Source of the DNA: Nitrosospira sp. Nsp11
GTDB lineage: Bacteria > Pseudomonadota > Gammaproteobacteria > Burkholderiales > Nitrosomonadaceae
Length of the DNA stretch: 64,000 nt
Direction of reading: 5' to 3'
NCBI RefSeq assembly: GCF_900142705.1
Contig: NZ_FRBV01000007.1
Location: 1-64,000, forward strand
The notes under the pieces were generated by a model. The model was not told where the DNA came from. It worked only from the letters and a program-made list of their open reading frames with translations, and made no database searches. Below, piece after piece: positions 1-64,000 of this stretch (its first letter is position 1; the number at the start of each line of letters is the position of its first letter). The translations under genes were made by a program, and so were the position numbers.

Positions 1-38
1 GCGAGCGTGACCAGCTTCAGCCAAGGTTTGACAACCAT
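1..38 (-). CDS. N-terminal fragment of a protein running off the window
   Basis: A minus-strand ATG at 36-38 follows a good ribosome-binding sequence (AGGAGAG, minus-strand reading of 44-50). Twelve codons are visible, reading MVVKPWLKLVTL, before the window edge. The basic start followed by hydrophobic residues could begin a signal peptide or membrane anchor, but too little is present to name a family. The start call rests mainly on the ribosome-binding site. Confidence 0.4.
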   Translation of the reverse strand, partial: MVVKPWLKLVTL

Positions 39-419
39 TTGTTCTCTCCTTTACTCCGTGTTGATTTGTTGTGTTCAATATCCAGACTTGAAACCATGAT
101 CAAAGTGCGATCAGGCGATGTCACTGCGGGAGATCAATGCCATGGAGCCGCTCGATGGGCGCTCCTTATAGATAAGGACATGACTCGCGTGATTTTTTGA
201 AATTTATTATGACCGTACTTTATAGCTGGTTTATATAAACGTGTAGCACCAGTACTATGACTCTTTCTGGTACCACTGATACCGCTTCAGCAGCCAGATA
301 AAGCCACTGGCAGAGTAGTTGCTTTTATGTGTTTCCGGTAGCGGGTATACCCAGGCTTTGATGAGGAAGTATCGAGCGATACACAGTCAGAAAAATAAGG
401 ATAAACATTTTTGGTTTTT
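39..419. other. Intergenic region, 381 bp
   Basis: This stretch separates the 3' end of the Nif3-like gene from the partial gene at the window edge. It holds a 14-bp palindrome GTATCGAGCGATAC at 369-382, whose two-base centre makes it more like a protein site than a terminator. The sequence is AT-rich near 190-240. I see no ORF with coding character, no tRNA and no clear terminator. Confidence 0.5.
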
Positions 420-1172
420 TCATACCGGGCTGTCGATATCTATGAATTGATGAGTGATACCAAATTTCTGCGCGATATGATCGCCCAATGCCTGTACCCC
501 GTATCGCTCGGTGGCATGGTGCCCGGCCGCAATAAAAGCAACGCCGGACTCGCGGGCTTCATGAACGGTTCGCTCTGAAATTTCGCCGGTGATAAACGCA
601 TCTACGCCCAGACGGATAGCCTCGTCGAAATAATCTTGAGCGCCGCCGGTACACCAGGCTATGCGTGTCACCGTCTTCAAATCCTCGCCGATTACCAAAG
701 GTTCGCGCCGTAGGACGCGTTCGATATTCATGCGCAGTTCCTTCACGTTCGACACGCCCGGCAAAAGCGTTCCGTGCATGGCAATTTCTTGATCGCCAAA
801 ACGGCTGGTTTCAACGAGACCTAACCTATGGGCCAGTTGAGCGTTATTGCCCAGCTCCGGGTGAGCGTCCAGCGGCAAATGATAGGAGAGAAGTCCGATG
901 TCGTGCGCAATCAACCGCGCGATACGGCGGTGCTTCCTGCCAACAAGGCATGGGTCCTCACCGCGCCAGAAATAACCGTGATGTACGAGCAGCGCGTCTG
1001 CGCCTGCTTCTATAGCAGCTTGAATGAAATCCAACGAGGCGGTTACACCACTAACCAGATGACGCACCTCACTTCGGCCTTCCACTTGCAGCCCATTTGG
1101 GCAATAATCACGGAAATGGGCAATGTTCAGGAGTTGGTTCAAATAGATTTCGAGCTTATCCAATCGCATCAT
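420..1172 (-). CDS. Nif3-like dinuclear metal centre protein
   Basis: The 250-residue product matches the NIF3/YbgI (DUF34) family in length and motifs. An N-terminal HH pair (LVHHGYFW, about residues 62-69), SYHLPLDAHPELGNN near 96-110 and a C-terminal GHHATERYG supply the histidines, aspartate and glutamate that coordinate two metal ions in this family. Known members form hexameric toroids; the biological role is unsettled, with proposals including GTP cyclohydrolase I-like and nucleotide-processing activities. It is divergent from the degQ-like gene, with only 52 bp between the two starts. Two ATGs are adjacent (MMRLDK), so the start could be one codon later. Confidence 0.9.
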   Translation of the reverse strand: MMRLDKLEIYLNQLLNIAHFRDYCPNGLQVEGRSEVRHLVSGVTASLDFIQAAIEAGADALLVHHGYFWRGEDPCLVGRKHRRIARLIAHDIGLLSYHLPLDAHPELGNNAQLAHRLGLVETSRFGDQEIAMHGTLLPGVSNVKELRMNIERVLRREPLVIGEDLKTVTRIAWCTGGAQDYFDEAIRLGVDAFITGEISERTVHEARESGVAFIAAGHHATERYGVQALGDHIAQKFGITHQFIDIDSPV

Positions 1173-1224
1173 ATTCGTCTGGTCTTTATAAAAATCATAC
1201 TAAATCTCGAAACCTAAATCCCAA

Positions 1225-2421
1225 ATGCACAAGCTCTGGCTGATTTTCGCACAAACGGTAACGATAGTCCTTGCCGCATTGTTTGTCGTTTCCACTTTAA
1301 GGCCCGAGCTGTTGCCCTGGCAATCGCGGGGGGGCGGCGGCGCCGTGGTAACTATAAAAGAAGCGGTTTCCGACACGGCGCACCCCAATGTGCCCCTGCC
1401 CGCCAGCTTCAGCGCTGCAGCGCAAAAGGCCATGCCATCGGTGGTCAACGTTTTTACCAGTAAAGAGGTGAAGATATCCTCCCATCCCCTGATGGAGGAT
1501 CCCATGTTCCGGCGTTTCTTTGGCGATCGTTTCGAATCGCCGCAGAGCCGGCGTGCGTCGAGTCTCGGGTCCGGGGTAATTGTCAGTTCCGAAGGCTATA
1601 TTCTTACCAATCACCATGTGATAGAAGCGGCGGATGAAATCGAGGTTGCGCTGGCCGACGGCAGGAAGGCCAAGGCACGCGTAATCGGTTCAGATCCGGA
1701 AACCGACCTTGCGGTTGTAAGAGTGGATATGGAAGCGCTTCCGACAATGACCTTCGGGCATTCCGATAATGCCCGGGTCGGCGATATCGTGCTTGCAATC
1801 GGAAACCCCTTCGGTGTGGGACAGACGGTTACGATGGGTATCATCAGCGCGCTGGGGCGGACACATATGGGCATCAATACCTTTGAAAATTTCATTCAGA
1901 CTGATGCCGCCATCAACCCCGGCAATTCAGGAGGTGCCCTGGTTGACGTTTCCGGCAACCTGATCGGTATCAATACGGCGATTGTGTCTCGTACCGGTGG
2001 ATCGCTCGGTATCGGCTTTGCCATTACAACCAGCGTGGCCAAACAAATAATGGAGCAGATTATCCAGACGGGTGGCGTAACGCGCGGCTGGATTGGAGTG
2101 GAAGTGCAAGACTTGACCCCGGAACTGGCTGAATCGTTCAAGCGCCCCAACACCAACGGCGCCTTGATCGCGGGAGTGCTCAAGGGTGGACCCGCAGATC
2201 GGGCCGGTGTAAAGCCAGGGGATATCATTGTGGCGGTGAAGGAAAGCCCGGTGGTTGATTCATCCGTGATGCTCAATCTGATCGCCGCATTGTTGCCTGG
2301 AGAAGCAGCCAACATTACCGTGATGCGCAATCAGACGGAGAAATCCATCGAGATCAATGTGGGCAAGCGACCCATGCCTGCGCCTCAAGACCAGTATCAA
2401 GACCCGGATGCAATAGACTAA
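1225..2421 (+). CDS. Membrane-anchored DegQ/AlgW-type serine protease with one PDZ domain
   Basis: A 398-residue S1C (HtrA) family protease for quality control of envelope proteins. Residues about 4-24 form one uncleaved-looking transmembrane segment, so the catalytic part should be periplasmic and tethered. The triad is visible: His131 in TNHHV, Asp161 in ETDLAVV and Ser235 in GNSGGAL. One PDZ domain follows (about 285-380). The single PDZ plus N-terminal anchor resembles AlgW/DegS rather than the two-PDZ, signal-peptide DegP/DegQ form. AlgW/DegS enzymes cleave anti-sigma factors during regulated intramembrane proteolysis, but no anti-sigma partner is in the window, so general degradation is equally possible. 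It lies between a divergent nif3-like gene and the convergent tat genes. Confidence 0.9.
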   Translation: MHKLWLIFAQTVTIVLAALFVVSTLRPELLPWQSRGGGGAVVTIKEAVSDTAHPNVPLPASFSAAAQKAMPSVVNVFTSKEVKISSHPLMEDPMFRRFFGDRFESPQSRRASSLGSGVIVSSEGYILTNHHVIEAADEIEVALADGRKAKARVIGSDPETDLAVVRVDMEALPTMTFGHSDNARVGDIVLAIGNPFGVGQTVTMGIISALGRTHMGINTFENFIQTDAAINPGNSGGALVDVSGNLIGINTAIVSRTGGSLGIGFAITTSVAKQIMEQIIQTGGVTRGWIGVEVQDLTPELAESFKRPNTNGALIAGVLKGGPADRAGVKPGDIIVAVKESPVVDSSVMLNLIAALLPGEAANITVMRNQTEKSIEINVGKRPMPAPQDQYQDPDAID

Positions 2422-2678
2422 AAGCTCAGTTATGTAACGTATAAGAAGTCAATTGCAAAATCCGTACGCTTTCTCGAATTTGGCAACATACATCACCCGG
2501 TAAATGCCGCTGCCCCCGGAAACTTTAAGGTTGCCCAAAATATTCGGGTAGGCAAATCGCGCTATCTTTAACGCAATACGGCCGCGAGATGCCTGCTACG
2601 GCGCAGATAGCGGTACGGAATGTTGCAGCGGGACTTCCCTGGTCTGGTTGGCGAAATCCGCGATCGCCCAGAGATTCC

Positions 2679-3476
2679 TTAGTCGTTTCTTTTCCTCGTT
2701 TCAGCCTCTTCCAGTTTCTGCTCCGTATCCATGTCGTTTGACGGTTGATGAGCTAATAGCTTTGCCGGTTGGGTAACAAGCCCTGCCACCAGTATGCCTA
2801 ATTCGTAAAGCAAATAAAGCGGCACGGCCAGCATGAACTGTGAAACCACATCGGGGGGGGTGAATATGGCGCCGATGACGAATGCACCGACTAGAACATA
2901 ACGACGTATTGCCTTTAGTTTTTCGACTGAGACAATGCCCGCCCGAACGAGTATCACGACCAATATCGGTACTTCAAAGGTGATGCCGAAGGCAATGAAC
3001 ATAGTCAGCACAAAATCGAGATACCTGCCGATATCGGTCATGACTGCCACGCCCTCTGGCGCGAATTGGGTGATGAATTCGAATACCAGGGGCAGAGCGG
3101 CAAAATAAGCAAACCCCATGCCGCATATGAACAGGAGGCTGCTGGTGAAGACGAGCGGCAGGACAAGGCGTTTTTCGTGGGAATACAACCCGGGCGCGAC
3201 AAATGCCCATATTTGATAGAGCGTGTGCGGCAAAGTAATGATAAAAGCAGCCATCATGGCAACTTTCATCGGCACAAAAAAAGGCGTCACCACTTCGGTT
3301 GCAATCATCTGGCCCCCCTGTGGAAGTTTGTCCAGCAGAGGTTGTGCCAGCAATGAATAGAGTTCGCGGGCGTAGTAAGCGCAGGGGATAAAACCAAGCA
3401 GGAGCCCGCCGAATGCCCGTAGCAGCCTGGCACGAAGTTCCACAAGGTGGGAAATGAATGTTTCGTCGGTACTCAT
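2679..3476 (-). CDS. tatC: Sec-independent translocase subunit TatC
   Basis: The 265-residue polytopic inner-membrane protein is the twin-arginine signal receptor of the Tat system, which exports folded proteins. The start is set at the ATG giving MSTDETFISHLVELRARL, because this HLxELRxR segment is the conserved TatC N-terminus. An in-frame GTG reading extends 19 codons further back, but through a repeat element. Six hydrophobic segments are visible, with the conserved Glu in FGITFEVPI and FTPPDVVSQ in the last periplasmic loop. The charged tail ends KLEEAETRKRND. It is the distal gene of tatA-tatB-tatC. The ATG lies 3 bp from the end of the repeat at 3480-3601, so its translation signals come from the element. 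Confidence 0.95.
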   Translation of the reverse strand: MSTDETFISHLVELRARLLRAFGGLLLGFIPCAYYARELYSLLAQPLLDKLPQGGQMIATEVVTPFFVPMKVAMMAAFIITLPHTLYQIWAFVAPGLYSHEKRLVLPLVFTSSLLFICGMGFAYFAALPLVFEFITQFAPEGVAVMTDIGRYLDFVLTMFIAFGITFEVPILVVILVRAGIVSVEKLKAIRRYVLVGAFVIGAIFTPPDVVSQFMLAVPLYLLYELGILVAGLVTQPAKLLAHQPSNDMDTEQKLEEAETRKRND

Positions 3477-3479
3477 TAT

Positions 3480-3601
3480 CCTAAATCCGGCAGTTGGCCC
3501 CTGTAGCGAGCCCACCAAAAAGGTGAAGATCACGGGATAAAAAAATGCTTTTCGATTATAGCGTTAAACCGGAAAATAAGCGGTCAACTGCCGGATTCAG
3601 G
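3480..3601. repeat. MITE-like inverted-repeat element, family A copy 1
   Basis: The element is bounded by near-perfect 17-bp inverted repeats: CCTAAATCCGGCAGTTG at 3480-3496 and CAACTGCCGGATTCAGG at 3585-3601. The interior, with AAGGTGAAG, GATAAAAAAA, a TATAGCGTTAAAC-like segment and AAATAAGCG, recurs in the same order and orientation in the copy at 22192-22336. It encodes no protein and fills the tatB-tatC gap up to 3 bp from the tatC ATG. Short length, terminal inverted repeats and repeated occurrence fit a non-autonomous miniature transposable element. The parent transposase is not in the window. Confidence 0.75.
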
Positions 3602-3680
3602 ATTATTGTGAGCGGGGCCAAAAGAATTGAACCGGTAGATACCGATTCGTGTCAGCGAGTATATATTCTCCGGCGCTAAA

Positions 3681-4118
3681 CTATTCGCGATGTACTTCTG
3701 GTCCGGCTGCGTCGTGACTTGATTCCGTTCTGATTGATGGCTTAGCGGGGCTGATTGGAGTGGGGGAAGGGAACGATGCTGCAGTATCTTCCTCCGTGGC
3801 CTTGGGAGAAGATGCGGAAACGGTCGTGGAAGGTTTTGGTTCTGTTTCCGTTTCCATCACGTCCTGGAACTGCGTCATTTCTTTTTGTACCGAGTCTTCG
3901 ATGGAACGAGCAGTTCCCTCCACGGAAGCTTTCCATTTTTTGAGTTCTTCCAGTTCCATTTCTCGCTGGATGTCATTCTTGACATCATTGGCGTAACGTT
4001 GCGCCCGGCCGAACAGATGCCCTAGCGTACGCGCTACCTTGGGAAGGCGCTCAGGACCAATAACGACCAGCCCCACGATTGCTATAACGAGAATTTCCGT
4101 GAAGCTGATATCGAACAT
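3681..4118 (-). CDS. tatB: Sec-independent translocase subunit TatB
   Basis: This 145-residue protein begins with the TatB signature: MFDISFTEI, a hydrophobic helix and the hinge VIGPERLPKVARTLG. An amphipathic helix and a long charged, Pro/Ser-rich tail follow. TatB joins TatC to form the receptor for twin-arginine signal peptides at the inner membrane. Glu (not Phe) after the hydrophobic helix separates it from TatA, whose paralogue is the next gene upstream. The 204-bp gap to tatC is largely occupied by repeat element A, so coupling between tatB and tatC is probably weakened. Confidence 0.95.
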   Translation of the reverse strand: MFDISFTEILVIAIVGLVVIGPERLPKVARTLGHLFGRAQRYANDVKNDIQREMELEELKKWKASVEGTARSIEDSVQKEMTQFQDVMETETEPKPSTTVSASSPKATEEDTAASFPSPTPISPAKPSIRTESSHDAAGPEVHRE

Positions 4119-4229
4119 TTTTTATGGAAATTTACCGATGAAGCGTAGCGAGCGGCTATGGGATGCTATTTCCGTCATATGAGATCGTTGTATTCCATTA
4201 GCCGGATTTTTTACCTTTGTTCGCTGGCC

Positions 4230-4457
4230 TCATGATTTTGACTGCGTCTTTTCCCTGGCTTCCGCCTCGATGGTCCGGGCACCGGTTTGATGAGGCACAG
4301 AAGATAGCTCCTCTTCATCAGCCGTTTTTACCCCTTCCTTGAAGCCTTTAACTGCACCGCCCAGATCACTGCCGATATTGCGGAGTTTCTTGGTGCCAAA
4401 TACCAGAACAACAATCAGCAGAACGATCAGCCAATGCCAAATGCTGAATGATCCCAT
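4230..4457 (-). CDS. tatA: Sec-independent translocase subunit TatA
   Basis: A 75-residue pore-forming Tat subunit. The sequence [20 protein letters not shown] is one short transmembrane helix, followed by the hallmark [20 protein letters not shown] amphipathic helix and an acidic tail. Two consecutive ATGs occur; the second is preferred because it leaves 6 nt after the GGAG ribosome-binding site, whereas the first leaves only 3. It sits 11 bp after the HIT-family gene and is the first of three tat genes. Confidence 0.95.
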
Positions 4458-4468
4458 CATTTACTCCT

Positions 4469-4822
4469 TTATCTCGGATGATGAATCATAGCCGGCAAAC
4501 GCTCGGTGCCGCCTACGATATGAATATGCAAGTGATGAACCTCCTGCCCACCAACGCGTCCGGTGTTGATAATGGTACGAAAGCCGTCCGTGCAGCCTTG
4601 CTCCCTCGCCAGCCTGGGTATCAGTACCATCATCTTGCCCAGCAAACTGCGGTGCTTATCTTCGACTTCGTCAAGTGAACCTATGTGTAGCTTGGGTATC
4701 AACATGAAGTGTATCGGTGCTGCGGGGTGAATATCATGAAAAGCAAAAACGTCAGCATCTTCATAGATTTTTTCACTGGGAATTTCTCCCCGCACGATTT
4801 TACAGAAAACACAGCTGTCCAT
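4469..4822 (-). CDS. HIT-family (HINT-like) nucleotide hydrolase
   Basis: The 117-residue protein has the histidine-triad motif HHLHIHIVGG near residues 94-103 and an N-terminal MDSCVFCKIVRGEIPSEKIY typical of bacterial HinT. The family hydrolyses nucleoside phosphoramidates and adenylated substrates; the middle histidine of HxHxH forms the nucleotidyl intermediate. It begins just after hisE (2 bp apart) and precedes tatA, a conserved placement in betaproteobacterial his loci, so it is probably co-transcribed with them. Confidence 0.92.
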   Translation of the reverse strand: MDSCVFCKIVRGEIPSEKIYEDADVFAFHDIHPAAPIHFMLIPKLHIGSLDEVEDKHRSLLGKMMVLIPRLAREQGCTDGFRTIINTGRVGGQEVHHLHIHIVGGTERLPAMIHHPR

Positions 4823-4824
4823 TT

Positions 4825-5151
4825 TTATCGCACCTTCCGCGCTGCTTTTTCATCCAGCCCCGAAACTCCCTCCCTGCGGAGGAGCTCGTTCAGCACATCG
4901 TCGGGCCCCACGTTGTGGTGGGCTAACAGCACCAGGCAGTGAAACCACAGGTCTGCGACCTCTCGTATTACATGCGATTTGTCCTGCTCTTTCGAGGCCA
5001 GCAAAACTTCTGCCGACTCTTCCGCAATTTTCTTCAGAATCTTGTCCTGCCCCTCATACAGCAACTTTGCGACGTACGAACTTTCAGGATCGGCATTTTT
5101 GCGGCCTTCAATAACTTCAGTCAGCCGGTAAAGAATAGCTGGATCGGTCAT
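4825..5151 (-). CDS. hisE: Phosphoribosyl-ATP pyrophosphatase (histidine step 2)
   Basis: HisE of 108 residues converts phosphoribosyl-ATP to phosphoribosyl-AMP. The conserved core includes [18 protein letters not shown] and [14 protein letters not shown], with the acidic metal-binding residues of this MazG-like fold and [14 protein letters not shown]. The start is the ATG at 5151 because it overlaps the hisI stop codon in an ATGA arrangement, which indicates translational coupling. A longer in-frame reading would run into hisI and lacks family similarity. HisE and HisI are separate proteins here, unlike the fused enterobacterial HisIE. Confidence 0.95.
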
Positions 5152-5537
5152 TTTTTGTATATTTCTTCCGGGCTCTTGATTACTGGCGTTGCCACTGCCC
5201 ATTGGCCGTTTTCCAGTTTATTGAAAAAACAATTATGTCTGCCGGTATGACAAGCGATGCCGTCAACTTGTTCCACTGTCAGCAACAGAACGTCCTCATC
5301 GCAATCCAGCCGGATTTCTTTTACTTTCTGAACGTGCCCTGATTCCTCGCCTTTATGCCAGAGCTTCCTGCGAGAGCGCGACCAATAATGTGCCTCGCCG
5401 GTTTGCACAGTAAGCTTCAATGCTTCGCGATTCATCCAGGCGACCATCAGCACCGCCTTGCTGTCGGCTTCCTGCGTAACGACTTGCACGAGTCCGTCGT
5501 CGGACCAGTTTATCTTGTTGAGCCAAATGTCGGACAT
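5148..5537 (-). CDS. hisI: Phosphoribosyl-AMP cyclohydrolase (histidine step 3)
   Basis: A 129-residue HisI that opens the adenine ring of phosphoribosyl-AMP. Visible motifs are [16 protein letters not shown], the substrate-binding [19 protein letters not shown], and the metal-site cysteines in [10 protein letters not shown] and [11 protein letters not shown]. Its stop codon overlaps the hisE start by 4 bp. It is separated from hisF by an unusually long 362-bp gap for this otherwise compact operon. Confidence 0.95.
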
Positions 5538-5899
5538 AGGTATGCTTTAGGATCAGGTTATTCGGAACGCTTTAAATATAGGTATTAAATGGAGCGCTTG
5601 GTGGCAAAGAGCTGATTCCGGGTTTCAGCTTGACTGGCATTAATGGATGCTCGGAAGATGCGATAAAGACCGCCTGATTTGACGGCGCACCGGGGATAAT
5701 AGATAAACAAGTGAGCGCCTGCTTCTGCAGATCGGGTGGAATGAAGGATTTTTGGAAGCTGGTGTATCGGGTTTTCCGCTCCATAAAGGAAAGTAGCATA
5801 GCGATCATTCTCGTATTCGCCACTCCTTATCTTTGGGGCATCCCATCCCTGACCCGCTGCGGCGTCGTCGCATCATGTGAACGGACCGTTATTCTACTA
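5538..5899. other. 362-bp gap between hisF and hisI
   Basis: No convincing gene is visible. A plus-strand reading frame from about 5711 crosses into hisF antisense and resembles no family I know; a minus-strand frame (5572-5823) has no clear ribosome-binding site. The gap could contain a promoter for hisI-hisE-HIT-tat, but I see no confident -35/-10 pair. Confidence 0.4.
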
Positions 5900-6658
5900 C
5901 TAAAGCCGTACCTCAATGCCATGTTCCGCCATATACCCTTTGGCCTGAAGTATACTGTAATCGCCATAGTGAAAAATACTGGCCGCCAGAACTGCGTCGG
6001 CATGGCCCTCTACGATTCCTTCCACCAGGTGATGTAAATTACCAACGCCGCCACTCGCGATCACCGGCACATCCACCGCGTCGGATACAGCGCGAGTCAG
6101 TGCCAGATCAAACCCGTTGCGAGTACCATCCTTATCCATGCTGGTAAGCAATATTTCGCCTGCCCCCAGCGATTGCAGTTTTTTTGCCCACTCGACCGTA
6201 TCCATGCCGGTCGCCTGACGTCCCCCGTGAGTGAATACCTCCCAGCCGTTTTCCACCCGCTTGGCATCTATCGCCACTACGATGCACTGAGAACCGTAAC
6301 GATCCGCGGCATCCGCCACCAGTCGAGGATTCTGCACCGCCGAAGTGTTGATGCTTACTTTATCGGCACCCGCATTCAACAGCCTTCGCACATCTTCCAC
6401 CTTGCGCACCCCGCCACCCACTGTTAACGGAATGAATACCTGAGCTGCAACTTCCTCAATGATACGAAGAATCAAGTCACGGTTATCAGAACTGGCAGTG
6501 ATGTCGAGGAAGGTCAGCTCATCCGCTCCCTGATCACCGTAACGGCGTGATATTTCGACAGGATCACCCGCATCCCGAAGCCCGACAAAATTAATGCCTT
6601 TGACAACACGGCCATTTGTTACGTCAAGGCAGGGAATAATACGCTTGGCAAGACCCAT
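5900..6658 (-). CDS. hisF: Imidazole glycerol phosphate synthase, cyclase subunit HisF
   Basis: This 252-residue (beta/alpha)8 barrel is the cyclase half of IGP synthase. It combines ammonia from HisH with PRFAR to give IGP and AICAR. The N-terminus [20 protein letters not shown] carries the catalytic Asp (LDV), and [20 protein letters not shown] contains the second. Phosphate-binding loops VGGGVRK and ASGGVGN are present. Length and motifs are standard. It follows hisA after 228 bp, a wider spacing than between the upstream his genes. Confidence 0.97.
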
Positions 6659-6886
6659 ACGATACCTTTATAAATCGCAAATTTGCCAGCATCCGCTTTG
6701 CGAACAGATGCGCAGCCACTTCGTATCCTTAGTTAACAGATCATCTATCCGGAACCCGAATTCAGGGGTATCCGGAGAATTCAGCACCTCTTCCATAGGG
6801 GAAGCAAGATAAAGAACAAGAAGGTTATAAATCCTGAAGCCGAATTTACCGCAGTTCTATTTTTTCGAAATGAAGACCGAGCTTTA
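6659..6886. other. 228-bp hisA-hisF spacer
   Basis: A non-coding gap inside the his operon. It has no recognisable hairpin with a U-tract and no confident promoter. Confidence 0.4.
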
Positions 6887-7654
6887 TCAGGAAAGGGATT
6901 TATCGCGGGAGATTTTCATACTTAGCTCATCCGCCAATGCTTGCGCCCGTTTGAAATCCAGAGCGCCTTCATACAGGGCGCGTCCCGTAATTGCACCCAT
7001 GATACCTTCCAACTCGAGGTCGCAGAGCGCTTTCACATCGTCAAGATTGCCGATGCCCCCGCTGGCAATGACGGGAATGGTAAGTGCCCTGGCCAGTTCC
7101 ACCGTGGCCTCCACATTGACGCCGCTTAACATGCCGTCACGCCCGATATCAGTATAAATGATCGCTTCGACCCCATAATCCTGAAATTTTTTGGCGAGAT
7201 CCACGACGTCGTGACCAGTAACTTTGGACCAGCCATTGACGGCCACCTTCCCGTCCTTCGCGTCCAGACCTACCATGATATGGCCGGGGAAAGCGTTGCA
7301 GGCATCGTGCAGGAATCCTGGCGTCTTCACCGCTGCGGTGCCGATGATAATGTAAGTTATGCCATCGTCGAGATAACGCTCGATAGTTTCGAGGTCACGT
7401 ATGCCACCCCCGAGTTGTGTCGGAATTTCGTCACCAATAGCCTCAACAATATCACGTATGGCCGGTTCATTTTTTGGCCTGCCGGCAAACGCGCCATTCA
7501 GGTCCACCAGATGCAATCGGCGCGCGCCCTGGCTCAGCCAATGGCTGGCTATGGCGCCGGGGTCTTCGGAAAACACCGTGGCGTTTTCCATCACGCCCTG
7601 TTTCAGGCGTACGCACTGGCCGTCTTTCAGGTCTATCGCAGGAATAATCAGCAT
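6887..7654 (-). CDS. hisA: Phosphoribosyl-formimino-AICAR-P isomerase
   Basis: A 255-residue barrel enzyme converting ProFAR to PRFAR, homologous to HisF. The start is placed at [20 protein letters not shown], the conserved N-terminus with the catalytic Asp in AIDL; an upstream in-frame extension of 20 residues is unsupported. [12 protein letters not shown] and [10 protein letters not shown] are the two phosphate-binding loops, and [10 protein letters not shown] carries the C-terminal catalytic Asp. It lies 34 bp downstream of hisH. Confidence 0.96.
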
Positions 7655-7688
7655 TTTTGAGTCAGGTTTAAAGTGTAGAGGTGAGTTT

Positions 7689-8384
7689 TTAGGTTTGGAT
7701 CGGGAAGAGGTCACGCGTGGACTTGACTATCCCTTCCTGAAACTGAAACGGTTCCCATCGCACAAAATTATTCAGCAGCGTCAACCCTGCGTCATGGCTT
7801 TTTTCCGGGTGAAACTGGACGGCAAAAATATTATCCTTGGCCACCGCGCTAGTAAAAGAAAAGGGATAGTTGGTGGTAGCTGCCGTCGATTCCGGGTTGG
7901 CGGTTTCCACATAATAACTATGCACGAAATAAAAGCGTGCATCGCTGGGGATATCTTTCCACAAGGGATGTTCAATGGCTTGGTGAACCTGGTTCCAGCC
8001 CATGTGCGGCACTTTGAATCGCAGCCCGCTGCTATCTGCCACCGACGTGGAAGGAAAACGCCGCACAGTGCCGGTCACAATACCGAGGCCTTCTACGTTG
8101 CCTTCTTCGCTGCTGTCGCACAGCATTTGCAGGCCGATGCAGATACCGAGAAAAGGTTTGCTCATCGCTGCATAGCGCACCGCGCTGCGCAATCCGCGTT
8201 TATCCAGTTCGCGCAGGCAGTCGGGCATTGCGCCTTGACCTGGAACCACTACACGCCCAGCCTTCCGCACTACCTCCGGATCGTCGGTGATGACAATGGA
8301 GGCGGTCGGCGCGACATGTTCCAGCGCTTTGGACACCGAGCGCAAATTACCCATGCCGTAGTCAACGATTGCAATATCAGTCAT
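7689..8384 (-). CDS. hisH: Imidazole glycerol phosphate synthase, glutaminase subunit HisH
   Basis: A 231-residue class I glutamine amidotransferase that delivers ammonia to HisF. The N-terminus [20 protein letters not shown] is typical. The nucleophile Cys is in [12 protein letters not shown], and the His/Glu pair is in [13 protein letters not shown]. The sequence [11 protein letters not shown] carries the oxyanion-strand region. It is 26 bp from hisB and 34 bp from hisA. Some 20 residues at the C-terminus follow the usual end of the domain and are not conserved to my knowledge. Confidence 0.96.
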
Positions 8385-8410
8385 GCTGGGTAGATGAGGG
8401 TTGAGGGCGT

Positions 8411-8998
8411 CTACAAGGAGCCTTTGGTGGATGGAATCGTATCCAAGGCGCGGGGGTCGGTTTCGATTGCCATGCGCAATGCACGTCCAAATGCCTTGAA
8501 TATGGTTTCTGCCTGATGATGCGCGTTGCAGCCGACCAGATTGTCAATATGCACGGTCATCAAGGCATGATTTATAAACCCTTGAAAAAACTCCTTTATC
8601 AAATCCACGTCGAACTCGCCGATGCGGGCGCGTACAAATTTGACATTAAACGCCATGCCCGGGCGTCCCGAGAGATCCACCACCACACGCGTCAATGCCT
8701 CGTCCAGCGGCACATAAGCTTGGCCGTAACGTCGCAGGCCCTTCTTGTCCCCAATAGCTTGCTTGAATGCCTGTCCAAGGGTGATGCCGATATCCTCTAC
8801 CGTATGATGGGCGTCGATATGGAGATCGCCTCTAGCAGCGATCTCCATATCTATCATGCCGTGACGCGCTACCTGGTCCAGCATATGATCGAGAAATGGC
8901 ACTCCCGTATCCAGCGCTACGTTCCCGGTACCATCCAGATTAACTTTGACGTCAATTTGGGTTTCCAGGGTGTTTCGGTTAATTTGGGCCTGACGCAT
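8411..8998 (-). CDS. hisB: Imidazoleglycerol-phosphate dehydratase
   Basis: A monofunctional 195-residue IGP dehydratase without the N-terminal histidinol-phosphatase domain found in enteric HisB. The manganese-binding motifs [11 protein letters not shown] and [15 protein letters not shown] are both present, and [14 protein letters not shown] is the conserved N-terminal segment. A separate histidinol-phosphate phosphatase must exist elsewhere. The coding sequence contains a perfect 14-bp inverted repeat at 8816-8851. Confidence 0.97.
8816..8851. repeat. Perfect 14-bp inverted repeat inside hisB
   Basis: GATATGGAGATCGC at 8816-8829 and its exact complement GCGATCTCCATATC at 8838-8851 flank an 8-nt loop, within the codons for [13 protein letters not shown]. 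In the hisB mRNA this would be a strong hairpin. It has no U-tract, so it is not a standard intrinsic terminator. It may be chance, given the coding constraint, or an mRNA processing or pausing structure. Confidence 0.7.
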
Positions 8999-9010
8999 GG
9001 ATGGGTTAAT

Positions 9011-10111
9011 TTAATTGTTGGATTTATCAAGCGAGGCCTGAAGCGCCATCAGAAATTTCATGTTTTCGTCGGGTTTGCCCACTGTGACGCGCAGGCAATT
9101 CTTCAATAGCGGGTGGTGCCCGTCAAGATTTTTGATCAATATTCCGCGCTCTTTAAGTCCCAGAAATACCCGATTGGCTTCATTCCCGTCACCCTCTCGA
9201 GTCACGCGGAACAAAATGAAATTCGCATCCGTCGGGAAAACCTTGATACCGTTCAGTGCCGCCAGCCGTTCACCCATTAACGAGCGTTCGGCTTTGATCG
9301 CTGTGGCCTGTTGCATCAGGACATCACGATGCTGCAATACCTTTTCCGCGATCAGTTGGGTGACAACGCCTACATTATACGGCAAACGCAATTTTTCAAG
9401 CTGTATCAACCATTCAGATCTTCCGGCCAGGAGTCCCAGCCTTAAACCCGCCAGCCCCAGCTTGGAAAGCGTGCGCATCAATAACAGATTGGGGTATTGC
9501 GCCAGCTTGCCCATAAAGCTTGCATCGGCGAAGACATGATAAGCCTCATCCACGACCACCACGCCAGGAGCAGCTTCAATAATACGTGAGATTGCTTCGC
9601 TGTCAAACAGGTTGCCAGTGGGGTTATTTGGATATGCAATAAAAATTACCGCTGGCTGGTGCTGCGCAATGGCGGCAAGCATCGCGTCCATATCAAGTGA
9701 AAAATCAGAATTTAACGGCACCCCTGCATATTTCATCCCGGCGAACACGGCAGTCATGCGAAACATGACAAAGGCGGGTTCGACACTCATCAACACTGCT
9801 CCAGGTCTGGCGAAGGCCAAAGCGATGATCTGGATGATCTCGTCCGAACCGTTACCTAGCATGATTTCCATACCTGGCGGGATCGAAAGTGCTTTCCGCA
9901 ATGCGTTTTTAAGTGAAGCAGCGCTCGCATCGGGATAACGGTTGATCGGCGCGCCGGCCGTGAGCCGTGAAATCTCTTCGCATAACTCGGGTGGAAGAGA
10001 ATAAGGATTCTCCATTGCGTCCAGCTTCACCATTCCGCTTGCAGGCGGTACGTGATAAGCGGAGAGCGCGAGGATCTCGGGCCGAATGATTTGATCGGGC
10101 GATGCTGGCAT
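9011..10111 (-). CDS. hisC: Histidinol-phosphate aminotransferase
   Basis: A PLP-dependent class I/II aminotransferase, 366 residues from the chosen ATG. The Schiff-base lysine is in [14 protein letters not shown]; the PLP-phosphate region [10 protein letters not shown] and the [11 protein letters not shown] motif are also visible. The N-terminus [20 protein letters not shown] is characteristic of betaproteobacterial HisC. The ATG at 10111 gives the usual family N-terminus; another in-frame ATG at 10156 would add 15 residues without similarity. It lies between hisD and hisB, 12 bp from the latter. Confidence 0.95.
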
Positions 10112-10190
10112 TTTTATATGACTCAGCTTCGATTTACGGCCGGCAGCATACGGCATACAGTATGGCTTGGCTCTGAAAGAATCCGTCGAA

Positions 10191-11507
10191 TCATTTCACG
10201 TCGACGCCATTCCTGATCCGATATTCCGCAGACATCGCATGGGCTTGCAAACCCTCTCCATGAGCCAGGATGGAAGCTATCGGACCTAATTTTGCCGCGC
10301 CCTGTTCCGACACCTTGATAATACTGCTACGTTTCTGAAAATCGTACACGCCTAACGGTGATGAGAAGCGTGCGGTACGAGAGGTGGGCAACACATGATT
10401 GGGGCCAGCGCAATAATCGCCGAGCGCTTCGGAAGTGTAACGGCCCAGGAAAATGGCGCCGGCATGCCTGATCTTTTCCAGCCATTTTTCCGGCTGTTCA
10501 ACCGATAGCTCAAGATGCTCCGGTGCGATATGGTTGGCTATGGCGCAGGCTTCGTCCAGATCTCGTACCTGGATCAACGCGCCACGGTCTTCCAGCGAAG
10601 CCCGTATTACCGCCTTGCGCGGCATCGCTTCCAGTTGGCGGGCAATACTTGCCGCTACCGCGTCGATAAAATCGGCATCGGGGGAGAGCAGGATCGCTTG
10701 CGCCAGCTCATCATGCTCCGCCTGTGAAAACAGATCCATGGCAATCCAGTCGGGATTTGTTTTGCCGTCACAAATCACCAGGATTTCTGAAGGTCCCGCT
10801 ATCATGTCTATGCCTACCATACCGAATACGCGGCGCTTAGCCGCTGCCACATACGCGTTGCCGGGGCCGACGATCTTGTCGACGTGCGGCACAGCCGAGG
10901 TGCCATAAGCCAGTGCGCCGACGGCTTGAGCGCCGCCAATGGTAAATATTCGCTCAACCCCGCAAATGGCTGCGGCAGCCAGCACGAGATCATTTATCTC
11001 GCCACCGGGGGTCGGTACGACCATGACGAGTTCGCCCACGCCTGCCACCTTGGCGGGAATTGCGTTCATCAGCACGGAGGAAGGATAAGACGCCTTGCCG
11101 CCTGGAACGTACAGGCCAACACGATCCAGCGGGGTTACTTTCTGGCCGAGGAGCGTACCGTCAGGTTCGATATAGCTCCAGGATTGTGCCAGCTGCTTTT
11201 CGTGGTAAGCGCGCACGCGCAATGCGGCTTGTTCCAGGGCCTCACGCTGATCTGCAGGCAGGTCTTGCAGGGCTTGTTGCACGCGTTGGCGGGGCAATTC
11301 GAGTGCCGCTGCCGAAACTGGATCCCAATTGTCGAAACGACGCGTATATTCCAGCAGGGCTTCATCACCCCGCTTCTTGATATCAACAAGAATGTCGGCG
11401 ACGGCTGCCTCCAGCTTCGCATCCTGGACGTTTTCAAAAGCCAGCAGTTCCGCTAGTGCTTCGTTGAAGCGGACATCGGTAGAGGACAGCCGTTTGATTT
11501 GAATCAT
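10191..11507 (-). CDS. hisD: Histidinol dehydrogenase
   Basis: A 438-residue zinc enzyme that oxidises histidinol to histidine in two NAD-dependent steps. The signature region includes [20 protein letters not shown] and [13 protein letters not shown]. Zinc ligands are expected from [12 protein letters not shown] and the C-terminal segment containing IAPEHLEL and GAIFLG. Length is normal. It follows hisG by 49 bp and precedes hisC. Confidence 0.97.
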
Positions 11508-11556
11508 GGGAAGGCGCGTGGATTTATTGATTTTGACGTTTTTGCTAATTCATGCT

Positions 11557-12201
11557 TCATTTGATGATTGCCGCAGAGAAAGCTTCCAGCATTGGCTGTA
11601 TCGCTTCCCGCTTCAATTTCAGTGCTGCCTGATTGATGACCAGTCGCGCCGAAATCGGCATGATCTCTTCCACTGCCTTCAGATGGTTGGCCTTTAGCGT
11701 GCCACCGCTGGAAACCAGATCCACAATCGCGTCCGCCAATCCTACCAGCGGCGCGAGTTCCATCGAACCGTAGAGCTTGATAAGATCCACGTGCATGCCT
11801 TTTTCGGCAAAGTGTTCACGTGCTGTTTGTAAATATTTCGTTGCGACTCGCACTCGCGCTCGCCGGCTCACGGCCTCTTCGTAATTGAAATCATCGCGCA
11901 CCGCCACCATCATGCGGCAGCAGGCAATATTCAAGTCCAGCGGCTGATAAAGCCCTGCGCCGCCATGCTCCAGCAGTACGTCCTTTCCCGCGATGCCCAT
12001 ATCCGCGGCGCCGTACTGCACGTAAGTGGGTACATCCGAGGCTCGTACAATGATAAGCCGCACGTCACCACGATTGGTCGCAAGGATCAGCTTACGCGAC
12101 GTTTCAGGATCATCTAGCGCGACGATACCGGCTGCTTTCAACAACGGCGCAGTATCGTCAAAAATGCGGCCCTTGGAAAGGGCGATCGTAATGCTCGTCA
12201 T
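11557..12201 (-). CDS. hisG: ATP phosphoribosyltransferase, short form
   Basis: First and committed step of histidine synthesis. At 214 residues this is the short HisG form that lacks the C-terminal regulatory domain and in known systems needs the HisRS-like partner HisZ for activity and feedback inhibition. The N-terminus [18 protein letters not shown] and the PRPP-binding region [18 protein letters not shown] are visible. No hisZ lies in the window. In many betaproteobacteria murA directly precedes hisG; here murA lies about 39 kb away and hisG is preceded by a non-coding region. Confidence 0.95.
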
Positions 12202-12627
12202 GGAGGATTCTGCAAAGGCCTCATTTTAACCCAAAAGTGGCAAGCCGACGTTACCCGCAAAATATTCAACGAATAACCCCCTCAGGAATTCAAGCTGGTG
12301 CTTCGGCGAAATTCAAGTCAGCTGACAGATGCGGAGACCTACAAAGGTTTCGGTCCCTTAGAGAACAGAAAAACCGACGATAACAACCCGAGTGCGACCA
12401 TGCATGTAGCGCCACGCTATGGTGGTTCCCCGGCTTAGGTACTAGCTCTTCAATGCTTGGGCATGGTTGGGCCTGTACGGTCTTTACCTATGGGTGAAAA
12501 GGGATTCTGTCGTCGAATTACTCGCAATAACTCCTGGATAAAGAATTACCCAACCTTCGTTTTGAAGTTCCTATAAAAACTCCAAAACGAGAAAAAAAAG
12601 CCTTAATACCTTAAAAAAAATGTGGAC
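12202..12627. other. Non-coding region upstream of hisG and of the TTCACA array
   Basis: The 5' part should contain the hisG operon promoter (minus strand). I see no standard his leader peptide with consecutive His codons and no attenuator. The right part (about 12575-12620) is A-rich. No coding ORF is evident. Confidence 0.4.
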
Positions 12628-12764
12628 TTCACAATTTCTTCACAATTTCTTCACAATTTCATCACACTTAATTCTTGATACTTCACATCTTCTTCACAAG
12701 TACTTCACATTAAATTCACACTTACTTCACACTTACTTCACGTTTACTTCACATTTCCTTCACA
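12628..12764 (+). repeat. Thirteen-unit TTCACA array with 11-bp pitch
   Basis: Cores start at 12628, 12639, 12650, 12661 (ATCACA), 12672 (TTCTTG), 12682, 12693, 12704, 12715, 12726, 12737 (TTCACG), 12748 and 12759. Every step is 11 bp except one of 10 bp. Ten of the thirteen cores are exactly TTCACA, while the 5-bp spacers vary (ATTTC, CTTAC, AGTAC, TTAAA and others). Core conservation with variable spacers at about one helical turn suggests tandem binding sites on one DNA face rather than a plain minisatellite. Direct repeats at 11 bp are how PhoB/PhoP (OmpR-family) regulators bind. The array ends 66 bp before the porin-like ATG. Confidence 0.9.
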
Positions 12765-12830
12765 AAATACTTAGGAAGCGGAGTCGAAGTTGAAGTAAGA
12801 ATCCACAAAAAGTAAAAGCGAAAATAAAAA

Positions 12831-13955
12831 ATGCCACTAAAGTTTGGAACAAATAATAGCGTTAATAGAGGTTGGATAAGCGGTACTAAAAAACTTTTCG
12901 GTCTCTTTCTGTTTCTTGTGACAGCCTGTATGTCTTCTGCCGTACTTGCGAAAACAGACAGCGAGCTTAAGAAGAGGCTCGAAACCCTGGAAGCAAGGAT
13001 TCTGGAGTTGGAAGCGCGTTTGGAGAGTAAAGGGGGGCAAGGGGATCGAAATACCGTGAGCACAGATCACGGTGTCGGCAAGGAAAAATTACACGATACC
13101 GTGACGGTGCAGTCTTCTGCTTCGCCCGCGCAAACAGGTAACGAGTTCAAGAAGAAGCCGGAAGCCGTGGGAACAAAAGTTGCAAACGTGGAAAAACCGG
13201 TGGCGGGCGCAGGATGGCAGGATGCCGATGGTGGAGGTCACGGCCTTGACAGGAAAAAATTTCATGGTGGCGTGACCTTGAAGCAGGATGCGTTCTTTGG
13301 TTTTCAAACCATACTCGATGCAGAATATGAAGTCCTCGACAATATCGACTTCACTTTTTATAGCTGGCTATGGACGAGTCCCAATTTCGGCCGCAGCCGG
13401 GTGGTTTCCGGTCCGAACGGCACTCAGGTCGATGCTGGTGGTAACGGGCTGTGGACTGAGGTCGGCATGGGTCTGAATTTTCACTTTCTCAACCATGCAT
13501 TAAGTATCAATCCCCAGATAGGCATGCTGAACGGCGCCTTATTATCCAGCAAAATCGTCGGCAGGGGTATTCGGGCTGGGGAAGGCGTGGTGCCCAGTAT
13601 GACGATAAACTATAATGACGACCATTTTACCGGGCAGGCGTATCTTGCCTACTATATGGCTATCCGCGATGAGCGGGCCAGGGATTTCATCCATAACTGG
13701 ATCAGCCTCGGTGTCAAACCGGCGCTGTTCAATTTTAAAAATACACCGGTCAGTTCCGTAGGCGTTCACTGGGAGCATCTGCGATTCCATAAAGACAGGA
13801 TAGAAGGAAATACCGGGACGGTTTATAACTGGATAGGTCCCTATATCGAATTTGCGCTGCCTATGAATCTCGCCCTGCGCTTCGCGGCTGGTGCTGATCT
13901 CAAGGGAGACGTGTCCAAGGAATTCTATCAAGCCAGCATCAAGGTTCATTTCTAG
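12831..13955 (+). CDS. Predicted outer-membrane beta-barrel protein (DUF6733-like)
   Basis: The 374-residue product starts with a signal peptide (hydrophobic core LFGLFLFLVTACMSSAVLA, cleavage expected after AVLA near residue 40). A short coiled coil follows (about 42-68, KKRLETLEARILELEARLE), as in several trimeric or murein-associated outer-membrane proteins. The rest (about 140-374) alternates hydrophobic and polar residues in beta-strand style and ends in KVHF, the terminal Phe recognised by the BAM machinery. From memory the barrel resembles DUF6733, whose function is unknown. A substrate cannot be assigned. The ribosome-binding site is weak (A-rich). The gene sits 66 bp after the TTCACA array, which is the likely control region. 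Confidence 0.75.
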   Translation: MPLKFGTNNSVNRGWISGTKKLFGLFLFLVTACMSSAVLAKTDSELKKRLETLEARILELEARLESKGGQGDRNTVSTDHGVGKEKLHDTVTVQSSASPAQTGNEFKKKPEAVGTKVANVEKPVAGAGWQDADGGGHGLDRKKFHGGVTLKQDAFFGFQTILDAEYEVLDNIDFTFYSWLWTSPNFGRSRVVSGPNGTQVDAGGNGLWTEVGMGLNFHFLNHALSINPQIGMLNGALLSSKIVGRGIRAGEGVVPSMTINYNDDHFTGQAYLAYYMAIRDERARDFIHNWISLGVKPALFNFKNTPVSSVGVHWEHLRFHKDRIEGNTGTVYNWIGPYIEFALPMNLALRFAAGADLKGDVSKEFYQASIKVHF

Positions 13956-13958
13956 AGC

Positions 13959-14124
13959 TAGCAGCCTGTCGGACTTAAAGAATCGCAGCGAAAAAGTGAC
14001 TGGGTGAGGCCAGATTTTGAGGATTTGAAGGCCAATAGTTATTCTATTGGTCCAAAAAACAGCGAAATATCAAACCGGCCAGACGCTTTTGCAGCCGATT
14101 TCCTTTAAGTCCGACAGGCTACTA
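13959..14124. repeat. MITE-like inverted-repeat element, family B copy 1
   Basis: The left end TAGCAGCCTGTCGGACTTAA (from 13959) and the right end, whose complement reads TAGTAGCCTGTCGGACTTAA (to 14124), form long terminal inverted repeats that continue imperfectly for about 40 bp. The centre contains CCAATAGTTATTCTATTGG, itself a dyad. The same layout occurs at 52661-52834. It starts 3 bp after the stop codon of the barrel gene and has no coding capacity. It is probably a non-autonomous mobile element that may also act as a transcription terminator. Confidence 0.8.
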
Positions 14125-14445
14125 AAAGTGAATATGCGCACAGGAATGAGGATCCTTGACTTGTACTCCAGATGAATATGGGTATTACATCAGGATTGAC
14201 CCCCATCAGTATTCTGAAGCGAGCGCTGAAACACAATAGAAGTGTTGTTCCGCAATAGTATTGTATGCGTAGTCATACCGATGATGGTACAGGCATTGCC
14301 CGGCCATTGGCGGGCAAAAGGGTGGGAAAAGTGAGCGAATTGGCGTCGCCCAAGTGCAATCGGCGACCTGGTGCGCCAGGTCATTCTTTAACGTCCATGC
14401 CGAGATTACCGGTCTTGAGGCCGAACGGCAAATCGGGGAACTGAG
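14125..14445. other. Dyad-rich non-coding region before the relaxase-tail-like gene
   Basis: Three inverted repeats lie in 90 bp: TTGCCCG/CGGGCAA at 14296-14317 with an 8-nt loop, GTCGCC/GGCGAC at 14345-14367, and GACCTGG/CCAGGTC at 14365-14382 with a 4-nt loop. Dyads next to a mobilisation-type reading frame could be an origin-of-transfer remnant, but no nick-site consensus is recognisable. No gene is supported in this stretch. Confidence 0.45.
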
Positions 14446-14976
14446 ATGCAGGAGAAGATGGATTGTATGACAAGCGCCGAGTTGCGCGCCGTGATGGCAG
14501 AATTACGTCCGCCGGACGTATGCGATCTGGTGGAGCGCGACCACGAGGTATTGGCTGCCCGGCAGGCTCGCGATTCCTTATCAGAGCAATTGCGGCAGGC
14601 CAGAATGGACGTAATGAACGCGGAGCGTCAGATGGACAGCTGGAGATCTGCTCACCCCTTGCGGGCCAAGCTTCATGATTTCGGACTAATGCCGACCAGA
14701 TTTCTCGCCGAGCGCAACGAGATGAAGTCCGCAGCGGAAATAGAAGTACTGAAGCTGGTTCCACGTGTTCACGACGTTACTGAGTATGTAAGTAACATAG
14801 AGAACGAGGTCGAGGCTCGTATCCTGCTAGAGCAGGCGCCTGTGCGCGAGCGCATGGCCGAGTTGGAGCGTCTTGAGCGGCGGAAGGCTATGCGGGAACT
14901 GACCGAGCGGTGGCAAACACGGGAGTTGGGCAATACCCATTCAGTGTTTAAGCCCGGGATGAAAGCTTATGATTGA
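14446..14976 (+). CDS. Coiled-coil protein resembling the C-terminal part of MOBP/TraI-type relaxases
   Basis: A 176-residue hydrophilic, strongly helical product. From memory, segments such as SAELRAVMAELRPPDVCDLV, then WRSAHPLRAKLHDFGL, resemble the long coiled tail (LPD7-associated) of plasmid/ICE relaxases of the IncP TraI group. No nuclease domain, catalytic Tyr or three-histidine motif is present, so this is either a stand-alone relic of a truncated relaxase or an uncharacterised helical protein. The ATG at 14446 is preceded by an in-frame stop at 14416; a better internal start may be the Met at residue 8. It is isolated among housekeeping genes and lies 321 bp from repeat element B, which supports past insertion of mobile DNA. 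Confidence 0.5.
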   Translation: MQEKMDCMTSAELRAVMAELRPPDVCDLVERDHEVLAARQARDSLSEQLRQARMDVMNAERQMDSWRSAHPLRAKLHDFGLMPTRFLAERNEMKSAAEIEVLKLVPRVHDVTEYVSNIENEVEARILLEQAPVRERMAELERLERRKAMRELTERWQTRELGNTHSVFKPGMKAYD

Positions 14977-15082
14977 GGCGACGCCGGGAGTAGCCGGAGC
15001 GCCTTGCCGAATTGTTGCGCAAAACCGCCCGGAAAGGTAGTACAGAGACAGCTCGGTTTGAACTGGGACGCTCCTTCCTTTT

Positions 15083-16543
15083 CTATATATGAATCGCGCG
15101 TTTATCCACGCTCAGCGCCGCCTCGTGCAATACTTCGGAAAGCGAGGGATGGGCATGAACGATGCGCGCAATATCTTCACTGCTGGCCGCGAATTCCATT
15201 GCGACCACCGCTTCGGCAATCATCTCTGAAACGTAGGGACCGATCATGTGGATGCCCAGGATGCGGTCGGTGTTCGCGTCAGTCAGTACTTTGACGAAGC
15301 CACCTGTCTCTCCGAGCGCGCGTGCACGACCGTTAGCCATGAAGGGGAACTGTCCCGCCTTATATTGAACGCCTCCCGCTTTCAGTTCCTGCTCGGTTTT
15401 GCCCACCCAGGCAATTTCCGGTGAGGTATAAATTACCCAGGGGACCGTATCGAGATTCACGTGTCCAGCCTGACCCGCAATGGTCTCGGCAACCGCGACA
15501 CCTTCCTCGGAAGCCTTATGCGCCAGCATGGGCCCGCGCACCACGTCACCCACAGCATATATATTCGGGAGGTTGGTACGGCAATTGCTGTCTACTTCAA
15601 TATAACCCCGCTTATCCAGCTTCAGCCCGATATTTTCCGCGCCCAATTCAGCCGTATTGGGAACGCGTCCCACCGCGACAATCAGTTTATCCACTTCGAG
15701 TTTTTGTGAGATCCCCTGTATGTCCTCTGCGTCTGCGTACTCAACGGTGATACTTTTTTCACCCGTTTTGATCCCGCTTATCTTGATACCTGTTTTTATC
15801 ACCAGGCCTGATTCTCGGGTGAAGATTTTTCGCGCCTCCTTCGCCACTTGCTCGTCGGCGGCCATGAGAAACCCGGGCAGCGCTTCAAGAATGGTGACTT
15901 CCGAACCGAGCCTCCGCCATAGACTGCCCATTTCGAGGCCAATCACGCCCCCGCCGATGACGCCCAGTCGTCCCGGCGCTTCTTTCATCGCCAGTGCACC
16001 CGTGTTATCCAGTATTCGCTCATTGTCCACGGGTGCGAACGGCAGCGTGCGCGGGGTTGAACCCGTGGCGATGATGACGTGTTTTGCCTCGATGGCCTCC
16101 GTCTGGTCCCCATTCTTCACCTCGATCTGCCAAAGACTATGGTTGCCACTAGCGTCTTTGCCGCTCTTGAGCAAGGTGCCATGCCCGTGCATTGACGCGA
16201 CTTTATTTTTTTTGAGCAGCATGGCCACGCCGCCGGTGAAGCCTGCGACAATCTTGTCCTTGCGAGACATCATTACCGGGATGTCCACCGACAAACCCTC
16301 GATCCTGATTCCATGAGCAGAGAATTTATGGGCGGCACGTTCATAATTTTCCGATGATTCAAGGAGCGCCTTCGATGGGATGCAGCCCACATTCAGGCAG
16401 GTTCCACCAAGGCTGGGCTTGCCCTGCGGATTTTTCCACTCATCTATACATACGGTATTGAGCCCTAACTGGGCGCAACGGATTGCCGCGACGTAGCCGC
16501 CAGGGCCCGCGCCGATTACTGCGACGTCAAAAAGTTGGGACAT
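15083..16543 (-). CDS. lpdA: Dihydrolipoamide dehydrogenase (E3)
   Basis: A 486-residue flavoprotein disulfide reductase that reoxidises the lipoamide of 2-oxoglutarate dehydrogenase. The FAD-binding [20 protein letters not shown] starts near residue 8. The redox pair is Cys49/Cys54 in [13 protein letters not shown]. The NAD-binding [20 protein letters not shown] and second FAD motif [16 protein letters not shown] follow, and the dimer-interface His-Glu pair is in [15 protein letters not shown]. It lies 72 bp after sucB in a sucA-sucB-lpdA operon, so it is the E3 dedicated to OGDH. It may also serve pyruvate dehydrogenase. Confidence 0.97.
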
Positions 16544-16615
16544 ATTTTCACTTATAAAAAAACAGGGTACAGGAGGAATGCGTAGCGCTTATGAAATTGC
16601 GGCTTGCCTGGCGTC

Positions 16616-17920
16616 TCAGGCTTCCAGTAACGGGCTCATGGGATATTCCAAAGCCTCTTTCATCGCCACTAAAGAGAGTACCGCTTCACGTCCGTCGATG
16701 ATACGGTGGTCGTAGGAAAGCGCGAGATAACACATCGGACGAATCACTACCTGTCCATTCTCGGCTACTGGCCGCTCCTTCGTGGCATGGATACCCAGAA
16801 TCGCGCTCTGGGGGGGATTGATAATGGGTGTTGAAAGCATCGAGCCGAATATGCCGCCATTGGTGATGGAGAAGGTGCCGCCCGTCAGCTCTTCCATCGT
16901 TAATTTGCCATCAAGGGCGCGCTTGCCGAAGTCTGCGATCTGCCTTTCAATCCCCGCCTGTGACAAAGCGTCCGCATTTCGAATGATGGGAACCACCAAC
17001 CCGCGCGGACTGCTTACCGCGATGCCTATGTCGTAATAGCCGTGATAGACGATGTCATTTCCATCCACGGATGCATTGACGACAGGAAATTTTTTCAACG
17101 CCGCTACCGCCGCCTTGACAAAAAACGACATGAGGCCAAGCTTGATGCCGTGCTCTTTTTCAAAACTCGTCTTGTAGCGGGCGCGCAGTTCCATTATCGC
17201 TTGCATGTTCACTTCGTTGAACGTGGTAAGTATCGCGGCGGTGGATTGGGACTGAACGAGTCGTTCGGCGATACGCGCCCGCAACCGGGACATCGCCACC
17301 CGTTGTTCGGGTCTGTCACCCGCAAGCGCGGGTGCGGCTGTCGCGGACGGTGCCATAGTCGTGGTTGAAGGTGCAGGTGCAGGAGTTGCCGAAGGGGCGC
17401 GGCCTGCCGGTGACGGCGAGGGAGAAGGCGCGCCAGAGGGCGAAGGTTTCTTTTCCACATGGGCCGCCACGTCCTCTCTCGTAATTCGGCCATCGCGTCC
17501 GCTACCTTTAATCGAGCTGATTTCACCCACATCAAGATTTGCCTGCGCCGCCAAATGTTGCGCGGCCGGCATCATCGTCGGGGCTGCCGCAACAGCGGAG
17601 GTGGCCTCGGGAGCGAATGTCACGCTTGAGGAAGCAGACTCCGCCGCCGCATCTGGAGCCGCTTTGGTTTCGGCTGGAACCGCCTCGGTGTCTATGGTGG
17701 CGATGATCTCGCCGCCTGCTACTATCGTCCCGTCGCCCTTGACGATTTTGGCCAATACGCCAGCGGCCGGCGCCGGTAACTCCATCACGACTTTATCTGT
17801 TTCGACATCAATCAGATTCTCGTCTCTATCAACATGTTCGCCTTCTTTTTTATGCCAGGAAAGCAATGTGGCTTCCGCCACGGATTCGGATAAAACCGGA
17901 ACTTTGACATCGACGAGCAT
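16616..17920 (-). CDS. sucB: Dihydrolipoyllysine succinyltransferase (OGDH E2)
   Basis: The 434-residue E2 of the 2-oxoglutarate dehydrogenase complex. One N-terminal lipoyl domain carries the lipoylated Lys43 ([13 protein letters not shown]). A long Ala/Pro/Ser-rich linker and the E3/E1-binding domain ([20 protein letters not shown], about 118-157) follow, then a second Pro/Ala linker and the catalytic domain with [14 protein letters not shown] near the C-terminus. The ATG is preceded by GGAAGA at good spacing. It is 15 bp downstream of sucA. Confidence 0.97.
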
Positions 17921-17935
17921 GATTCTTCCTTTGGC

Positions 17936-20803
17936 TTAAATTTTTTCGCGAAACGCTGCCACTATCAATTCGTTCTGCTGAAATTTGTGTTTCGCCAGAT
18001 ACCCTACTGCCGGGGAGGCTGACGACGGCCGCAACGCATAGCCTAAACTTTGGTCGGGACGCTTGTGCCGCAGCAGATAGTGCTGAATACGGTGCCAGGC
18101 GCCCTGGTTGCCGGGCTCCTCCTGACACCAGAGTATATCTTTAGCTTGAGAATAGCGGTCAACCTCAATCTGGAAATCGTCATGTGGAAAAGGGTACAAC
18201 TGCTCGATACGAACAATTGCGATATCCTTGATTCCGTGTTGCCGGCGATAAGCCAGCAGTTCGTAATATATTTTGCCGCAGCAGGCGATGACGCGCCGTA
18301 CATTTTGGGGATCGAGCTTGTCCATCTCCGGAATCACGTTCCGGAAACTGCCGTTGGCCAGATCTTCGAGACTTGAGAAGGACTCCTTATGCCGCAGCAG
18401 GCTTTTAGGACTCATGATGATAAGCGGCTTGCGCATTGGCCGGATCATTTGCCGCCGAAGCATGTGAAACATCTGTGCGGAGGTGGATGGAACGCACACC
18501 TGAATATTGTATTCGGCGCAGAGTTGCAGAAAACGCTCCAGCCGTGCGGAGGAGTGCTCGGGCCCTTGCCCTTCATAGCCGTGCGGCAGCATCATCACCA
18601 GGCCGCATAGACGGCCCCATTTGGCTTCGCCGGAGGCGATGAACTGGTCTATTACAACCTGCGCACCGTTTGCAAAATCGCCAAACTGCGCTTCCCATAC
18701 TACCAGTTCATTTGGTTCCGCGGTTGTATAGCCGTACTCGAAGCCCAGCACGGCTTCTTCCGAGAGTACAGAATCGATGATAACGAAACCGGGTTGCTCG
18801 GGAGCAATATGGCGAAGGGGAACGTACGTTCCCTCGTTCCATCGCGCCCGGTTCTGGTCATGCAGCACAGCATGGCGGTGAAAAAAAGTTCCACGTCCCG
18901 AATCTTGTCCGGAAATGCGCACCGCATATCCGTCTTTCAGAAGCGCCGCATAAGCAAGGGTTTCAGCCATTCCCCAATCCAGCGGTAATTTTCCTTCGCC
19001 CATCAAACGGCGGTCGGCGATGACCTTTTCCACCCGTGCATGTAACTTGAACTTGGAGGGAATATCCGTTAACCGCGTGGCCAGATTTTTTAATTCCGCT
19101 ATCGGCAGCCCGGTCTGCACCTTCATGTCCCACTTGTTATTCTTCAGGAAGGGTGTCCAGTCCACCGCGTTCGAAGATTTGTAGCCATAAAGAATGGTTT
19201 TGTTGGGGTTGCGGCCTCTATCCATGTCATCCCGATAGGCTTTTACCATCAGCTCGGCCTGGCCGGCGCCGATGACGCCTTCGGCTTCCAGTTTGTCGGC
19301 ATAGAGCTTGCGCGTGCCGGGATGGCGGCCGATAATCTTGTACATCAGCGGTTGAGTCACCATGGGTTCGTCCTGCTCATTGTGGCCGAGGGTGCGAAAA
19401 CAAACCATGTCCACGACCACATCCTTATGAAACTTCATCCGAAAATCAAGCGCAATCTCAGCCGCCATGACGACTGCCTCAGGGTCATCCCCGTTGACAT
19501 GGAGAATCGGCGCTTCGATCATTTTTGACACATCAGTGCAATAAAGTGTAGAGCGCGTATCACGTGGATCAGAAGTTGTGAAACCGATCTGGTTATTGAT
19601 AATGACGTGTATCGTGCCACCGGTACCGTAGCCGCGCGTTTGCGACAGATTCAGGGTTTCCATCACCACGCCCTGAGCCGAGTATGCAGCGTCGCCATGC
19701 AGAAGCACAGGCAGCGCCAGATCGCCCTGCCTGTCTCGCAGACGCTGCTGACGGGCGCGCACCGAGCCTTGCACTACCGGGTCTACAATTTCCAGATGTG
19801 ATGGGTTGAATGCCAGCGTCAGGCGCATCGTACCGCCCGGAGTGGATACCGCGGAAGAAAAACCCTGATGATATTTGACGTCGCCTTCAGTCAGGTCCTG
19901 CGCATATTTGCCTTCGAATTCCTGGAACAGATCGCTCGGCAACTTCCCCAATGTGTTGACCAGGACATTAAGCCGTGCGCGATGGGCCATGCCGATGATA
20001 ACCTGCTGCACGCCCATCTGGCCCGCGCGCTGCAGCAGGTTATCCAATAGCGGAATCAGGCTTTCGCCGCCTTCGCCGGAAAAGCGCTTCTGTCCGACAT
20101 AGCGTGTGTGCAGATACTTTTCCAATCCTTCTGCCGCATTGAGGCGTTCCAGGATATGGCGTTTGTATTCAGGGGAAAACCGGGATTGTGCGCGCGAACC
20201 TTCGATACGATTCTGTATCCACCGTTTTTGCTCGGTATCGGTAATGTACATATACTCGACACCGATACTGCCACAGTAAGTTTCCCGCAGTATGCGCAGA
20301 ATGTCCGCCAACGATGCGCGCGGCGGACCGATCAATGAGCCGGTGCCAAAAACCGTACTCATGTCCGCTTCTGTCAGCCCGTAATAGGTGGGTTCAAGTT
20401 CGGGAATATGCGGCTTTTCCTGATGTTTGAGGGGGTCGAGGTCAGCATGGCGCACCCCCAGGAAACGGTATGCATTGATGATTTGTAATACCGCTATCTG
20501 TTTGCGTTCCGTTTCCAGGTCGTAATCGTCCTGTAGAAATTCCTGATCGGGGCTATGTCCGCTGAGGCGCCAGGGCGCTGCCGCTGGTCGGCTGAACGAT
20601 TCGACTTCCGATGAGTACGAAACATTTTGAGAAGCCTGTCCAGCAGATCCGCCCGTTCCGTCTGCCTGCCGCAGTTTGTCGAAGTATGCATGCCATTCCG
20701 GCGGAACCGATTCCGGATTTTGCATGTACTTTTCATAAAGCCCTTCAATGAAGGACGCATTGGTACCGAACAGCAAGGAATCCTCAAACAGTTGCTTCAT
20801 CAT
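17936..20803 (-). CDS. sucA: 2-oxoglutarate dehydrogenase E1 component
   Basis: A 955-residue thiamine-diphosphate enzyme that decarboxylates 2-oxoglutarate and transfers succinyl to the SucB lipoyl group. The start at MMKQLFEDSLLFGTNASFIE matches the family N-terminus and has GGAGAT upstream; a longer frame would run into gltA. The ThDP region HGDAAYSAQGVVMETLNLSQ and the histidine-rich GMAHRARLNVLVNTLGK are visible, as is the C-terminal half with FEYGYTTAEPNELVVWEAQF. Ammonia oxidisers were long thought to lack a functional complete TCA cycle, but here E1, E2 and E3 are all intact in one operon. Confidence 0.97.
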   Translation of the reverse strand: MMKQLFEDSLLFGTNASFIEGLYEKYMQNPESVPPEWHAYFDKLRQADGTGGSAGQASQNVSYSSEVESFSRPAAAPWRLSGHSPDQEFLQDDYDLETERKQIAVLQIINAYRFLGVRHADLDPLKHQEKPHIPELEPTYYGLTEADMSTVFGTGSLIGPPRASLADILRILRETYCGSIGVEYMYITDTEQKRWIQNRIEGSRAQSRFSPEYKRHILERLNAAEGLEKYLHTRYVGQKRFSGEGGESLIPLLDNLLQRAGQMGVQQVIIGMAHRARLNVLVNTLGKLPSDLFQEFEGKYAQDLTEGDVKYHQGFSSAVSTPGGTMRLTLAFNPSHLEIVDPVVQGSVRARQQRLRDRQGDLALPVLLHGDAAYSAQGVVMETLNLSQTRGYGTGGTIHVIINNQIGFTTSDPRDTRSTLYCTDVSKMIEAPILHVNGDDPEAVVMAAEIALDFRMKFHKDVVVDMVCFRTLGHNEQDEPMVTQPLMYKIIGRHPGTRKLYADKLEAEGVIGAGQAELMVKAYRDDMDRGRNPNKTILYGYKSSNAVDWTPFLKNNKWDMKVQTGLPIAELKNLATRLTDIPSKFKLHARVEKVIADRRLMGEGKLPLDWGMAETLAYAALLKDGYAVRISGQDSGRGTFFHRHAVLHDQNRARWNEGTYVPLRHIAPEQPGFVIIDSVLSEEAVLGFEYGYTTAEPNELVVWEAQFGDFANGAQVVIDQFIASGEAKWGRLCGLVMMLPHGYEGQGPEHSSARLERFLQLCAEYNIQVCVPSTSAQMFHMLRRQMIRPMRKPLIIMSPKSLLRHKESFSSLEDLANGSFRNVIPEMDKLDPQNVRRVIACCGKIYYELLAYRRQHGIKDIAIVRIEQLYPFPHDDFQIEVDRYSQAKDILWCQEEPGNQGAWHRIQHYLLRHKRPDQSLGYALRPSSASPAVGYLAKHKFQQNELIVAAFREKI

Positions 20804-20834
20804 GGCTGGAGATCTCCTGGCTGGCAGAGCGAGA

Positions 20835-22136
20835 CTACTTGCGTAACGCAATCGAGACTACATCTCGTGTGGTGGCCCCAGTATAGAGCTGACGTGGTCG
20901 CCCTATTTTATAGTCCGGATCGGAAATCATTTCGTTCCACTGGGCAATCCAGCCTACCGTGCGTGCCATGGTAAAAATGGCAGTGAACATGGAGACTGGA
21001 ATTCCCAAAGCACGCTGCACAATGCCGGAATAAAAATCAACATTGGGATAAAGTTTCTTGGAGATGAAATATTCGTCTTCAAGCGCAATTTTCTCCAGTT
21101 TCAGCGCCAGCTTGAACAAGCGATCGTCGTGCAGCCCCAGTTCGCTCAGCACTTCATGGCAGGTTTCGCGCATCAGCTTGGCGCGGGGATCAAAATTTTT
21201 GTATACACGGTGGCCGAAGCCCACCAGCCTGAAACTGTCATTTTTGTCTTTAGCGCGCTCGATGTACTCGCCGATGCGCGAGTCGTCCCCAATTTCCTCC
21301 AGCATGTTCAGGCAGGCTTCGTTTGCTCCACCATGCGCAGGTCCCCATAAGCAGGCGATACCGGCTGAGATGCAGGCAAATGGATTGGCGCCGCTAGAGC
21401 CGGCAAGCCTCACGGTGGAAGTGGAAGCGTTCTGCTCGTGATCGGCATGCAGGATCAAAATACGATCCAGCGCTCGCGCAAGCACCGGGTTGGGCTTATA
21501 TTCCTCGGCGGGCGTGGCGAACATCATGTGCATGAAGTTTTCCGCATAGCTAAGATCGTTGCGCGGATATACGAAAGGCTGGCCGATATTATATTTATAG
21601 GTCATTGCCGTAATGGTAGGTAGCTTTGCTACCAGCCGGAAGGCCGACAGTTCACGGTGGTTGGCATCGGAAATATCCATCGCGTCATGATAAAACGCCG
21701 ACAATGCGCCGACTACGCCGACCATCACCGCCATGGGATGGGCATCACGGCGAAAACCGGTAAAAAAGCGCGCGAGTTGCTCATGCACCATCGTATGATC
21801 TTTGATGGTCTTGACGAACGCGGACTTCTGACTTCTGGTCGGCAGTTCTCCATTCATCAGCAAATGGCACACTTCCATGAAATCACATCGCTTGGCCAAT
21901 TGCTCGATCGGGTAGCCCCGATAAAGCAGAATGCCCTTATCGCCATCAATGAAAGTTATTTTGGAACTGCAACTGGCGGTGGACAGGAAGCCGGGGTCGT
22001 AGGTGAATACCCCGCTCTTGGCATGCAGAGTACGAATGTCTACCACATCCGGGCCCATACTGCCGGCCATGATAGGAAATTCAGCCGGATGATTGCCGTT
22101 ATCCAGATTGAGAGTCGCTATATGTTTTTGCTCCAT
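20835..22136 (-). CDS. gltA: Citrate synthase
   Basis: A 433-residue type II (hexameric, Gram-negative style) citrate synthase. Catalytic histidines are in [15 protein letters not shown] and [17 protein letters not shown], with the Asp in the C-terminal half. The N-terminal domain ([20 protein letters not shown], then GYPIEQLA) is characteristic of the NADH-sensitive form, although inhibition is not shown by sequence alone. The ATG follows a strong GGGGGGAA purine run. It lies 31 bp upstream of sucA. Upstream is repeat element A copy 2, then sdhE. Confidence 0.97.
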
Positions 22137-22191
22137 GTCGTTCCCCCCTTATTTTCTTTTCAGCAAAAAAAGCCGCGATGATGCAATTAAA

Positions 22192-22336
22192 CCTAAATCC
22201 GGTAGTTGGGCAGGGTGGAGTGTGTTCAATCCACCCCGTAGCCAACTCACCAGAAAGGTGAAGGCCAAGTGATAAAAAAAGTCGTTATGGATCATAACGC
22301 TAAACTGAAAAATAAGCGATCAACTGCCGGATTTAG
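22192..22336. repeat. MITE-like inverted-repeat element, family A copy 2
   Basis: CCTAAATCCGGTAGTTG at 22192-22208 and CAACTGCCGGATTTAG at 22321-22336 form the terminal inverted repeats. The interior (AGAAAGGTGAAG, GATAAAAAAA, ATAACGCTAAAC, AAATAAGCGATC) aligns with the copy at 3480-3601 in the same orientation. This copy carries about 23 extra bases near the left end. Its right end is 1 bp from the sdhE stop codon. The long dyad could terminate or stabilise the sdh transcript before gltA. Confidence 0.78.
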
Positions 22337-22337
22337 A

Positions 22338-22571
22338 TTAAATAGTCCGCAAGAGATGCAATACGGGTTGCAGTCTCATATCCTCCGCTTCTTTTTTTAG
22401 CGCGATCATATCCCACAAGTCATTATCAGGAAGATCCAGCAATATTTCAAATTGCCGGAGCTCGGCTTCATCCAGTTTAACGTAATACGCATCCATAAAC
22501 CGTTGCAGCACGATATCCAGTTCCAGCAGGCCACGACGGCAACGCCATCGGGCACGCTCCAGTTTCCTCAT
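22338..22571 (-). CDS. sdhE: FAD assembly factor for succinate dehydrogenase
   Basis: A 77-residue protein of the SdhE/Sdh5 (YgfY, DUF339) family, which promotes covalent FAD attachment to SdhA. The family motif appears as WRCRRGLLELDIVLQRF (RGxxELD), followed by LDLPDNDLWDMI. It overlaps the sdhB stop codon by 4 bp, so it is translationally coupled to it. The stop codon abuts repeat element A. Confidence 0.93.
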   Translation of the reverse strand: MRKLERARWRCRRGLLELDIVLQRFMDAYYVKLDEAELRQFEILLDLPDNDLWDMIALKKEAEDMRLQPVLHLLRTI

Positions 22572-23263
22572 ACCGTTCTTTTAACCATCATATCTTTGAT
22601 CCGTCCGATGGCGCTGGTGGGATTCAATTCCTTGGGGCATACATCGACGCAGTTCATGATGGAATGGCAGCGGAACAGGCGGTAGGGGTCTTCCAGATAA
22701 TCCAGGCGCTCAGCTGTGGCCTGGTCGCGGCTGTCGGCGAGAAAGCGATATGCCTGCAACAGTCCGGCTGGGCCCACGAATTTATCAGGATTCCACCAGA
22801 ATGAAGGACATGCAGTGGAGCAGCATGCGCAGAGTATGCATTCGTATAGTCCATCCAGCTTTGCCCGGTCTTCAGGCGATTGCAACCGCTCGGTTTCCGG
22901 GGGGGGGTCATTGTTGATGAGGTAAGGCTTGATCGAATGATATTGCTGGAAAAATTGCGTCATATCCACGATCAGGTCGCGTATCACGGGAAGCCCGGGC
23001 AATGGCCGCAGTTCCACGGGCTCTTTCAACCCGGCTACTGGAGTAATGCACGCCAATCCGTTGCGTCCGTTGATATTCATTCCATCCGATCCGCATACCC
23101 CTTCACGGCAGGAACGCCGCAGGCTCAAGCTGTCATCCACGGTTTTTATTCGGATGAGCGCGTCCAGCAGCATCCTGTCCGCCGGTTCCAGCGCGATGTC
23201 ATAGTCCCGCATATAAGGTTTTTCGTCCTTGTCGGGATCGAAGCGAAAAATGGAGAATTTCAT
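22568..23263 (-). CDS. sdhB: Succinate dehydrogenase iron-sulfur subunit
   Basis: A 231-residue SdhB that carries electrons from SdhA to the membrane quinone site. Three cysteine groups are visible: SCREGVCGSDGMNINGRNGL for the [2Fe-2S] centre, then CILCACCSTACPSFWW and CHSIMNCVDVCPKEL for the [4Fe-4S] and [3Fe-4S] centres. In most relatives it directly follows sdhA, but here zwf and glgP lie between them. The glgP terminator at 23382-23415 means sdhB-sdhE needs readthrough or its own promoter in the 118 bp before it. Confidence 0.97.
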   Translation of the reverse strand: MKFSIFRFDPDKDEKPYMRDYDIALEPADRMLLDALIRIKTVDDSLSLRRSCREGVCGSDGMNINGRNGLACITPVAGLKEPVELRPLPGLPVIRDLIVDMTQFFQQYHSIKPYLINNDPPPETERLQSPEDRAKLDGLYECILCACCSTACPSFWWNPDKFVGPAGLLQAYRFLADSRDQATAERLDYLEDPYRLFRCHSIMNCVDVCPKELNPTSAIGRIKDMMVKRTV

Positions 23264-23381
23264 AGTTTGTTAACCTTTCGGCGGATGTAAGAAGATATCG
23301 GGCGCTACTCTTGCGATACGCAAGGGATAACACATAGACGTTTCCTCATCAAGCACCCGTGATAGAAAAACGCAAACAACC

Positions 23382-23415
23382 GACCAGCCGGAAAGACATT
23401 TGAGACTGGCCGGTC
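23382..23415 (-). terminator. Rho-independent terminator after glgP
   Basis: On the minus strand, GACCGGCCAG (23415-23406) can pair with CCGGCTGGTC (23391-23382) around a 14-nt loop, with one G-U pair and one mismatch. It is followed by the T-rich GGTTGTTTGCGTTTTT. It starts 5 bp after the glgP stop codon, so it should end the zwf/glgP transcript before sdhB. Confidence 0.7.
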
Positions 23416-23420
23416 AATCT

Positions 23421-25904
23421 TTACTCGACAGGAATGACCTGTTTTGCATCCCAAATCTTGCTGGCATATTGCATGATGGTATGGTCACTGGAAAATTTAC
23501 CCATGTTGGCAATATTCAGAATTGCCTTTCGTATCCACTCGTCCTGATTCTGGTATGCGATCGCAACCTTTTCCTGGCAAGCGATGTAAGAGGCATAATC
23601 CGCCAACAGCATGTACTTGTCGCCGCCCTGCAAGAGAGAATCTACAATAGGTTTAAAGCGGCCCGGCTCACTTATGGAAAAAAAGCCCGAAGCGATCATA
23701 TCCAGCGCCGTCCGCAATTCCGCGTTATCGTGGTAAAAATCCCACGGACGATAACCCTTTACTTTCGCCTCGGCGACCTCCGCCGCCGTGAGGCCAAATA
23801 TGAATATGTTGTCCTCCCCGACTTCGTTGCGGATTTCGATATTTGCGCCATCCAGGGTGCCGATTGTGAGTGCGCCATTCAATGCCAGCTTCATGTTCCC
23901 GGTACCGGAAGCCTCTGTACCTGCTGTTGAAATCTGCTCGGAGAGGTCTGCCGCCGGAATCATTTCTTCCGCGGTCGATACATCGTAATTGGGTATGAAT
24001 ACCACTTTCAGACGGCCGGCTACCTTTGGATCGTTATTGACGATATCCGCGATGTCGTTGATAAGCTTGATTATGAGCTTGGCCGTGGCGTAGCCGGGCG
24101 CCGCCTTGCCACCGAAAATTACGGTACGCGGGACGTAGTGGGCATCTGGATCCTCACGAAGGCGGTTATATAGTGTGACAATATGCAGCACGTTGAGAAG
24201 TTGCCGCTTATATTCATGAATACGTTTGATCTGGACGTCGAACAGCGAATCTGCGCTGATATCAATGTTGTGCTTTTGCTTCAGCATAGTGACGAATCGC
24301 TCCTTGTCCGCGCGCTTCACGGCAGCGAACTCCTCGCGGAAAGAAGCCTCGTCGGCAAGCGGAATCAGATTTTTCAACTGACTCAAGTTCTTGACCCAGC
24401 CAGCGCCGATGCGTGAAGTAATAAGTTCAGCCAAGCGTCGATTAGCCTGATTCAGCCAGCGGCGCGGCGTAATACCGTTGGTGATATTGATGATCTTGCC
24501 GGGAAAAAACCTGTCGAAATCCGCAAATATGGTCTGCTTCATCAGTTCGGTATGAATTTGTGCTACCCCGTTCACTTTATGGCTACCTATAATGGCAAGA
24601 TGTGCCATGCGGACCCGCCTGCCTCCTTCCTCGTCAATGATGGACATGCGACGCAGTATTTCGGTATCGCCAGGATATCGGTGCATCACATCTTTCAGAA
24701 AGCGACGATTGATTTCGTAGATGATTTGCATATGGCGCGGCAGGACATTCTCGAACAGGGTGACCGCCCACGTTTCGAGTGCCTCGGGCATCAGCGTATG
24801 GTTGGTATAGGCGAAAGTGCGGATCGTGATATCCCACGCTTTGTCCCAGTCGAGACGGTGCAAATCCACCAATATGCGCATCAGCTCCGGAATGGCGATG
24901 GCGGGATGCGTATCATTCAGCTGGATCGCGACTTTGTCCGGAAGGGCATCGAAATTGGTCTGGTACTTGTTATAGCGATAGAGGATGTCATGCAGTGAAG
25001 CGCATACGAAGAAGTATTGCTGTTTCAGGCGCAGTTCGCGCCCCATTGCCGTGGTATCGTCGGGATAGAGCACTTTGGACAAGTTTTCGGAATCGTTCTT
25101 ATCCTCCACCGCTTTGACATAATTGCCCTCGTTGAAGTAGCGTAATTCGAAATCGCGCGTGGCTTTCGCAGCCCATAAACGCATGTTGTTGACAGTGTGG
25201 GTGCCATAGCCGGGGATAGGGGTATCAAATGCCATCGCCATTACGTCATCGGTATCGATCCAGTGATAGCGCGCTACACCATTCTCATCTTCATATTGAA
25301 CCACACGACCGTGAAATTTGACCTGATGCAACACCTCGGCGCGGGGGAACTCCCAGGGGTTGCCGTAGCGTAACCAGTTATCCGGATGCTCCACCTGCCT
25401 GCCGTCCTCGATACGCTGGGCAAACATGCCGTATTCGTAGCGAATGCCATAGCCGTAACCCGGGAGGCTGAGTGTCGCCATGGAATCGAGGAAGCAGGCA
25501 GCGAGACGTCCCAGGCCGCCATTTCCCAACGCGGCATCCGGCTCTATTTCACGTACTTTGTCCAGGTCGATCCCCAAATCATTGCACGCCTCCCGGAATT
25601 GCTGATCAAAACCGAGATTATGTACGCTATTCATCAGGGTGCGCCCCATCAGGAACTCCAGGGAAAAGTAATAGACACGCTTGGCGTCATTGATGTAATA
25701 GCTGCGCATGGTCTCCATCCAGCGGTCGATCAGGCGGTTGCGCACCATATAGGCCGCAGCAAAGAATCTGTCGCGATTGATAGCGGTAATGGTGTCTTTG
25801 CCTACCGAATAGGTCAGGCCGTTGGAAAGAGAGTGTTTGATCGAATCCGTGTCGAAACCAACTTTTTCATGGTCAAAAATGGAAAGCTTTAAGGGATTAT
25901 TCAT
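23421..25904 (-). CDS. glgP: Glycogen phosphorylase
   Basis: An 827-residue GT35 enzyme releasing glucose-1-phosphate from glycogen. The PLP-lysine segment TEASGTGNMKLALNGALTIG is intact. N-terminal EFLMGRTLMNSVHNLG and the long core ALGNGGLGRLAACFLDSM match bacterial glgP/malP. It sits between zwf and sdhB, inside the succinate dehydrogenase locus. With zwf 79 bp upstream, it likely feeds glycogen carbon toward the oxidative pentose phosphate route. A terminator directly follows. Confidence 0.97.
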   Translation of the reverse strand: MNNPLKLSIFDHEKVGFDTDSIKHSLSNGLTYSVGKDTITAINRDRFFAAAYMVRNRLIDRWMETMRSYYINDAKRVYYFSLEFLMGRTLMNSVHNLGFDQQFREACNDLGIDLDKVREIEPDAALGNGGLGRLAACFLDSMATLSLPGYGYGIRYEYGMFAQRIEDGRQVEHPDNWLRYGNPWEFPRAEVLHQVKFHGRVVQYEDENGVARYHWIDTDDVMAMAFDTPIPGYGTHTVNNMRLWAAKATRDFELRYFNEGNYVKAVEDKNDSENLSKVLYPDDTTAMGRELRLKQQYFFVCASLHDILYRYNKYQTNFDALPDKVAIQLNDTHPAIAIPELMRILVDLHRLDWDKAWDITIRTFAYTNHTLMPEALETWAVTLFENVLPRHMQIIYEINRRFLKDVMHRYPGDTEILRRMSIIDEEGGRRVRMAHLAIIGSHKVNGVAQIHTELMKQTIFADFDRFFPGKIINITNGITPRRWLNQANRRLAELITSRIGAGWVKNLSQLKNLIPLADEASFREEFAAVKRADKERFVTMLKQKHNIDISADSLFDVQIKRIHEYKRQLLNVLHIVTLYNRLREDPDAHYVPRTVIFGGKAAPGYATAKLIIKLINDIADIVNNDPKVAGRLKVVFIPNYDVSTAEEMIPAADLSEQISTAGTEASGTGNMKLALNGALTIGTLDGANIEIRNEVGEDNIFIFGLTAAEVAEAKVKGYRPWDFYHDNAELRTALDMIASGFFSISEPGRFKPIVDSLLQGGDKYMLLADYASYIACQEKVAIAYQNQDEWIRKAILNIANMGKFSSDHTIMQYASKIWDAKQVIPVE

Positions 25905-25983
25905 GATTTATCCTGTTGGATTTACGATAAATACAAAGATGTCCATTAGAAGATACTGCTTTCATAAAACAGATACGGCAGCA

Positions 25984-27498
25984 TCAATAAGCTTGCAAAT
26001 CAGCGCCTTCGGGGTCAAGGGAGTGGCGCCAAAACTGATCGTCACTATCAAATAGGCGATAGGTACCTCGCGGCCCCCAACTGCCGGCGTGATAACCGTT
26101 GATGAAATCGCGCTCCATCGCCCATACCTTGATAATGGGATCGACTGCGCGCCAAGCCCATTCCACCTCATCAATACGAAGAAATAATGAATGATCGCCT
26201 TGCATCACGTCCAGCAGCAAGCCCTCGTAGGCGTCATGTTCCTGTTCGCTTTCCTTGCGGTATGTGGCATCCAGGCTGATGGTGCGAGTCGTCAGATCAA
26301 ATCCTGGCACTTTTACCTGAAGTTCCATTTTCAAGGAGTCATTGGGCTGAATTCCCAGCATGATCCAGTTTGGGCGTGATGACTCGTGATGCTCCTGGTG
26401 CATTCGACGCAGCAAATCCTGAGGCGGCCTCTTGAAGCGGATACAAATTGCGGAACTGTTTTCCGCCATGCGTTTGCCGGTACGCAGATAAAACGGTACG
26501 CCAGCCCAACGCCAATTGTCGATGAACAGCTTCAGTGCCGCATAAGTTTCCGTGGCGCTGTCCGGCGCCACGCCGGGTTCGTCCACATAGGCGGGAACGG
26601 GTTTGCCATCAATGATGCCGTTGGTATATTGGCCGCGAAAGGCATGGGCGTGTACCGAATTTTGCGTGATCGGCCGTATTGCTTGCAGCACTTTTACTTT
26701 TTCGTCCCGCAAATGTTCTGCAGCCAAAGTTACCGGCGGTTCCATCGCCACCAGGGCGAGCAACTGCATCAGATGGCTCTGGATCATGTCGCGCAGCGCC
26801 CCGGCACCCTCGTAGTAGTCGGCGCGCCCGGCAATGCCCTGGGTTTCCGAATGCGTAATTTGCACATGGTCAATATAATGATTGTTCCATATCGGCTCCA
26901 GCAATATGTTAGCGAAGCGAAATACTATTACGTTTTGCACCGTACCCTTGCCCAGGTAGTGGTCGATGCGATAAATTTGCGGTTCATTCAAATGCCGGTA
27001 CAGGCTCCCCTGCAAAGTCTGTGCACTCAGCAAGTCATAGCCGAAAGGTTTTTCAATTACCACGCGGCACCAGCCCCTCTGTTGATTAAGCAACCCTATC
27101 ACGCCGAGCTTGTCGATAATCGCCGGGAAAGCCGAAGGTCGAACGGCCATGTAAAACACGGTGTTAGGTGGAAAGCCGGGGGTTTCTTCCAATACTTGCT
27201 TTAATCTGAGATAAGCATCGCCGTTGCCCGGGGGGTTGGCATGGTAATGCAAGCGGGCACTAAAACGCTCGAAGGCCTGCTCATCAATGCCATCCGCAAA
27301 TTTGGACCGAAGCATCTTCGATACCTCCGCGATCCACTGACCATTGCTCCATGGTTCAAGGCTACAACCCAGTATCGCCATTTTTTCGGGCAAACGCCCG
27401 GCTACGTCCAGTCGAAACAGCGCAGGAATCAATTTGAGCCGCGACAGGTTCCCGCTCGCTCCGAAGATCACCAAGACGCAAGGTTCAATAGTTTTCAT
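25984..27498 (-). CDS. zwf: Glucose-6-phosphate 1-dehydrogenase
   Basis: A 504-residue enzyme making 6-phosphogluconolactone and NAD(P)H. The nucleotide fold starts as VIFGASGNLSRLKLIPALF (usually GASGDL, so Asp is replaced by Asn17). VVIEKPFG and the active-site RIDHYLGKGTVQN follow. The normal PROSITE-type motif is DHYLGK followed by Glu, Gln or Lys; here residue 185 is Gly. Other catalytic features (QSHLMQLLALVAME) look intact, so it is probably active but divergent. It lies between sdhA and glgP, oriented with them. Confidence 0.95.
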   Translation of the reverse strand: MKTIEPCVLVIFGASGNLSRLKLIPALFRLDVAGRLPEKMAILGCSLEPWSNGQWIAEVSKMLRSKFADGIDEQAFERFSARLHYHANPPGNGDAYLRLKQVLEETPGFPPNTVFYMAVRPSAFPAIIDKLGVIGLLNQQRGWCRVVIEKPFGYDLLSAQTLQGSLYRHLNEPQIYRIDHYLGKGTVQNVIVFRFANILLEPIWNNHYIDHVQITHSETQGIAGRADYYEGAGALRDMIQSHLMQLLALVAMEPPVTLAAEHLRDEKVKVLQAIRPITQNSVHAHAFRGQYTNGIIDGKPVPAYVDEPGVAPDSATETYAALKLFIDNWRWAGVPFYLRTGKRMAENSSAICIRFKRPPQDLLRRMHQEHHESSRPNWIMLGIQPNDSLKMELQVKVPGFDLTTRTISLDATYRKESEQEHDAYEGLLLDVMQGDHSLFLRIDEVEWAWRAVDPIIKVWAMERDFINGYHAGSWGPRGTYRLFDSDDQFWRHSLDPEGADLQAY

Positions 27499-27721
27499 TC
27501 TGTATTCCCTCTTGTTTTATCGCTGGCGCCGAAGCGGTGCAAATTCTGAAAACATGACTGGCGACAGCCATGACCATTTTTGTCTTATCTGGCCATTCTT
27601 AAATGTCCCATCTATACCCGGTTTTCGTTTGACATGGGACGCTCTTGACTTTCGTTATTGCAATTTTTGATGCGTTTAAAACAGTTGATGCTTAATTAAA
27701 ATCCGTGGTTGTTTGTTTTCG

Positions 27722-29485
27722 TTAGTAGACTCTTGCCTTCGGCGGGAAAGAATCCACGGTCAACGGCTTCAACCGGACCGGCTTGTAATCCAGCCGGCGG
27801 CCTGCGCTGAAATACAACGTATGCTTGAGCCATTTGTCGTCATCCCGGTTGGGAAAATCATCGCGCGCATGGGCGCCGCGGCTTTCAGTGCGCGCTTCCG
27901 CCGAAATCATGCTGGCCAGGGCTACTTCCACTAAATTGTCGAGCTCCAGCGCTTCTACCCGCGCGGTATTGAATACCCTGCTTTTGTCCCTGATCTCAGT
28001 GTGCCCGGCGCGCTTGGCCACTTCTTCGATCTTTTCCACTCCCTGCCTGAGCATGTCCGGGAAACGGAATACGCCGCAATGTGCCTGCATGGTCTTGCGT
28101 AAATCGTCGCTTACTTGCGCCACATTCTCACCATCCTTCTGGTTGTTCAGGCGGTCAAGACGCGTGAGCGCTTTGTCGGCGGCATCGGCAGGCAGTTGTT
28201 TGTGATGCGGATGCCTGTTCAAATCCTCGATGATCTGATTGCCCGCGGCACGGCCGAAAACGATGATATCGAGTAGCGAATTGGTTCCAAGGCGATTGGC
28301 GCCGTGTACGGATACACAAGCGCATTCCCCCACGGCATAAAACCCCTGCACGACTTCCTCGGGTCCGGTTTTATACGGCGCAACCACCTGTCCATAAAGA
28401 TTGGTGGGAATGCCACCCATCATATAGTGCGCGGTAGGCACCACTGGGATCGGATCACGGATCGGGTCTGTATGGGCAAATTTCATGGCGATTTCACGAA
28501 TGCCTGGCAGTCGCGCCTTGATCACATCCGCACCGAGATGATCGAGTTTCAGCAGCAGATGGTCGGCATCCCTGCCGCAGCCGCGGCCTTCTTTTATTTC
28601 CATGGTCAGCGCACGCGATACCACATCCCTGCTGGCCAGGTCTTTAGCGTGAGGCGCGTAGCGTTCCATAAAGCGCTCGCCATTTTTATTGAGCAAATAG
28701 CCGCCTTCGCCGCGCACCGCTTCGCTGATAAGTATGCCGACTCCATACACGCCAGTAGGGTGAAACTGCCAGAATTCCATATCCTGCAGGGGGATGCCGG
28801 CACGTACTGCCATGCCGAGACCATCGCCTGTATTGATCAATGCATTAGTGCTGGCGCTGAATATGCGAGCGCCGCCACCGGTCGCGAATAGCGTCGCCCT
28901 TGCTTGCAGGAGCATGACTTCACCGGTTTCGATGTCCAGCGCTGCCACGCCGCACACATCCCCTTCTTCATCACGAATCAGATCCAGCCCCATCCATTCA
29001 ACAAAAAACTGGGTGTTGGCCTGTACATTGCGCTGATATAACGTATGCAGCATGGCGTGGCCGGTGCGATCCGCCACGGCGCACGAGCGCGTTGCCTGTG
29101 CGCCGCCGAAATTCTGTGATTGGCCGCCAAAGGGACGCTGGTAAATTTTTCCGCTCTCCAGGCGATCGAACGGCATGCCGAAATGCTCCAGCTCATACAC
29201 AACTTCGCTGGCCTGGCGGCACATGAATTCGATAGCGTCCTGATCGCCGAGATAATCCGAGCCTTTCACGGTATCGTACATATGCCAATGCCAGTTATCC
29301 TCCGTGACATTTCCGAGCGCCGCGGCAATACCACCCTGCGCAGAAACCGTATGGGAACGGGTGGGGAAAACCTTGGATAGCACGGCTACCTTGAGTCCCG
29401 CCTCGGACAATTGTAATGCCGCACGCATACCGGCGCCCCCGGCGCCCACGATTACCGCGTCGAATTTTCGTTTACTCGTCGTCAT
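27722..29485 (-). CDS. sdhA: Succinate dehydrogenase flavoprotein subunit
   Basis: A 587-residue SdhA. The start at 29485 is chosen because ATGA overlaps the sdhD stop and gives MTTSKRKFDAVIVGAGGAG with the FAD-binding glycines. His45 in SHTVSAQGGI is the covalent flavin site. The substrate-site region DMEFWQFHPTGVYGVG and the HxxGGIPTN-type segment HYMMGGIPTNLYGQV are visible. It follows sdhC and sdhD; sdhB is displaced about 4.5 kb downstream by zwf and glgP. Confidence 0.97.
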   Translation of the reverse strand: MTTSKRKFDAVIVGAGGAGMRAALQLSEAGLKVAVLSKVFPTRSHTVSAQGGIAAALGNVTEDNWHWHMYDTVKGSDYLGDQDAIEFMCRQASEVVYELEHFGMPFDRLESGKIYQRPFGGQSQNFGGAQATRSCAVADRTGHAMLHTLYQRNVQANTQFFVEWMGLDLIRDEEGDVCGVAALDIETGEVMLLQARATLFATGGGARIFSASTNALINTGDGLGMAVRAGIPLQDMEFWQFHPTGVYGVGILISEAVRGEGGYLLNKNGERFMERYAPHAKDLASRDVVSRALTMEIKEGRGCGRDADHLLLKLDHLGADVIKARLPGIREIAMKFAHTDPIRDPIPVVPTAHYMMGGIPTNLYGQVVAPYKTGPEEVVQGFYAVGECACVSVHGANRLGTNSLLDIIVFGRAAGNQIIEDLNRHPHHKQLPADAADKALTRLDRLNNQKDGENVAQVSDDLRKTMQAHCGVFRFPDMLRQGVEKIEEVAKRAGHTEIRDKSRVFNTARVEALELDNLVEVALASMISAEARTESRGAHARDDFPNRDDDKWLKHTLYFSAGRRLDYKPVRLKPLTVDSFPPKARVY

Positions 29486-29838
29486 GCCATCTCCAAGGCC
29501 CACAAAATTTCCGCAGACCAGATCGTATAAAATATCAGGGACAGGATGACCAGTATCTGTAGCGTCAGGCGAATGCCGGTAGGGTGAACATAATCCATCA
29601 GGATATTGCGCATCCCGATCCATGCATGCCAGAAGAGGCTGACAAGAAACAGGAAGGAGGCGGTCCGCATCCACCGATTACTGAATATTGCTTTCCAGGA
29701 CGCCTCATCATGTGGCGGCGAAATCATAAATATTGTCGCAAGTAAAAGAGTAAAGACAATCATGACCACTGCGGTGATGCGCTGAGCCAGCCAGTCACGC
29801 AGACCGTAATGAGCGCCGGTTATGACACGCTTTACCAT
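29482..29838 (-). CDS. sdhD: Succinate dehydrogenase membrane anchor subunit D
   Basis: A 118-residue hydrophobic anchor beginning MVKRVITGAHYGLRDWLAQR, followed by three transmembrane helices. RDWLAQRITAV and FWHAWIGMRNILMDYVHPTG contain the residues expected near heme b and the quinone site. The ATG at 29838 overlaps sdhC by 7 bp and leaves about 7 nt after a G-run; another ATG is two codons upstream at 29844. The stop overlaps sdhA by 4 bp, so sdhC-D-A are translationally coupled. Confidence 0.93.
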   Translation of the reverse strand: MVKRVITGAHYGLRDWLAQRITAVVMIVFTLLLATIFMISPPHDEASWKAIFSNRWMRTASFLFLVSLFWHAWIGMRNILMDYVHPTGIRLTLQILVILSLIFYTIWSAEILWALEMA

Positions 29839-30245
29839 ATCCATGCCCCCATCAGTAGCGTGAGAATGATCCCTATGGCCAGCACTATCTTGCTGGTGAG
29901 GCGCGCCTGCTCCAGCTTGCCGCCATAATGCAGATCCAGCGCCAGATAGCGAATGCCGGCACAAAAATGATGCAGGAAAAACCACAAAAAAAGTGTTAAC
30001 GCCACCTTGAAAAGCGGGTTTGTCAGAAACGATTGGAATTGAGCGTAGCCTTGTGGTGAGTTTAATATCAGGTCAAGGCCGCAAAGGAGAAGCGGAATGC
30101 CGGGAAAGAACAGCAGCGCTCCGCTCAAGCGATGCAGGATCGAGATGATGGCAGGAAGCGGCTGCCTGATTTCCAGCAGATTAAGATACTTGGGACGTTT
30201 TCTCTGCAATTTTTGCTCTCCCGTAACATCGGATTCTGCATCCAC
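29832..30245 (-). CDS. sdhC: Succinate dehydrogenase cytochrome b556 subunit C
   Basis: A 137-residue membrane anchor subunit. RPKYLNLLEIRQPLPAIISI and the heme/quinone motif SILHRLSGALLF start the conserved region, and the second helix ends LHHFCAGIRYLALD with the heme-ligand His. Three transmembrane segments are visible. The GTG at 30245 is the widest start. A TTG at 30209, preceded by GGGAGAG at good spacing, would give MQRKRPKYLN and is a plausible alternative. Confidence 0.93.
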   Translation of the reverse strand: MDAESDVTGEQKLQRKRPKYLNLLEIRQPLPAIISILHRLSGALLFFPGIPLLLCGLDLILNSPQGYAQFQSFLTNPLFKVALTLFLWFFLHHFCAGIRYLALDLHYGGKLEQARLTSKIVLAIGIILTLLMGAWIW

Positions 30246-30602
30246 GGATTAGTGTAGACCGTTATATCGAGCGGCACAACCTAAGCCTCTTCATAAATAA
30301 TCCCTAAAAAAAATAAGGCATTACATTCGAATTCAGCCTAAAGGAATCCCCAACGAATTTGAATTGGCAGCAGCGCCCAATATTTTTCCAAGCGGAATTA
30401 TTTGATGTATTAAAAAGATTCTTTTTTTAAATCCTTCGCATCGAGCAGGATGCTTGAGCATAAAAATGCGAATATGACGGCAAGCGCATGCTCTCCGGTG
30501 ATGACTGAATTTCGAACCTGAGCACGTTAGACAAGCATGCCGGATGCGTGGTAAATTCCAGAAAATTTCTTGTCCCGGCAACTCACCTACAGGAGTGCAG
30601 GA
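30246..30602. other. Divergent sdhC-mdh intergenic region
   Basis: The region must contain promoters for both the sdh genes (minus) and mdh (plus). An AT-rich stretch (30295-30435) includes A-runs and T-runs. I see no confident -35/-10 pair or palindromic operator. No gene is supported. Confidence 0.4.
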
Positions 30603-31586
30603 ATGGATCATCCTATTCGCGTGGCGATCACGGGTGCAGCCGGCCAGATCGGTTACAGTCTGCTGTTTCGCATCGCTGCGGGAGACATGCTTGGCAAGGA
30701 CCAGCCTGTCATCCTGCAATTGCTGGACATACCACCATCATTGCCTGCGCTAAAGGGGGTCGTAATGGAGCTCGATGATTGCGCATTCCCGCTGCTGGCC
30801 GGCGTAACCATCACCGATGATCCCAAATCCGCTTTCCGCGACGCCGACATCGCAATGCTCGTGGGTGCGCGTCCACGCAGCAAGGGCATGGAGCGTAAAG
30901 ATTTGCTGGAAGCAAATGGCGCCATATTCATCGGACAGGGCAGGGCGCTGAATGAAGTTGCCAGCCGCGACGTGAAAGTCCTGATCGTGGGCAACCCTTG
31001 CAATACCAACGCCTACATCGCCATGAAAAACGCGCCTGACCTGAAGCCGGCCAATTTTTCTTCAATGATGAGGCTGGATCATAATCGCGCCTTATCACAA
31101 ATTGCCAACAAACTTGGACAATCGGTTGGCAGCGTAAGAAAAATGATCGTCTGGGGTAACCATTCCGCTACCCAATATCCCGACTTGAATCATGTCGAGG
31201 TTGGCGGCGATAAGGCCACTTCCCTCATCGACGACCCTGCCTGGGTAGAAGATTATTTTATCCCTACCGTGCAGCACCGTGGTACGGCGGTCATCGAGGC
31301 GCGTGGCATGTCGAGCGCAGCAAGCGCCGCTAATGCCGCCGTCGATCATATCCGTGATTGGGTTTTCGGCACGCCAGAAAATGACTGGGTATCCATGGGC
31401 ATCCCGTCCGATGGCAGCTATGGGATTCCTGATGGTGTTATGTATGGTTTTCCAGTGGTCTGCAAGAAGGGGGCCTACCATATCGTTCCTGATCTGGAGA
31501 TCACCGAATTCAGCAAGGAAAAAATGCAGGCCACCTATCAGGAACTGGTGGATGAGCGAGATTCGGTGAAGCATTCGCTCGGATAA
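30603..31586 (+). CDS. mdh: Malate dehydrogenase
   Basis: A 327-residue NAD-dependent MDH of the cytosolic-type subgroup used by many betaproteobacteria. The start is the ATG at 30603 after ACAGGAGTGCAGGA, giving [20 protein letters not shown] with the Rossmann glycines. [19 protein letters not shown]-like substrate loop (here [18 protein letters not shown]), MRLDHNRA and the catalytic [12 protein letters not shown] are present. It diverges from sdhC. The prpB and prpC genes follow on the same strand, 23 bp downstream. Confidence 0.97.
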
Positions 31587-31609
31587 TCCCAGTTGATTTT
31601 TCAGCTTTT

Positions 31610-32503
31610 ATGATCATCTCCGCTGGTTCCCGTTTTCGCGCCGCGCTTGCCGAGGAGAAGCCTCTGCAGGTTGCGGGTTGCATCAATGCGTATGCGGCGC
31701 GCCTGGCCGCCGGTACCGGGTTCAAAGCGCTTTATCTTTCCGGCGGCGGCGTGGCGGCGTCGTCGCTGGGCGTGCCCGATCTTGCCATTTCGACGCTGGA
31801 CGATGTGCTGACCGATGTACGCCGCATCACGGATATTACCGATGTGCCGCTACTGGTGGATGCGGATACTGGCTTCGGTGGCGTTCTTAATGTCGCCCGC
31901 GCGGTTAAATCAATGATTAAAGCCGGCGCAGCGGCGATGCATATCGAAGATCAGGTCGAGGCCAAGCGTTGCGGCCATCTTCCGGGCAAGATGATCGTCA
32001 GCGAGGCGCAAATGGTGGACCGTATCAAGGCTGCGGTCGATGCCAGGACCGATCCCGAGTTTGTCATTATGGCGCGCACGGATGCACTGGCGGTCGAAGG
32101 TCTGCAATCTGCCATGGACAGGGCCTGCGCTTGTGTGGAAGCGGGCGCCGATATGATCTTTCCGGAAGCCGTGATTGAATTGGACACCTACCGCCGATTC
32201 GCCGCAGTGGTGAGAGTGCCGGTCCTGGCGAACATAACCGAGTTCGGCGCGACGCCTCTTTATACGGTGGAGGAATTGGCCAAGGCAGACGTTTCCCTGG
32301 TGCTTTATCCGCTATCCGCGTTTCGTGCCATGAGTGCCGCTGCCCTGAATGTGTACCGGGCAATACGCAACGAAGGCACCCAAAAGAAGACGATTGAAGC
32401 TATGCAGACTCGCGCCGAGCTATATCACTTTCTCGATTACCAGGCCTACGAGGAGAAACTGAATAACATGTTTTCCGAATCCAGAAAGCCTGAAAATGAA
32501 TAA
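31610..32503 (+). CDS. prpB: 2-methylisocitrate lyase
   Basis: A 297-residue ICL/PEP-mutase family lyase that splits 2-methylisocitrate to pyruvate and succinate. The active-site KRCGHLPGK (Cys121) is the methylisocitrate-lyase form of the motif. [19 protein letters not shown] carries the Mg-binding Asp pair. [18 protein letters not shown] is near the C-terminus. At under 300 residues it is PrpB rather than isocitrate lyase. It overlaps prpC by 8 bp. Confidence 0.95.
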
Positions 32504-33653
32504 GACCACCGGAAGTACTCCTTCCAGAAGCAAGAAATCCGTGGTGTTGTCAGGTGTGATAGCGGGAAATACCGCCATCTGTAGCGTCGGCAGAACCGGC
32601 AACGACCTGCATTATCGCGGTTATGACATTCTCGACATGGCCGACAACTGTGAATTCGAAGAGATTGCCTATCTGCTGGTGCATGAGAAGTTGCCCACGC
32701 TGGGCGAACTGGCCGCGTATAAGGAGAAACTCAAAAGCCTGCGTGATCTGCCTGCCGGCATTAAAACCATTCTGGAAGCGATCCCGGCAACTGCTCATCC
32801 GATGGATGTGATGCGTACCGGCGTGTCCGCATTGGGCACGGTATTGCCGGAGGCGGAGAAACATACCGTCGAAGGCGCGCGCGATCTGGCGGACCGGCTT
32901 CTGGCCTGCCTCGGCTCAATCTTGCTTTACTGGTACCACTACTCCCACAATAATCGCCGCATAGAATTGGCAGTTGATGAGGATTCCATAGGTGGACATT
33001 TCCTGCGTCTGCTGCACGGCAAACCACCGCCTCAGTCGTGGGTGAAGGCCATGCATGCTTCGCTGGTGCTGTACGCCGAGCACGAGTTCAACGCTTCCAC
33101 TTTTGCTGCTCGCGTGATTGCCGGCACGGGGTCCGATTTTTACTCGGCAATCACCGGCGCTATTGGCGCGTTGCGCGGCCCCAAGCATGGCGGCGCTAAT
33201 GAGGTCGCATTCGATATCCAGACGCGCTATGCCAGCCCGGATGAGGCCGAGGCGGACATCCGCCGCCGTGTAACCGATAAGGAAATCATCATTGGATTCG
33301 GCCACCCCGTATATACAAGTGGTGACCCGCGTAACAGGATCATCCGGGAGGTTGCGAGGAAACTTTCAGTAGAAGCGGGCGATACGGAAATGTTCAGTAT
33401 TGCCGAGAGATTGGAAACGGTAATGTGGGATATAAAGAAAATGTTCCCCAATCTCGACTGGTTCTCCGCCGTTGGCTATCACATGATGGGTGTACCGACA
33501 GCGATGTTCACACCGCTATTTGCGATTGCACGAACCAGCGGCTGGGCCGCGCACATCGTCGAGCAGCGGGTGGACAACAAGATTATTCGGCCTTCTGCGA
33601 ATTACATCGGGCCGGAGGAGCGGGAGTTTGTGCCGATTTCGGTGCGGGCGTAG
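32496..33653 (+). CDS. prpC: 2-methylcitrate synthase
   Basis: A 385-residue citrate-synthase-fold enzyme condensing propionyl-CoA with oxaloacetate. Catalytic histidines are in [17 protein letters not shown] and [16 protein letters not shown], with [12 protein letters not shown] in between. The short N-terminus ([20 protein letters not shown]) and length distinguish PrpC from the 433-residue GltA in this window. Its overlap with prpB implies coupling. Confidence 0.95.
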
Positions 33654-33973
33654 AACTAGCTTAATTACCAGGATCATAAAAATATTTTGGTACCCATTAA
33701 TCGCTCATGGGGAATGAGAGCTTCGCAACTGAAAGACTATAGCCTCTGGATTAAGAATGAGTACTGCAGTAAAACCTAAGCAATAAAGGTGCGGCAAACA
33801 AGGAATGCAGGATGCTTCTTGCTTCCATTGCAGGAAGACCACGTCCTTCCCATCACTCATTTATCCAGCGTTTAAATAGTTTAGAAAAGACCTTGGATTT
33901 CAATTAGCGGGAAAAAATACTTACTGTTAGATGATAGGTTTTATAATATGACCCGTTCTTCCGATAAATAATC
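33654..33973. other. 320-bp gap between prpC and prpD
   Basis: An AT-rich non-coding stretch splitting the prp genes. It holds a good -10-like TATAAT near its right end, suggesting prpD has its own promoter. No ORF or regulator gene is visible. Confidence 0.45.
33921..33947 (+). promoter_or_regulatory. Possible prpD promoter
   Basis: TTACTG (33921-33926) and TATAAT (33942-33947) are separated by 15 bp, shorter than the optimal 17. The -10 match is perfect and lies 26 bp before the prpD ATG, which implies a short leader. The -35 is uncertain. Confidence 0.35.
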
Positions 33974-35425
33974 ATGTCATTGCAGGTCTCCAATATTCGC
34001 CCCCAACCCGATCAAGTGCTGGTGGACATCGCGAATTACGTTGTTGGTCGCCATATCCCCAGCACTCTTGCTTACGATACCGCGCGTCAGTGCCTGATGG
34101 ATTCGCTGGGTTGTGCGATGGAAGCGCTTACTTACCCGGCTTGCACCAAACTGCTGGGGCCGCTCATTCCCGGAACCACGGTGCCGGACGGAGCGAGAAT
34201 TCCCGGTACACGATTCGAGCTCGATCCGGTACAGGCGGCATTCAATATCGGCACGATGATACGCTGGCTCGATTTCAACGATACCTGGCTGGCCGCGGAA
34301 TGGGGTCATCCGTCGGATAACCTGGGCGGCATACTTGCCGTGGCCGACTGGTGTTCGCGCAAGGCTGTGGCCGGGGGAGAGAAACCGTTCATCATGCGCG
34401 ACTTGCTGACGGCGATGATCAAGGCCCATGAAATCCAAGGTTGCCTTGCGTTGGAGAACAGTTTCAACAAGGTTGGGCTGGATCATGTCGTATTGGTGAA
34501 AATTGCATCCGTCGCCGTCGTGACGCATTTACTGGGCGGCAGCCGTGACCAGATCGTGGATGCACTTTCACAGGCTTGGGTGGATGGACAATCGCTGCGC
34601 ACTTACCGTCACGCACCCAATACCGGCTCGCGCAAATCCTGGGCAGCGGGTGATGCCACCAGTCGAGCCGTCTGGCTAGCGCTGATTACTCTTAGAGGAG
34701 AAATGGGCTACCCTTCGGCACTCACGGCCAGGATCTGGGGGTTTTACGATGTATTGTTCAAGGGGCAATCGTTCAAATTCCCGAGGCCGGTCAAACAGTG
34801 GGGTTCGTATGTCATGGAAAACGTATTATTCAAGATTTCCTTTCCCGCCGAATTCCATTCCCAGACAGCGGCAGAATGCGCGATGCAACTGCACGGCCTT
34901 GTGAGGGAGCGGATCGCTGATATCAAGAGAATCATAATCCGCACTCACGAGGCTGCGACTCGCATCATCGACAAGAAAGGGCCGCTCAGCAATCCCGCGG
35001 ACCGCGATCATTGCATTCAGTACATCGCTGCGGTGCCGCTTATTTTTGGAAGACTTACCGCTGCCGATTATGAGGATGATGTTGCTGCCGATCCCCGAAT
35101 CGATGAATTACGCGAAAAAATGGTGTGTGTCGAGGATCCGCAATTTACCAGGGACTATTACGATCCTGAAAAGCGCGCTATCTCCAACGGCCTGACGGTG
35201 GAATTCAAAGACGGCAGCAAACTGGATGAAGTTGTGGTGGAATATCCCATTGGTCATCGGTTTCGCCGCAGCGAAGGCATCCCGCTACTTGAAGAAAAAT
35301 TCAAAATCAACCTTGCGCGCCGTTTCCAGGCAAAGCAACAAAAGGCAATCATTGACCTCTGCCTCGACCAAAGGAAGCTGGAAGCAACACCGGTCAATGA
35401 ATTTGTCGATATGTTTGTGGTTTAG
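33974..35425 (+). CDS. prpD: 2-methylcitrate dehydratase
   Basis: A 483-residue MmgE/PrpD-family dehydratase, cofactor-independent, converting 2-methylcitrate to 2-methyl-cis-aconitate. Conserved segments include [20 protein letters not shown] (Asp/His active-site region), [20 protein letters not shown] and [17 protein letters not shown]. It is separated from prpC by 320 bp but in the same orientation. Together with PrpB, PrpC and an aconitase (AcnA, downstream) it completes the 2-methylcitrate cycle. Confidence 0.95.
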
Positions 35426-35469
35426 CCCGAGATTTTCCTTCAGGGAATGGTGCAAGGGCAAGCACAATA

Positions 35470-36927
35470 TCAGCCCGGTTCATGCCCGGTTTCGGCCAGA
35501 TTTCTGCAATCTTTCCCCGGAGCAGGGCCTATATTCAGCAATATTTTAAGCGCTGTAAGCCGCAACTTCCACGACGCGCTTGCCGTTGGGTCCGCCGATA
35601 ATCCTGCTACCAGCTGTTCAACGCCATCGACCTTTGCACCATCGCACGTGGATAAAAAGCGCTGCAACTCGTCACTGCTTCCGATACCCGTGCGACGGAC
35701 GAAGTCAGGATAATCTTCGCGCAAGTGAGCAGCAAGCCAGGCCTGGTCTATCCATTGCTTCAACTGGCCGTAGCTGAAATAGGTGCGTACCGCCAGATCC
35801 ACGGCATCGGCACTGCTCAGATTTTCAATGTTATCGAAACCTTCTCGTTCCAGCCTCAACTCATGGGAATAGCTCATTCCCGCCAGCATGGAGAGTGGAA
35901 GCGCACGGTAGCTGCCTTCGGACATAATATTTTTCATTACCTTGAGCGCCACGCGCTCGATCGCCAGTGATGCGCGTTTGGGGTAAAAGCCAAAGAAAAA
36001 GGCCACGACGGGAAGCATGCTCAAGCCTGCAGGGATTGTTGACTCTATCTCATTGGGATGGCGCTTGGAATTTCCCTGCGCATCCTCGCCAGCACGAGCA
36101 GTTGAAGCCGGGGTGTCGGACTTAGGCTCGATAGTGGACGAAGATTTAATGGAATCGCCGCCGCGTGTATCGGATGCGGCAGGAGCGGAAATAAGCTCCT
36201 CGGGGAGAGCAAGGTCGAAGGCGAAGGAGAGCACTAGCGCCAGTATGCTTGCAACGATCATACGAATGGCGCCATCGACGAAAGTGAGAGAAGTCAAATC
36301 CAACGTGAAGTACGCACGCACGACTGAGCCGATGAAATAGACGTAAGCGCCCAGGAAGCCAAATTGGAAAGCGATCTGATTCCGGATCAGGTGAGAATAA
36401 TATGAGTCTGGATTTTTTCCGTATAACTCGGCGAAAGGTCCCATTGTCAACATGTTTGCGCCAAGACTGAAGTCGACGCCCATACCGCCCGGCGAAGAGA
36501 CAGGTTTGAACAATAGCAGTATGGAAACGCCCAGCATCACCACTGTCGTAGTCAACCAGACGCTACCCCTATATTCGCCAAATGAAGCGCGCCGCCCCAT
36601 TCTTCTGCGGATTTCGCCCCGACGCTCAGCCGGGACCTCATGTTGCAACCGGCGCTCCTTTCGGTCTGTCATGATTAGCGTATAGCTTAGCGCGAGCGAG
36701 GGCACGACCATCACCACCAGCAATGACATGACCAGGTTGTATTGAAAGAACACTGGGTCAAACCAGTGTGCGATAGCGCGGAAATCCTGATACTGCGTTC
36801 CATCCGGACGCAAGGGGGAACCAAGGGCCGATTCCAGCCCAAGGCTGATAAAAAAAAGCGACGGCAGCAGAAATATAAGCCAGTCATACCAAACCATGCG
36901 CCATTGTTTATCTTCATTCTGATCCAT
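35470..36927 (-). CDS. Polytopic membrane protein with C-terminal helical (HhH-like) domain
   Basis: A 485-residue protein of unknown function. About six transmembrane segments are visible (near 14-34, 60-86, 121-142, 184-208, 222-242 and 300-318). A low-complexity Ser/Ala/Thr/Asp linker (about 246-298) precedes the last one. The cytosolic C-terminus (about 335-460) has a recurring pattern LRLEREGFDNIENLSSADAV, then SYGQLKQWIDQAWLAAHL, which resembles a helix-hairpin-helix-like module seen in other uncharacterised membrane proteins (recalled, not verified). It ends 17 bp before... its start lies 17 bp downstream of an alpha/beta hydrolase stop codon, so the two form a pair. Function cannot be assigned. 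Confidence 0.75.
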   Translation of the reverse strand: MDQNEDKQWRMVWYDWLIFLLPSLFFISLGLESALGSPLRPDGTQYQDFRAIAHWFDPVFFQYNLVMSLLVVMVVPSLALSYTLIMTDRKERRLQHEVPAERRGEIRRRMGRRASFGEYRGSVWLTTTVVMLGVSILLLFKPVSSPGGMGVDFSLGANMLTMGPFAELYGKNPDSYYSHLIRNQIAFQFGFLGAYVYFIGSVVRAYFTLDLTSLTFVDGAIRMIVASILALVLSFAFDLALPEELISAPAASDTRGGDSIKSSSTIEPKSDTPASTARAGEDAQGNSKRHPNEIESTIPAGLSMLPVVAFFFGFYPKRASLAIERVALKVMKNIMSEGSYRALPLSMLAGMSYSHELRLEREGFDNIENLSSADAVDLAVRTYFSYGQLKQWIDQAWLAAHLREDYPDFVRRTGIGSSDELQRFLSTCDGAKVDGVEQLVAGLSADPTASASWKLRLTALKILLNIGPAPGKDCRNLAETGHEPG

Positions 36928-36944
36928 GCCATTTCCTCTTCAGC

Positions 36945-37667
36945 TTATTTTTCCTCCGCCGCAGCCATAGCCTCAGCGGCGGCCCGGGTCCAGAAAGGGA
37001 GGTGATCGAAAGGCCGCGCGGACCGAATATCTGGCAAACTCAGGCTCCATCCGAGCATCTCCACATGATCCGCGCGCAGGGTGCCACGAAATTCTCCCCA
37101 TTGCGCGGAGCTAAGCGGAACCATTCCGTCGTTATCTTCGGAAATAATGCGCCCATAGGATTTGAGCCAGAAAGGAAGCTCGTCAGCACGGCGGCAGCTC
37201 GCGTAGGAAGCGTAATTTACATCTTCCCGGTCCGGGATAGACATGGCTGCGCATGCCTTCGGGGTCAACTCATCCAGCGCCGGGCGGCCAATATGCCGGA
37301 ACCAGGCTGGAATTGGTCCGCGTGCTTCGAGCATCCATGCCGCCAATGGACTGCCGCGATGTGGTGTGGAAACAGTAAGCAAGCTTTTTATGCGACGGTC
37401 CGGATCTAGATAGGTAATCAGGTATCTGGCGTCAAGCCCACCCATGCTATGCGCCAACAAGGCAAAGGTAGATGTGTTGCCGCAGAGAAGTTTTGAGGCA
37501 AGCGTCTCTGCGCGCTCGGCTACGGTGCCAGCGGAAGGCACTTCGGGGATAAGGGGCGTAATATGCATATCGCGCAACGCTCCTTTTACGCCGCGAAAAT
37601 ATTCGATAGGCCCTCGATGTGAGAAACCGAGAAAGCCATGCAACAGAGCCAGCGTGGGGTGTGCCAT
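36945..37667 (-). CDS. Alpha/beta hydrolase, lipase-like
   Basis: A 240-residue hydrolase with a lipase-type nucleophile elbow LLAHSMGGLDARYLI (Ser74). The probable triad is completed by Asp180 (SEDNDGMVPLSS) and His201 (ADHVEMLG). HGFLGFSHRG near the N-terminus is the oxyanion region. There is no signal peptide, so it should be cytoplasmic or membrane-peripheral, unlike secreted lipases. It resembles triacylglycerol-lipase/PGAP1-like esterases; the substrate is unknown. It is followed after 17 bp by the six-helix membrane protein, suggesting joint action at the membrane. Confidence 0.85.
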   Translation of the reverse strand: MAHPTLALLHGFLGFSHRGPIEYFRGVKGALRDMHITPLIPEVPSAGTVAERAETLASKLLCGNTSTFALLAHSMGGLDARYLITYLDPDRRIKSLLTVSTPHRGSPLAAWMLEARGPIPAWFRHIGRPALDELTPKACAAMSIPDREDVNYASYASCRRADELPFWLKSYGRIISEDNDGMVPLSSAQWGEFRGTLRADHVEMLGWSLSLPDIRSARPFDHLPFWTRAAAEAMAAAEEK

Positions 37668-38086
37668 AAGATGTTCTTATAAGAAAACCTGGCGAGCCGC
37701 ATCCACATCAGCGGCAAAGTTTGCAGCATAGCGCGCTTTGCCCAGGCACAGGCAGAACTGCGTTATCACCATCCTCTTCTTCATACTAGACAATTTTCGG
37801 GATTCAAGCGGTATTTAGCGGGTTATGCCATTAACATTATTGATCAAGGAAAGCAGCCTCTTCCGGGCTCCAATGATAAACTAACCTTTTCCTCTTGTTC
37901 CACTGAATACAAGCGTTGGTTGGATCCAGAACCTCAACGGCCCAAGATCGCGGGAAATAGGAAGCTCTGAATAAGGACGCTTTGAATAAGACCTGCGCGG
38001 AAGGGTTCAAGCGGAATATAATTGAACACGTGTTCATGGTTACCCGGATCGGCATTGATTCACGTTACGCCAGTGTTATACATAAA
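37668..38086. other. Intergenic region before the SDR gene
   Basis: 419 bp between the divergent hydrolase and short-chain dehydrogenase genes. It contains the perfect palindrome at 38023-38036. No coding ORF is convincing. Confidence 0.45.
38023..38036. promoter_or_regulatory. Perfect 14-bp palindrome, candidate operator
   Basis: TGAACACGTGTTCA is fully self-complementary and lies 51 bp before the SDR start codon. The size and symmetry fit a dimeric repressor such as a TetR-family protein. No such regulator gene is adjacent, so the binding protein is unknown. Confidence 0.45.
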
Positions 38087-38848
38087 ATGAAAATAACCTG
38101 CGACATCAAAGGCAAGATAGCGCTTGTTACGGGAGCGAATCGCGGAATAGGTAACGCGATAGTCGATGCTTTTTTGCATCACGGAGCAACGAAAGTCTAT
38201 GCTGCGGTTCGCAACCTGGATTCTGCCATACCCCTGACCGAGCATTACGGCGACATGGTGGAGCCAGTTCAGCTGGATCTGGCTGAACCGGAGACTATCA
38301 CAGCGCTGGCGGATAGAACGAGTGATGTTCAGGTGGTGGTTAATAATGCGGCTGTCTTTAAGGCTTCAACCCCGCTGGACAGCGACGCGATAGATTCGCT
38401 TGAGCTGGCAATGAAGATCAATGTATTCGGGCTAATTCTCATGGCGCAAGCCTTTGCTCCCATTCTCAAGTCGAATGGGGGCGGTGCGTTCGTCCAGCTC
38501 AACTCGGTTGCATCATTGAAATGCGCTTCGAACTTTGCGACGCACTCCGCTTCCAAGGCGGCCACTTACTCTCTCACACAGGCGTTGCGCGAGTTGTTGG
38601 CTCAACAGGGCACAGCAGTGCTCAGCGTGCATCCCGGCCTTATTGCCACTGACATGTCCGATACGGCTGGCTTGAGTGGAAATGCCGAGCCTACGTCGAT
38701 TGTTGCGGAAGGTATAATCGCCGCACTGAAATCAGGAGATTTCCATCTTTTTCCCGACAAAATGGCCAAACGCATCGGGCTTGCCTACCAGAGTTTTTCC
38801 GAAAGCGTAATCGAAACTGATATTGCAGAATATAAGACAAAAAAATAG
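38087..38848 (+). CDS. Short-chain dehydrogenase/reductase with substituted catalytic Tyr
   Basis: A 253-residue SDR fold. The start is the ATG giving MKITCDIKGKIALVTGANRG, just before the TGxxxGIG cofactor motif; an upstream in-frame extension lacks similarity. VVNNAAV is the NNAG-type motif and Ser140 lies in QLNSVAS. The catalytic tetrad position normally read YSASK is HSASK here, so Tyr153 is replaced by His (codon CAC at 38543-38545) while Lys157 remains. The protein may be inactive, use another residue or have a non-oxidoreductase role. It is preceded by a palindromic operator candidate and followed by acnA after 153 bp. Confidence 0.88.
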   Translation: MKITCDIKGKIALVTGANRGIGNAIVDAFLHHGATKVYAAVRNLDSAIPLTEHYGDMVEPVQLDLAEPETITALADRTSDVQVVVNNAAVFKASTPLDSDAIDSLELAMKINVFGLILMAQAFAPILKSNGGGAFVQLNSVASLKCASNFATHSASKAATYSLTQALRELLAQQGTAVLSVHPGLIATDMSDTAGLSGNAEPTSIVAEGIIAALKSGDFHLFPDKMAKRIGLAYQSFSESVIETDIAEYKTKK

Positions 38849-39001
38849 CAAAGATATCGCCAAGTGATCTTGATTGAGAATCGTCAAATGACCCGCTCAG
38901 TTTGGTACGCTCAGTTCAGAGGTCGCAAATTCTGATCCGTGCCGTGGGAATGATTTCTGCAAATCCTGGCTCGACCGATCCGGCACTTTTTAAGGAGTAT
39001 C

Positions 39002-41839
39002 ATGACTCACAACCTATTCAATACACAAAAGGAAGTTGCTCTTTCAGCGAGCAGGAAAGCAAAATTTTATTCTTTGCCTGCGCTCGAAGCATCGGGCGTG
39101 GGCAAGATTTCGCGTCTACCGGTTTCCCTTCGTATTGTGTTGGAATCGGTTTTGCGCAATTGCGATGGCAAGAAAGTTACGGAAGCCCATGTGAGGCGGC
39201 TAGCCAACTGGCAACCTAATGCAGCGCGGATGGATGAGATTCCCTTTGTGGTATCCCGCATCCTGCTACAGGATTTCACCGGCGTACCGCTCCTGGTCGA
39301 CCTGGCGGCAATGCGTGGTGTGGCGGAAAAAATGGGCAGGAACCCAAAGCTCATCGAGCCGCTGGTACCTGTTGATCTAGTGGTTGACCATTCAGTTCAG
39401 GTTGATTACTACGGTAACGATCAGGCGCTCAACCTCAACATGGAGATGGAATTCCGCCGCAACAACGAGCGTTATGAATTTATAAAATGGGGCATGCAGG
39501 CATTCGACACGTTTAAGGTAGTGCCCCCCGGCGTCGGTATCGTACACCAGGTGAATCTGGAGTATCTCGCCCGTGGAGTACACCAGAAAGATGGCGTGGT
39601 GTATCCGGATACATTGGTCGGTACGGATTCACATACTACTATGATCAACGGCATCGGAGTCATAGGCTGGGGCGTCGGTGGGATCGAAGCGGAAGCCGGA
39701 ATGCTGGGACAGCCGGTTTATCTTCTTACTCCCGACGTGGTTGGAGTAAATCTTACAGGCCGTTTGCGTGACGGCGTCACCGCCACCGATCTGGTGCTGA
39801 CCGTTACCGAGATGTTGCGCAAAGCTCACGTGGTAGGCAAGTTCGTAGAATTTTTCGGCGAAGGTACCGCGTCGTTAACGGTGCCCGATCGCGCCACTAT
39901 CGCCAATATGGCGCCCGAATATGGCGCCACTATGGGCTTCTTTCCCGTGGATGACGCCACCATCGAGTACTTCCGCGGTACCGGGCGTAGCGACGAGGAA
40001 GTTACGGCCCTTCAATCCTATTTTCAGGCTCAGGAGATGTACGGTACACCCCGCAAGGGCGACATCGATTACACACGTGAGCTGGAGCTTGACCTGCGAA
40101 CAGTCTCGCCCTCGCTAGCAGGGCCTCGGCGCCCTCAGGACCGCATTGAAATCGACAACATTAAATCCAGGTTTACCGAACTCTTTACCAAACCCGTTAT
40201 GGAAAGCGGTTATGGTAAAAGTGCGGCGGATTTGAATCTGCGCCATCCAGTGCGCAGTTGTAATGACAAAGAGATGGGCAGGGAGGCTCACATTGTCGGC
40301 TCAGGGCAGAAGAACATTCCCTTGCAACTGGGGAGCGCAAGGAATGTTACGGAAATGGTCAGCAATCGTCCGATACTTGATACGGACGAAGCGCCGGTAT
40401 GCATATCGAACGGCCCATTCGATCTGGGCCACGGGGATGTGGTGATTGCGGCGATTACCTCCTGCACTAATACTTCGAACCCCAGTGTGCTGCTTGCAGC
40501 CGGCCTGCTGGCAAAGAAGGCGGTGGAAAAAGGACTGACGGTAAAGCGGCATATCAAGACTTCGCTGGCACCTGGATCGCGCGTGGTGACGGAATATCTC
40601 AGGGCCACCGGTTTGTTGGCCTATCTGGAAAAACTTGGTTTTAATCTTGTGGGCTATGGCTGTACCACTTGTATCGGCAACTCGGGTCCGCTATCCGAAC
40701 CGATCGAGGAAGCGATGGCGACGAATGATCTGGTGTGTGCCGCGGTACTATCCGGCAATCGCAATTTCGAGGCGCGAATTCACTCCAGTATCCGCGCAAA
40801 TTTCCTTGCTTCTCCACCGCTGGTAGTGGCGTATGCCATTGCCGGGACCATGCTCAGGGATTTGACGACTGAGCCATTGGGTTTTGCGGAGGATGGGACA
40901 GCTGTCTTGCTTGCAGACGTCTGGCCGCGCGAGGACGAGATCCACGCGCTGATGAAATTCGCCACCAATGGGGAAACGTTCCGTCGGCTCTACAGCAATT
41001 TAACCAAGGATCATCCGTTATGGAATGACGTATCATCGGTTTCAGGTCAAGTATACACTTGGCCAAAATCGACTTATATTGCCGAGCCACCGTTCTTCGA
41101 AGATTTTTCCATGCAGCCCAGGCAGATCGGCGAGGTACGGAATGCGCGCGTCCTGGGCATTTTCGGTGACTCGGTGACTACGGATCACATCAGTCCTGCC
41201 GGTGCCATCAAGGACACGTCCCCCGCGGGAAAATACCTGCTCGCAAGTGGCGTATCAAAGCCTGATTTCAACAGTTATGGCGCGCGCCGCGGGAATCATG
41301 ACGTAATGATGCGGGGTACCTTCGCTAATGTACGCATCAAAAATCTGATGATACCCGGCAGCGAAGGGGGCATAACCCTGCATTATCCTGATGGTCAGCA
41401 GATGAGCATTTACGATGCAGCCATGAAATATGTCGCAGACGGTGTACCGACGCTGGTATTTGGAGGAGAAGAATACGGCGCGGGATCAAGCCGCGACTGG
41501 GCTGCAAAGGGAGCACAGCTACTCGGCGTCAAGGCGGTAATTGCCAGGAGCTTCGAACGCATACACCGCAGCAATCTGGTTGGCATGGGCGTATTGCCGT
41601 TACAATTCAAAGGGGACGACAGCGCTCAGTCGCTCGGCATTAAAGGTGATGAACAATTCGATTTGCTGGATTTGCACGATATCCGCCCGCAGCAGGACGT
41701 GACACTTGTCATTCGCGACGGAAATGGTTCAAGCCGGAAAATCGACCTACTGTGCAGGATTGATACGGCTATTGAGGTGGACTATTACCTGCACGGCGGT
41801 ATATTACCTTACGTTCTCAGAGAACTCATGACAGGTTAG
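39002..41839 (+). CDS. acnA: Aconitate hydratase A
   Basis: A 945-residue AcnA/IRP1-type aconitase that interconverts citrate and isocitrate through a [4Fe-4S] cluster. The cluster cysteines appear in [15 protein letters not shown] and [35 protein letters not shown] and the C-terminal [20 protein letters not shown] complete the active site. Downstream of the prp genes it may also act on 2-methyl-cis-aconitate, since prpD is present but no acnD/prpF pair is in the window. The AcnD alternative is less likely on N-terminal sequence and length. Confidence 0.95.
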
Positions 41840-41862
41840 CATCCTGTATCACACGCGACAAG

Positions 41863-41926
41863 CCGGACTACTCAGCTTAAATCAGGTTGGGGAGGGCGAA
41901 ACCTGATTTTCGCTGAAGTAGTCCGG
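41863..41926. terminator. Long hairpin between convergent acnA and crp-like genes
   Basis: CCGGACTACTCAGC... (41863-41888) pairs with ...GCTGAAGTAGTCCGG (41899-41926) over about 26 bp with few mismatches, around a G-rich loop. It starts 24 bp after the acnA stop codon and lies between convergent genes. There is no strong U-tract, so a bidirectional terminator or a lone copy of another short palindromic repeat are both possible. Confidence 0.55.
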
Positions 41927-41979
41927 GGCTCTCCTCAATTTACAGCCCGCAACTCTTCTTTCATGTTTTGGCTTGTGTT

Positions 41980-42729
41980 TCACACAACCAGATCCAGATC
42001 CCGAGCAGGAAAGGGATGGGGGTCGTTCCATAGCAGACGGTCATACTCGCCGTTTACCACCGTATAACATTCACATACCGAGTTTTCCAGCTCTTCACGA
42101 TCCACAACCGTGATATGGCCTCGGCTGTAGTGGATTGCACCTATCGTTTGCAGCTTGAGAGCAGCCTGGGTCACGCTTTCGCGGCGGACGCCCAGCATGA
42201 TTGCAATCTGCTCATGTGTCATTTTCAACTCATGGCCCGGCAAGCGATCCAGGCTCATCAGCAGGAAACGGCATAACTGCTGCTCTATATTATGGTGGCG
42301 ATTGCAAACAGCGTTCTGCGCTGTTTGAGTAATCTGCGCCTGGGTAAAACGGAGTACCAGGTGCTGTAACCTGCCCCTCAAATCGAATTCTTTTTTCAGC
42401 ACGTTCGCTTTTACCCGGTAGCCATCTCCGGCGCTTTGCACTACCACGCCGGCTGCCATGCTGCCGCCGCCTAACAGAAACGAAATACCGGTGAACCCTT
42501 CATTACCGATTATTGAAAGTTGCACGGACGCCCCGTTCTCTACTCCGTACAAAGGCGCAACAATGCTGGTGGTTGGAAAATATGCATAAGTAATAGGCGA
42601 ACCAGGCTCATGAATTATTTTTCCCAACGGCATCGATATGAACTCAAGAAATGGGAAGAGCCGTCCATAATCCTCTCGCGGCAGGGCGGCGAGAATGCGA
42701 TTTTGCTTCGGGCTGTGCAGTGGAAACAT
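41980..42729 (-). CDS. Crp/Fnr-family transcriptional regulator
   Basis: A 249-residue regulator. The N-terminal cyclic-nucleotide-binding-like beta roll (about 20-135) lacks the Cys cluster of FNR. The C-terminal winged helix contains MTHEQIAIMLGVRRESVTQA (about 169-188), with the recognition helix. The type with FPTTSIVAPLYGVENGASVQ and IGNEGFTGISFLLGG is common in proteobacteria with unknown effectors. It is a monocistronic gene, convergent with acnA. Target genes cannot be inferred. Confidence 0.92.
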   Translation of the reverse strand: MFPLHSPKQNRILAALPREDYGRLFPFLEFISMPLGKIIHEPGSPITYAYFPTTSIVAPLYGVENGASVQLSIIGNEGFTGISFLLGGGSMAAGVVVQSAGDGYRVKANVLKKEFDLRGRLQHLVLRFTQAQITQTAQNAVCNRHHNIEQQLCRFLLMSLDRLPGHELKMTHEQIAIMLGVRRESVTQAALKLQTIGAIHYSRGHITVVDREELENSVCECYTVVNGEYDRLLWNDPHPFPARDLDLVV

Positions 42730-43294
42730 AATGAGACCTCTTTTATGTCAGGCTGTGCCGCCGAAGTGTACCCTTCGCTCATGACACTACTATGGTGACG
42801 CTGTTTAGCGGGGATCCGCTGACCCTGAATTGACGCGCTTCACGCTTCTTCCTCCGAACATACCCCAGCCGGAGGATAAATTCTCGGCGCTCGATTAACA
42901 ACAGACCTCACGCTGGTAATGCAATTGCTATATAAAAGCATTTATCGTGCCAGGTTTTATTACTCCTTGCTAAACAGCTGGTTGTATAAAATCAGAAGAA
43001 AAAAATGGAATTTGACAGTATTTTTATGTTGCCTGTAAGCAACATAAATGGAGCTTCTAACTATAACCCTTTGATAATAAGTATGTATTATATGTCGTTA
43101 AATAGAGACGAGATAAATTTACTATAAAATCAATGGCTTCTGTAGCACCAGGGAAGAGCTTCAGGCTTAGTATCATATAAAATGAGTTTAATTAGTCGCG
43201 TATGCGAGGCAAACGTTCCTCGATGCTTCAGGTTGGTCGCATCGTTCCTATTGTCAGTCCGGTACGCACTGATCGCCTGACTTACTCTCTTCAT
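42730..43294. other. 565-bp intergenic region upstream of the Crp-like gene
   Basis: AT-rich non-coding DNA. It contains a perfect hairpin: TTTATGTTGC (43023-43032), a 6-nt loop and GCAACATAAA (43039-43048). On the plus strand this is not followed by a T-run. No small ORF or RNA gene is convincing. Confidence 0.45.
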
Positions 43295-44134
43295 TCAATT
43301 TTTGACAGAAATTTCCAGATTGTCTATCAACCGGGTTTTGCCCAGTCGGGCCGCTCCCAGTATTACCAAGTTTTCATCTTCCTTGCACGGTGGAGCCAGC
43401 GTATCGCGGTGCCGCACGGCAATGTAATCAATTTTCCAATGGTGTTCGTTAAGCAGTTTCTTTGCGTTTTCCTCCAATCCACTAAAATTTCTATTGCCGT
43501 TCTCTATCCCTTGCTTCACCTGCAGCAGCACCTGATAAAGCCGTGCTGACTCGGCGCGTTCCTCATTCGTCAGATAGCGATTACGAGAACTCGACGCCAG
43601 ATTGTCCGGTGCGCGTACCGTTTCTCCTGCGACGATCTCCACCGGCAAATTCAACTGCCGCACCAGTTCACGCATGATGTGCAGTTGCTGGTAATCTTTT
43701 TTACCGAATACCGCTGCCTGGGGCTGCACGATATTCAGGAGTTTCAGCACAACCGTGGCTACGCCACGGAAAAACCCGGGGCGAAATTCACCTTCGAGAA
43801 TATTGGCTACCGGTGGTGGATCCAGCATGAACTGCTGCGGCACAGGATAAAGATCTTTTTCCCCAGGTGCAAAAACCATATTGGCGCACCCGTGATTTTT
43901 CAGCAGTTCGCAGTCATCGGCCAGAGCCCGGGGATACCGATCAAAATCCTCTCCCGGCGCGAATTGCAGACGGTTGACAAAAATGCTGACCACTACAAAA
44001 TCCGCTTCTTGCTGTGCAAGACGCACTAGCGACAGATGGCCTTCGTGCAGGCTGCCCATGGTCGGCACAAAAGCAATGGAAGGTTCATGCCTGAGGCGCG
44101 CCCGCAAGGATGAGATATCGGCAACAAGCTCCAT
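43295..44134 (-). CDS. panC: Pantothenate synthetase
   Basis: A 279-residue enzyme ligating pantoate and beta-alanine with [22 protein letters not shown] carries the HxGH nucleotidyltransferase motif and [12 protein letters not shown] the KMSKS-like loop. [20 protein letters not shown] is typical. The ATG at 44134 is preferred over the TTG two codons upstream. It lies 14 bp after panB. Confidence 0.96.
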
Positions 44135-44148
44135 GCTCAACCCACGAG

Positions 44149-44940
44149 TCAGAATGCATGCTCCGGCCCGGGAAATTCTCCAGCTTTCACCGCCCTGACA
44201 TAATTTTCAACTGCTTCATGTATCCCGTTTGCGTCGGTCAGGAAATTTTTCATGAACCTGGCTTTCTTGCCGGAATAGATCCCCAGCATGTCATACAGCA
44301 CCAGTACCTGCGCCGAGCAATCTATCCCGGCCCCGATACCGATGGTGGGAATGGACAGTTTCTTGGTAACTTTTTTCGCGAGCGTAGCGGGGACCACTTC
44401 CATCAAGAGCATTGCGGCGCCGGCGTTTTCCAGGGCGACCGCGTCTTCCAGCAACTGTTTTGCCTGGTGGTCAGTCTTGCCTTGCACCTTATAGCCGCTT
44501 AACTGGTGAACGGATTGAGGTGTCAAGCCGATATGGGCACAAACCGGAATACCGCGACGAGTCAGGAATTCAACGGTTTCCGCCATGACGGAACCCCCTT
44601 CAAGCTTGACCATATTTGCTCCCACGGCCATCAGCTCGGCGGCGTTCTCGAAAGTGTCCTGGGGGCTTACCTGAGACGTGCCGAAAGGCATGTCAGCCAT
44701 AATGAATGCCTTTGTCGAACCGCGTGAGACGCAACGGGTATGATAGATCATGTCATCGAGCGTAACGGGGAGGGTGCTCTCCTCTCCCTGAAGCACGTTA
44801 CCCAGCGAATCGCCCACAAGCAGGATATCAACACCCGCATTTTCCAGCAAAGCCGCAAAGCTTGAATCGTAGCAAGTGAGGATCGCGATTTTCTCCCCAT
44901 CATCCCGCATCTTTTGTAAAGCGTCCTGTGTGGTGCGCAT
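44149..44940 (-). CDS. panB: 3-methyl-2-oxobutanoate hydroxymethyltransferase
   Basis: A 263-residue PanB forming ketopantoate from 2-oxoisovalerate and methylene-tetrahydrofolate. The metal/substrate segments [24 protein letters not shown] and VKLEGG are present, along with [20 protein letters not shown]. It precedes panC. panE and panD are not in the window. Its start lies 69 bp after the deoxynucleoside kinase gene. Confidence 0.96.
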
Positions 44941-45009
44941 GCTTGAGCTCCTGATGTAGTGCGTCGGATAGTCCCGGTTGAAAATGACCTGATATTGCTA
45001 TCGGCCTGG

Positions 45010-45651
45010 CTAAATCCCGAGATTGAAATACTCCCGAGGGCCGCGCATCTGCTCCACCTGCCTCAACAATAGATCAAAATCCGCCTGCCTATCGACAAAG
45101 TTGAGATTTTCACTGTTGATTATCATTAATGGCGCATCTTCGTACTGATGAAAAAAACGGGTATAGCTTTCGGTCAGCCGGCACAAATATTCGGATGTAA
45201 TAGTATTTTCAAAAGCGCTGCCGCGTCGCTTCACCCGTTCAATCAGCGTCGCGGGCGACGCCTGCAGATAAATCACCAGGTCGGGCGAGGGCGCTTCGGG
45301 CTGAAGGTGCTGATAAATTTTCCGATACAGATCATATTCGGCATCGCTCAGGGTCAGCCTGGCAAAAAGCGGGTCCTTGTCGAGGAGAAAATCGCTGACA
45401 GTGGTTTTGGCGAACATATCAATTTGCGCCAGGCCCTGTAATTGATTGGCCCGCTGGAACAGGAAAAACAGTTGTGTCGATAACGCATGGCGGGGAATAT
45501 CATCATAGAATTTTGCCAGAAACGGGTTTTCGCCCGGCTTCTCCAGCAGCAATTCGCTGCCCAGGTGACCGGCGATACGCCGAGCCAGACTGGTTTTGCC
45601 CACGCCTATCGGCCCTTCCACCACAATGTAGCGATATTCTTCCAGCTTCAC
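45010..45651 (-). CDS. Deoxynucleoside kinase-family protein
   Basis: A 213-residue P-loop kinase of the deoxyguanosine/deoxyadenosine kinase family. The N-terminal YIVVEGPIGVGKTSLARRI is the Walker A; DPLFARLTLSDAEYDLY and the LID-like VKRRGSAFENTIT follow. The likely start is GTG at 45651, which overlaps the folK TAG stop by one base and yields (M)KLEEYRYIVVEG; a longer in-frame reading overlaps folK. This pcnB-folK-kinase-panB-panC order is common in betaproteobacteria. The physiological substrate is not settled by sequence. Confidence 0.9.
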   Translation of the reverse strand: MKLEEYRYIVVEGPIGVGKTSLARRIAGHLGSELLLEKPGENPFLAKFYDDIPRHALSTQLFFLFQRANQLQGLAQIDMFAKTTVSDFLLDKDPLFARLTLSDAEYDLYRKIYQHLQPEAPSPDLVIYLQASPATLIERVKRRGSAFENTITSEYLCRLTESYTRFFHQYEDAPLMIINSENLNFVDRQADFDLLLRQVEQMRGPREYFNLGI

Positions 45652-46160
45652 TACGCTTGCTCTCGTTCGACTTGCTGTCCAGCGCACGCAGCCAGCAATT
45701 CAGCAATAGAACCGCGCCCGGGAATATGGCAGTCCGGTGCAATTTCCCGAAGCGGTTGCAGCACAAACGCCCTTTGATGCATGCGCGGATGCGGCAGAAT
45801 CAGGCAATCCTCGTCCCATTGCAGCCCATCATACATCAGTATGTCGAGATCAAGCGTTCGCGGCGCGTTGAGATATTCACGCACGCGCCCATGATAATGC
45901 TCGATTTCAAGCAGGGCTTTGAGCAGATCATGGGGGGCGAGCGCAGTTTCGATCAGCGCCACGGCGTTGATGAAATCAGGCTGATTGGCCTCTCCCAGTG
46001 GCGCGCTGCGATAAAGCGAGGAATGCGCCAGTAGATGGCTTGATGGAAGGCGCGCCAACTCCTCAAACGCTTTCCGTATCTGCGCGGCCGGATTATCCAG
46101 GTTGCTGCCTAATCCGATATATGCCTGGGAAACGGCGTGACGATCTGACATACGATTCAT
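45651..46160 (-). CDS. folK: 6-hydroxymethyl-7,8-dihydropterin pyrophosphokinase
   Basis: A 169-residue HPPK of folate synthesis. It has the signature AYIGLGSNLDNPAAQIRKAF, and RTLDLDILMYDG plus LILPHPRMHQRAFVLQPL, with the Mg-binding Asp pair and substrate loops. It follows pcnB by 9 bp and overlaps the kinase start by one base. A second possible Met is at residue 4. Confidence 0.95.
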   Translation of the reverse strand: MNRMSDRHAVSQAYIGLGSNLDNPAAQIRKAFEELARLPSSHLLAHSSLYRSAPLGEANQPDFINAVALIETALAPHDLLKALLEIEHYHGRVREYLNAPRTLDLDILMYDGLQWDEDCLILPHPRMHQRAFVLQPLREIAPDCHIPGRGSIAELLAACAGQQVEREQA

Positions 46161-46169
46161 GATACCGAC

Positions 46170-47576
46170 CTATTCCCGCTCGTCCGCAACTGCATTGTCG
46201 GGACTCGGGGCATCGGCGGAGGCGGATGTTCGGCGGCCGCGGCTTCTTCGGCGCTTCTTTTTCGCCTCGTCCTTGAAAAGCATGGCTTCACGGTCGCTGG
46301 TACTGGCATGCTGGAACGTTTCCCACCATTTCCCGAGCTCCATGTCGACCTCGCCGCTTTGGCAACGCAGCAACATGAAGTCATATGCGGCGCGAAAACG
46401 CGGATGCTCCAGTAAACGAAATGGCCTGCGTCCTGACCTGCCTATGAAGCGCGGTTGCATCGCCCAGATTTCCTTCATGACGGCATCGTACCTGCGTGGG
46501 ATCGCAAGATTTCCATTTTGTACCGCCAGCACGTCATCCATCGCCTGATGCAAAGCAGGAATCAATTTTTCCCCCGCAGCTTGACGAACGTTCCACCTCG
46601 CGAGTACTTCGTGCCATAACAGGGCTGCAAACAGGAAACCGGGGGAAACCGGTTTTTCCTGACGAACACGCTCATCGGTATTTTTGAGCGCGAGCGTAAT
46701 AAAGCGCTCACCCAGCGGCTGCTCCAGTATGACGTCCAGCATCGGCAACAAGCCGTGATGCAATCCGCGTTTACGCAAATCGGTCACGCAGGTAAGCGCG
46801 TGACCGGACAGAAGCAATTTCAACATTTCGTCAAATAGCCGCGACGGCGGCACATTTCGCAATAAAGGAGCAAGATCGCCAATCGGCTCGGCGGTCGCCG
46901 GATCAATCTGCATATCGAGCTTTGCAGAAAGCCGAACTACCCGCAGCATCCGTACCGGATCTTCGCGATATCGGCGCAGGGCGTCGCCGATGATGCGCAA
47001 GCGTCGTGCCTTGATATCGTCATAACCATTCAGGTAGTCCCAGATTTCTTCGTGGACAGGATCAAAAAATAATGCATTGACGGTAAAATCCCGCCGCCTG
47101 GCGTCTTCTTCCTGGCTACCAAATATATTGTCTCGCAGAAGGCGCCCATGCTCGTCAGCGTGCGGCTCGGCTACTACTCCTTCAACCTCGCTCGCGGATG
47201 TGCTCCCGCGAAAAGTGGAAACCTCCACTGTCTCAGCTCCGCACATCACATGCACCAGCCGAAAACGACGGCCAATGATGCGCGAACGGCGGAAAATGGC
47301 GCGTACTTCCTCAGGCGTCGCATTCGTGGCGATATCATAATCTTTCGGCTCCAGTCCAAGAAGCAGGTCACGTGCGGCGCCACCGACGACGAAAGCGGAA
47401 TATCCCGCTTCCTGCAGGCCTGATGTTACTTTCAGCGCACAGGGATTGATGTGGCCGCGCATAATGCCATGTTGTTCCCGCGGGATGATATGCAACTCGG
47501 CGGAAGAAGAGCGGATAGAAGGGACGGGAGCAGATGAGTTGCGGCTGAAGACGCGGCGGAGCAGTTTACGGATCAT
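46170..47576 (-). CDS. pcnB: Poly(A) polymerase I
   Basis: A 468-residue class II nucleotidyltransferase adding 3' poly(A) tails that mark RNA for decay. AFVVGGAARDLLLGLEPKDY carries the GG..RD and DxD catalytic motifs, with EVSTFRGSTS and RRDFTVNALFFDP further in. A basic C-terminal tail (EAKKKRRRSRGRRTS) supports RNA binding. The tail and length favour PcnB over CCA-adding enzyme. First gene of the pcnB-folK-kinase-panBC set. Confidence 0.94.
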   Translation of the reverse strand: MIRKLLRRVFSRNSSAPVPSIRSSSAELHIIPREQHGIMRGHINPCALKVTSGLQEAGYSAFVVGGAARDLLLGLEPKDYDIATNATPEEVRAIFRRSRIIGRRFRLVHVMCGAETVEVSTFRGSTSASEVEGVVAEPHADEHGRLLRDNIFGSQEEDARRRDFTVNALFFDPVHEEIWDYLNGYDDIKARRLRIIGDALRRYREDPVRMLRVVRLSAKLDMQIDPATAEPIGDLAPLLRNVPPSRLFDEMLKLLLSGHALTCVTDLRKRGLHHGLLPMLDVILEQPLGERFITLALKNTDERVRQEKPVSPGFLFAALLWHEVLARWNVRQAAGEKLIPALHQAMDDVLAVQNGNLAIPRRYDAVMKEIWAMQPRFIGRSGRRPFRLLEHPRFRAAYDFMLLRCQSGEVDMELGKWWETFQHASTSDREAMLFKDEAKKKRRRSRGRRTSASADAPSPDNAVADERE

Positions 47577-47720
47577 TACGAAATCAGGAAGCCTCTGAAT
47601 AAGTCTCGCGCAGGCGAATTCATCAAGAAGGTGGGGTTAAGTGATGCAGAAAGTACGCTGCTGAACATGGCGCCCACAAAAAGATGAGCTGAAAGGCGCG
47701 GTCCGCTGCTGGATATGGAA

Positions 47721-48506
47721 TTATACACGCGGCATTGTTTCCGGCACGAAATGACGCTCGCTTCCGAGAACGAATTCCTTCATATTACACTGGTAAAGTG
47801 CTTCGAGATTATTCCGATTAAGTACTTCTTCAGTGGTTCCCGCAATGGTGCGGCCATTATCGAACAGCATGAGGATATGGTCGCAGAAGCGGTTCGCCCA
47901 GCCAATATCGTGGAGCACCATGACGAGCGTCTTGCCTTGCGCCGCTAATTTGCTGAACAGTCTCATTGCACTTGCTTGATGGCGCAGGTCCAGGTGTTGC
48001 AGCGGTTCATCCAGTAAATAACATTGCGGCGCTTGGGCGAGCAACAAAGCGATACGAGCGCGTTGGCGCTCGCCACCTGAAAGCGTAATAAATGGACGAC
48101 GGGCGAGTTCGGTCAATTCCATTCCCTCAATGGCTTCACTTGCAATTTCGTGGTCCACAGCCTGCCAGCCAAACATATTCTTGGCATGGGGGTATCGTCC
48201 AAGCAATACATATTCATGCACATTTCCCCAGAACTCGCCCGGCTCTTCCTGCAGCATAACGCCCAGAATACGGGCAAGTTCGCGCTGAGACCAGGCTTGC
48301 GGCGTTTTTCCCGCCACCATTACCTGCGGCTCATCTTTTCTATTGATCTGGCTCAAGCCGGCCAATGCATGGATCAAAGTCGTTTTGCCGCAACCGTTCT
48401 GGCCGAGTATCGCCCAGCATTCACCCGAATTGATGACCAAGCTCAGGTTTTGGCACAGTATCTTGTCGGGATACCGAAGATTTAGATTCCTGATCTGTAA
48501 AACCAT
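47721..48506 (-). CDS. ABC transporter ATP-binding protein (BtuD/FecE-like)
   Basis: A 261-residue ATPase with Walker A (LGQNGCGKTTLIHALAG), signature (ITLSGGERQRARIALLL) and Walker B (CYLLDEPLQHLDL). The sequence style fits the cobalamin/iron-siderophore importer ATPases. No permease or periplasmic binding gene is adjacent, so it is an orphan whose partner must be encoded elsewhere. It is flanked by pcnB and recG on the same strand. Confidence 0.88.
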   Translation of the reverse strand: MVLQIRNLNLRYPDKILCQNLSLVINSGECWAILGQNGCGKTTLIHALAGLSQINRKDEPQVMVAGKTPQAWSQRELARILGVMLQEEPGEFWGNVHEYVLLGRYPHAKNMFGWQAVDHEIASEAIEGMELTELARRPFITLSGGERQRARIALLLAQAPQCYLLDEPLQHLDLRHQASAMRLFSKLAAQGKTLVMVLHDIGWANRFCDHILMLFDNGRTIAGTTEEVLNRNNLEALYQCNMKEFVLGSERHFVPETMPRV

Positions 48507-48573
48507 TCATTAATATGCGTTCATGTTTAATTCATGAAGCAGCCTGAATCACAGACGTCAATATAAGGGTTTT

Positions 48574-50682
48574 TTATACCCGCAAGTATTCAGTTTTTCC
48601 TCCCATCCAACGCTTAAGATGGTGTCTCGCAGCTTCGGGATAGTCACGCAATAATTCCTCGGCGGCGGCACGAGCCGCGTCAAGTAAATCCGCGTCCTGT
48701 TCCGGATCGGCAAAGCGCAGCATGGGTACACCGCTTTGACGGGCGCCGAGAAACTCGCCTGGACCACGAAGCCGCAAATCCTGGCGCGCGATTTCAAAAC
48801 CGTCGGTTTGCTCGAAAATAATTTTGAGCCGCTCCTGGGCCGTCGCGGATAAAGGCTTCTGATACAGCAATATGCATATCCCTCCTTCCGCTCCCCGTCC
48901 CACGCGGCCCCTTAATTGATGCAACTGCGCCAGGCCCATACGTTCGGCGTGCTCGATCACCATTAGCGAGGCATTAGGCACATCCACGCCTACTTCGATA
49001 ACAGTGGTGGCGATCAGTAGATGAATCTCACCTTGCGCGAACGATTCCATCACTGCCGATTTTTCCTGGGATGGAAGCCGTCCATGCACCAGGCCGATTT
49101 TCAATTCCGGAAAAGTCAGGCTCAATGTTTCGTAAGTCTCGAGGGCAGTCTTGAGTTGCAGAGCCTCGGATTCTTCAATCAACGGACAAACCCAGTAGGC
49201 CTGTTTTCCCCCACGGCAAGCTTCCCGGATACGGGCGGTGACTTCATCGCGGCGCGTATCTGCGACCAGTTTGGTCAAAACCGGCGTTCTGCCGGGCGGC
49301 AGCCCGGCAATCAGCGATACATCAAGATCGGCATAATAGCTCATTGCAAGGGTGCGCGGAATGGGCGTGGCGCTCATCATCAACTGATGCGGCCTGGCGC
49401 CGCTTTTCGTGCCCTTTTCTCGTAATGCCAGCCGTTGATGAACGCCAAACCGATGCTGTTCATCAATGATCACAAGGCCCAGTCTGTCGAACTCGACCTG
49501 CTCCTGGAATAGTGCGTGGGTGCCGATGGCAAGCATGGCATTACCCTCGGCGATATTGGCAAGCATGATTTCCCGCTGTTTTCTTTTCTGATTGCCGGAT
49601 AACCGGGCAATCGTCACGTCCAGATGAGCCAGGAGCGGGGCAAGCCAGGCGGAAAGCTTCAGATAATGCTGTTCAGCAAGGATCTCGGTCGGGGCCATCA
49701 GTGCGGCCTGATAATTATTTTCAATGGCTTGTAACATGGCCAACGCCGCCACGACGGTTTTGCCGCTTCCTACATCTCCTTGCAACAGTCGTTGCATCGG
49801 ATGGGCTACAGCCAGATCGCGGCTTATTTCAGAAAAAGCCTTCTTCTGTCCGTTGGTGAGTTCAAACGGCAACGATGCCAGCAACGCTTCAGTCAACTTG
49901 TTCCTGGCGCGCAGAACGGGTGCGCTGCCGCTGCGGCGCTGCCGATAATGCAAGCGCATGGACAATTGCTGAGCCAGCAGTTCATCGAACTTGATCCGGC
50001 GCCAAGCGGGATGGGTGCGTTCCTGCAATAGAGCGACCGGCGCGTCCGGCGGGGGTTGATGCAAGAATAAGACGCTGTCCCTGAAACTCTGGAGCTGATA
50101 ATGCGTTAATACCGTGTCAGGCAGCGTTTCCGAAAGATAGTCCCATTGATTGCCCGCATCTCGTGTTTGCTGAAGCACTCGACGGATCAGCTTGCGTACC
50201 GTCTCCGAAGAGAGTCCGGCAGTAGTTGGATAAATCGGCGTCAGCGCATCGGCTAGTGGTTGCAGCTCCCCTACAAGCCGGCATTTTGGATGGACCATTT
50301 CAACGCCAAAAAAACCTGCCCGGGCTTCTCCAAGCAATCGCACTCGCGTGCCGGCAGAGTAGGCTTTCGCCAGGCTACCGTAGAAATTGAGGAAACGCAT
50401 AAACAACGTGCCGCTGCCGTCTTCTATCCGGCAAACGAGTTGTCGGCGGGGGCGATACATGATTTCGCTGCGGGTAATGACGCCCTCAACCTGTACTGTC
50501 GTGTTGGCAGGCACATCATTGATGGGATAAAGATGTGTTTCGTCTTCATAGCGCAGCGGCAAGTGCAGCACCAGATCGAACTCATCGGCAATGCCCAGCC
50601 TGGCGAGTTTCTCCTGCATTGTCTTGCCGCCCAGATGAGAAGGGGCATGAGGCGTGGAAGTACATTCTGTGTTGCCTTTCAC
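48574..50682 (-). CDS. recG: ATP-dependent DNA helicase RecG
   Basis: A 702-residue branch-migration helicase acting on stalled forks and Holliday junctions. It begins with the wedge/OB domain ([20 protein letters not shown]). Walker A is [19 protein letters not shown], the DExH box is [16 protein letters not shown], and [14 protein letters not shown] and [17 protein letters not shown] are motifs III and VI. The start is a GTG overlapping the ridA stop (GTGA), implying coupling. Confidence 0.96.
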
Positions 50683-51068
50683 CCCGGCAATACCAGTACC
50701 GCATCCATCTCCACTAGCGCGCCGCGCGGCAGCGCCGCTATACCGACCGCAGCGCGTGCCGGATAGGGCGCCTCAAAGTAGCTGGCCATGATTTCGTTTA
50801 CTTTTTGAAAATTGGCAAGGTCTATCAGATAGACATTCAATTTGACGACATCGCCGAGACTGCCGCCACTTGCCGCTGCCACGGCTTTCAAGTTTAAAAA
50901 TACCCGATGGATTTGCTCCTCGATCCCACTCACCATCTGCATGGAAAGCGGATCCAGGCCGATCTGGCCCGAAACATAAACTGTGTCTCCGCCGCTTACA
51001 CGTATCCCTTGAGAATAGGTGCCGATTGCCTGGGGCGCATCAGTAGTTTGTATCGTCTTTTTTTTCAT
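50679..51068 (-). CDS. ridA: RidA-family 2-iminobutanoate/iminopropanoate deaminase
   Basis: A 129-residue Rid/YjgF protein that hydrolyses reactive enamines and imines from PLP enzymes. The catalytic Arg is in [40 protein letters not shown] and [19 protein letters not shown] match the family. It is upstream of recG with overlapping stop and start. Confidence 0.93.
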
Positions 51069-52660
<1,592 letters not shown>

Positions 52661-52663
<3 letters not shown>

Positions 52664-52834
52664 CAGCCTGTCGGACTTGAAAAATCGCAGCGAAAAAGTG
52701 GCTGGGTGGGGACAGGTTTTGCAGATTTGAAGGCCAATAGTTATTCTATTAGATGAAAAAGCTATTGGCTGAAAAAGCAGCATGAACGGCCAAGCGCTTT
52801 TGCAGCCGATTTCCTTTAAGTCCGACAGGCTGCC
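52661..52834. repeat. MITE-like inverted-repeat element, family B copy 2
   Basis: It begins TAGCAGCCTGTCGGACTT at 52661 and ends with the complement TCCGACAGGCTGCCA at 52834. Interior segments GAAAAAGTGGCTGGGTGG, GGCCAATAGTTATTCTATT and CGCTTTTGCAGCCGATTTCC match copy 1 in order and orientation. It lies between convergent murA and the FGE-domain gene (7 bp from its stop codon), where its dyads could end transcription from both sides. Confidence 0.8.
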
Positions 52835-52841
52835 ACGAACT

Positions 52842-53792
52842 TCAGGGCAATGTCATGGCAAGACGAAAACCCAAGTATCGCATGCGCTTGTTTGTATCAA
52901 ACCAGTTGCGGGTGATAGCGCGCATATCCTGGGGCCTGTGATTCCACGAGCCGCCGAAAAACATTCGCTTTGCGCAATTGCCTTGCCAACAGGTATCCGT
53001 CCATTGCCAGACATTTCCCATCATGTCGTATATCCCGAACGCATTGGGCTTGAAACTACCCACCGGCGCGGTTCTTCTGTTATCCCACTCGCTTCCGCAG
53101 CCATCGCAGTTAGCATTATTACGTCCGACATCGTTGCCCCAGTAATAATCGGTGGTTGAGCCCGCCTGCGCTGCGATTTCCCATTCGTCTTTGGTTGGAA
53201 GACGATAAGCTTTCCCGGTTTTTTCGGATATCCACTGTATATAGGCTTGTGCATCATCCCAGCTCACGTTGATCACGGGTCTGGTGCCGCGCCCCCAGCC
53301 ATTGTCCGGGGGTTGATATCCTCCACAGCCACCTGCCGCCACACAGGCGTCCCATTCCTTGAAAGTGACGGTATATTTTCCGATCGCAAATTTATGCCCT
53401 GGAATGGGTATCATTTCAGGGCACTCGGGGCAAGCCCCGCCGGCTTCGTTCTGACGTCCGGTTGAAGTGGATAAAGCCACCCTTTGCTGCTGGTTGCCTA
53501 CCTCATCCGGGGATGTTAATCGTATGCCAGTCGTTGTTGTTGCCGCGAGTACTACTTTTTGAGCTGTACCGCCATCTATCGGGCGTTCACCTTCAAATGC
53601 CTCGCTATTATCGCCGCGGGTTCTTTCTTGTATTTCCGCAATGCGTTTATTGTTGAATTCGCCGTCGGCGGCCATTCCCCTGCTCGTGGCATTATCTTTG
53701 TAATCGGAATTAGCAGTGGATGCGAATGCACCTGCTTCGGCAGATGCTGCAAAGCTCAAGGCGAGCAGGACAGTAGACAAAACTGATTTCAT
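52842..53792 (-). CDS. Secreted FGE/SUMF1-domain protein
   Basis: A 316-residue protein with signal peptide MKSVLSTVLLALSFAASAEA and a low-complexity N-terminal part (about 20-120). A formylglycine-generating-enzyme-sulfatase fold domain follows (about 125-316): YTVTFKEWDACVAAGG, YRLPTKDEWEIAAQAG, GIYDMMGNVWQWTDTCW and FGGSWNHRP. Unusual are repeated cysteines (CPECPEM, CDGCGS, CWQGNCAKR). Many members of this fold are not true FGEs, and no sulfatase gene is adjacent. An ATG 3 codons upstream is an alternative start. Confidence 0.88.
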   Translation of the reverse strand: MKSVLSTVLLALSFAASAEAGAFASTANSDYKDNATSRGMAADGEFNNKRIAEIQERTRGDNSEAFEGERPIDGGTAQKVVLAATTTTGIRLTSPDEVGNQQQRVALSTSTGRQNEAGGACPECPEMIPIPGHKFAIGKYTVTFKEWDACVAAGGCGGYQPPDNGWGRGTRPVINVSWDDAQAYIQWISEKTGKAYRLPTKDEWEIAAQAGSTTDYYWGNDVGRNNANCDGCGSEWDNRRTAPVGSFKPNAFGIYDMMGNVWQWTDTCWQGNCAKRMFFGGSWNHRPQDMRAITRNWFDTNKRMRYLGFRLAMTLP

Positions 53793-53801
53793 GAATTCCA
53801 T

Positions 53802-54054
53802 TTGAACGCGGATGGGGGTTTTTTTTTCGATTCATGTGTGGATACCGGGAGCGTAGTTGACCGGGTGCATGGCACATAACCACTTTCCATGAGTGCTTCC
53901 AGCCTATATGGTAGCCGATGCCAGCCAGATATGGGGAAAAATAGACTTGCGTAGAGGCACGAGTCTAGGGGCACCAGTCCTTGTTAAAGCGATCATTTGT
54001 TAAATCCTGAATTCAAGCGTAGCCTTTCTTATTCCTTAATTGTCCTGGAAAAAA
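53802..54054. other. Divergent intergenic region, 253 bp
   Basis: Lies between the start codons of the FGE-domain gene (minus) and the flavin monooxygenase (plus). No strong promoter pair or hairpin was recognised. Confidence 0.35.
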
Positions 54055-55278
54055 ATGGATACGGTAGCGGTTCGCTGTTGTATCGCGGGTGGTGGTCCGG
54101 CTGGCATGATGATGGGGTTGCTATTGGCTCGCGCCGGTGTCGAGGTATTGGTTCTGGAAAAGCATGCGGATTTTCTGCGGGATTTTCGGGGGGATACCAT
54201 CCATCCATCCACATTGGAAGTCATGCATGAGCTTGGATTTCTCGAAGCGCTACTGGAATTGCCGCATCAAAAAGCACATCGAGTCAATGGCCGGTTTGGC
54301 GCTCTTGCGTTGACAGTGGCTGACTTCGGGTATTTGCAAACCCGATGTCCCTTTATCGTTTTTATGCCGCAGTGGGATTTCCTGAGTTTTCTTGCTGAAC
54401 GGGCAGCCCGGTATCCGACGTTCAGCTTGCGAATGAATGCTGAAGTGACTGGGCTCATCGAGCAGGAGGGACGTATCGTCGGGTTGCGGGCCGTGACACC
54501 TGAGGGTCCGTTGAACGTACATGCGAGCCTTGTCGTTGGAGCGGATGGCCGTCATTCCACTGTGCGTGCTCGTGCCGGACTGAGGGGGATCGAGTATGGT
54601 GCGCCTATGGATGTATTATGGTTTCGGCTGTCTCGTCGTGCGGGTGATCCTGAAGACCCTGTCGGACGTTTCGATGCGGGCAGGGTCTTTGTCATGCTGA
54701 ACCGGGATGCTTACTGGCAATGCGGTTTCGTAATCCCGAAAGGCTCCTATGCGCAAGTTCGGGAGCGTGGGTTGCCGCCATTACGCGATACCATTGCGGA
54801 GTTGGCCCCGTTTGTGGCCGATCGCGTCGGTGAACTGCAAGACTGGGAAGCGATCAAGTTACTCGCTGTTCAAGTCGATCGGCTGCGTCAGTGGTATTGC
54901 CCGGGCCTTCTCTGCCTTGGTGATGCAGCACATGCAATGTCCCCCATCGGCGGTGTCGGAATCAACCTGGCAATTCAGGATGCAATTGCCGCATCGAATG
55001 CGCTGGCTGCACCGTTACTGGAGGATAGACCCACTATCGGGGCGCTGCGGGGGATTCAGCGGCGTCGCGCATGGCCAACGCGGATGACACAGCGATTGCA
55101 GCTCTTTCTTCAGAAACAGATCATTGGCCGCGTATTACGTGGCGGTGATTCTCTTTCGCCCCCATTTTTTTTCCGTCTACTCGCACGCTTCCCCTTGCTG
55201 CAATGGCTTCCCGCCCGGTTGATCGGTATCGGGTTTCGTCCCGAGCATGTCAAAACGCCTGACATATGGCCTCGCTGA
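54055..55278 (+). CDS. FAD-dependent monooxygenase (PHBH/UbiH class)
   Basis: A 407-residue class A flavoprotein hydroxylase. The dinucleotide fold CCIAGGGPAGMMMGLLLARA starts at residue 8. DFRGDTIHPSTLEVM gives the substrate/FAD region, the DG motif is LVVGADGRHSTVRA, and the GD motif is LCLGDAAHAMSPIGGVGINL. The ATG at 54055 is chosen over a TTG five codons upstream. The substrate is unknown; UbiH-type ubiquinone hydroxylation and aromatic hydroxylation are both possible. It stands alone. Confidence 0.88.
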   Translation: MDTVAVRCCIAGGGPAGMMMGLLLARAGVEVLVLEKHADFLRDFRGDTIHPSTLEVMHELGFLEALLELPHQKAHRVNGRFGALALTVADFGYLQTRCPFIVFMPQWDFLSFLAERAARYPTFSLRMNAEVTGLIEQEGRIVGLRAVTPEGPLNVHASLVVGADGRHSTVRARAGLRGIEYGAPMDVLWFRLSRRAGDPEDPVGRFDAGRVFVMLNRDAYWQCGFVIPKGSYAQVRERGLPPLRDTIAELAPFVADRVGELQDWEAIKLLAVQVDRLRQWYCPGLLCLGDAAHAMSPIGGVGINLAIQDAIAASNALAAPLLEDRPTIGALRGIQRRRAWPTRMTQRLQLFLQKQIIGRVLRGGDSLSPPFFFRLLARFPLLQWLPARLIGIGFRPEHVKTPDIWPR

Positions 55279-55472
55279 ACTGGATAGATCGCTAATCTGC
55301 TCATCGCATATCCGTTGTATTTCCCCCTGAAACTGTGAAGGCCGCATCTCCGCCAGTCGGGCCCTGGTATCTTTTATTACTGATAGTTAGTGCGTTAGCG
55401 CACCGAATCCTGCGGAAAATTCACATAAATTTAAATCGCAGCAATATTGCTGAGTTGATAAAGGATGCGGCC

Positions 55473-55802
55473 ATGAAATTTTCTATAAAATTGAGAGCTA
55501 AGTTATTGACGTTGGCGAGTGCGTTGGTTTTCAGCGTAGCTGGAACCGGAATGGTTCACGCTGCGGCGTCCGGTGAGCATGATATGCCAGATGAGATAGG
55601 GCCCGGGGATTCCGCGGCCGTGAGGGACTCGGATGCCAACCAGGACAAAAGTATCAAGGAGAGATGGAATAAAAAAGATCGGAGTTCGACCAGCACCAGC
55701 ACGGACCGTGACAACTCAAGATACAGCACTGACGGGACGGAAAGGTATGACGACGATGAAGGAAATAGCGGCACGGGTCCCAAGCGTCCAGGCCATTATT
55801 AA
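55473..55802 (+). CDS. Small secreted, disordered protein
   Basis: 109 residues: a signal peptide (KLRAKLLTLASALVFSVAG, cleavage near MVHA|AAS) and a hydrophilic Ser/Thr/Asp/Lys-rich remainder (SIKERWNKKDRSSTSTSTDR, then YDDDEGNSGTGPKRPGHY) without predicted structure. No domain is recognised. The ATG at 55473 follows AAGGA; an in-frame upstream extension would bury the signal peptide. Possibly a periplasmic or surface-associated small protein. Confidence 0.6.
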   Translation: MKFSIKLRAKLLTLASALVFSVAGTGMVHAAASGEHDMPDEIGPGDSAAVRDSDANQDKSIKERWNKKDRSSTSTSTDRDNSRYSTDGTERYDDDEGNSGTGPKRPGHY

Positions 55803-56397
55803 CGGTGGAGGTAAAGGCTGACTCCGGGATCGGCTACCAGGTTTTACCCCGACTTCACAGACAAATCTAAACAGGCTGATGTCGGGGATGCGTCATGTCA
55901 ATACCAAGAAAAATACGCTATGGAATTCAAGTGGAAAGCGGTACAACCAGTTAGAGCCGTACTCAGCCAGCAAGCCAGATTCGCGTGTATTTTGCAGGAG
56001 CTGCGCTATGAAAGCGAGCCGTCGGTCGCCATCCTGGCGCGGCTGATGCATCAACGAGGGGTGTGTGGTATCCCGCAGCATTGACGCTGGCGCACGAAGG
56101 TTTCCAACCAGCGGATACGATGAATTCCGCTTCAGTATCTGAGTACACGCGCCACACTCAGCGTCTGCCAAAATCGACCAGAATCAGCGGATAGAACTCT
56201 CTGGCTATATAGCGTTTCAAGTAGCGGTGAATTCTTTAAACCAAATAATTCCGTTGCTTGTGGGACGACTAAGAACGATAATCGACCTCGACAATCAACC
56301 CGGTATCTCTTCAGGAAGACTCTACCGTTGAGAATCATCAGTAGCAGCGAATTTCTATTGCTCGTGCGGATTTTCAGTCTGAGCAGGAGTTATATAA
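55803..56397. other. 595-bp intergenic region with a possible transposase remnant
   Basis: No full gene is supported. A small plus-strand frame at 55920-56087 (55 codons) has no clear family. The minus strand carries a short segment reminiscent of the IS110 transposase C-terminus, listed separately. Confidence 0.4.
56158..56235 (-). pseudogene. Possible IS110-family transposase C-terminal remnant
   Basis: After an in-frame TAA, the minus strand reads RIHRYLKRYIAREFYPLI before a TGA stop a few codons on. The pattern LKRYIARE is one I associate with the C-terminal end of IS110-family transposases. No transposase core (DEDD) or insertion-sequence ends are recognisable nearby, and the segment is only 25 codons, so chance similarity is quite possible. 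Confidence 0.22.
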
Positions 56398-56901
56398 ATG
56401 TTTAATTTAGGCTCCATGTTCAATCTAGGCCCCGCTGATCCAGTGGTCGGCAAGAAGAGCATCCTGGTCAAGTTACCTGCTGCTGAAGTCTTCAAATTTA
56501 TTGGCGACGATTTATTTCATAACTATCCCAGATGGTCGCCGGAAGTACAGGAACTTGAATGTCTCACTGATGGGCCCGTAAAGTCAGGAACCATAGCAAG
56601 GCAGGTACGCGTAGATCATGGCCAACGCTCGGAATCAAAATTCAGGATTACGATTTATGAACCTTCGAGGCGACTGGCCTTTGCGGGAATTATTGAACCT
56701 TATCGCTGCCTTTACGAACTACAACCCCAAAGCAGGGGAGATGTAACGGAATTGAAGTTTACTTTTGAACTACTTGAACTCAAAGTATTCATGCGACCTT
56801 TTGAACAGTTGGTCCGGAGCGCAATTCAGGAGGGTGCAGTCCACACGGTAGAAAATATAAAACGTCTAGTTGAAAGCAGCAAACACGCCACAGCTGTTTG
56901 A
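56398..56901 (+). CDS. SRPBCC (START-like) family protein
   Basis: A 167-residue protein with the polyketide-cyclase/START-like beta-sheet pattern. Residues about 20-120 (VKLPAAEVFKFIGDD, NYPRWSPEVQELE and ESKFRITIYEPSRRLAF) form the ligand-binding fold. A short repeated N-terminus (MFNLGSMFNLGPADP) allows two possible starts. Ligand and role are unknown. It is 135 bp upstream of the methyltransferase on the same strand, so they may be co-transcribed. Confidence 0.8.
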   Translation: MFNLGSMFNLGPADPVVGKKSILVKLPAAEVFKFIGDDLFHNYPRWSPEVQELECLTDGPVKSGTIARQVRVDHGQRSESKFRITIYEPSRRLAFAGIIEPYRCLYELQPQSRGDVTELKFTFELLELKVFMRPFEQLVRSAIQEGAVHTVENIKRLVESSKHATAV

Positions 56902-57036
56902 CTCTGACAGAGACAGCTACTTGCAACTTTTAGAGAATGCGACTTACGGTCGGAGCAGAAAAATCTTTTACGCTCGACATTGTCGCCGGTGGGTAATAGT
57001 TTCAGCATTCCGATCGATCGGCGCGAGGATTTACTC

Positions 57037-58074
57037 ATGACAGATGAAGTTTCTAAAGAAGCACCGCAACCGCAGATACCTGACGATAGAAAACTATGGG
57101 ATGTTATCCTCGGAATTTATGGCTATCCGGCGCTGCTTCTTGCGCATAAGCTCGGCGTCTTTTCTCTGCTGGAAGACGGCGAACTTTCGCTACCCGTCAT
57201 CTGCGAGAGGCTGAACATCAAAGAGCGCCCTGCCGAAGCTATTCTGACGGCAGCAACAGCGCTGGGGTTCTTGTCGGTAAAAGGAGGACTTTATGCGTTG
57301 ACAGCAGTCGCTGAGCACTATCTGCTTAAGAAAAATCCGAGCTATTTTGGCTTCATGTGGGATCTGATGATCGAAAACGATCAGGTACATTCATTTAAAA
57401 GCCTGGAAAAGGCAATACGCACAGATGAGCCCCAGGTTTACGGCGGGGCAGGTATTTACCGTCCTGAAGAGGTGCAGGCCGAACTCGCACGAAGATTCAC
57501 GCGTAGCATGTACAGTATGAGCATCAAATCGGCTTTCTACTGGCCGGAGGTGCTCGATCTCTCCGCTCACCATATCATGCTCGACGTTGGTGGAAGCTCG
57601 GGCGCACATTCGATTGGAGCCGTATCAAAGTGGAGTAATTTACAAGCTATCGTTTTCGATTTTCCCATGGTATGCGAGATTGCAAAAGAATTCATTGCCC
57701 AGCATGGCCTGCAAGATCGCATCAGGACATGTGAAGGAGACATGTGGCGTGATGAAATGCCAATAGCCGATCTTCACTTTTACTCCACCGTTTATAATGA
57801 CTGGCCACCTGAGAAGTGCAGCTTTCTTACCGCGAAGAGTTTCAATGCTCTCCCGCCCGGAGGACGCATCATCATCCATGGAATGCTCTATAACGAGGAC
57901 AAATCCGGTCCTTTCGCTGCGGCTGCATTTAGCATGCTCATGATGGGGTGGACCGAGGGAAAATCTTACTCCTCCACGGAGTTGTCAGCCATGTTGAGCG
58001 ATGCAGGATTCAGTGATATCGAGGTGCGCCCAGCCTTTGGCTACTATAGTATAGTTACTGGTCTCAAGCCTTAA
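57037..58074 (+). CDS. SAM-dependent O-methyltransferase-like protein
   Basis: A 345-residue protein with an N-terminal winged-helix dimerisation domain (about 15-95, LLLAHKLGVFSLLEDGEL and ICERLNIKERPAEAILTAA). The C-terminal SAM fold contains MLDVGGSSGAHSIGAVSKWS (motif I) and AIVFDFPMVCEIAKEF. This is the architecture of plant-type small-molecule O-methyltransferases such as CrtF and hydroxyneurosporene methyltransferases. The family catalytic His is not certain here. The ATG at 57037 has GAGG upstream; an in-frame TTG 19 codons earlier is less likely. Confidence 0.85.
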   Translation: MTDEVSKEAPQPQIPDDRKLWDVILGIYGYPALLLAHKLGVFSLLEDGELSLPVICERLNIKERPAEAILTAATALGFLSVKGGLYALTAVAEHYLLKKNPSYFGFMWDLMIENDQVHSFKSLEKAIRTDEPQVYGGAGIYRPEEVQAELARRFTRSMYSMSIKSAFYWPEVLDLSAHHIMLDVGGSSGAHSIGAVSKWSNLQAIVFDFPMVCEIAKEFIAQHGLQDRIRTCEGDMWRDEMPIADLHFYSTVYNDWPPEKCSFLTAKSFNALPPGGRIIIHGMLYNEDKSGPFAAAAFSMLMMGWTEGKSYSSTELSAMLSDAGFSDIEVRPAFGYYSIVTGLKP

Positions 58075-58477
58075 AATATAACTTTCCCAGAATAATCACT
58101 CGTTCCTCCGGCTCATATGCCGGTATCCGCACCCATCTGCATTTGAAAATAATGCTGGTCGGACCATTTCCAAATGCAAGTCACTCCAACTATGGGTTTT
58201 CCGGGAAAAAGCGTCTCTTTTTTCCTTATTTCGCGGAGAATCCCAAGGAGGAGCGGGCTTCGGATGACGCATAACCTAACGCATTTGAGACGGGCAGCTT
58301 CCTCTGCCCGGCAAAAGGCGCCGTTCGGCCGGTTGCTGATCCTTGCCATATTGCTTGTAATGCAATGCAGTCCTGATCTGTTCCAGACTTACGTCCTGAT
58401 CGCCTCCGTTTGCAGTCTCCTCCACTTTCCTTTACCCCATAGAGATTTCCATGCTCAAATGAACTCACCATAATTCA
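58075..58477. other. Convergent intergenic region with hairpin
   Basis: Between the convergent methyltransferase and ettA genes. TGCATTTGAAAAT (58138-58150) pairs with ATTTCCAAATGCA (58166-58178), 13 bp with one mismatch and a 15-nt loop. There is no U-tract. A plus-strand 99-codon frame (58174-58473) is not supported as a gene. Confidence 0.45.
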
Positions 58478-60142
58478 TTACCGATTAATCGGCTTGTACC
58501 TGATCCGTTTAGGTTTTGCGCCTTCTTCGCCAAGGCGCTTCCGCTTGTCGGCTTCGTATTCCTGGTAATTGCCGCTGAAGAATGCAACCTGCGAATTGCC
58601 TTCGAACGACAGGATGTGGGTTGCAATACGGTCGAGAAACCAGCGATCGTGCGAGATGACCAGCACACACCCCGCAAACTCCAGCAATGCATCTTCCAAT
58701 GCTCGCAGCGTTTCCACGTCCAGATCATTGGAAGGCTCATCCAGTAACAGGACGTTGCCACCCGAGATGAGCGTTTTTGCCAAATGGAGCCTGCCACGCT
58801 CGCCGCCTGAAAGATTGCCGACGTTCTTCTGCTGGTCCGCCCCTTTGAAATTGAAACGCCCCAGATAGGCGCGAGCAGGCGTTTCATACCTGCCGACGGT
58901 GAGGATATCATGGCCGTCTGAAATGGTATCGAATACGGTTTTGCCGCTTTCGAGGGCGTCACGCGATTGATCCACATGCGCGATCTTGACGGTTGTGCCA
59001 ATCGTTAATTCTCCCGAGTCCGGCTGTTCCCTTCCCGTAATCATGCGAAACAAGGTGGATTTCCCCGCCCCGTTGGGTCCGATAATCCCGACAATGGCTC
59101 CCGGCGGCACTTTAAAGCTCAGGTTGTCGATCAGCAGCCTGTCTCCATAAGCTTTGGATACTCCCTTTAACTCGATGACTTCATTACCGAGCCTGTCCGC
59201 AACGGGAATGAATATCTCCTGTGTTTCGTTGCGTTTCTGGTATTCCTGGGAGTTAAGCTCATCGAAGCGGGCAATACGGGCCTTGGATTTCGACTGACGC
59301 CCTTTGGGATTCTGCCTGACCCACTCAAGTTCTTTTTTCAGCGCTTTCTGACGAGCAGACTCGGTCGATTCCTCCTGCTTCAGACGGTTTTCTTTCTGCT
59401 CCAGCCACGAGCTGTAGTTGCCCTTCCAGGGGATACCATGGCCACGGTCCAGTTCCAGTATCCACTCCGCGGCGTTATCGAGGAAGTAGCGGTCATGCGT
59501 GACTGCCACGACAGTGCCGGGAAACCGGGTAAGGAACTGCTCCAGCCATTCCACTGATTCGGCATCCAGGTGATTTGTGGGCTCGTCCAATAGCAACATG
59601 TCGGGCTTGGATAGTAAAAGTTTGCACAAGGCTACCCTGCGTTTCTCGCCGCCGGAAAGATTTCCGATAATGGCGTCCCATTCCGGCAGGCGCAGCGCAT
59701 CGGCGGCGATTTCCATCTGTTGACTTCCATCTCCGCCGCTGACGGCCAGGATGGCCTCCAGCCGGACCTGTTCGGACGCCAGCGCATCGAAGTCTGCGTC
59801 CGGCTCGGCATAAGCCGCATAGACCTCTTCCAGCTTCTGCTGCGCACCGAACACTTCGCCCAGTCCCTCCTGTACAGCGTCGCGCACAGTCTGCACGGGG
59901 TTGAGTTGCGGTTCCTGCGGAAGATAGCCGATATTGAGGTTGGGCATCGCCGTTACCTCGCCTTCGATGTCCTTGTCCAGGCCTGCCATGATTTTCAGTA
60001 CGGTTGATTTACCGGAACCGTTCAGGCCAAGCAACCCTATCTTTGCGCCGGGAAAGAAACTGATGGATATATCTTTGAGAATCGCGCGCCGGGGCGGGAC
60101 AATTTTGCCCACTCGATTCATGGTGAGTACGTATTGAGCCAT
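58478..60142 (-). CDS. ettA: Energy-dependent translational throttle protein EttA (ABC-F)
   Basis: A 554-residue twin-ATPase ABC-F protein with no membrane domain, which binds the ribosomal E site and gates translation with ATP/ADP. Two Walker A motifs (LLGLNGSGKSTVLKIMAG and IIGPNGAGKSTLFRM), two signatures (LSGGEKRRVALCK and LSGGERGRLHLAK) and two Walker B/D loops (LLDEPTNHLDAES and LLDEPSNDLDVET) are visible. The P-site-tRNA interaction linker lies between the domains. The N-terminus MAQYVLTMNRVGKIVPPRR is the EttA form. Monocistronic. Confidence 0.96.
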   Translation of the reverse strand: MAQYVLTMNRVGKIVPPRRAILKDISISFFPGAKIGLLGLNGSGKSTVLKIMAGLDKDIEGEVTAMPNLNIGYLPQEPQLNPVQTVRDAVQEGLGEVFGAQQKLEEVYAAYAEPDADFDALASEQVRLEAILAVSGGDGSQQMEIAADALRLPEWDAIIGNLSGGEKRRVALCKLLLSKPDMLLLDEPTNHLDAESVEWLEQFLTRFPGTVVAVTHDRYFLDNAAEWILELDRGHGIPWKGNYSSWLEQKENRLKQEESTESARQKALKKELEWVRQNPKGRQSKSKARIARFDELNSQEYQKRNETQEIFIPVADRLGNEVIELKGVSKAYGDRLLIDNLSFKVPPGAIVGIIGPNGAGKSTLFRMITGREQPDSGELTIGTTVKIAHVDQSRDALESGKTVFDTISDGHDILTVGRYETPARAYLGRFNFKGADQQKNVGNLSGGERGRLHLAKTLISGGNVLLLDEPSNDLDVETLRALEDALLEFAGCVLVISHDRWFLDRIATHILSFEGNSQVAFFSGNYQEYEADKRKRLGEEGAKPKRIRYKPINR

Positions 60143-60417
60143 AAAAATATCAGATCAGCAAAATGCTTGAGTTTAACGCATGGAGAACCGACAGACAAAA
60201 GAATGACATAAACCCAGTTATGCAGACCGTTCTCCCTTCCGGGTAAGGTCTGAAATATTCCCTTGATAATGCCGCAAACGCCAACAGGCGATAAGAAGAA
60301 AAAAATTCCTGAAACCTCCAATTTTCAAACTGCTGAGTATGAGTTAATATCTCGACCCTTAAACAGATTCCGATTGTTGGTTACTGATCCCGTTTACGTA
60401 AATTCAGACGAGGCCAC
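60143..60417. other. Divergent intergenic region, 275 bp
   Basis: Separates ettA (minus) from the lipoprotein cassette (plus). GATTCCGATTGTTGG lies before the CsgG-like gene; promoter boxes are not clear. No gene is visible. Confidence 0.35.
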
Positions 60418-61098
60418 ATGAATACAAGATTATCGATTGTATGCGCAGTATTGATGTTGAGTGCCTGTGCAAGCCCTACCCGCACAGTACAAGAAGGCGT
60501 TAAAGACCCTGGGCCGAGGGTGGCCGCACGGCCTTTGCCCGCCGCCGAACGCATGACTGTCGGTATCGCGCGTTTCACCAATGAATCAATTTACGGTAGT
60601 GGTCTTTTTACTGATGCTTCCGGTGACCGTATCGGAAAGCAGGCATCTGATCTGCTGGCCCGGCACCTGATGGCAACGCAACGTTTCAACGTGGTCGAGC
60701 GACAGGACATTGGCAAGCTGGCTGCGGAAGCTGACCTGATGGGCATCAGCAAAGAGCAGTTCAAGCAAAATCTGAAAGGGGTCGATGCCTTGATTCTTGG
60801 TTCGGTTGCCGAGTTAGGGCGAGATACCACTGGAAATACATGGTTGGTGGGCAAGCAAAAAACTCAACGAGCGCGGGCACGTGTTGTATTGAGGCTGGTG
60901 GATCCCAAGACGGGCCAACTGTTCTATACACAGGAAGGCTCGGGAGAAGCGGATTTGTCGTCCAGCAGCACCTTCGGCTTTGGTGGTGCGACGGGTTTTG
61001 ATTCAACTCTGGAAGGAAAAGCGATTGATGCCGCAATCGTCAATATGATTAACAGCGTGGCGCAAACCCTGGATGCACGCCGCGCGATGGGGCAGTAA
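60418..61098 (+). CDS. CsgG/HfaB-family outer-membrane lipoprotein
   Basis: A 226-residue lipoprotein: MNTRLSIVCAVLMLSACASP has lipobox LSAC (Cys17). The domain from about 47 on (MTVGIARFTNESIYGSG, then RHLMATQRFNVVERQDIGKL and VDALILGSVAE) matches the CsgG/HfaB fold, whose best-known member is the curli secretion channel. No curli genes are nearby. It is followed at 5 bp by a DUF4810 lipoprotein and then a GNA1162-family lipoprotein, so the three form an operon. Confidence 0.88.
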   Translation: MNTRLSIVCAVLMLSACASPTRTVQEGVKDPGPRVAARPLPAAERMTVGIARFTNESIYGSGLFTDASGDRIGKQASDLLARHLMATQRFNVVERQDIGKLAAEADLMGISKEQFKQNLKGVDALILGSVAELGRDTTGNTWLVGKQKTQRARARVVLRLVDPKTGQLFYTQEGSGEADLSSSSTFGFGGATGFDSTLEGKAIDAAIVNMINSVAQTLDARRAMGQ

Positions 61099-61103
61099 AA
61101 AAT

Positions 61104-61538
61104 ATGAAAAACGATCACTATTCCCTGAGTGATCCTGAACGGATCTATTCCAGGTTTTTGGTTCTGGTCGTCGCAATGGGCCTCACAGGTTGTGGCGCGC
61201 CATCCATCTACCATTGGGGTCGGTTTGAGGATGGGCTACATGACCGCTATGTCAGCCAAAACCATCCACAAGCCGATGCTTATTTGCTCGAAACCATCAC
61301 TAAGGCCGAGCAGGAAAATTTAAGAATTCCCCCCGGCGCGTATGCGGACTACGGCTTTTTATTGTTCAAACGGGGTGATCGTGAAGGAGCGATTGCCTAT
61401 TTTGAAAAAGAAAAACGCATTTTTCCGGAATCTGACGCCTTTATGACCAAACTGATTGAGCGCATCAAGCAAAAGGAATCTGATTCTGCTGAAAAGCATC
61501 AGCCACAGGCAGCCATAATTCACGGAACTCAGCCATGA
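61104..61538 (+). CDS. DUF4810-domain lipoprotein
   Basis: 144 residues with lipobox LTGC (MGLTGCGAPS) after a hydrophobic segment, then a TPR-like helical region (YADYGFLLFKRGDREGAIAY, FEKEKRIFPESDAF). The family consistently sits between CsgG-like and GNA1162-like lipoproteins, a link recalled from Neisseria. It overlaps the next gene by 4 bp. The hydrophobic N-terminus suggests translation from the ATG at 61104, although the leader before the lipobox is long. Confidence 0.85.
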   Translation: MKNDHYSLSDPERIYSRFLVLVVAMGLTGCGAPSIYHWGRFEDGLHDRYVSQNHPQADAYLLETITKAEQENLRIPPGAYADYGFLLFKRGDREGAIAYFEKEKRIFPESDAFMTKLIERIKQKESDSAEKHQPQAAIIHGTQP

Positions 61539-62173
61539 AGTCAATTCTGGCTATTGCTGCGTGTGTCGCTTTGAACCTGCTTTCCGGTTGTGCCGTGCAG
61601 CCAGAGAAAATTGATCTATCGGCCTTCCACACATATAAACCACGTTCGATAGTGATTGTGCCGGTACTTAACGAGACGACGGAAATCAGCGCACCATCCG
61701 TTTTTGTCTCTACCATTACAAGGCCGTTGGCAGAACGAGGCTATTACGTTTTTCCGGTATATCTGACTGATCTGGTATTACGGGATTTCGGGCTGGCTGA
61801 AGCCGGGCATATCCACCAACTGGATACGCAACGCTTGTTTGAATTATTCGGGGCAGACGCGGCACTGTTTATTACTATCAAGGATTGGAGCAGCAAATAT
61901 ATCGTTCTCGCCTCGACGGTCGTTGTGGAGATGGATTACGAGTTGAAGGATACTAAAACGGGTACTGTTCTATGGCGTTCAAAACAACAGGTTGCCCAAA
62001 GTTCCGGGGGAGGCGACCTGATAAGCATGGCGGTAAGTGCCGCGATAACAGCTATGCTTGCCGATTATCTTCCGCTGGCTAGACAGGCAAATAACCAGGC
62101 ATTCATACCCCCTCGTGGTTTGCCCGCTGGGCCTTATAACGCTGATTATGGCAGGGATCAGGACAAGTTTTAA
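61535..62173 (+). CDS. GNA1162/DUF799-family lipoprotein
   Basis: 212 residues, lipobox LSGC (LNLLSGCAVQ). The domain (IVIVPVLNETTEISAPSVFV, then AERGYYVFPVYLTDLVLRDF and DAALFITIKDW) matches GNA1162, a conserved lipoprotein studied as a meningococcal vaccine candidate. It overlaps the DUF4810 gene by ATGA. The three lipoproteins probably form an envelope complex related to CsgG-like assemblies. Confidence 0.88.
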   Translation: MKSILAIAACVALNLLSGCAVQPEKIDLSAFHTYKPRSIVIVPVLNETTEISAPSVFVSTITRPLAERGYYVFPVYLTDLVLRDFGLAEAGHIHQLDTQRLFELFGADAALFITIKDWSSKYIVLASTVVVEMDYELKDTKTGTVLWRSKQQVAQSSGGGDLISMAVSAAITAMLADYLPLARQANNQAFIPPRGLPAGPYNADYGRDQDKF

Positions 62174-62549
62174 CGTCAGTGCAGTTAGCATGTCATTGGT
62201 TGCTTATAGTTTCAGGGCTGAAAGAAGCGCTATTTCGGGTGCTTGAGCGCAAGATAGCCCAGACGAGGCGGCGCAATACTATCCTGGATAGTGAGGGTGT
62301 CGGCGCTCCCCCAATTATCGTTGTTGATATTCTTTTCGCTGAGATGCATACAGCTATGCAGCCTCGCTTCAGATTTTCCAGGCTTTCGTGTATGACATTA
62401 ACATTAATATTAATATCAAGAACTGCCATATTGCTATAGCAAGGAAAAATTTTGCCGATAAATATTTTTCTGTCATATTCTCTGCTGTGATCTCTTCCTT
62501 GAAGATCGGCTGAGGTCCACTCATACAAAATACAAGCGCAAGTATTCCC
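62174..62549. other. Convergent intergenic region, 376 bp
   Basis: Lies between the GNA1162-family gene (plus) and the GST gene (minus). ACTATCctgGATAGT (62278-62292) is a 6-bp dyad, and an AT-rich TTAATATTAATA stretch follows near 62400. No gene or certain terminator. Confidence 0.4.
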
Positions 62550-63284
62550 CTACTTGCCGCCGTTCCTTGGCAACGTAGCCTGAGTGAGGCGCTCGGCATT
62601 ATCCTTCGTATCATAAATATTGATATGTGGGCGGCTCTCTGCCGCCTTTTCCATGCGCTCGCGAATTTTGGTTGTCATTTCATTATTGCGCCGCACGGCC
62701 GGGCGTGCCTGCACGGCGTCGAACCAGCGCATGAAATTGGGAAAAGCAATGCTGTCGATGCCGCGATCTTTATGCCCTTTGCACCACGGATAAGTGGCGA
62801 TATCGGCGATAGTATATTCGTCGGAAGCGAGCCATTGATATTTGCTCAATCGGTTTTCCAGTACGCGGTACAGACGTAGCGATTCGTTGTTGTAGCGATC
62901 CCGGGCGTAGTGGTTATCCTTGGCCTGGCCATTGAAGTGATTAGCCTGGCCGAACATGGGCCCGATATGTGCTACCTGGAAAAACAGCCATTGCAATGTG
63001 TCATAGTGCTTACGCGCATCCTTTGGCATGAATCTTCCGGATTTCTCGGCGAGATAAACAAGAATAGCGCCCGATTCCATCATTGTGTAGGGGCCACCCC
63101 CAGGCCCGTCCGTATCCACGATGGCAGGAATCTTGTTGTTGGGGCTGAGCTTCAGGTGTTCGGGCTCGAACTGTTCACCGACGCTGATATTCACGTCGAC
63201 ATGCTTCCATTCGGCTTCCATCTCCTCAAGCATGATCATCACCTTCTGGCCGTTTGGCGTTGGGCTCGAGTGCAATTCAATCAT
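62550..63284 (-). CDS. Glutathione S-transferase family protein (YfcG/Ure2p-like)
   Basis: A 244-residue GST fold. The N-terminal thioredoxin-like domain begins MIELHSSPTPNGQKVMIMLE; LSPNNKIPAIVDTDGPGG contains the cis-Pro and glutathione-binding region. The all-helical C-terminal domain starts after LAEKSGRFMPKD. The threonine/asparagine (PTPNGQK) in place of a catalytic Tyr/Ser is characteristic of the nu class (YfcG/YghU), which often have disulfide-bond oxidoreductase activity. The start at 63284 follows AAGGAGAT; an in-frame ATG nine codons upstream is less likely. Confidence 0.9.
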   Translation of the reverse strand: MIELHSSPTPNGQKVMIMLEEMEAEWKHVDVNISVGEQFEPEHLKLSPNNKIPAIVDTDGPGGGPYTMMESGAILVYLAEKSGRFMPKDARKHYDTLQWLFFQVAHIGPMFGQANHFNGQAKDNHYARDRYNNESLRLYRVLENRLSKYQWLASDEYTIADIATYPWCKGHKDRGIDSIAFPNFMRWFDAVQARPAVRRNNEMTTKIRERMEKAAESRPHINIYDTKDNAERLTQATLPRNGGK

Positions 63285-63426
63285 GGTTATCTCCTTGTTT
63301 GCTTCGTGCATCGAGGTGAATTATCAAAAACTTCCGCCGCTTCCTGGCGGATATATTTCTGCGAACTGAGCAAGGCTTCGGTAAACTGATCCATAGTCAA
63401 TTTTTTCCAATAATGGCAGGAATTTC

Positions 63427-64000
63427 ATGTTGTTCAAAATAATTGGGGTTTTGCTAGGCTATCACTTCTTCGGCATTTTCGGCGCAGTGCTTGGCTATAT
63501 CGTCGGAGGTATCGTCGACCGTTACATAGCTTACGGCTCGGGTGCGGTTAATCCGTTTACGAATGCTCATCGGCAGTCGGTTTTTATCGAAGCTGTTTTT
63601 TTGCTGATGGGGAAGCTTGCCAAAGCGGACGGCCATATTTCGCAAGATGAAATCACTCATGTTGAAGATTTCATGCAAAAGTTGCACATGTCGTCCGAAC
63701 ACCGTGAGCGCGCAATTGCCTTGTTCAGGCAGGGAGCGGCGTCCGATTTCGATTTTGAGCCGAAGCTGAACGAATTTATCGCTGTTTGCGGACACACCCA
63801 TAGCCTGAAGCAGATGCTGCTGGTTTACCTTATCGTCATGGCGCTGTCCGACGGGCGAATGGATGCGGCTGAGGAAAGTTTGTTAAAAGGTATTGCGCTT
63901 CGCCTGGGGTACGATCAGCTTGCGTTTTCACGATTGCTGGAGATGGTCTTAAACCAGTCACACTTCGCGGGAGGGCGCGTACCTTCGGCCAACGCGCTGG
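63427..64000 (+). CDS. djlA: Co-chaperone DjlA, N-terminal part
   Basis: An open reading frame starting ATG at 63427 (AGGA upstream) runs off the window end without a stop. The product begins MLFKIIGVLLGYHFFGIFGA, a transmembrane helix with regularly spaced Gly, followed by a TerB-like domain (FLLMGKLAKADGHISQDEIT, then YLIVMALSDGRMDAAEESLL). This is the DjlA arrangement; the C-terminal J domain should lie beyond 64000. Divergent from the GST gene. Confidence 0.85.
   Translation, partial: MLFKIIGVLLGYHFFGIFGAVLGYIVGGIVDRYIAYGSGAVNPFTNAHRQSVFIEAVFLLMGKLAKADGHISQDEITHVEDFMQKLHMSSEHRERAIALFRQGAASDFDFEPKLNEFIAVCGHTHSLKQMLLVYLIVMALSDGRMDAAEESLLKGIALRLGYDQLAFSRLLEMVLNQSHFAGGRVPSANAL

Follow-up and report, generated by a model that had tools for sequence, protein, structure and literature searches.

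Why does a gene for a putative outer-membrane barrel in an ammonia oxidiser stand behind a long, phased run of one short DNA motif? The question is raised by the window, a stretch of 64,000 nt from Nitrosospira sp. Nsp11 (contig NZ_FRBV01000007.1), in which the core TTCACA recurs on a lattice upstream of a gene of the DUF6733 family (Table 1). The cores start at positions 12628, 12639, 12650, 12661, 12672, 12682, 12693, 12704, 12715, 12726, 12737, 12748 and 12759, with the step from 12672 to 12682 as the sole 10-bp step and all others of 11 bp. Exact TTCACA is found at 10 of the 13 positions, the others reading ATCACA (12661), the very degenerate TTCTTG (12672) and TTCACG (12737). Between the array end at 12764 and the ATG of the DUF6733 gene at 12831 lie 66 bp. 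The divergent hisG gene on the other side is not thought to be part of the array system.

Table 1. Positions of the array, its parts and its neighbours in the window.
Feature	Positions	Strand	Basis or remark
hisG, divergent neighbour	11557..12201	-	start ~430 bp from the array
Array, TTCACA-N5, 13 lattice positions (pitch 11 bp, a single step of 10 bp)	12628..12764	+	sequence, lattice scan, TRF
Upstream block, four units (TTCACA x3, ATCACA), proposed activator sites	12628..12666	+	sequence; role proposed from geometry elsewhere
Degenerate lattice position TTCTTG	12672..12677	+	ATAACG in the same slot of G097, G098, G099, G101 and G102
GATACT, candidate -10 hexamer (4/6)	12677..12682	+	begins 16 bp past the first base of unit four and bridges the 10-bp step
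Downstream block, eight units (seven TTCACA, one TTCACG)	12682..12764	+	sequence; role inferred
DUF6733 (PF20507) gene, 374 aa	12831..13955	+	Pfam match E 1.7e-57, structure model

The array stands far above what chance produces. Its lattice score of 32.5 is to be set against a maximum of 7.0 in 1000 local dinucleotide shuffles and of 5.0 in 20 shuffles of the whole window, and the window outside the array scores at most 4.0 on both strands. When fixed periods from 7 to 15 are scanned, period 11 scores 23 and the other periods at most 6. A looser two-unit test finds 12 matches in the window, 10 of them inside the array (shuffle mean 4.3, largest 9), and TRF recovers the same array. The 13 positions, their 11-bp rhythm with one 10-bp step and the ten exact cores, as described in a first-pass annotation of the same DNA, are thus confirmed. 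Direct repeats about 11 bp apart on one face of the DNA are the arrangement of operators of the OmpR/PhoB family, and the array is very likely a real operator array.

The spacers tell a second part of the story. They had been taken at first pass to be all different, which is wrong: ATTTC occurs three times consecutively and CTTAC twice, and therefore some units are probably recent duplicates. Inside the array, with the degenerate unit excluded, cores have a mean pairwise identity of 0.944 and spacers one of 0.50. Arrays of 7–13 lattice positions are present in all ten DUF6733 promoters of the same genus, where the last unit starts 62–86 bp before the ATG and the lattice scores range from 7.5 (G113, weak) to 32.5. 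Four of these promoters (G097, G098, G099 and G102) align without gaps and were compared column by column, the other six of the ten being left out; variable columns number 8 of 60 in the cores and 22 of 50 in the spacers (Fisher p = 0.0005), and the core changes mostly spare the TCAC centre. Units are also gained by duplication, as additional steps of two units (22 bp) set the G101 array apart from that of its nearest kin. The earlier claim of selection on core and phase is supported by these columns. The argument then made against a minisatellite was in part founded on the wrong premise about the spacers; between species, cores vary less than spacers. Loss of phase and core in close relatives, with units multiplying as in a neutral repeat, had been named as refuting that reading: loss is not seen, the array being kept in ten of ten promoters (weakly in G113), although the number of units does change.

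The protein encoded behind the array has an N-terminal hydrophobic segment, a coiled coil and a putative C-terminal beta-barrel ending in Phe. Its structure model contains long N-terminal helices and 14 strands, but with a mean pLDDT of only 57, and a Foldseek search with this model places OmpG and FapF on top, with query TM-scores of 0.30–0.39 across the top ten. The earlier wording ‘porin-like’ is fair; the model is too weak for a function call. DUF6733 matches occur in 12 of 125 family genomes, nine of which belong to the genus of the window and one of which (G099) has two copies. Right after the DUF6733 stop codon, a 17-bp inverted repeat (window positions 13963–14120; AGCCTGTCGGACTTAAA at 13963 and its complement at 14104) encloses about 120 bp and resembles a large terminator or else a small remnant of a mobile element.

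The 3.2-Mb genome of the window has no second place with three exact TTCAC at 11 bp. Exact TTCAC pairs number 16, nine of them in the array, versus four for the reversed pattern, and looser triples with at most three mismatches are found at 17 places versus six reversed. Sites of this genome outside the window are few and weak. A scan for repeat runs in relatives, as proposed at first pass, shows that the TTCAC-N6 motif recurs throughout the family: three exact TTCAC in phase are present in 56 of 125 genomes (reversed control 0 of 125), and four TTCACA with at most three mismatches in 87 of 125, with reversed-control matches only in the window genome (two) and in G077 (one). The matches listed by a fourfold TTCAC-N6 scan of genome_contigs come from mixed taxa, many with plainly repetitive spacers, and are excluded from these counts. 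In one unrelated genome (L149, an uncultured Bacilli bacterium), a lattice of about 15 TTCACA-like positions has diverse spacers.

Only three OmpR-family DNA-binding regulators are encoded in the window genome, namely PhoB, a CpxR-like protein and a third regulator, RR3, which comes with the kinase HK3. PhoB scores above the NCBIfam cut-off of TIGR02154. RR3 contains the Pfam domains Response_reg and Trans_reg_C and reaches the cut-off of none of the 25 NCBIfam families shown. The RR3–HK3 locus (G000:C19, ~88.5–99.6 kb) is located beside hemE and inorganic-carbon (bicarbonate) transporter genes. In the structure model of HK3, of mean pLDDT 67, a mixed helix/strand segment lies between two long helices; the model gives no ligand.

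Presence of the motif follows presence of RR3. Orthologues of RR3 (at least 68% identity) are found in 104 of 125 genomes; among the 21 RR3-minus genomes, 18 are without a match at E 1e-40 and three (G014, G032 and G053) have only matches of at most 47%. Matches to the relaxed four-unit pattern are present in 85 of the 104 RR3-plus versus 2 of the 21 RR3-minus genomes (Fisher p 4e-10, on counts that ignore kinship) and, within genus g3, in 60 of 74 versus 0 of 11. No four-unit match was found in 19 of the 104 RR3-plus genomes. The two RR3-minus genomes with arrays are G124, which is 51% complete, and G107, where hemE has no match at E 1e-42. Each of the other 47 genomes in the set of 48 searched does have hemE, adjoining RR3, so the RR3 region is probably missing from the G107 assembly. 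A search for HK3 in 13 of the 21 RR3-minus genomes gave a best identity of 37%. The DUF6733 promoters of three RR3-less genomes (G014, G018 and G032) are all without an array, with scores of 2–3.

These distributions bear on the reading in which the array is a PhoB operator, i.e. a very long pho box in front of a phosphate-regulated porin gene. PhoB is present in the genome, and pho boxes consist of 11-nt direct repeat units, with a core GTTCACC in Streptomyces, according to passages of PMC4415409. The E. coli-type core CTGTCAT given in the same passages is not matched by the array core TTCACA, the repeats follow RR3 and stand at promoters linked to RR3–HK3, and 19 of the 21 RR3-minus genomes are without arrays, yet 20 of the 21 hold a protein aligning with an OmpR-type regulator. 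A PhoB operator is therefore unlikely. The first-pass annotation had pointed to PhoB/PhoP as members of the OmpR family; an OmpR/PhoB-family regulator is indeed the best candidate, PhoB/PhoP themselves find no support and the evidence points to RR3.

RR3 and the motif are also linked at the RR3–HK3 locus itself. A relative of sbtA, sulP, dabA or dabB lies within ~11 kb of RR3 in 35 of the 40 loci fetched; the exceptions are G009, G019, G047 and G075, whose loci contain no such gene, and G021, where the end of the contig is reached. The window genome has, one after another, RR3, HK3, repeats, sbtA, sbtB, repeats, sulP and uspA, and the carbon genes are confirmed by Pfam (Sbt_1, P-II, Sulfate_transp and Usp), the assignment of carbon-gene families by Pfam covering genes of G108, G031, the window genome, G097 and G104. 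In 22 of 39 loci, an exact TTCAC-N6-TTCAC lies no more than 800 nt past HK3, versus none for the reversed control and seven elsewhere in 625,664 nt. The short form of the site, after HK3 and before sbtA, sulP or dabA, is TTCAC-N6-TTCAC[A/G]; the window genome and its nearest kin have a looser four-position lattice. A relaxed pattern, drawn up once the promoter of the window genome itself had been inspected, brings 29 of 39 loci into alignment regardless of the transporter that follows, and all 29 share T+11, TG+13/14, A+17 and T+21. In G112 and G077 the site is found just past 800 nt, still before sbtA or dabA. All 31 loci whose carbon genes are co-directional have a site between HK3 and the transporter, versus 0 of 8 others; the eight are the four without a carbon gene plus G096, G103, G104 and G115, whose dabA/dabB relatives are on the opposite strand, and they have no site anywhere in the fetched stretch.

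At the HK3-linked sites, an extended -10 element (TGnTAnnnT-like) begins 16 bp downstream of the first base of the last repeat. Of 111 unique family sites, 29 have TGnTAnnnT at offset 16, and none of the other offsets from 8 to 35 has it in more than two; 23 of these 29 cases are HK3-linked and six stand before dabB relatives. They overlap only partly with the 29 aligned HK3-linked loci, and many HK3-linked promoters are mutually homologous. A first promoter score, limited to 450 bp, gave lattices at p<=0.05 for 15 of 21 sbtA, 6 of 13 sulP, 2 of 6 dabB and 4 of 10 dabA genes; it missed the sbtA site of the window genome, which lies further upstream, and was replaced by the later site scans. 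Thus, two marks of OmpR-type operators are present, a linked winged-helix regulator and a fixed distance from the last repeat to the -10 element (29 of 39 loci, plus two), and the predicted geometry of the HK3-linked sites is that of a PhoB-like activator.

Other arrangements exist at some loci. In four congeners (L300, L302, L303 and L304), the carbon genes are opposite to RR3–HK3 and repeats are absent; these genes may be served by another promoter. TTCACA repeats also occur after sulP/uspA (L297 at 8120–8158 with RR3 on the plus strand, L298, L299 and L301) and after sbtA/sbtB (L305), in all five oriented against the transporter genes and with no obvious gene in that direction.

Because the motif tracks RR3 and stands at RR3–HK3-linked carbon promoters, the array before the DUF6733 gene is most likely an RR3 operator, and we regard this prediction as probably correct. 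The regulon is wider than carbon uptake, because many arrays adjoin other genes or none of the reference genes: among 30 array loci (one per genome), a carbon-transporter or HK3 gene lies within 1.5 kb in eight, an FMN oxidoreductase gene in five, a TolC-like gene in three and none of the reference genes in 14.

Several individual arrays deserve a description of their own. In six g3 genomes (L026, L040, L041, L044, L048 and L084), an array (mostly TTCACAAAAAGTTCACA...) is found near an FMN oxidoreductase gene, and most of the six also have a gene for a small membrane protein near the array. In G009 (L081), TTCACA arrays of nine and eight units (6262–6382 and 7122–7231) lie ~740 bp apart, with no ORF of at least 90 aa listed between them. 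The window genome has a five-unit array at G000:C34:482129-482178 (L067 8130-8184), with similar ones in several congeners and no obvious downstream gene of at least 90 aa. At G000:C34:610362-610400 (L069 7369-7390), two exact TTCACA and weaker lattice positions go with a BBP2-type porin gene (PF07642), and a TATGTTAAGTT element stands downstream of them, in lattice phase.

Where would transcription of the DUF6733 gene start? Candidate -10 elements were taken as hexamers with at least 4/6 matches to TATAAT, A at position 2 and T at position 6. In the window promoter, no hexamer of at least 4/6 is found 15–18 bp after the last unit of the array; counted from the penultimate unit, 4/6 hexamers stand at +15 and +18. 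Inside the array, a hexamer of at least 4/6 stands at +16 or +17 from some unit in all ten same-genus promoters. It reads TATACT in six (G097, G098, G099, G101, G102 and the second G099 copy), TATAAT in G094, where it follows a different unit, GATACT in the window and in G095, and TAAATT in G113. The GATACT of the window is without the TG of an extended element. Because the lattice is AT-rich and each same-genus promoter contains one to six candidates, some of them closer to the 3' end of the array, we can only infer that the DUF6733 promoter is embedded in the array, and the chances are about even.

With an embedded promoter, eight units would be transcribed, which makes it conceivable that the repeats act in the 5' leader RNA, for instance via a repeat-binding protein. 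At the HK3-linked targets, however, the repeats lie upstream of the -10 element, and the pitch equals one turn of the DNA helix; a role in RNA is accordingly very unlikely.

If RR3 is the regulator, its phosphorylated monomers would bind the 11-bp repeats head to tail, one per helical turn, and bound RR3 would, like PhoB, make contact with sigma-70 RNA polymerase at position -35. Before the DUF6733 gene, this lattice would be extended to 13 positions, with the -10-like hexamer at the same distance after four units. These four units upstream of the in-array -10 would activate transcription of the gene. The eight downstream units would overlap or follow the transcription start, where they may reinforce cooperative occupancy or, when RR3-phosphate is high, prevent initiation and so create a two-phase response. 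The DUF6733 barrel would then be the envelope member of a regulon devoted at least partly to inorganic-carbon supply, although a role of the barrel itself in carbon supply is a guess by association and rather doubtful. It is tempting, and more tentative still, to propose that ammonia oxidisers control carbon uptake via a PhoB-like two-component system, and that the 13-position lattice with its embedded promoter is a two-phase switch with counted sites, turned on as RR3 phosphorylation rises and then turned down as the downstream sites fill, and tuned over evolution by gain and loss of 11-bp units. The titrating-decoy and nucleoid-nucleation roles, also considered at first pass, are less likely because the same motif stands at a fixed promoter geometry elsewhere.

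Among the matches listed in the literature, titles and abstract openings mention no two-component system that regulates these transporters in ammonia oxidisers, and a term search of the main text of a carbon-toolkit review (PMC10880623) returned neither ‘two-component’ nor ‘LysR’. If the proposal is true, the control of inorganic-carbon import in nitrifiers acquires a candidate regulator, together with a DNA site that can be read and a set of targets. In addition, the arrays form a natural series of 7–13 units before one gene family, with ten promoters, in which the effect of the number of operator sites can be asked.

Three further readings are very improbable. An envelope-stress switch for the barrel gene, operated by the CpxR-like regulator, has in its favour an envelope target and the presence of such a regulator in the window genome; of the 48 array-bearing genomes tested, only six have a close orthologue of that protein (at least 79%) and two others one of about 50%, and 40 of the 48 are indicated to have arrays without it (at an E cut of 1e-42, by which weaker orthologues would be missed), so that this operator is hardly credible. 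A neutral tandem repeat of 11-bp units would account for the identical spacers, the varying number of units and the expansion by two units in G101. Core and spacer vary unequally between species, and the same motif stands at unrelated genes with a fixed promoter geometry and tracks RR3, all of which makes a minisatellite scarcely plausible. As for a DnaA-titrating or nucleoid-protein array, TTCACA shares CACA with the DnaA box (consensus TTWTNCACA) and three array 9-mers match this consensus at 8/9, yet these are the only three in 13 positions with none at 9/9, the spacer positions on which DnaA binding would depend differ from species to species, and the motif is associated with RR3 and with -10 elements, whereas DnaA is to our knowledge expected in every genome, which leaves this reading exceedingly improbable. 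PhoB, CpxR, CreB and DnaA are all less likely as binders of the array than RR3, and were set aside, as was the minisatellite.

Among known systems, the predicted RR3 operator resembles those of the PhoB type. Two to four repeat units are usual at PhoB/PhoP sites, and PhoB-type activators cover the -35 region, with a distance from the last repeat to the -10 element like that of the HK3-linked sites. The arrangement is the same, but the HK3-linked sites have an extended -10. Like the array, the pho box of PhoB and the PHO box of Streptomyces PhoP are built of head-to-tail repeats with an 11-nt pitch, and the Streptomyces core contains TTCAC, as given in part of PMC4415409. They differ in that synteny and co-occurrence indicate another regulator here, and in that the array reaches 13 positions. 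The cre/blr tag of CreBC/BlrAB, TTCACN6TTCAC in an excerpt of PMC4689548, has practically the same pair of half-sites at the same spacing, and this sequence is contained in the array. In contrast to CreBC, the regulator here is only 36.5% identical to E. coli CreB and the targets differ. CreB was rejected as the regulator, since RR3 (153), PhoB (212) and the CpxR-like protein (183) all score below the NCBIfam CreB cut-off of 273, and CreD (PF06123) has no match in the window genome, with a positive E. coli control.

OmpR acts at ompF through upstream activating and distal repressing sites. The resemblance to the DUF6733 gene lies in an OmpR-family regulator, an outer-membrane barrel as target and several sites around one promoter; ompF has far fewer sites and no strict 11-bp lattice, and repression at the array is only hypothetical. 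Finally, LysR-type regulators control carbon-concentrating genes in cyanobacteria and chemolithoautotrophs. The RR3 loci contain the same kinds of targets (sbtA, dabAB and SulP transporters), but the regulator linked to them is a two-component system.
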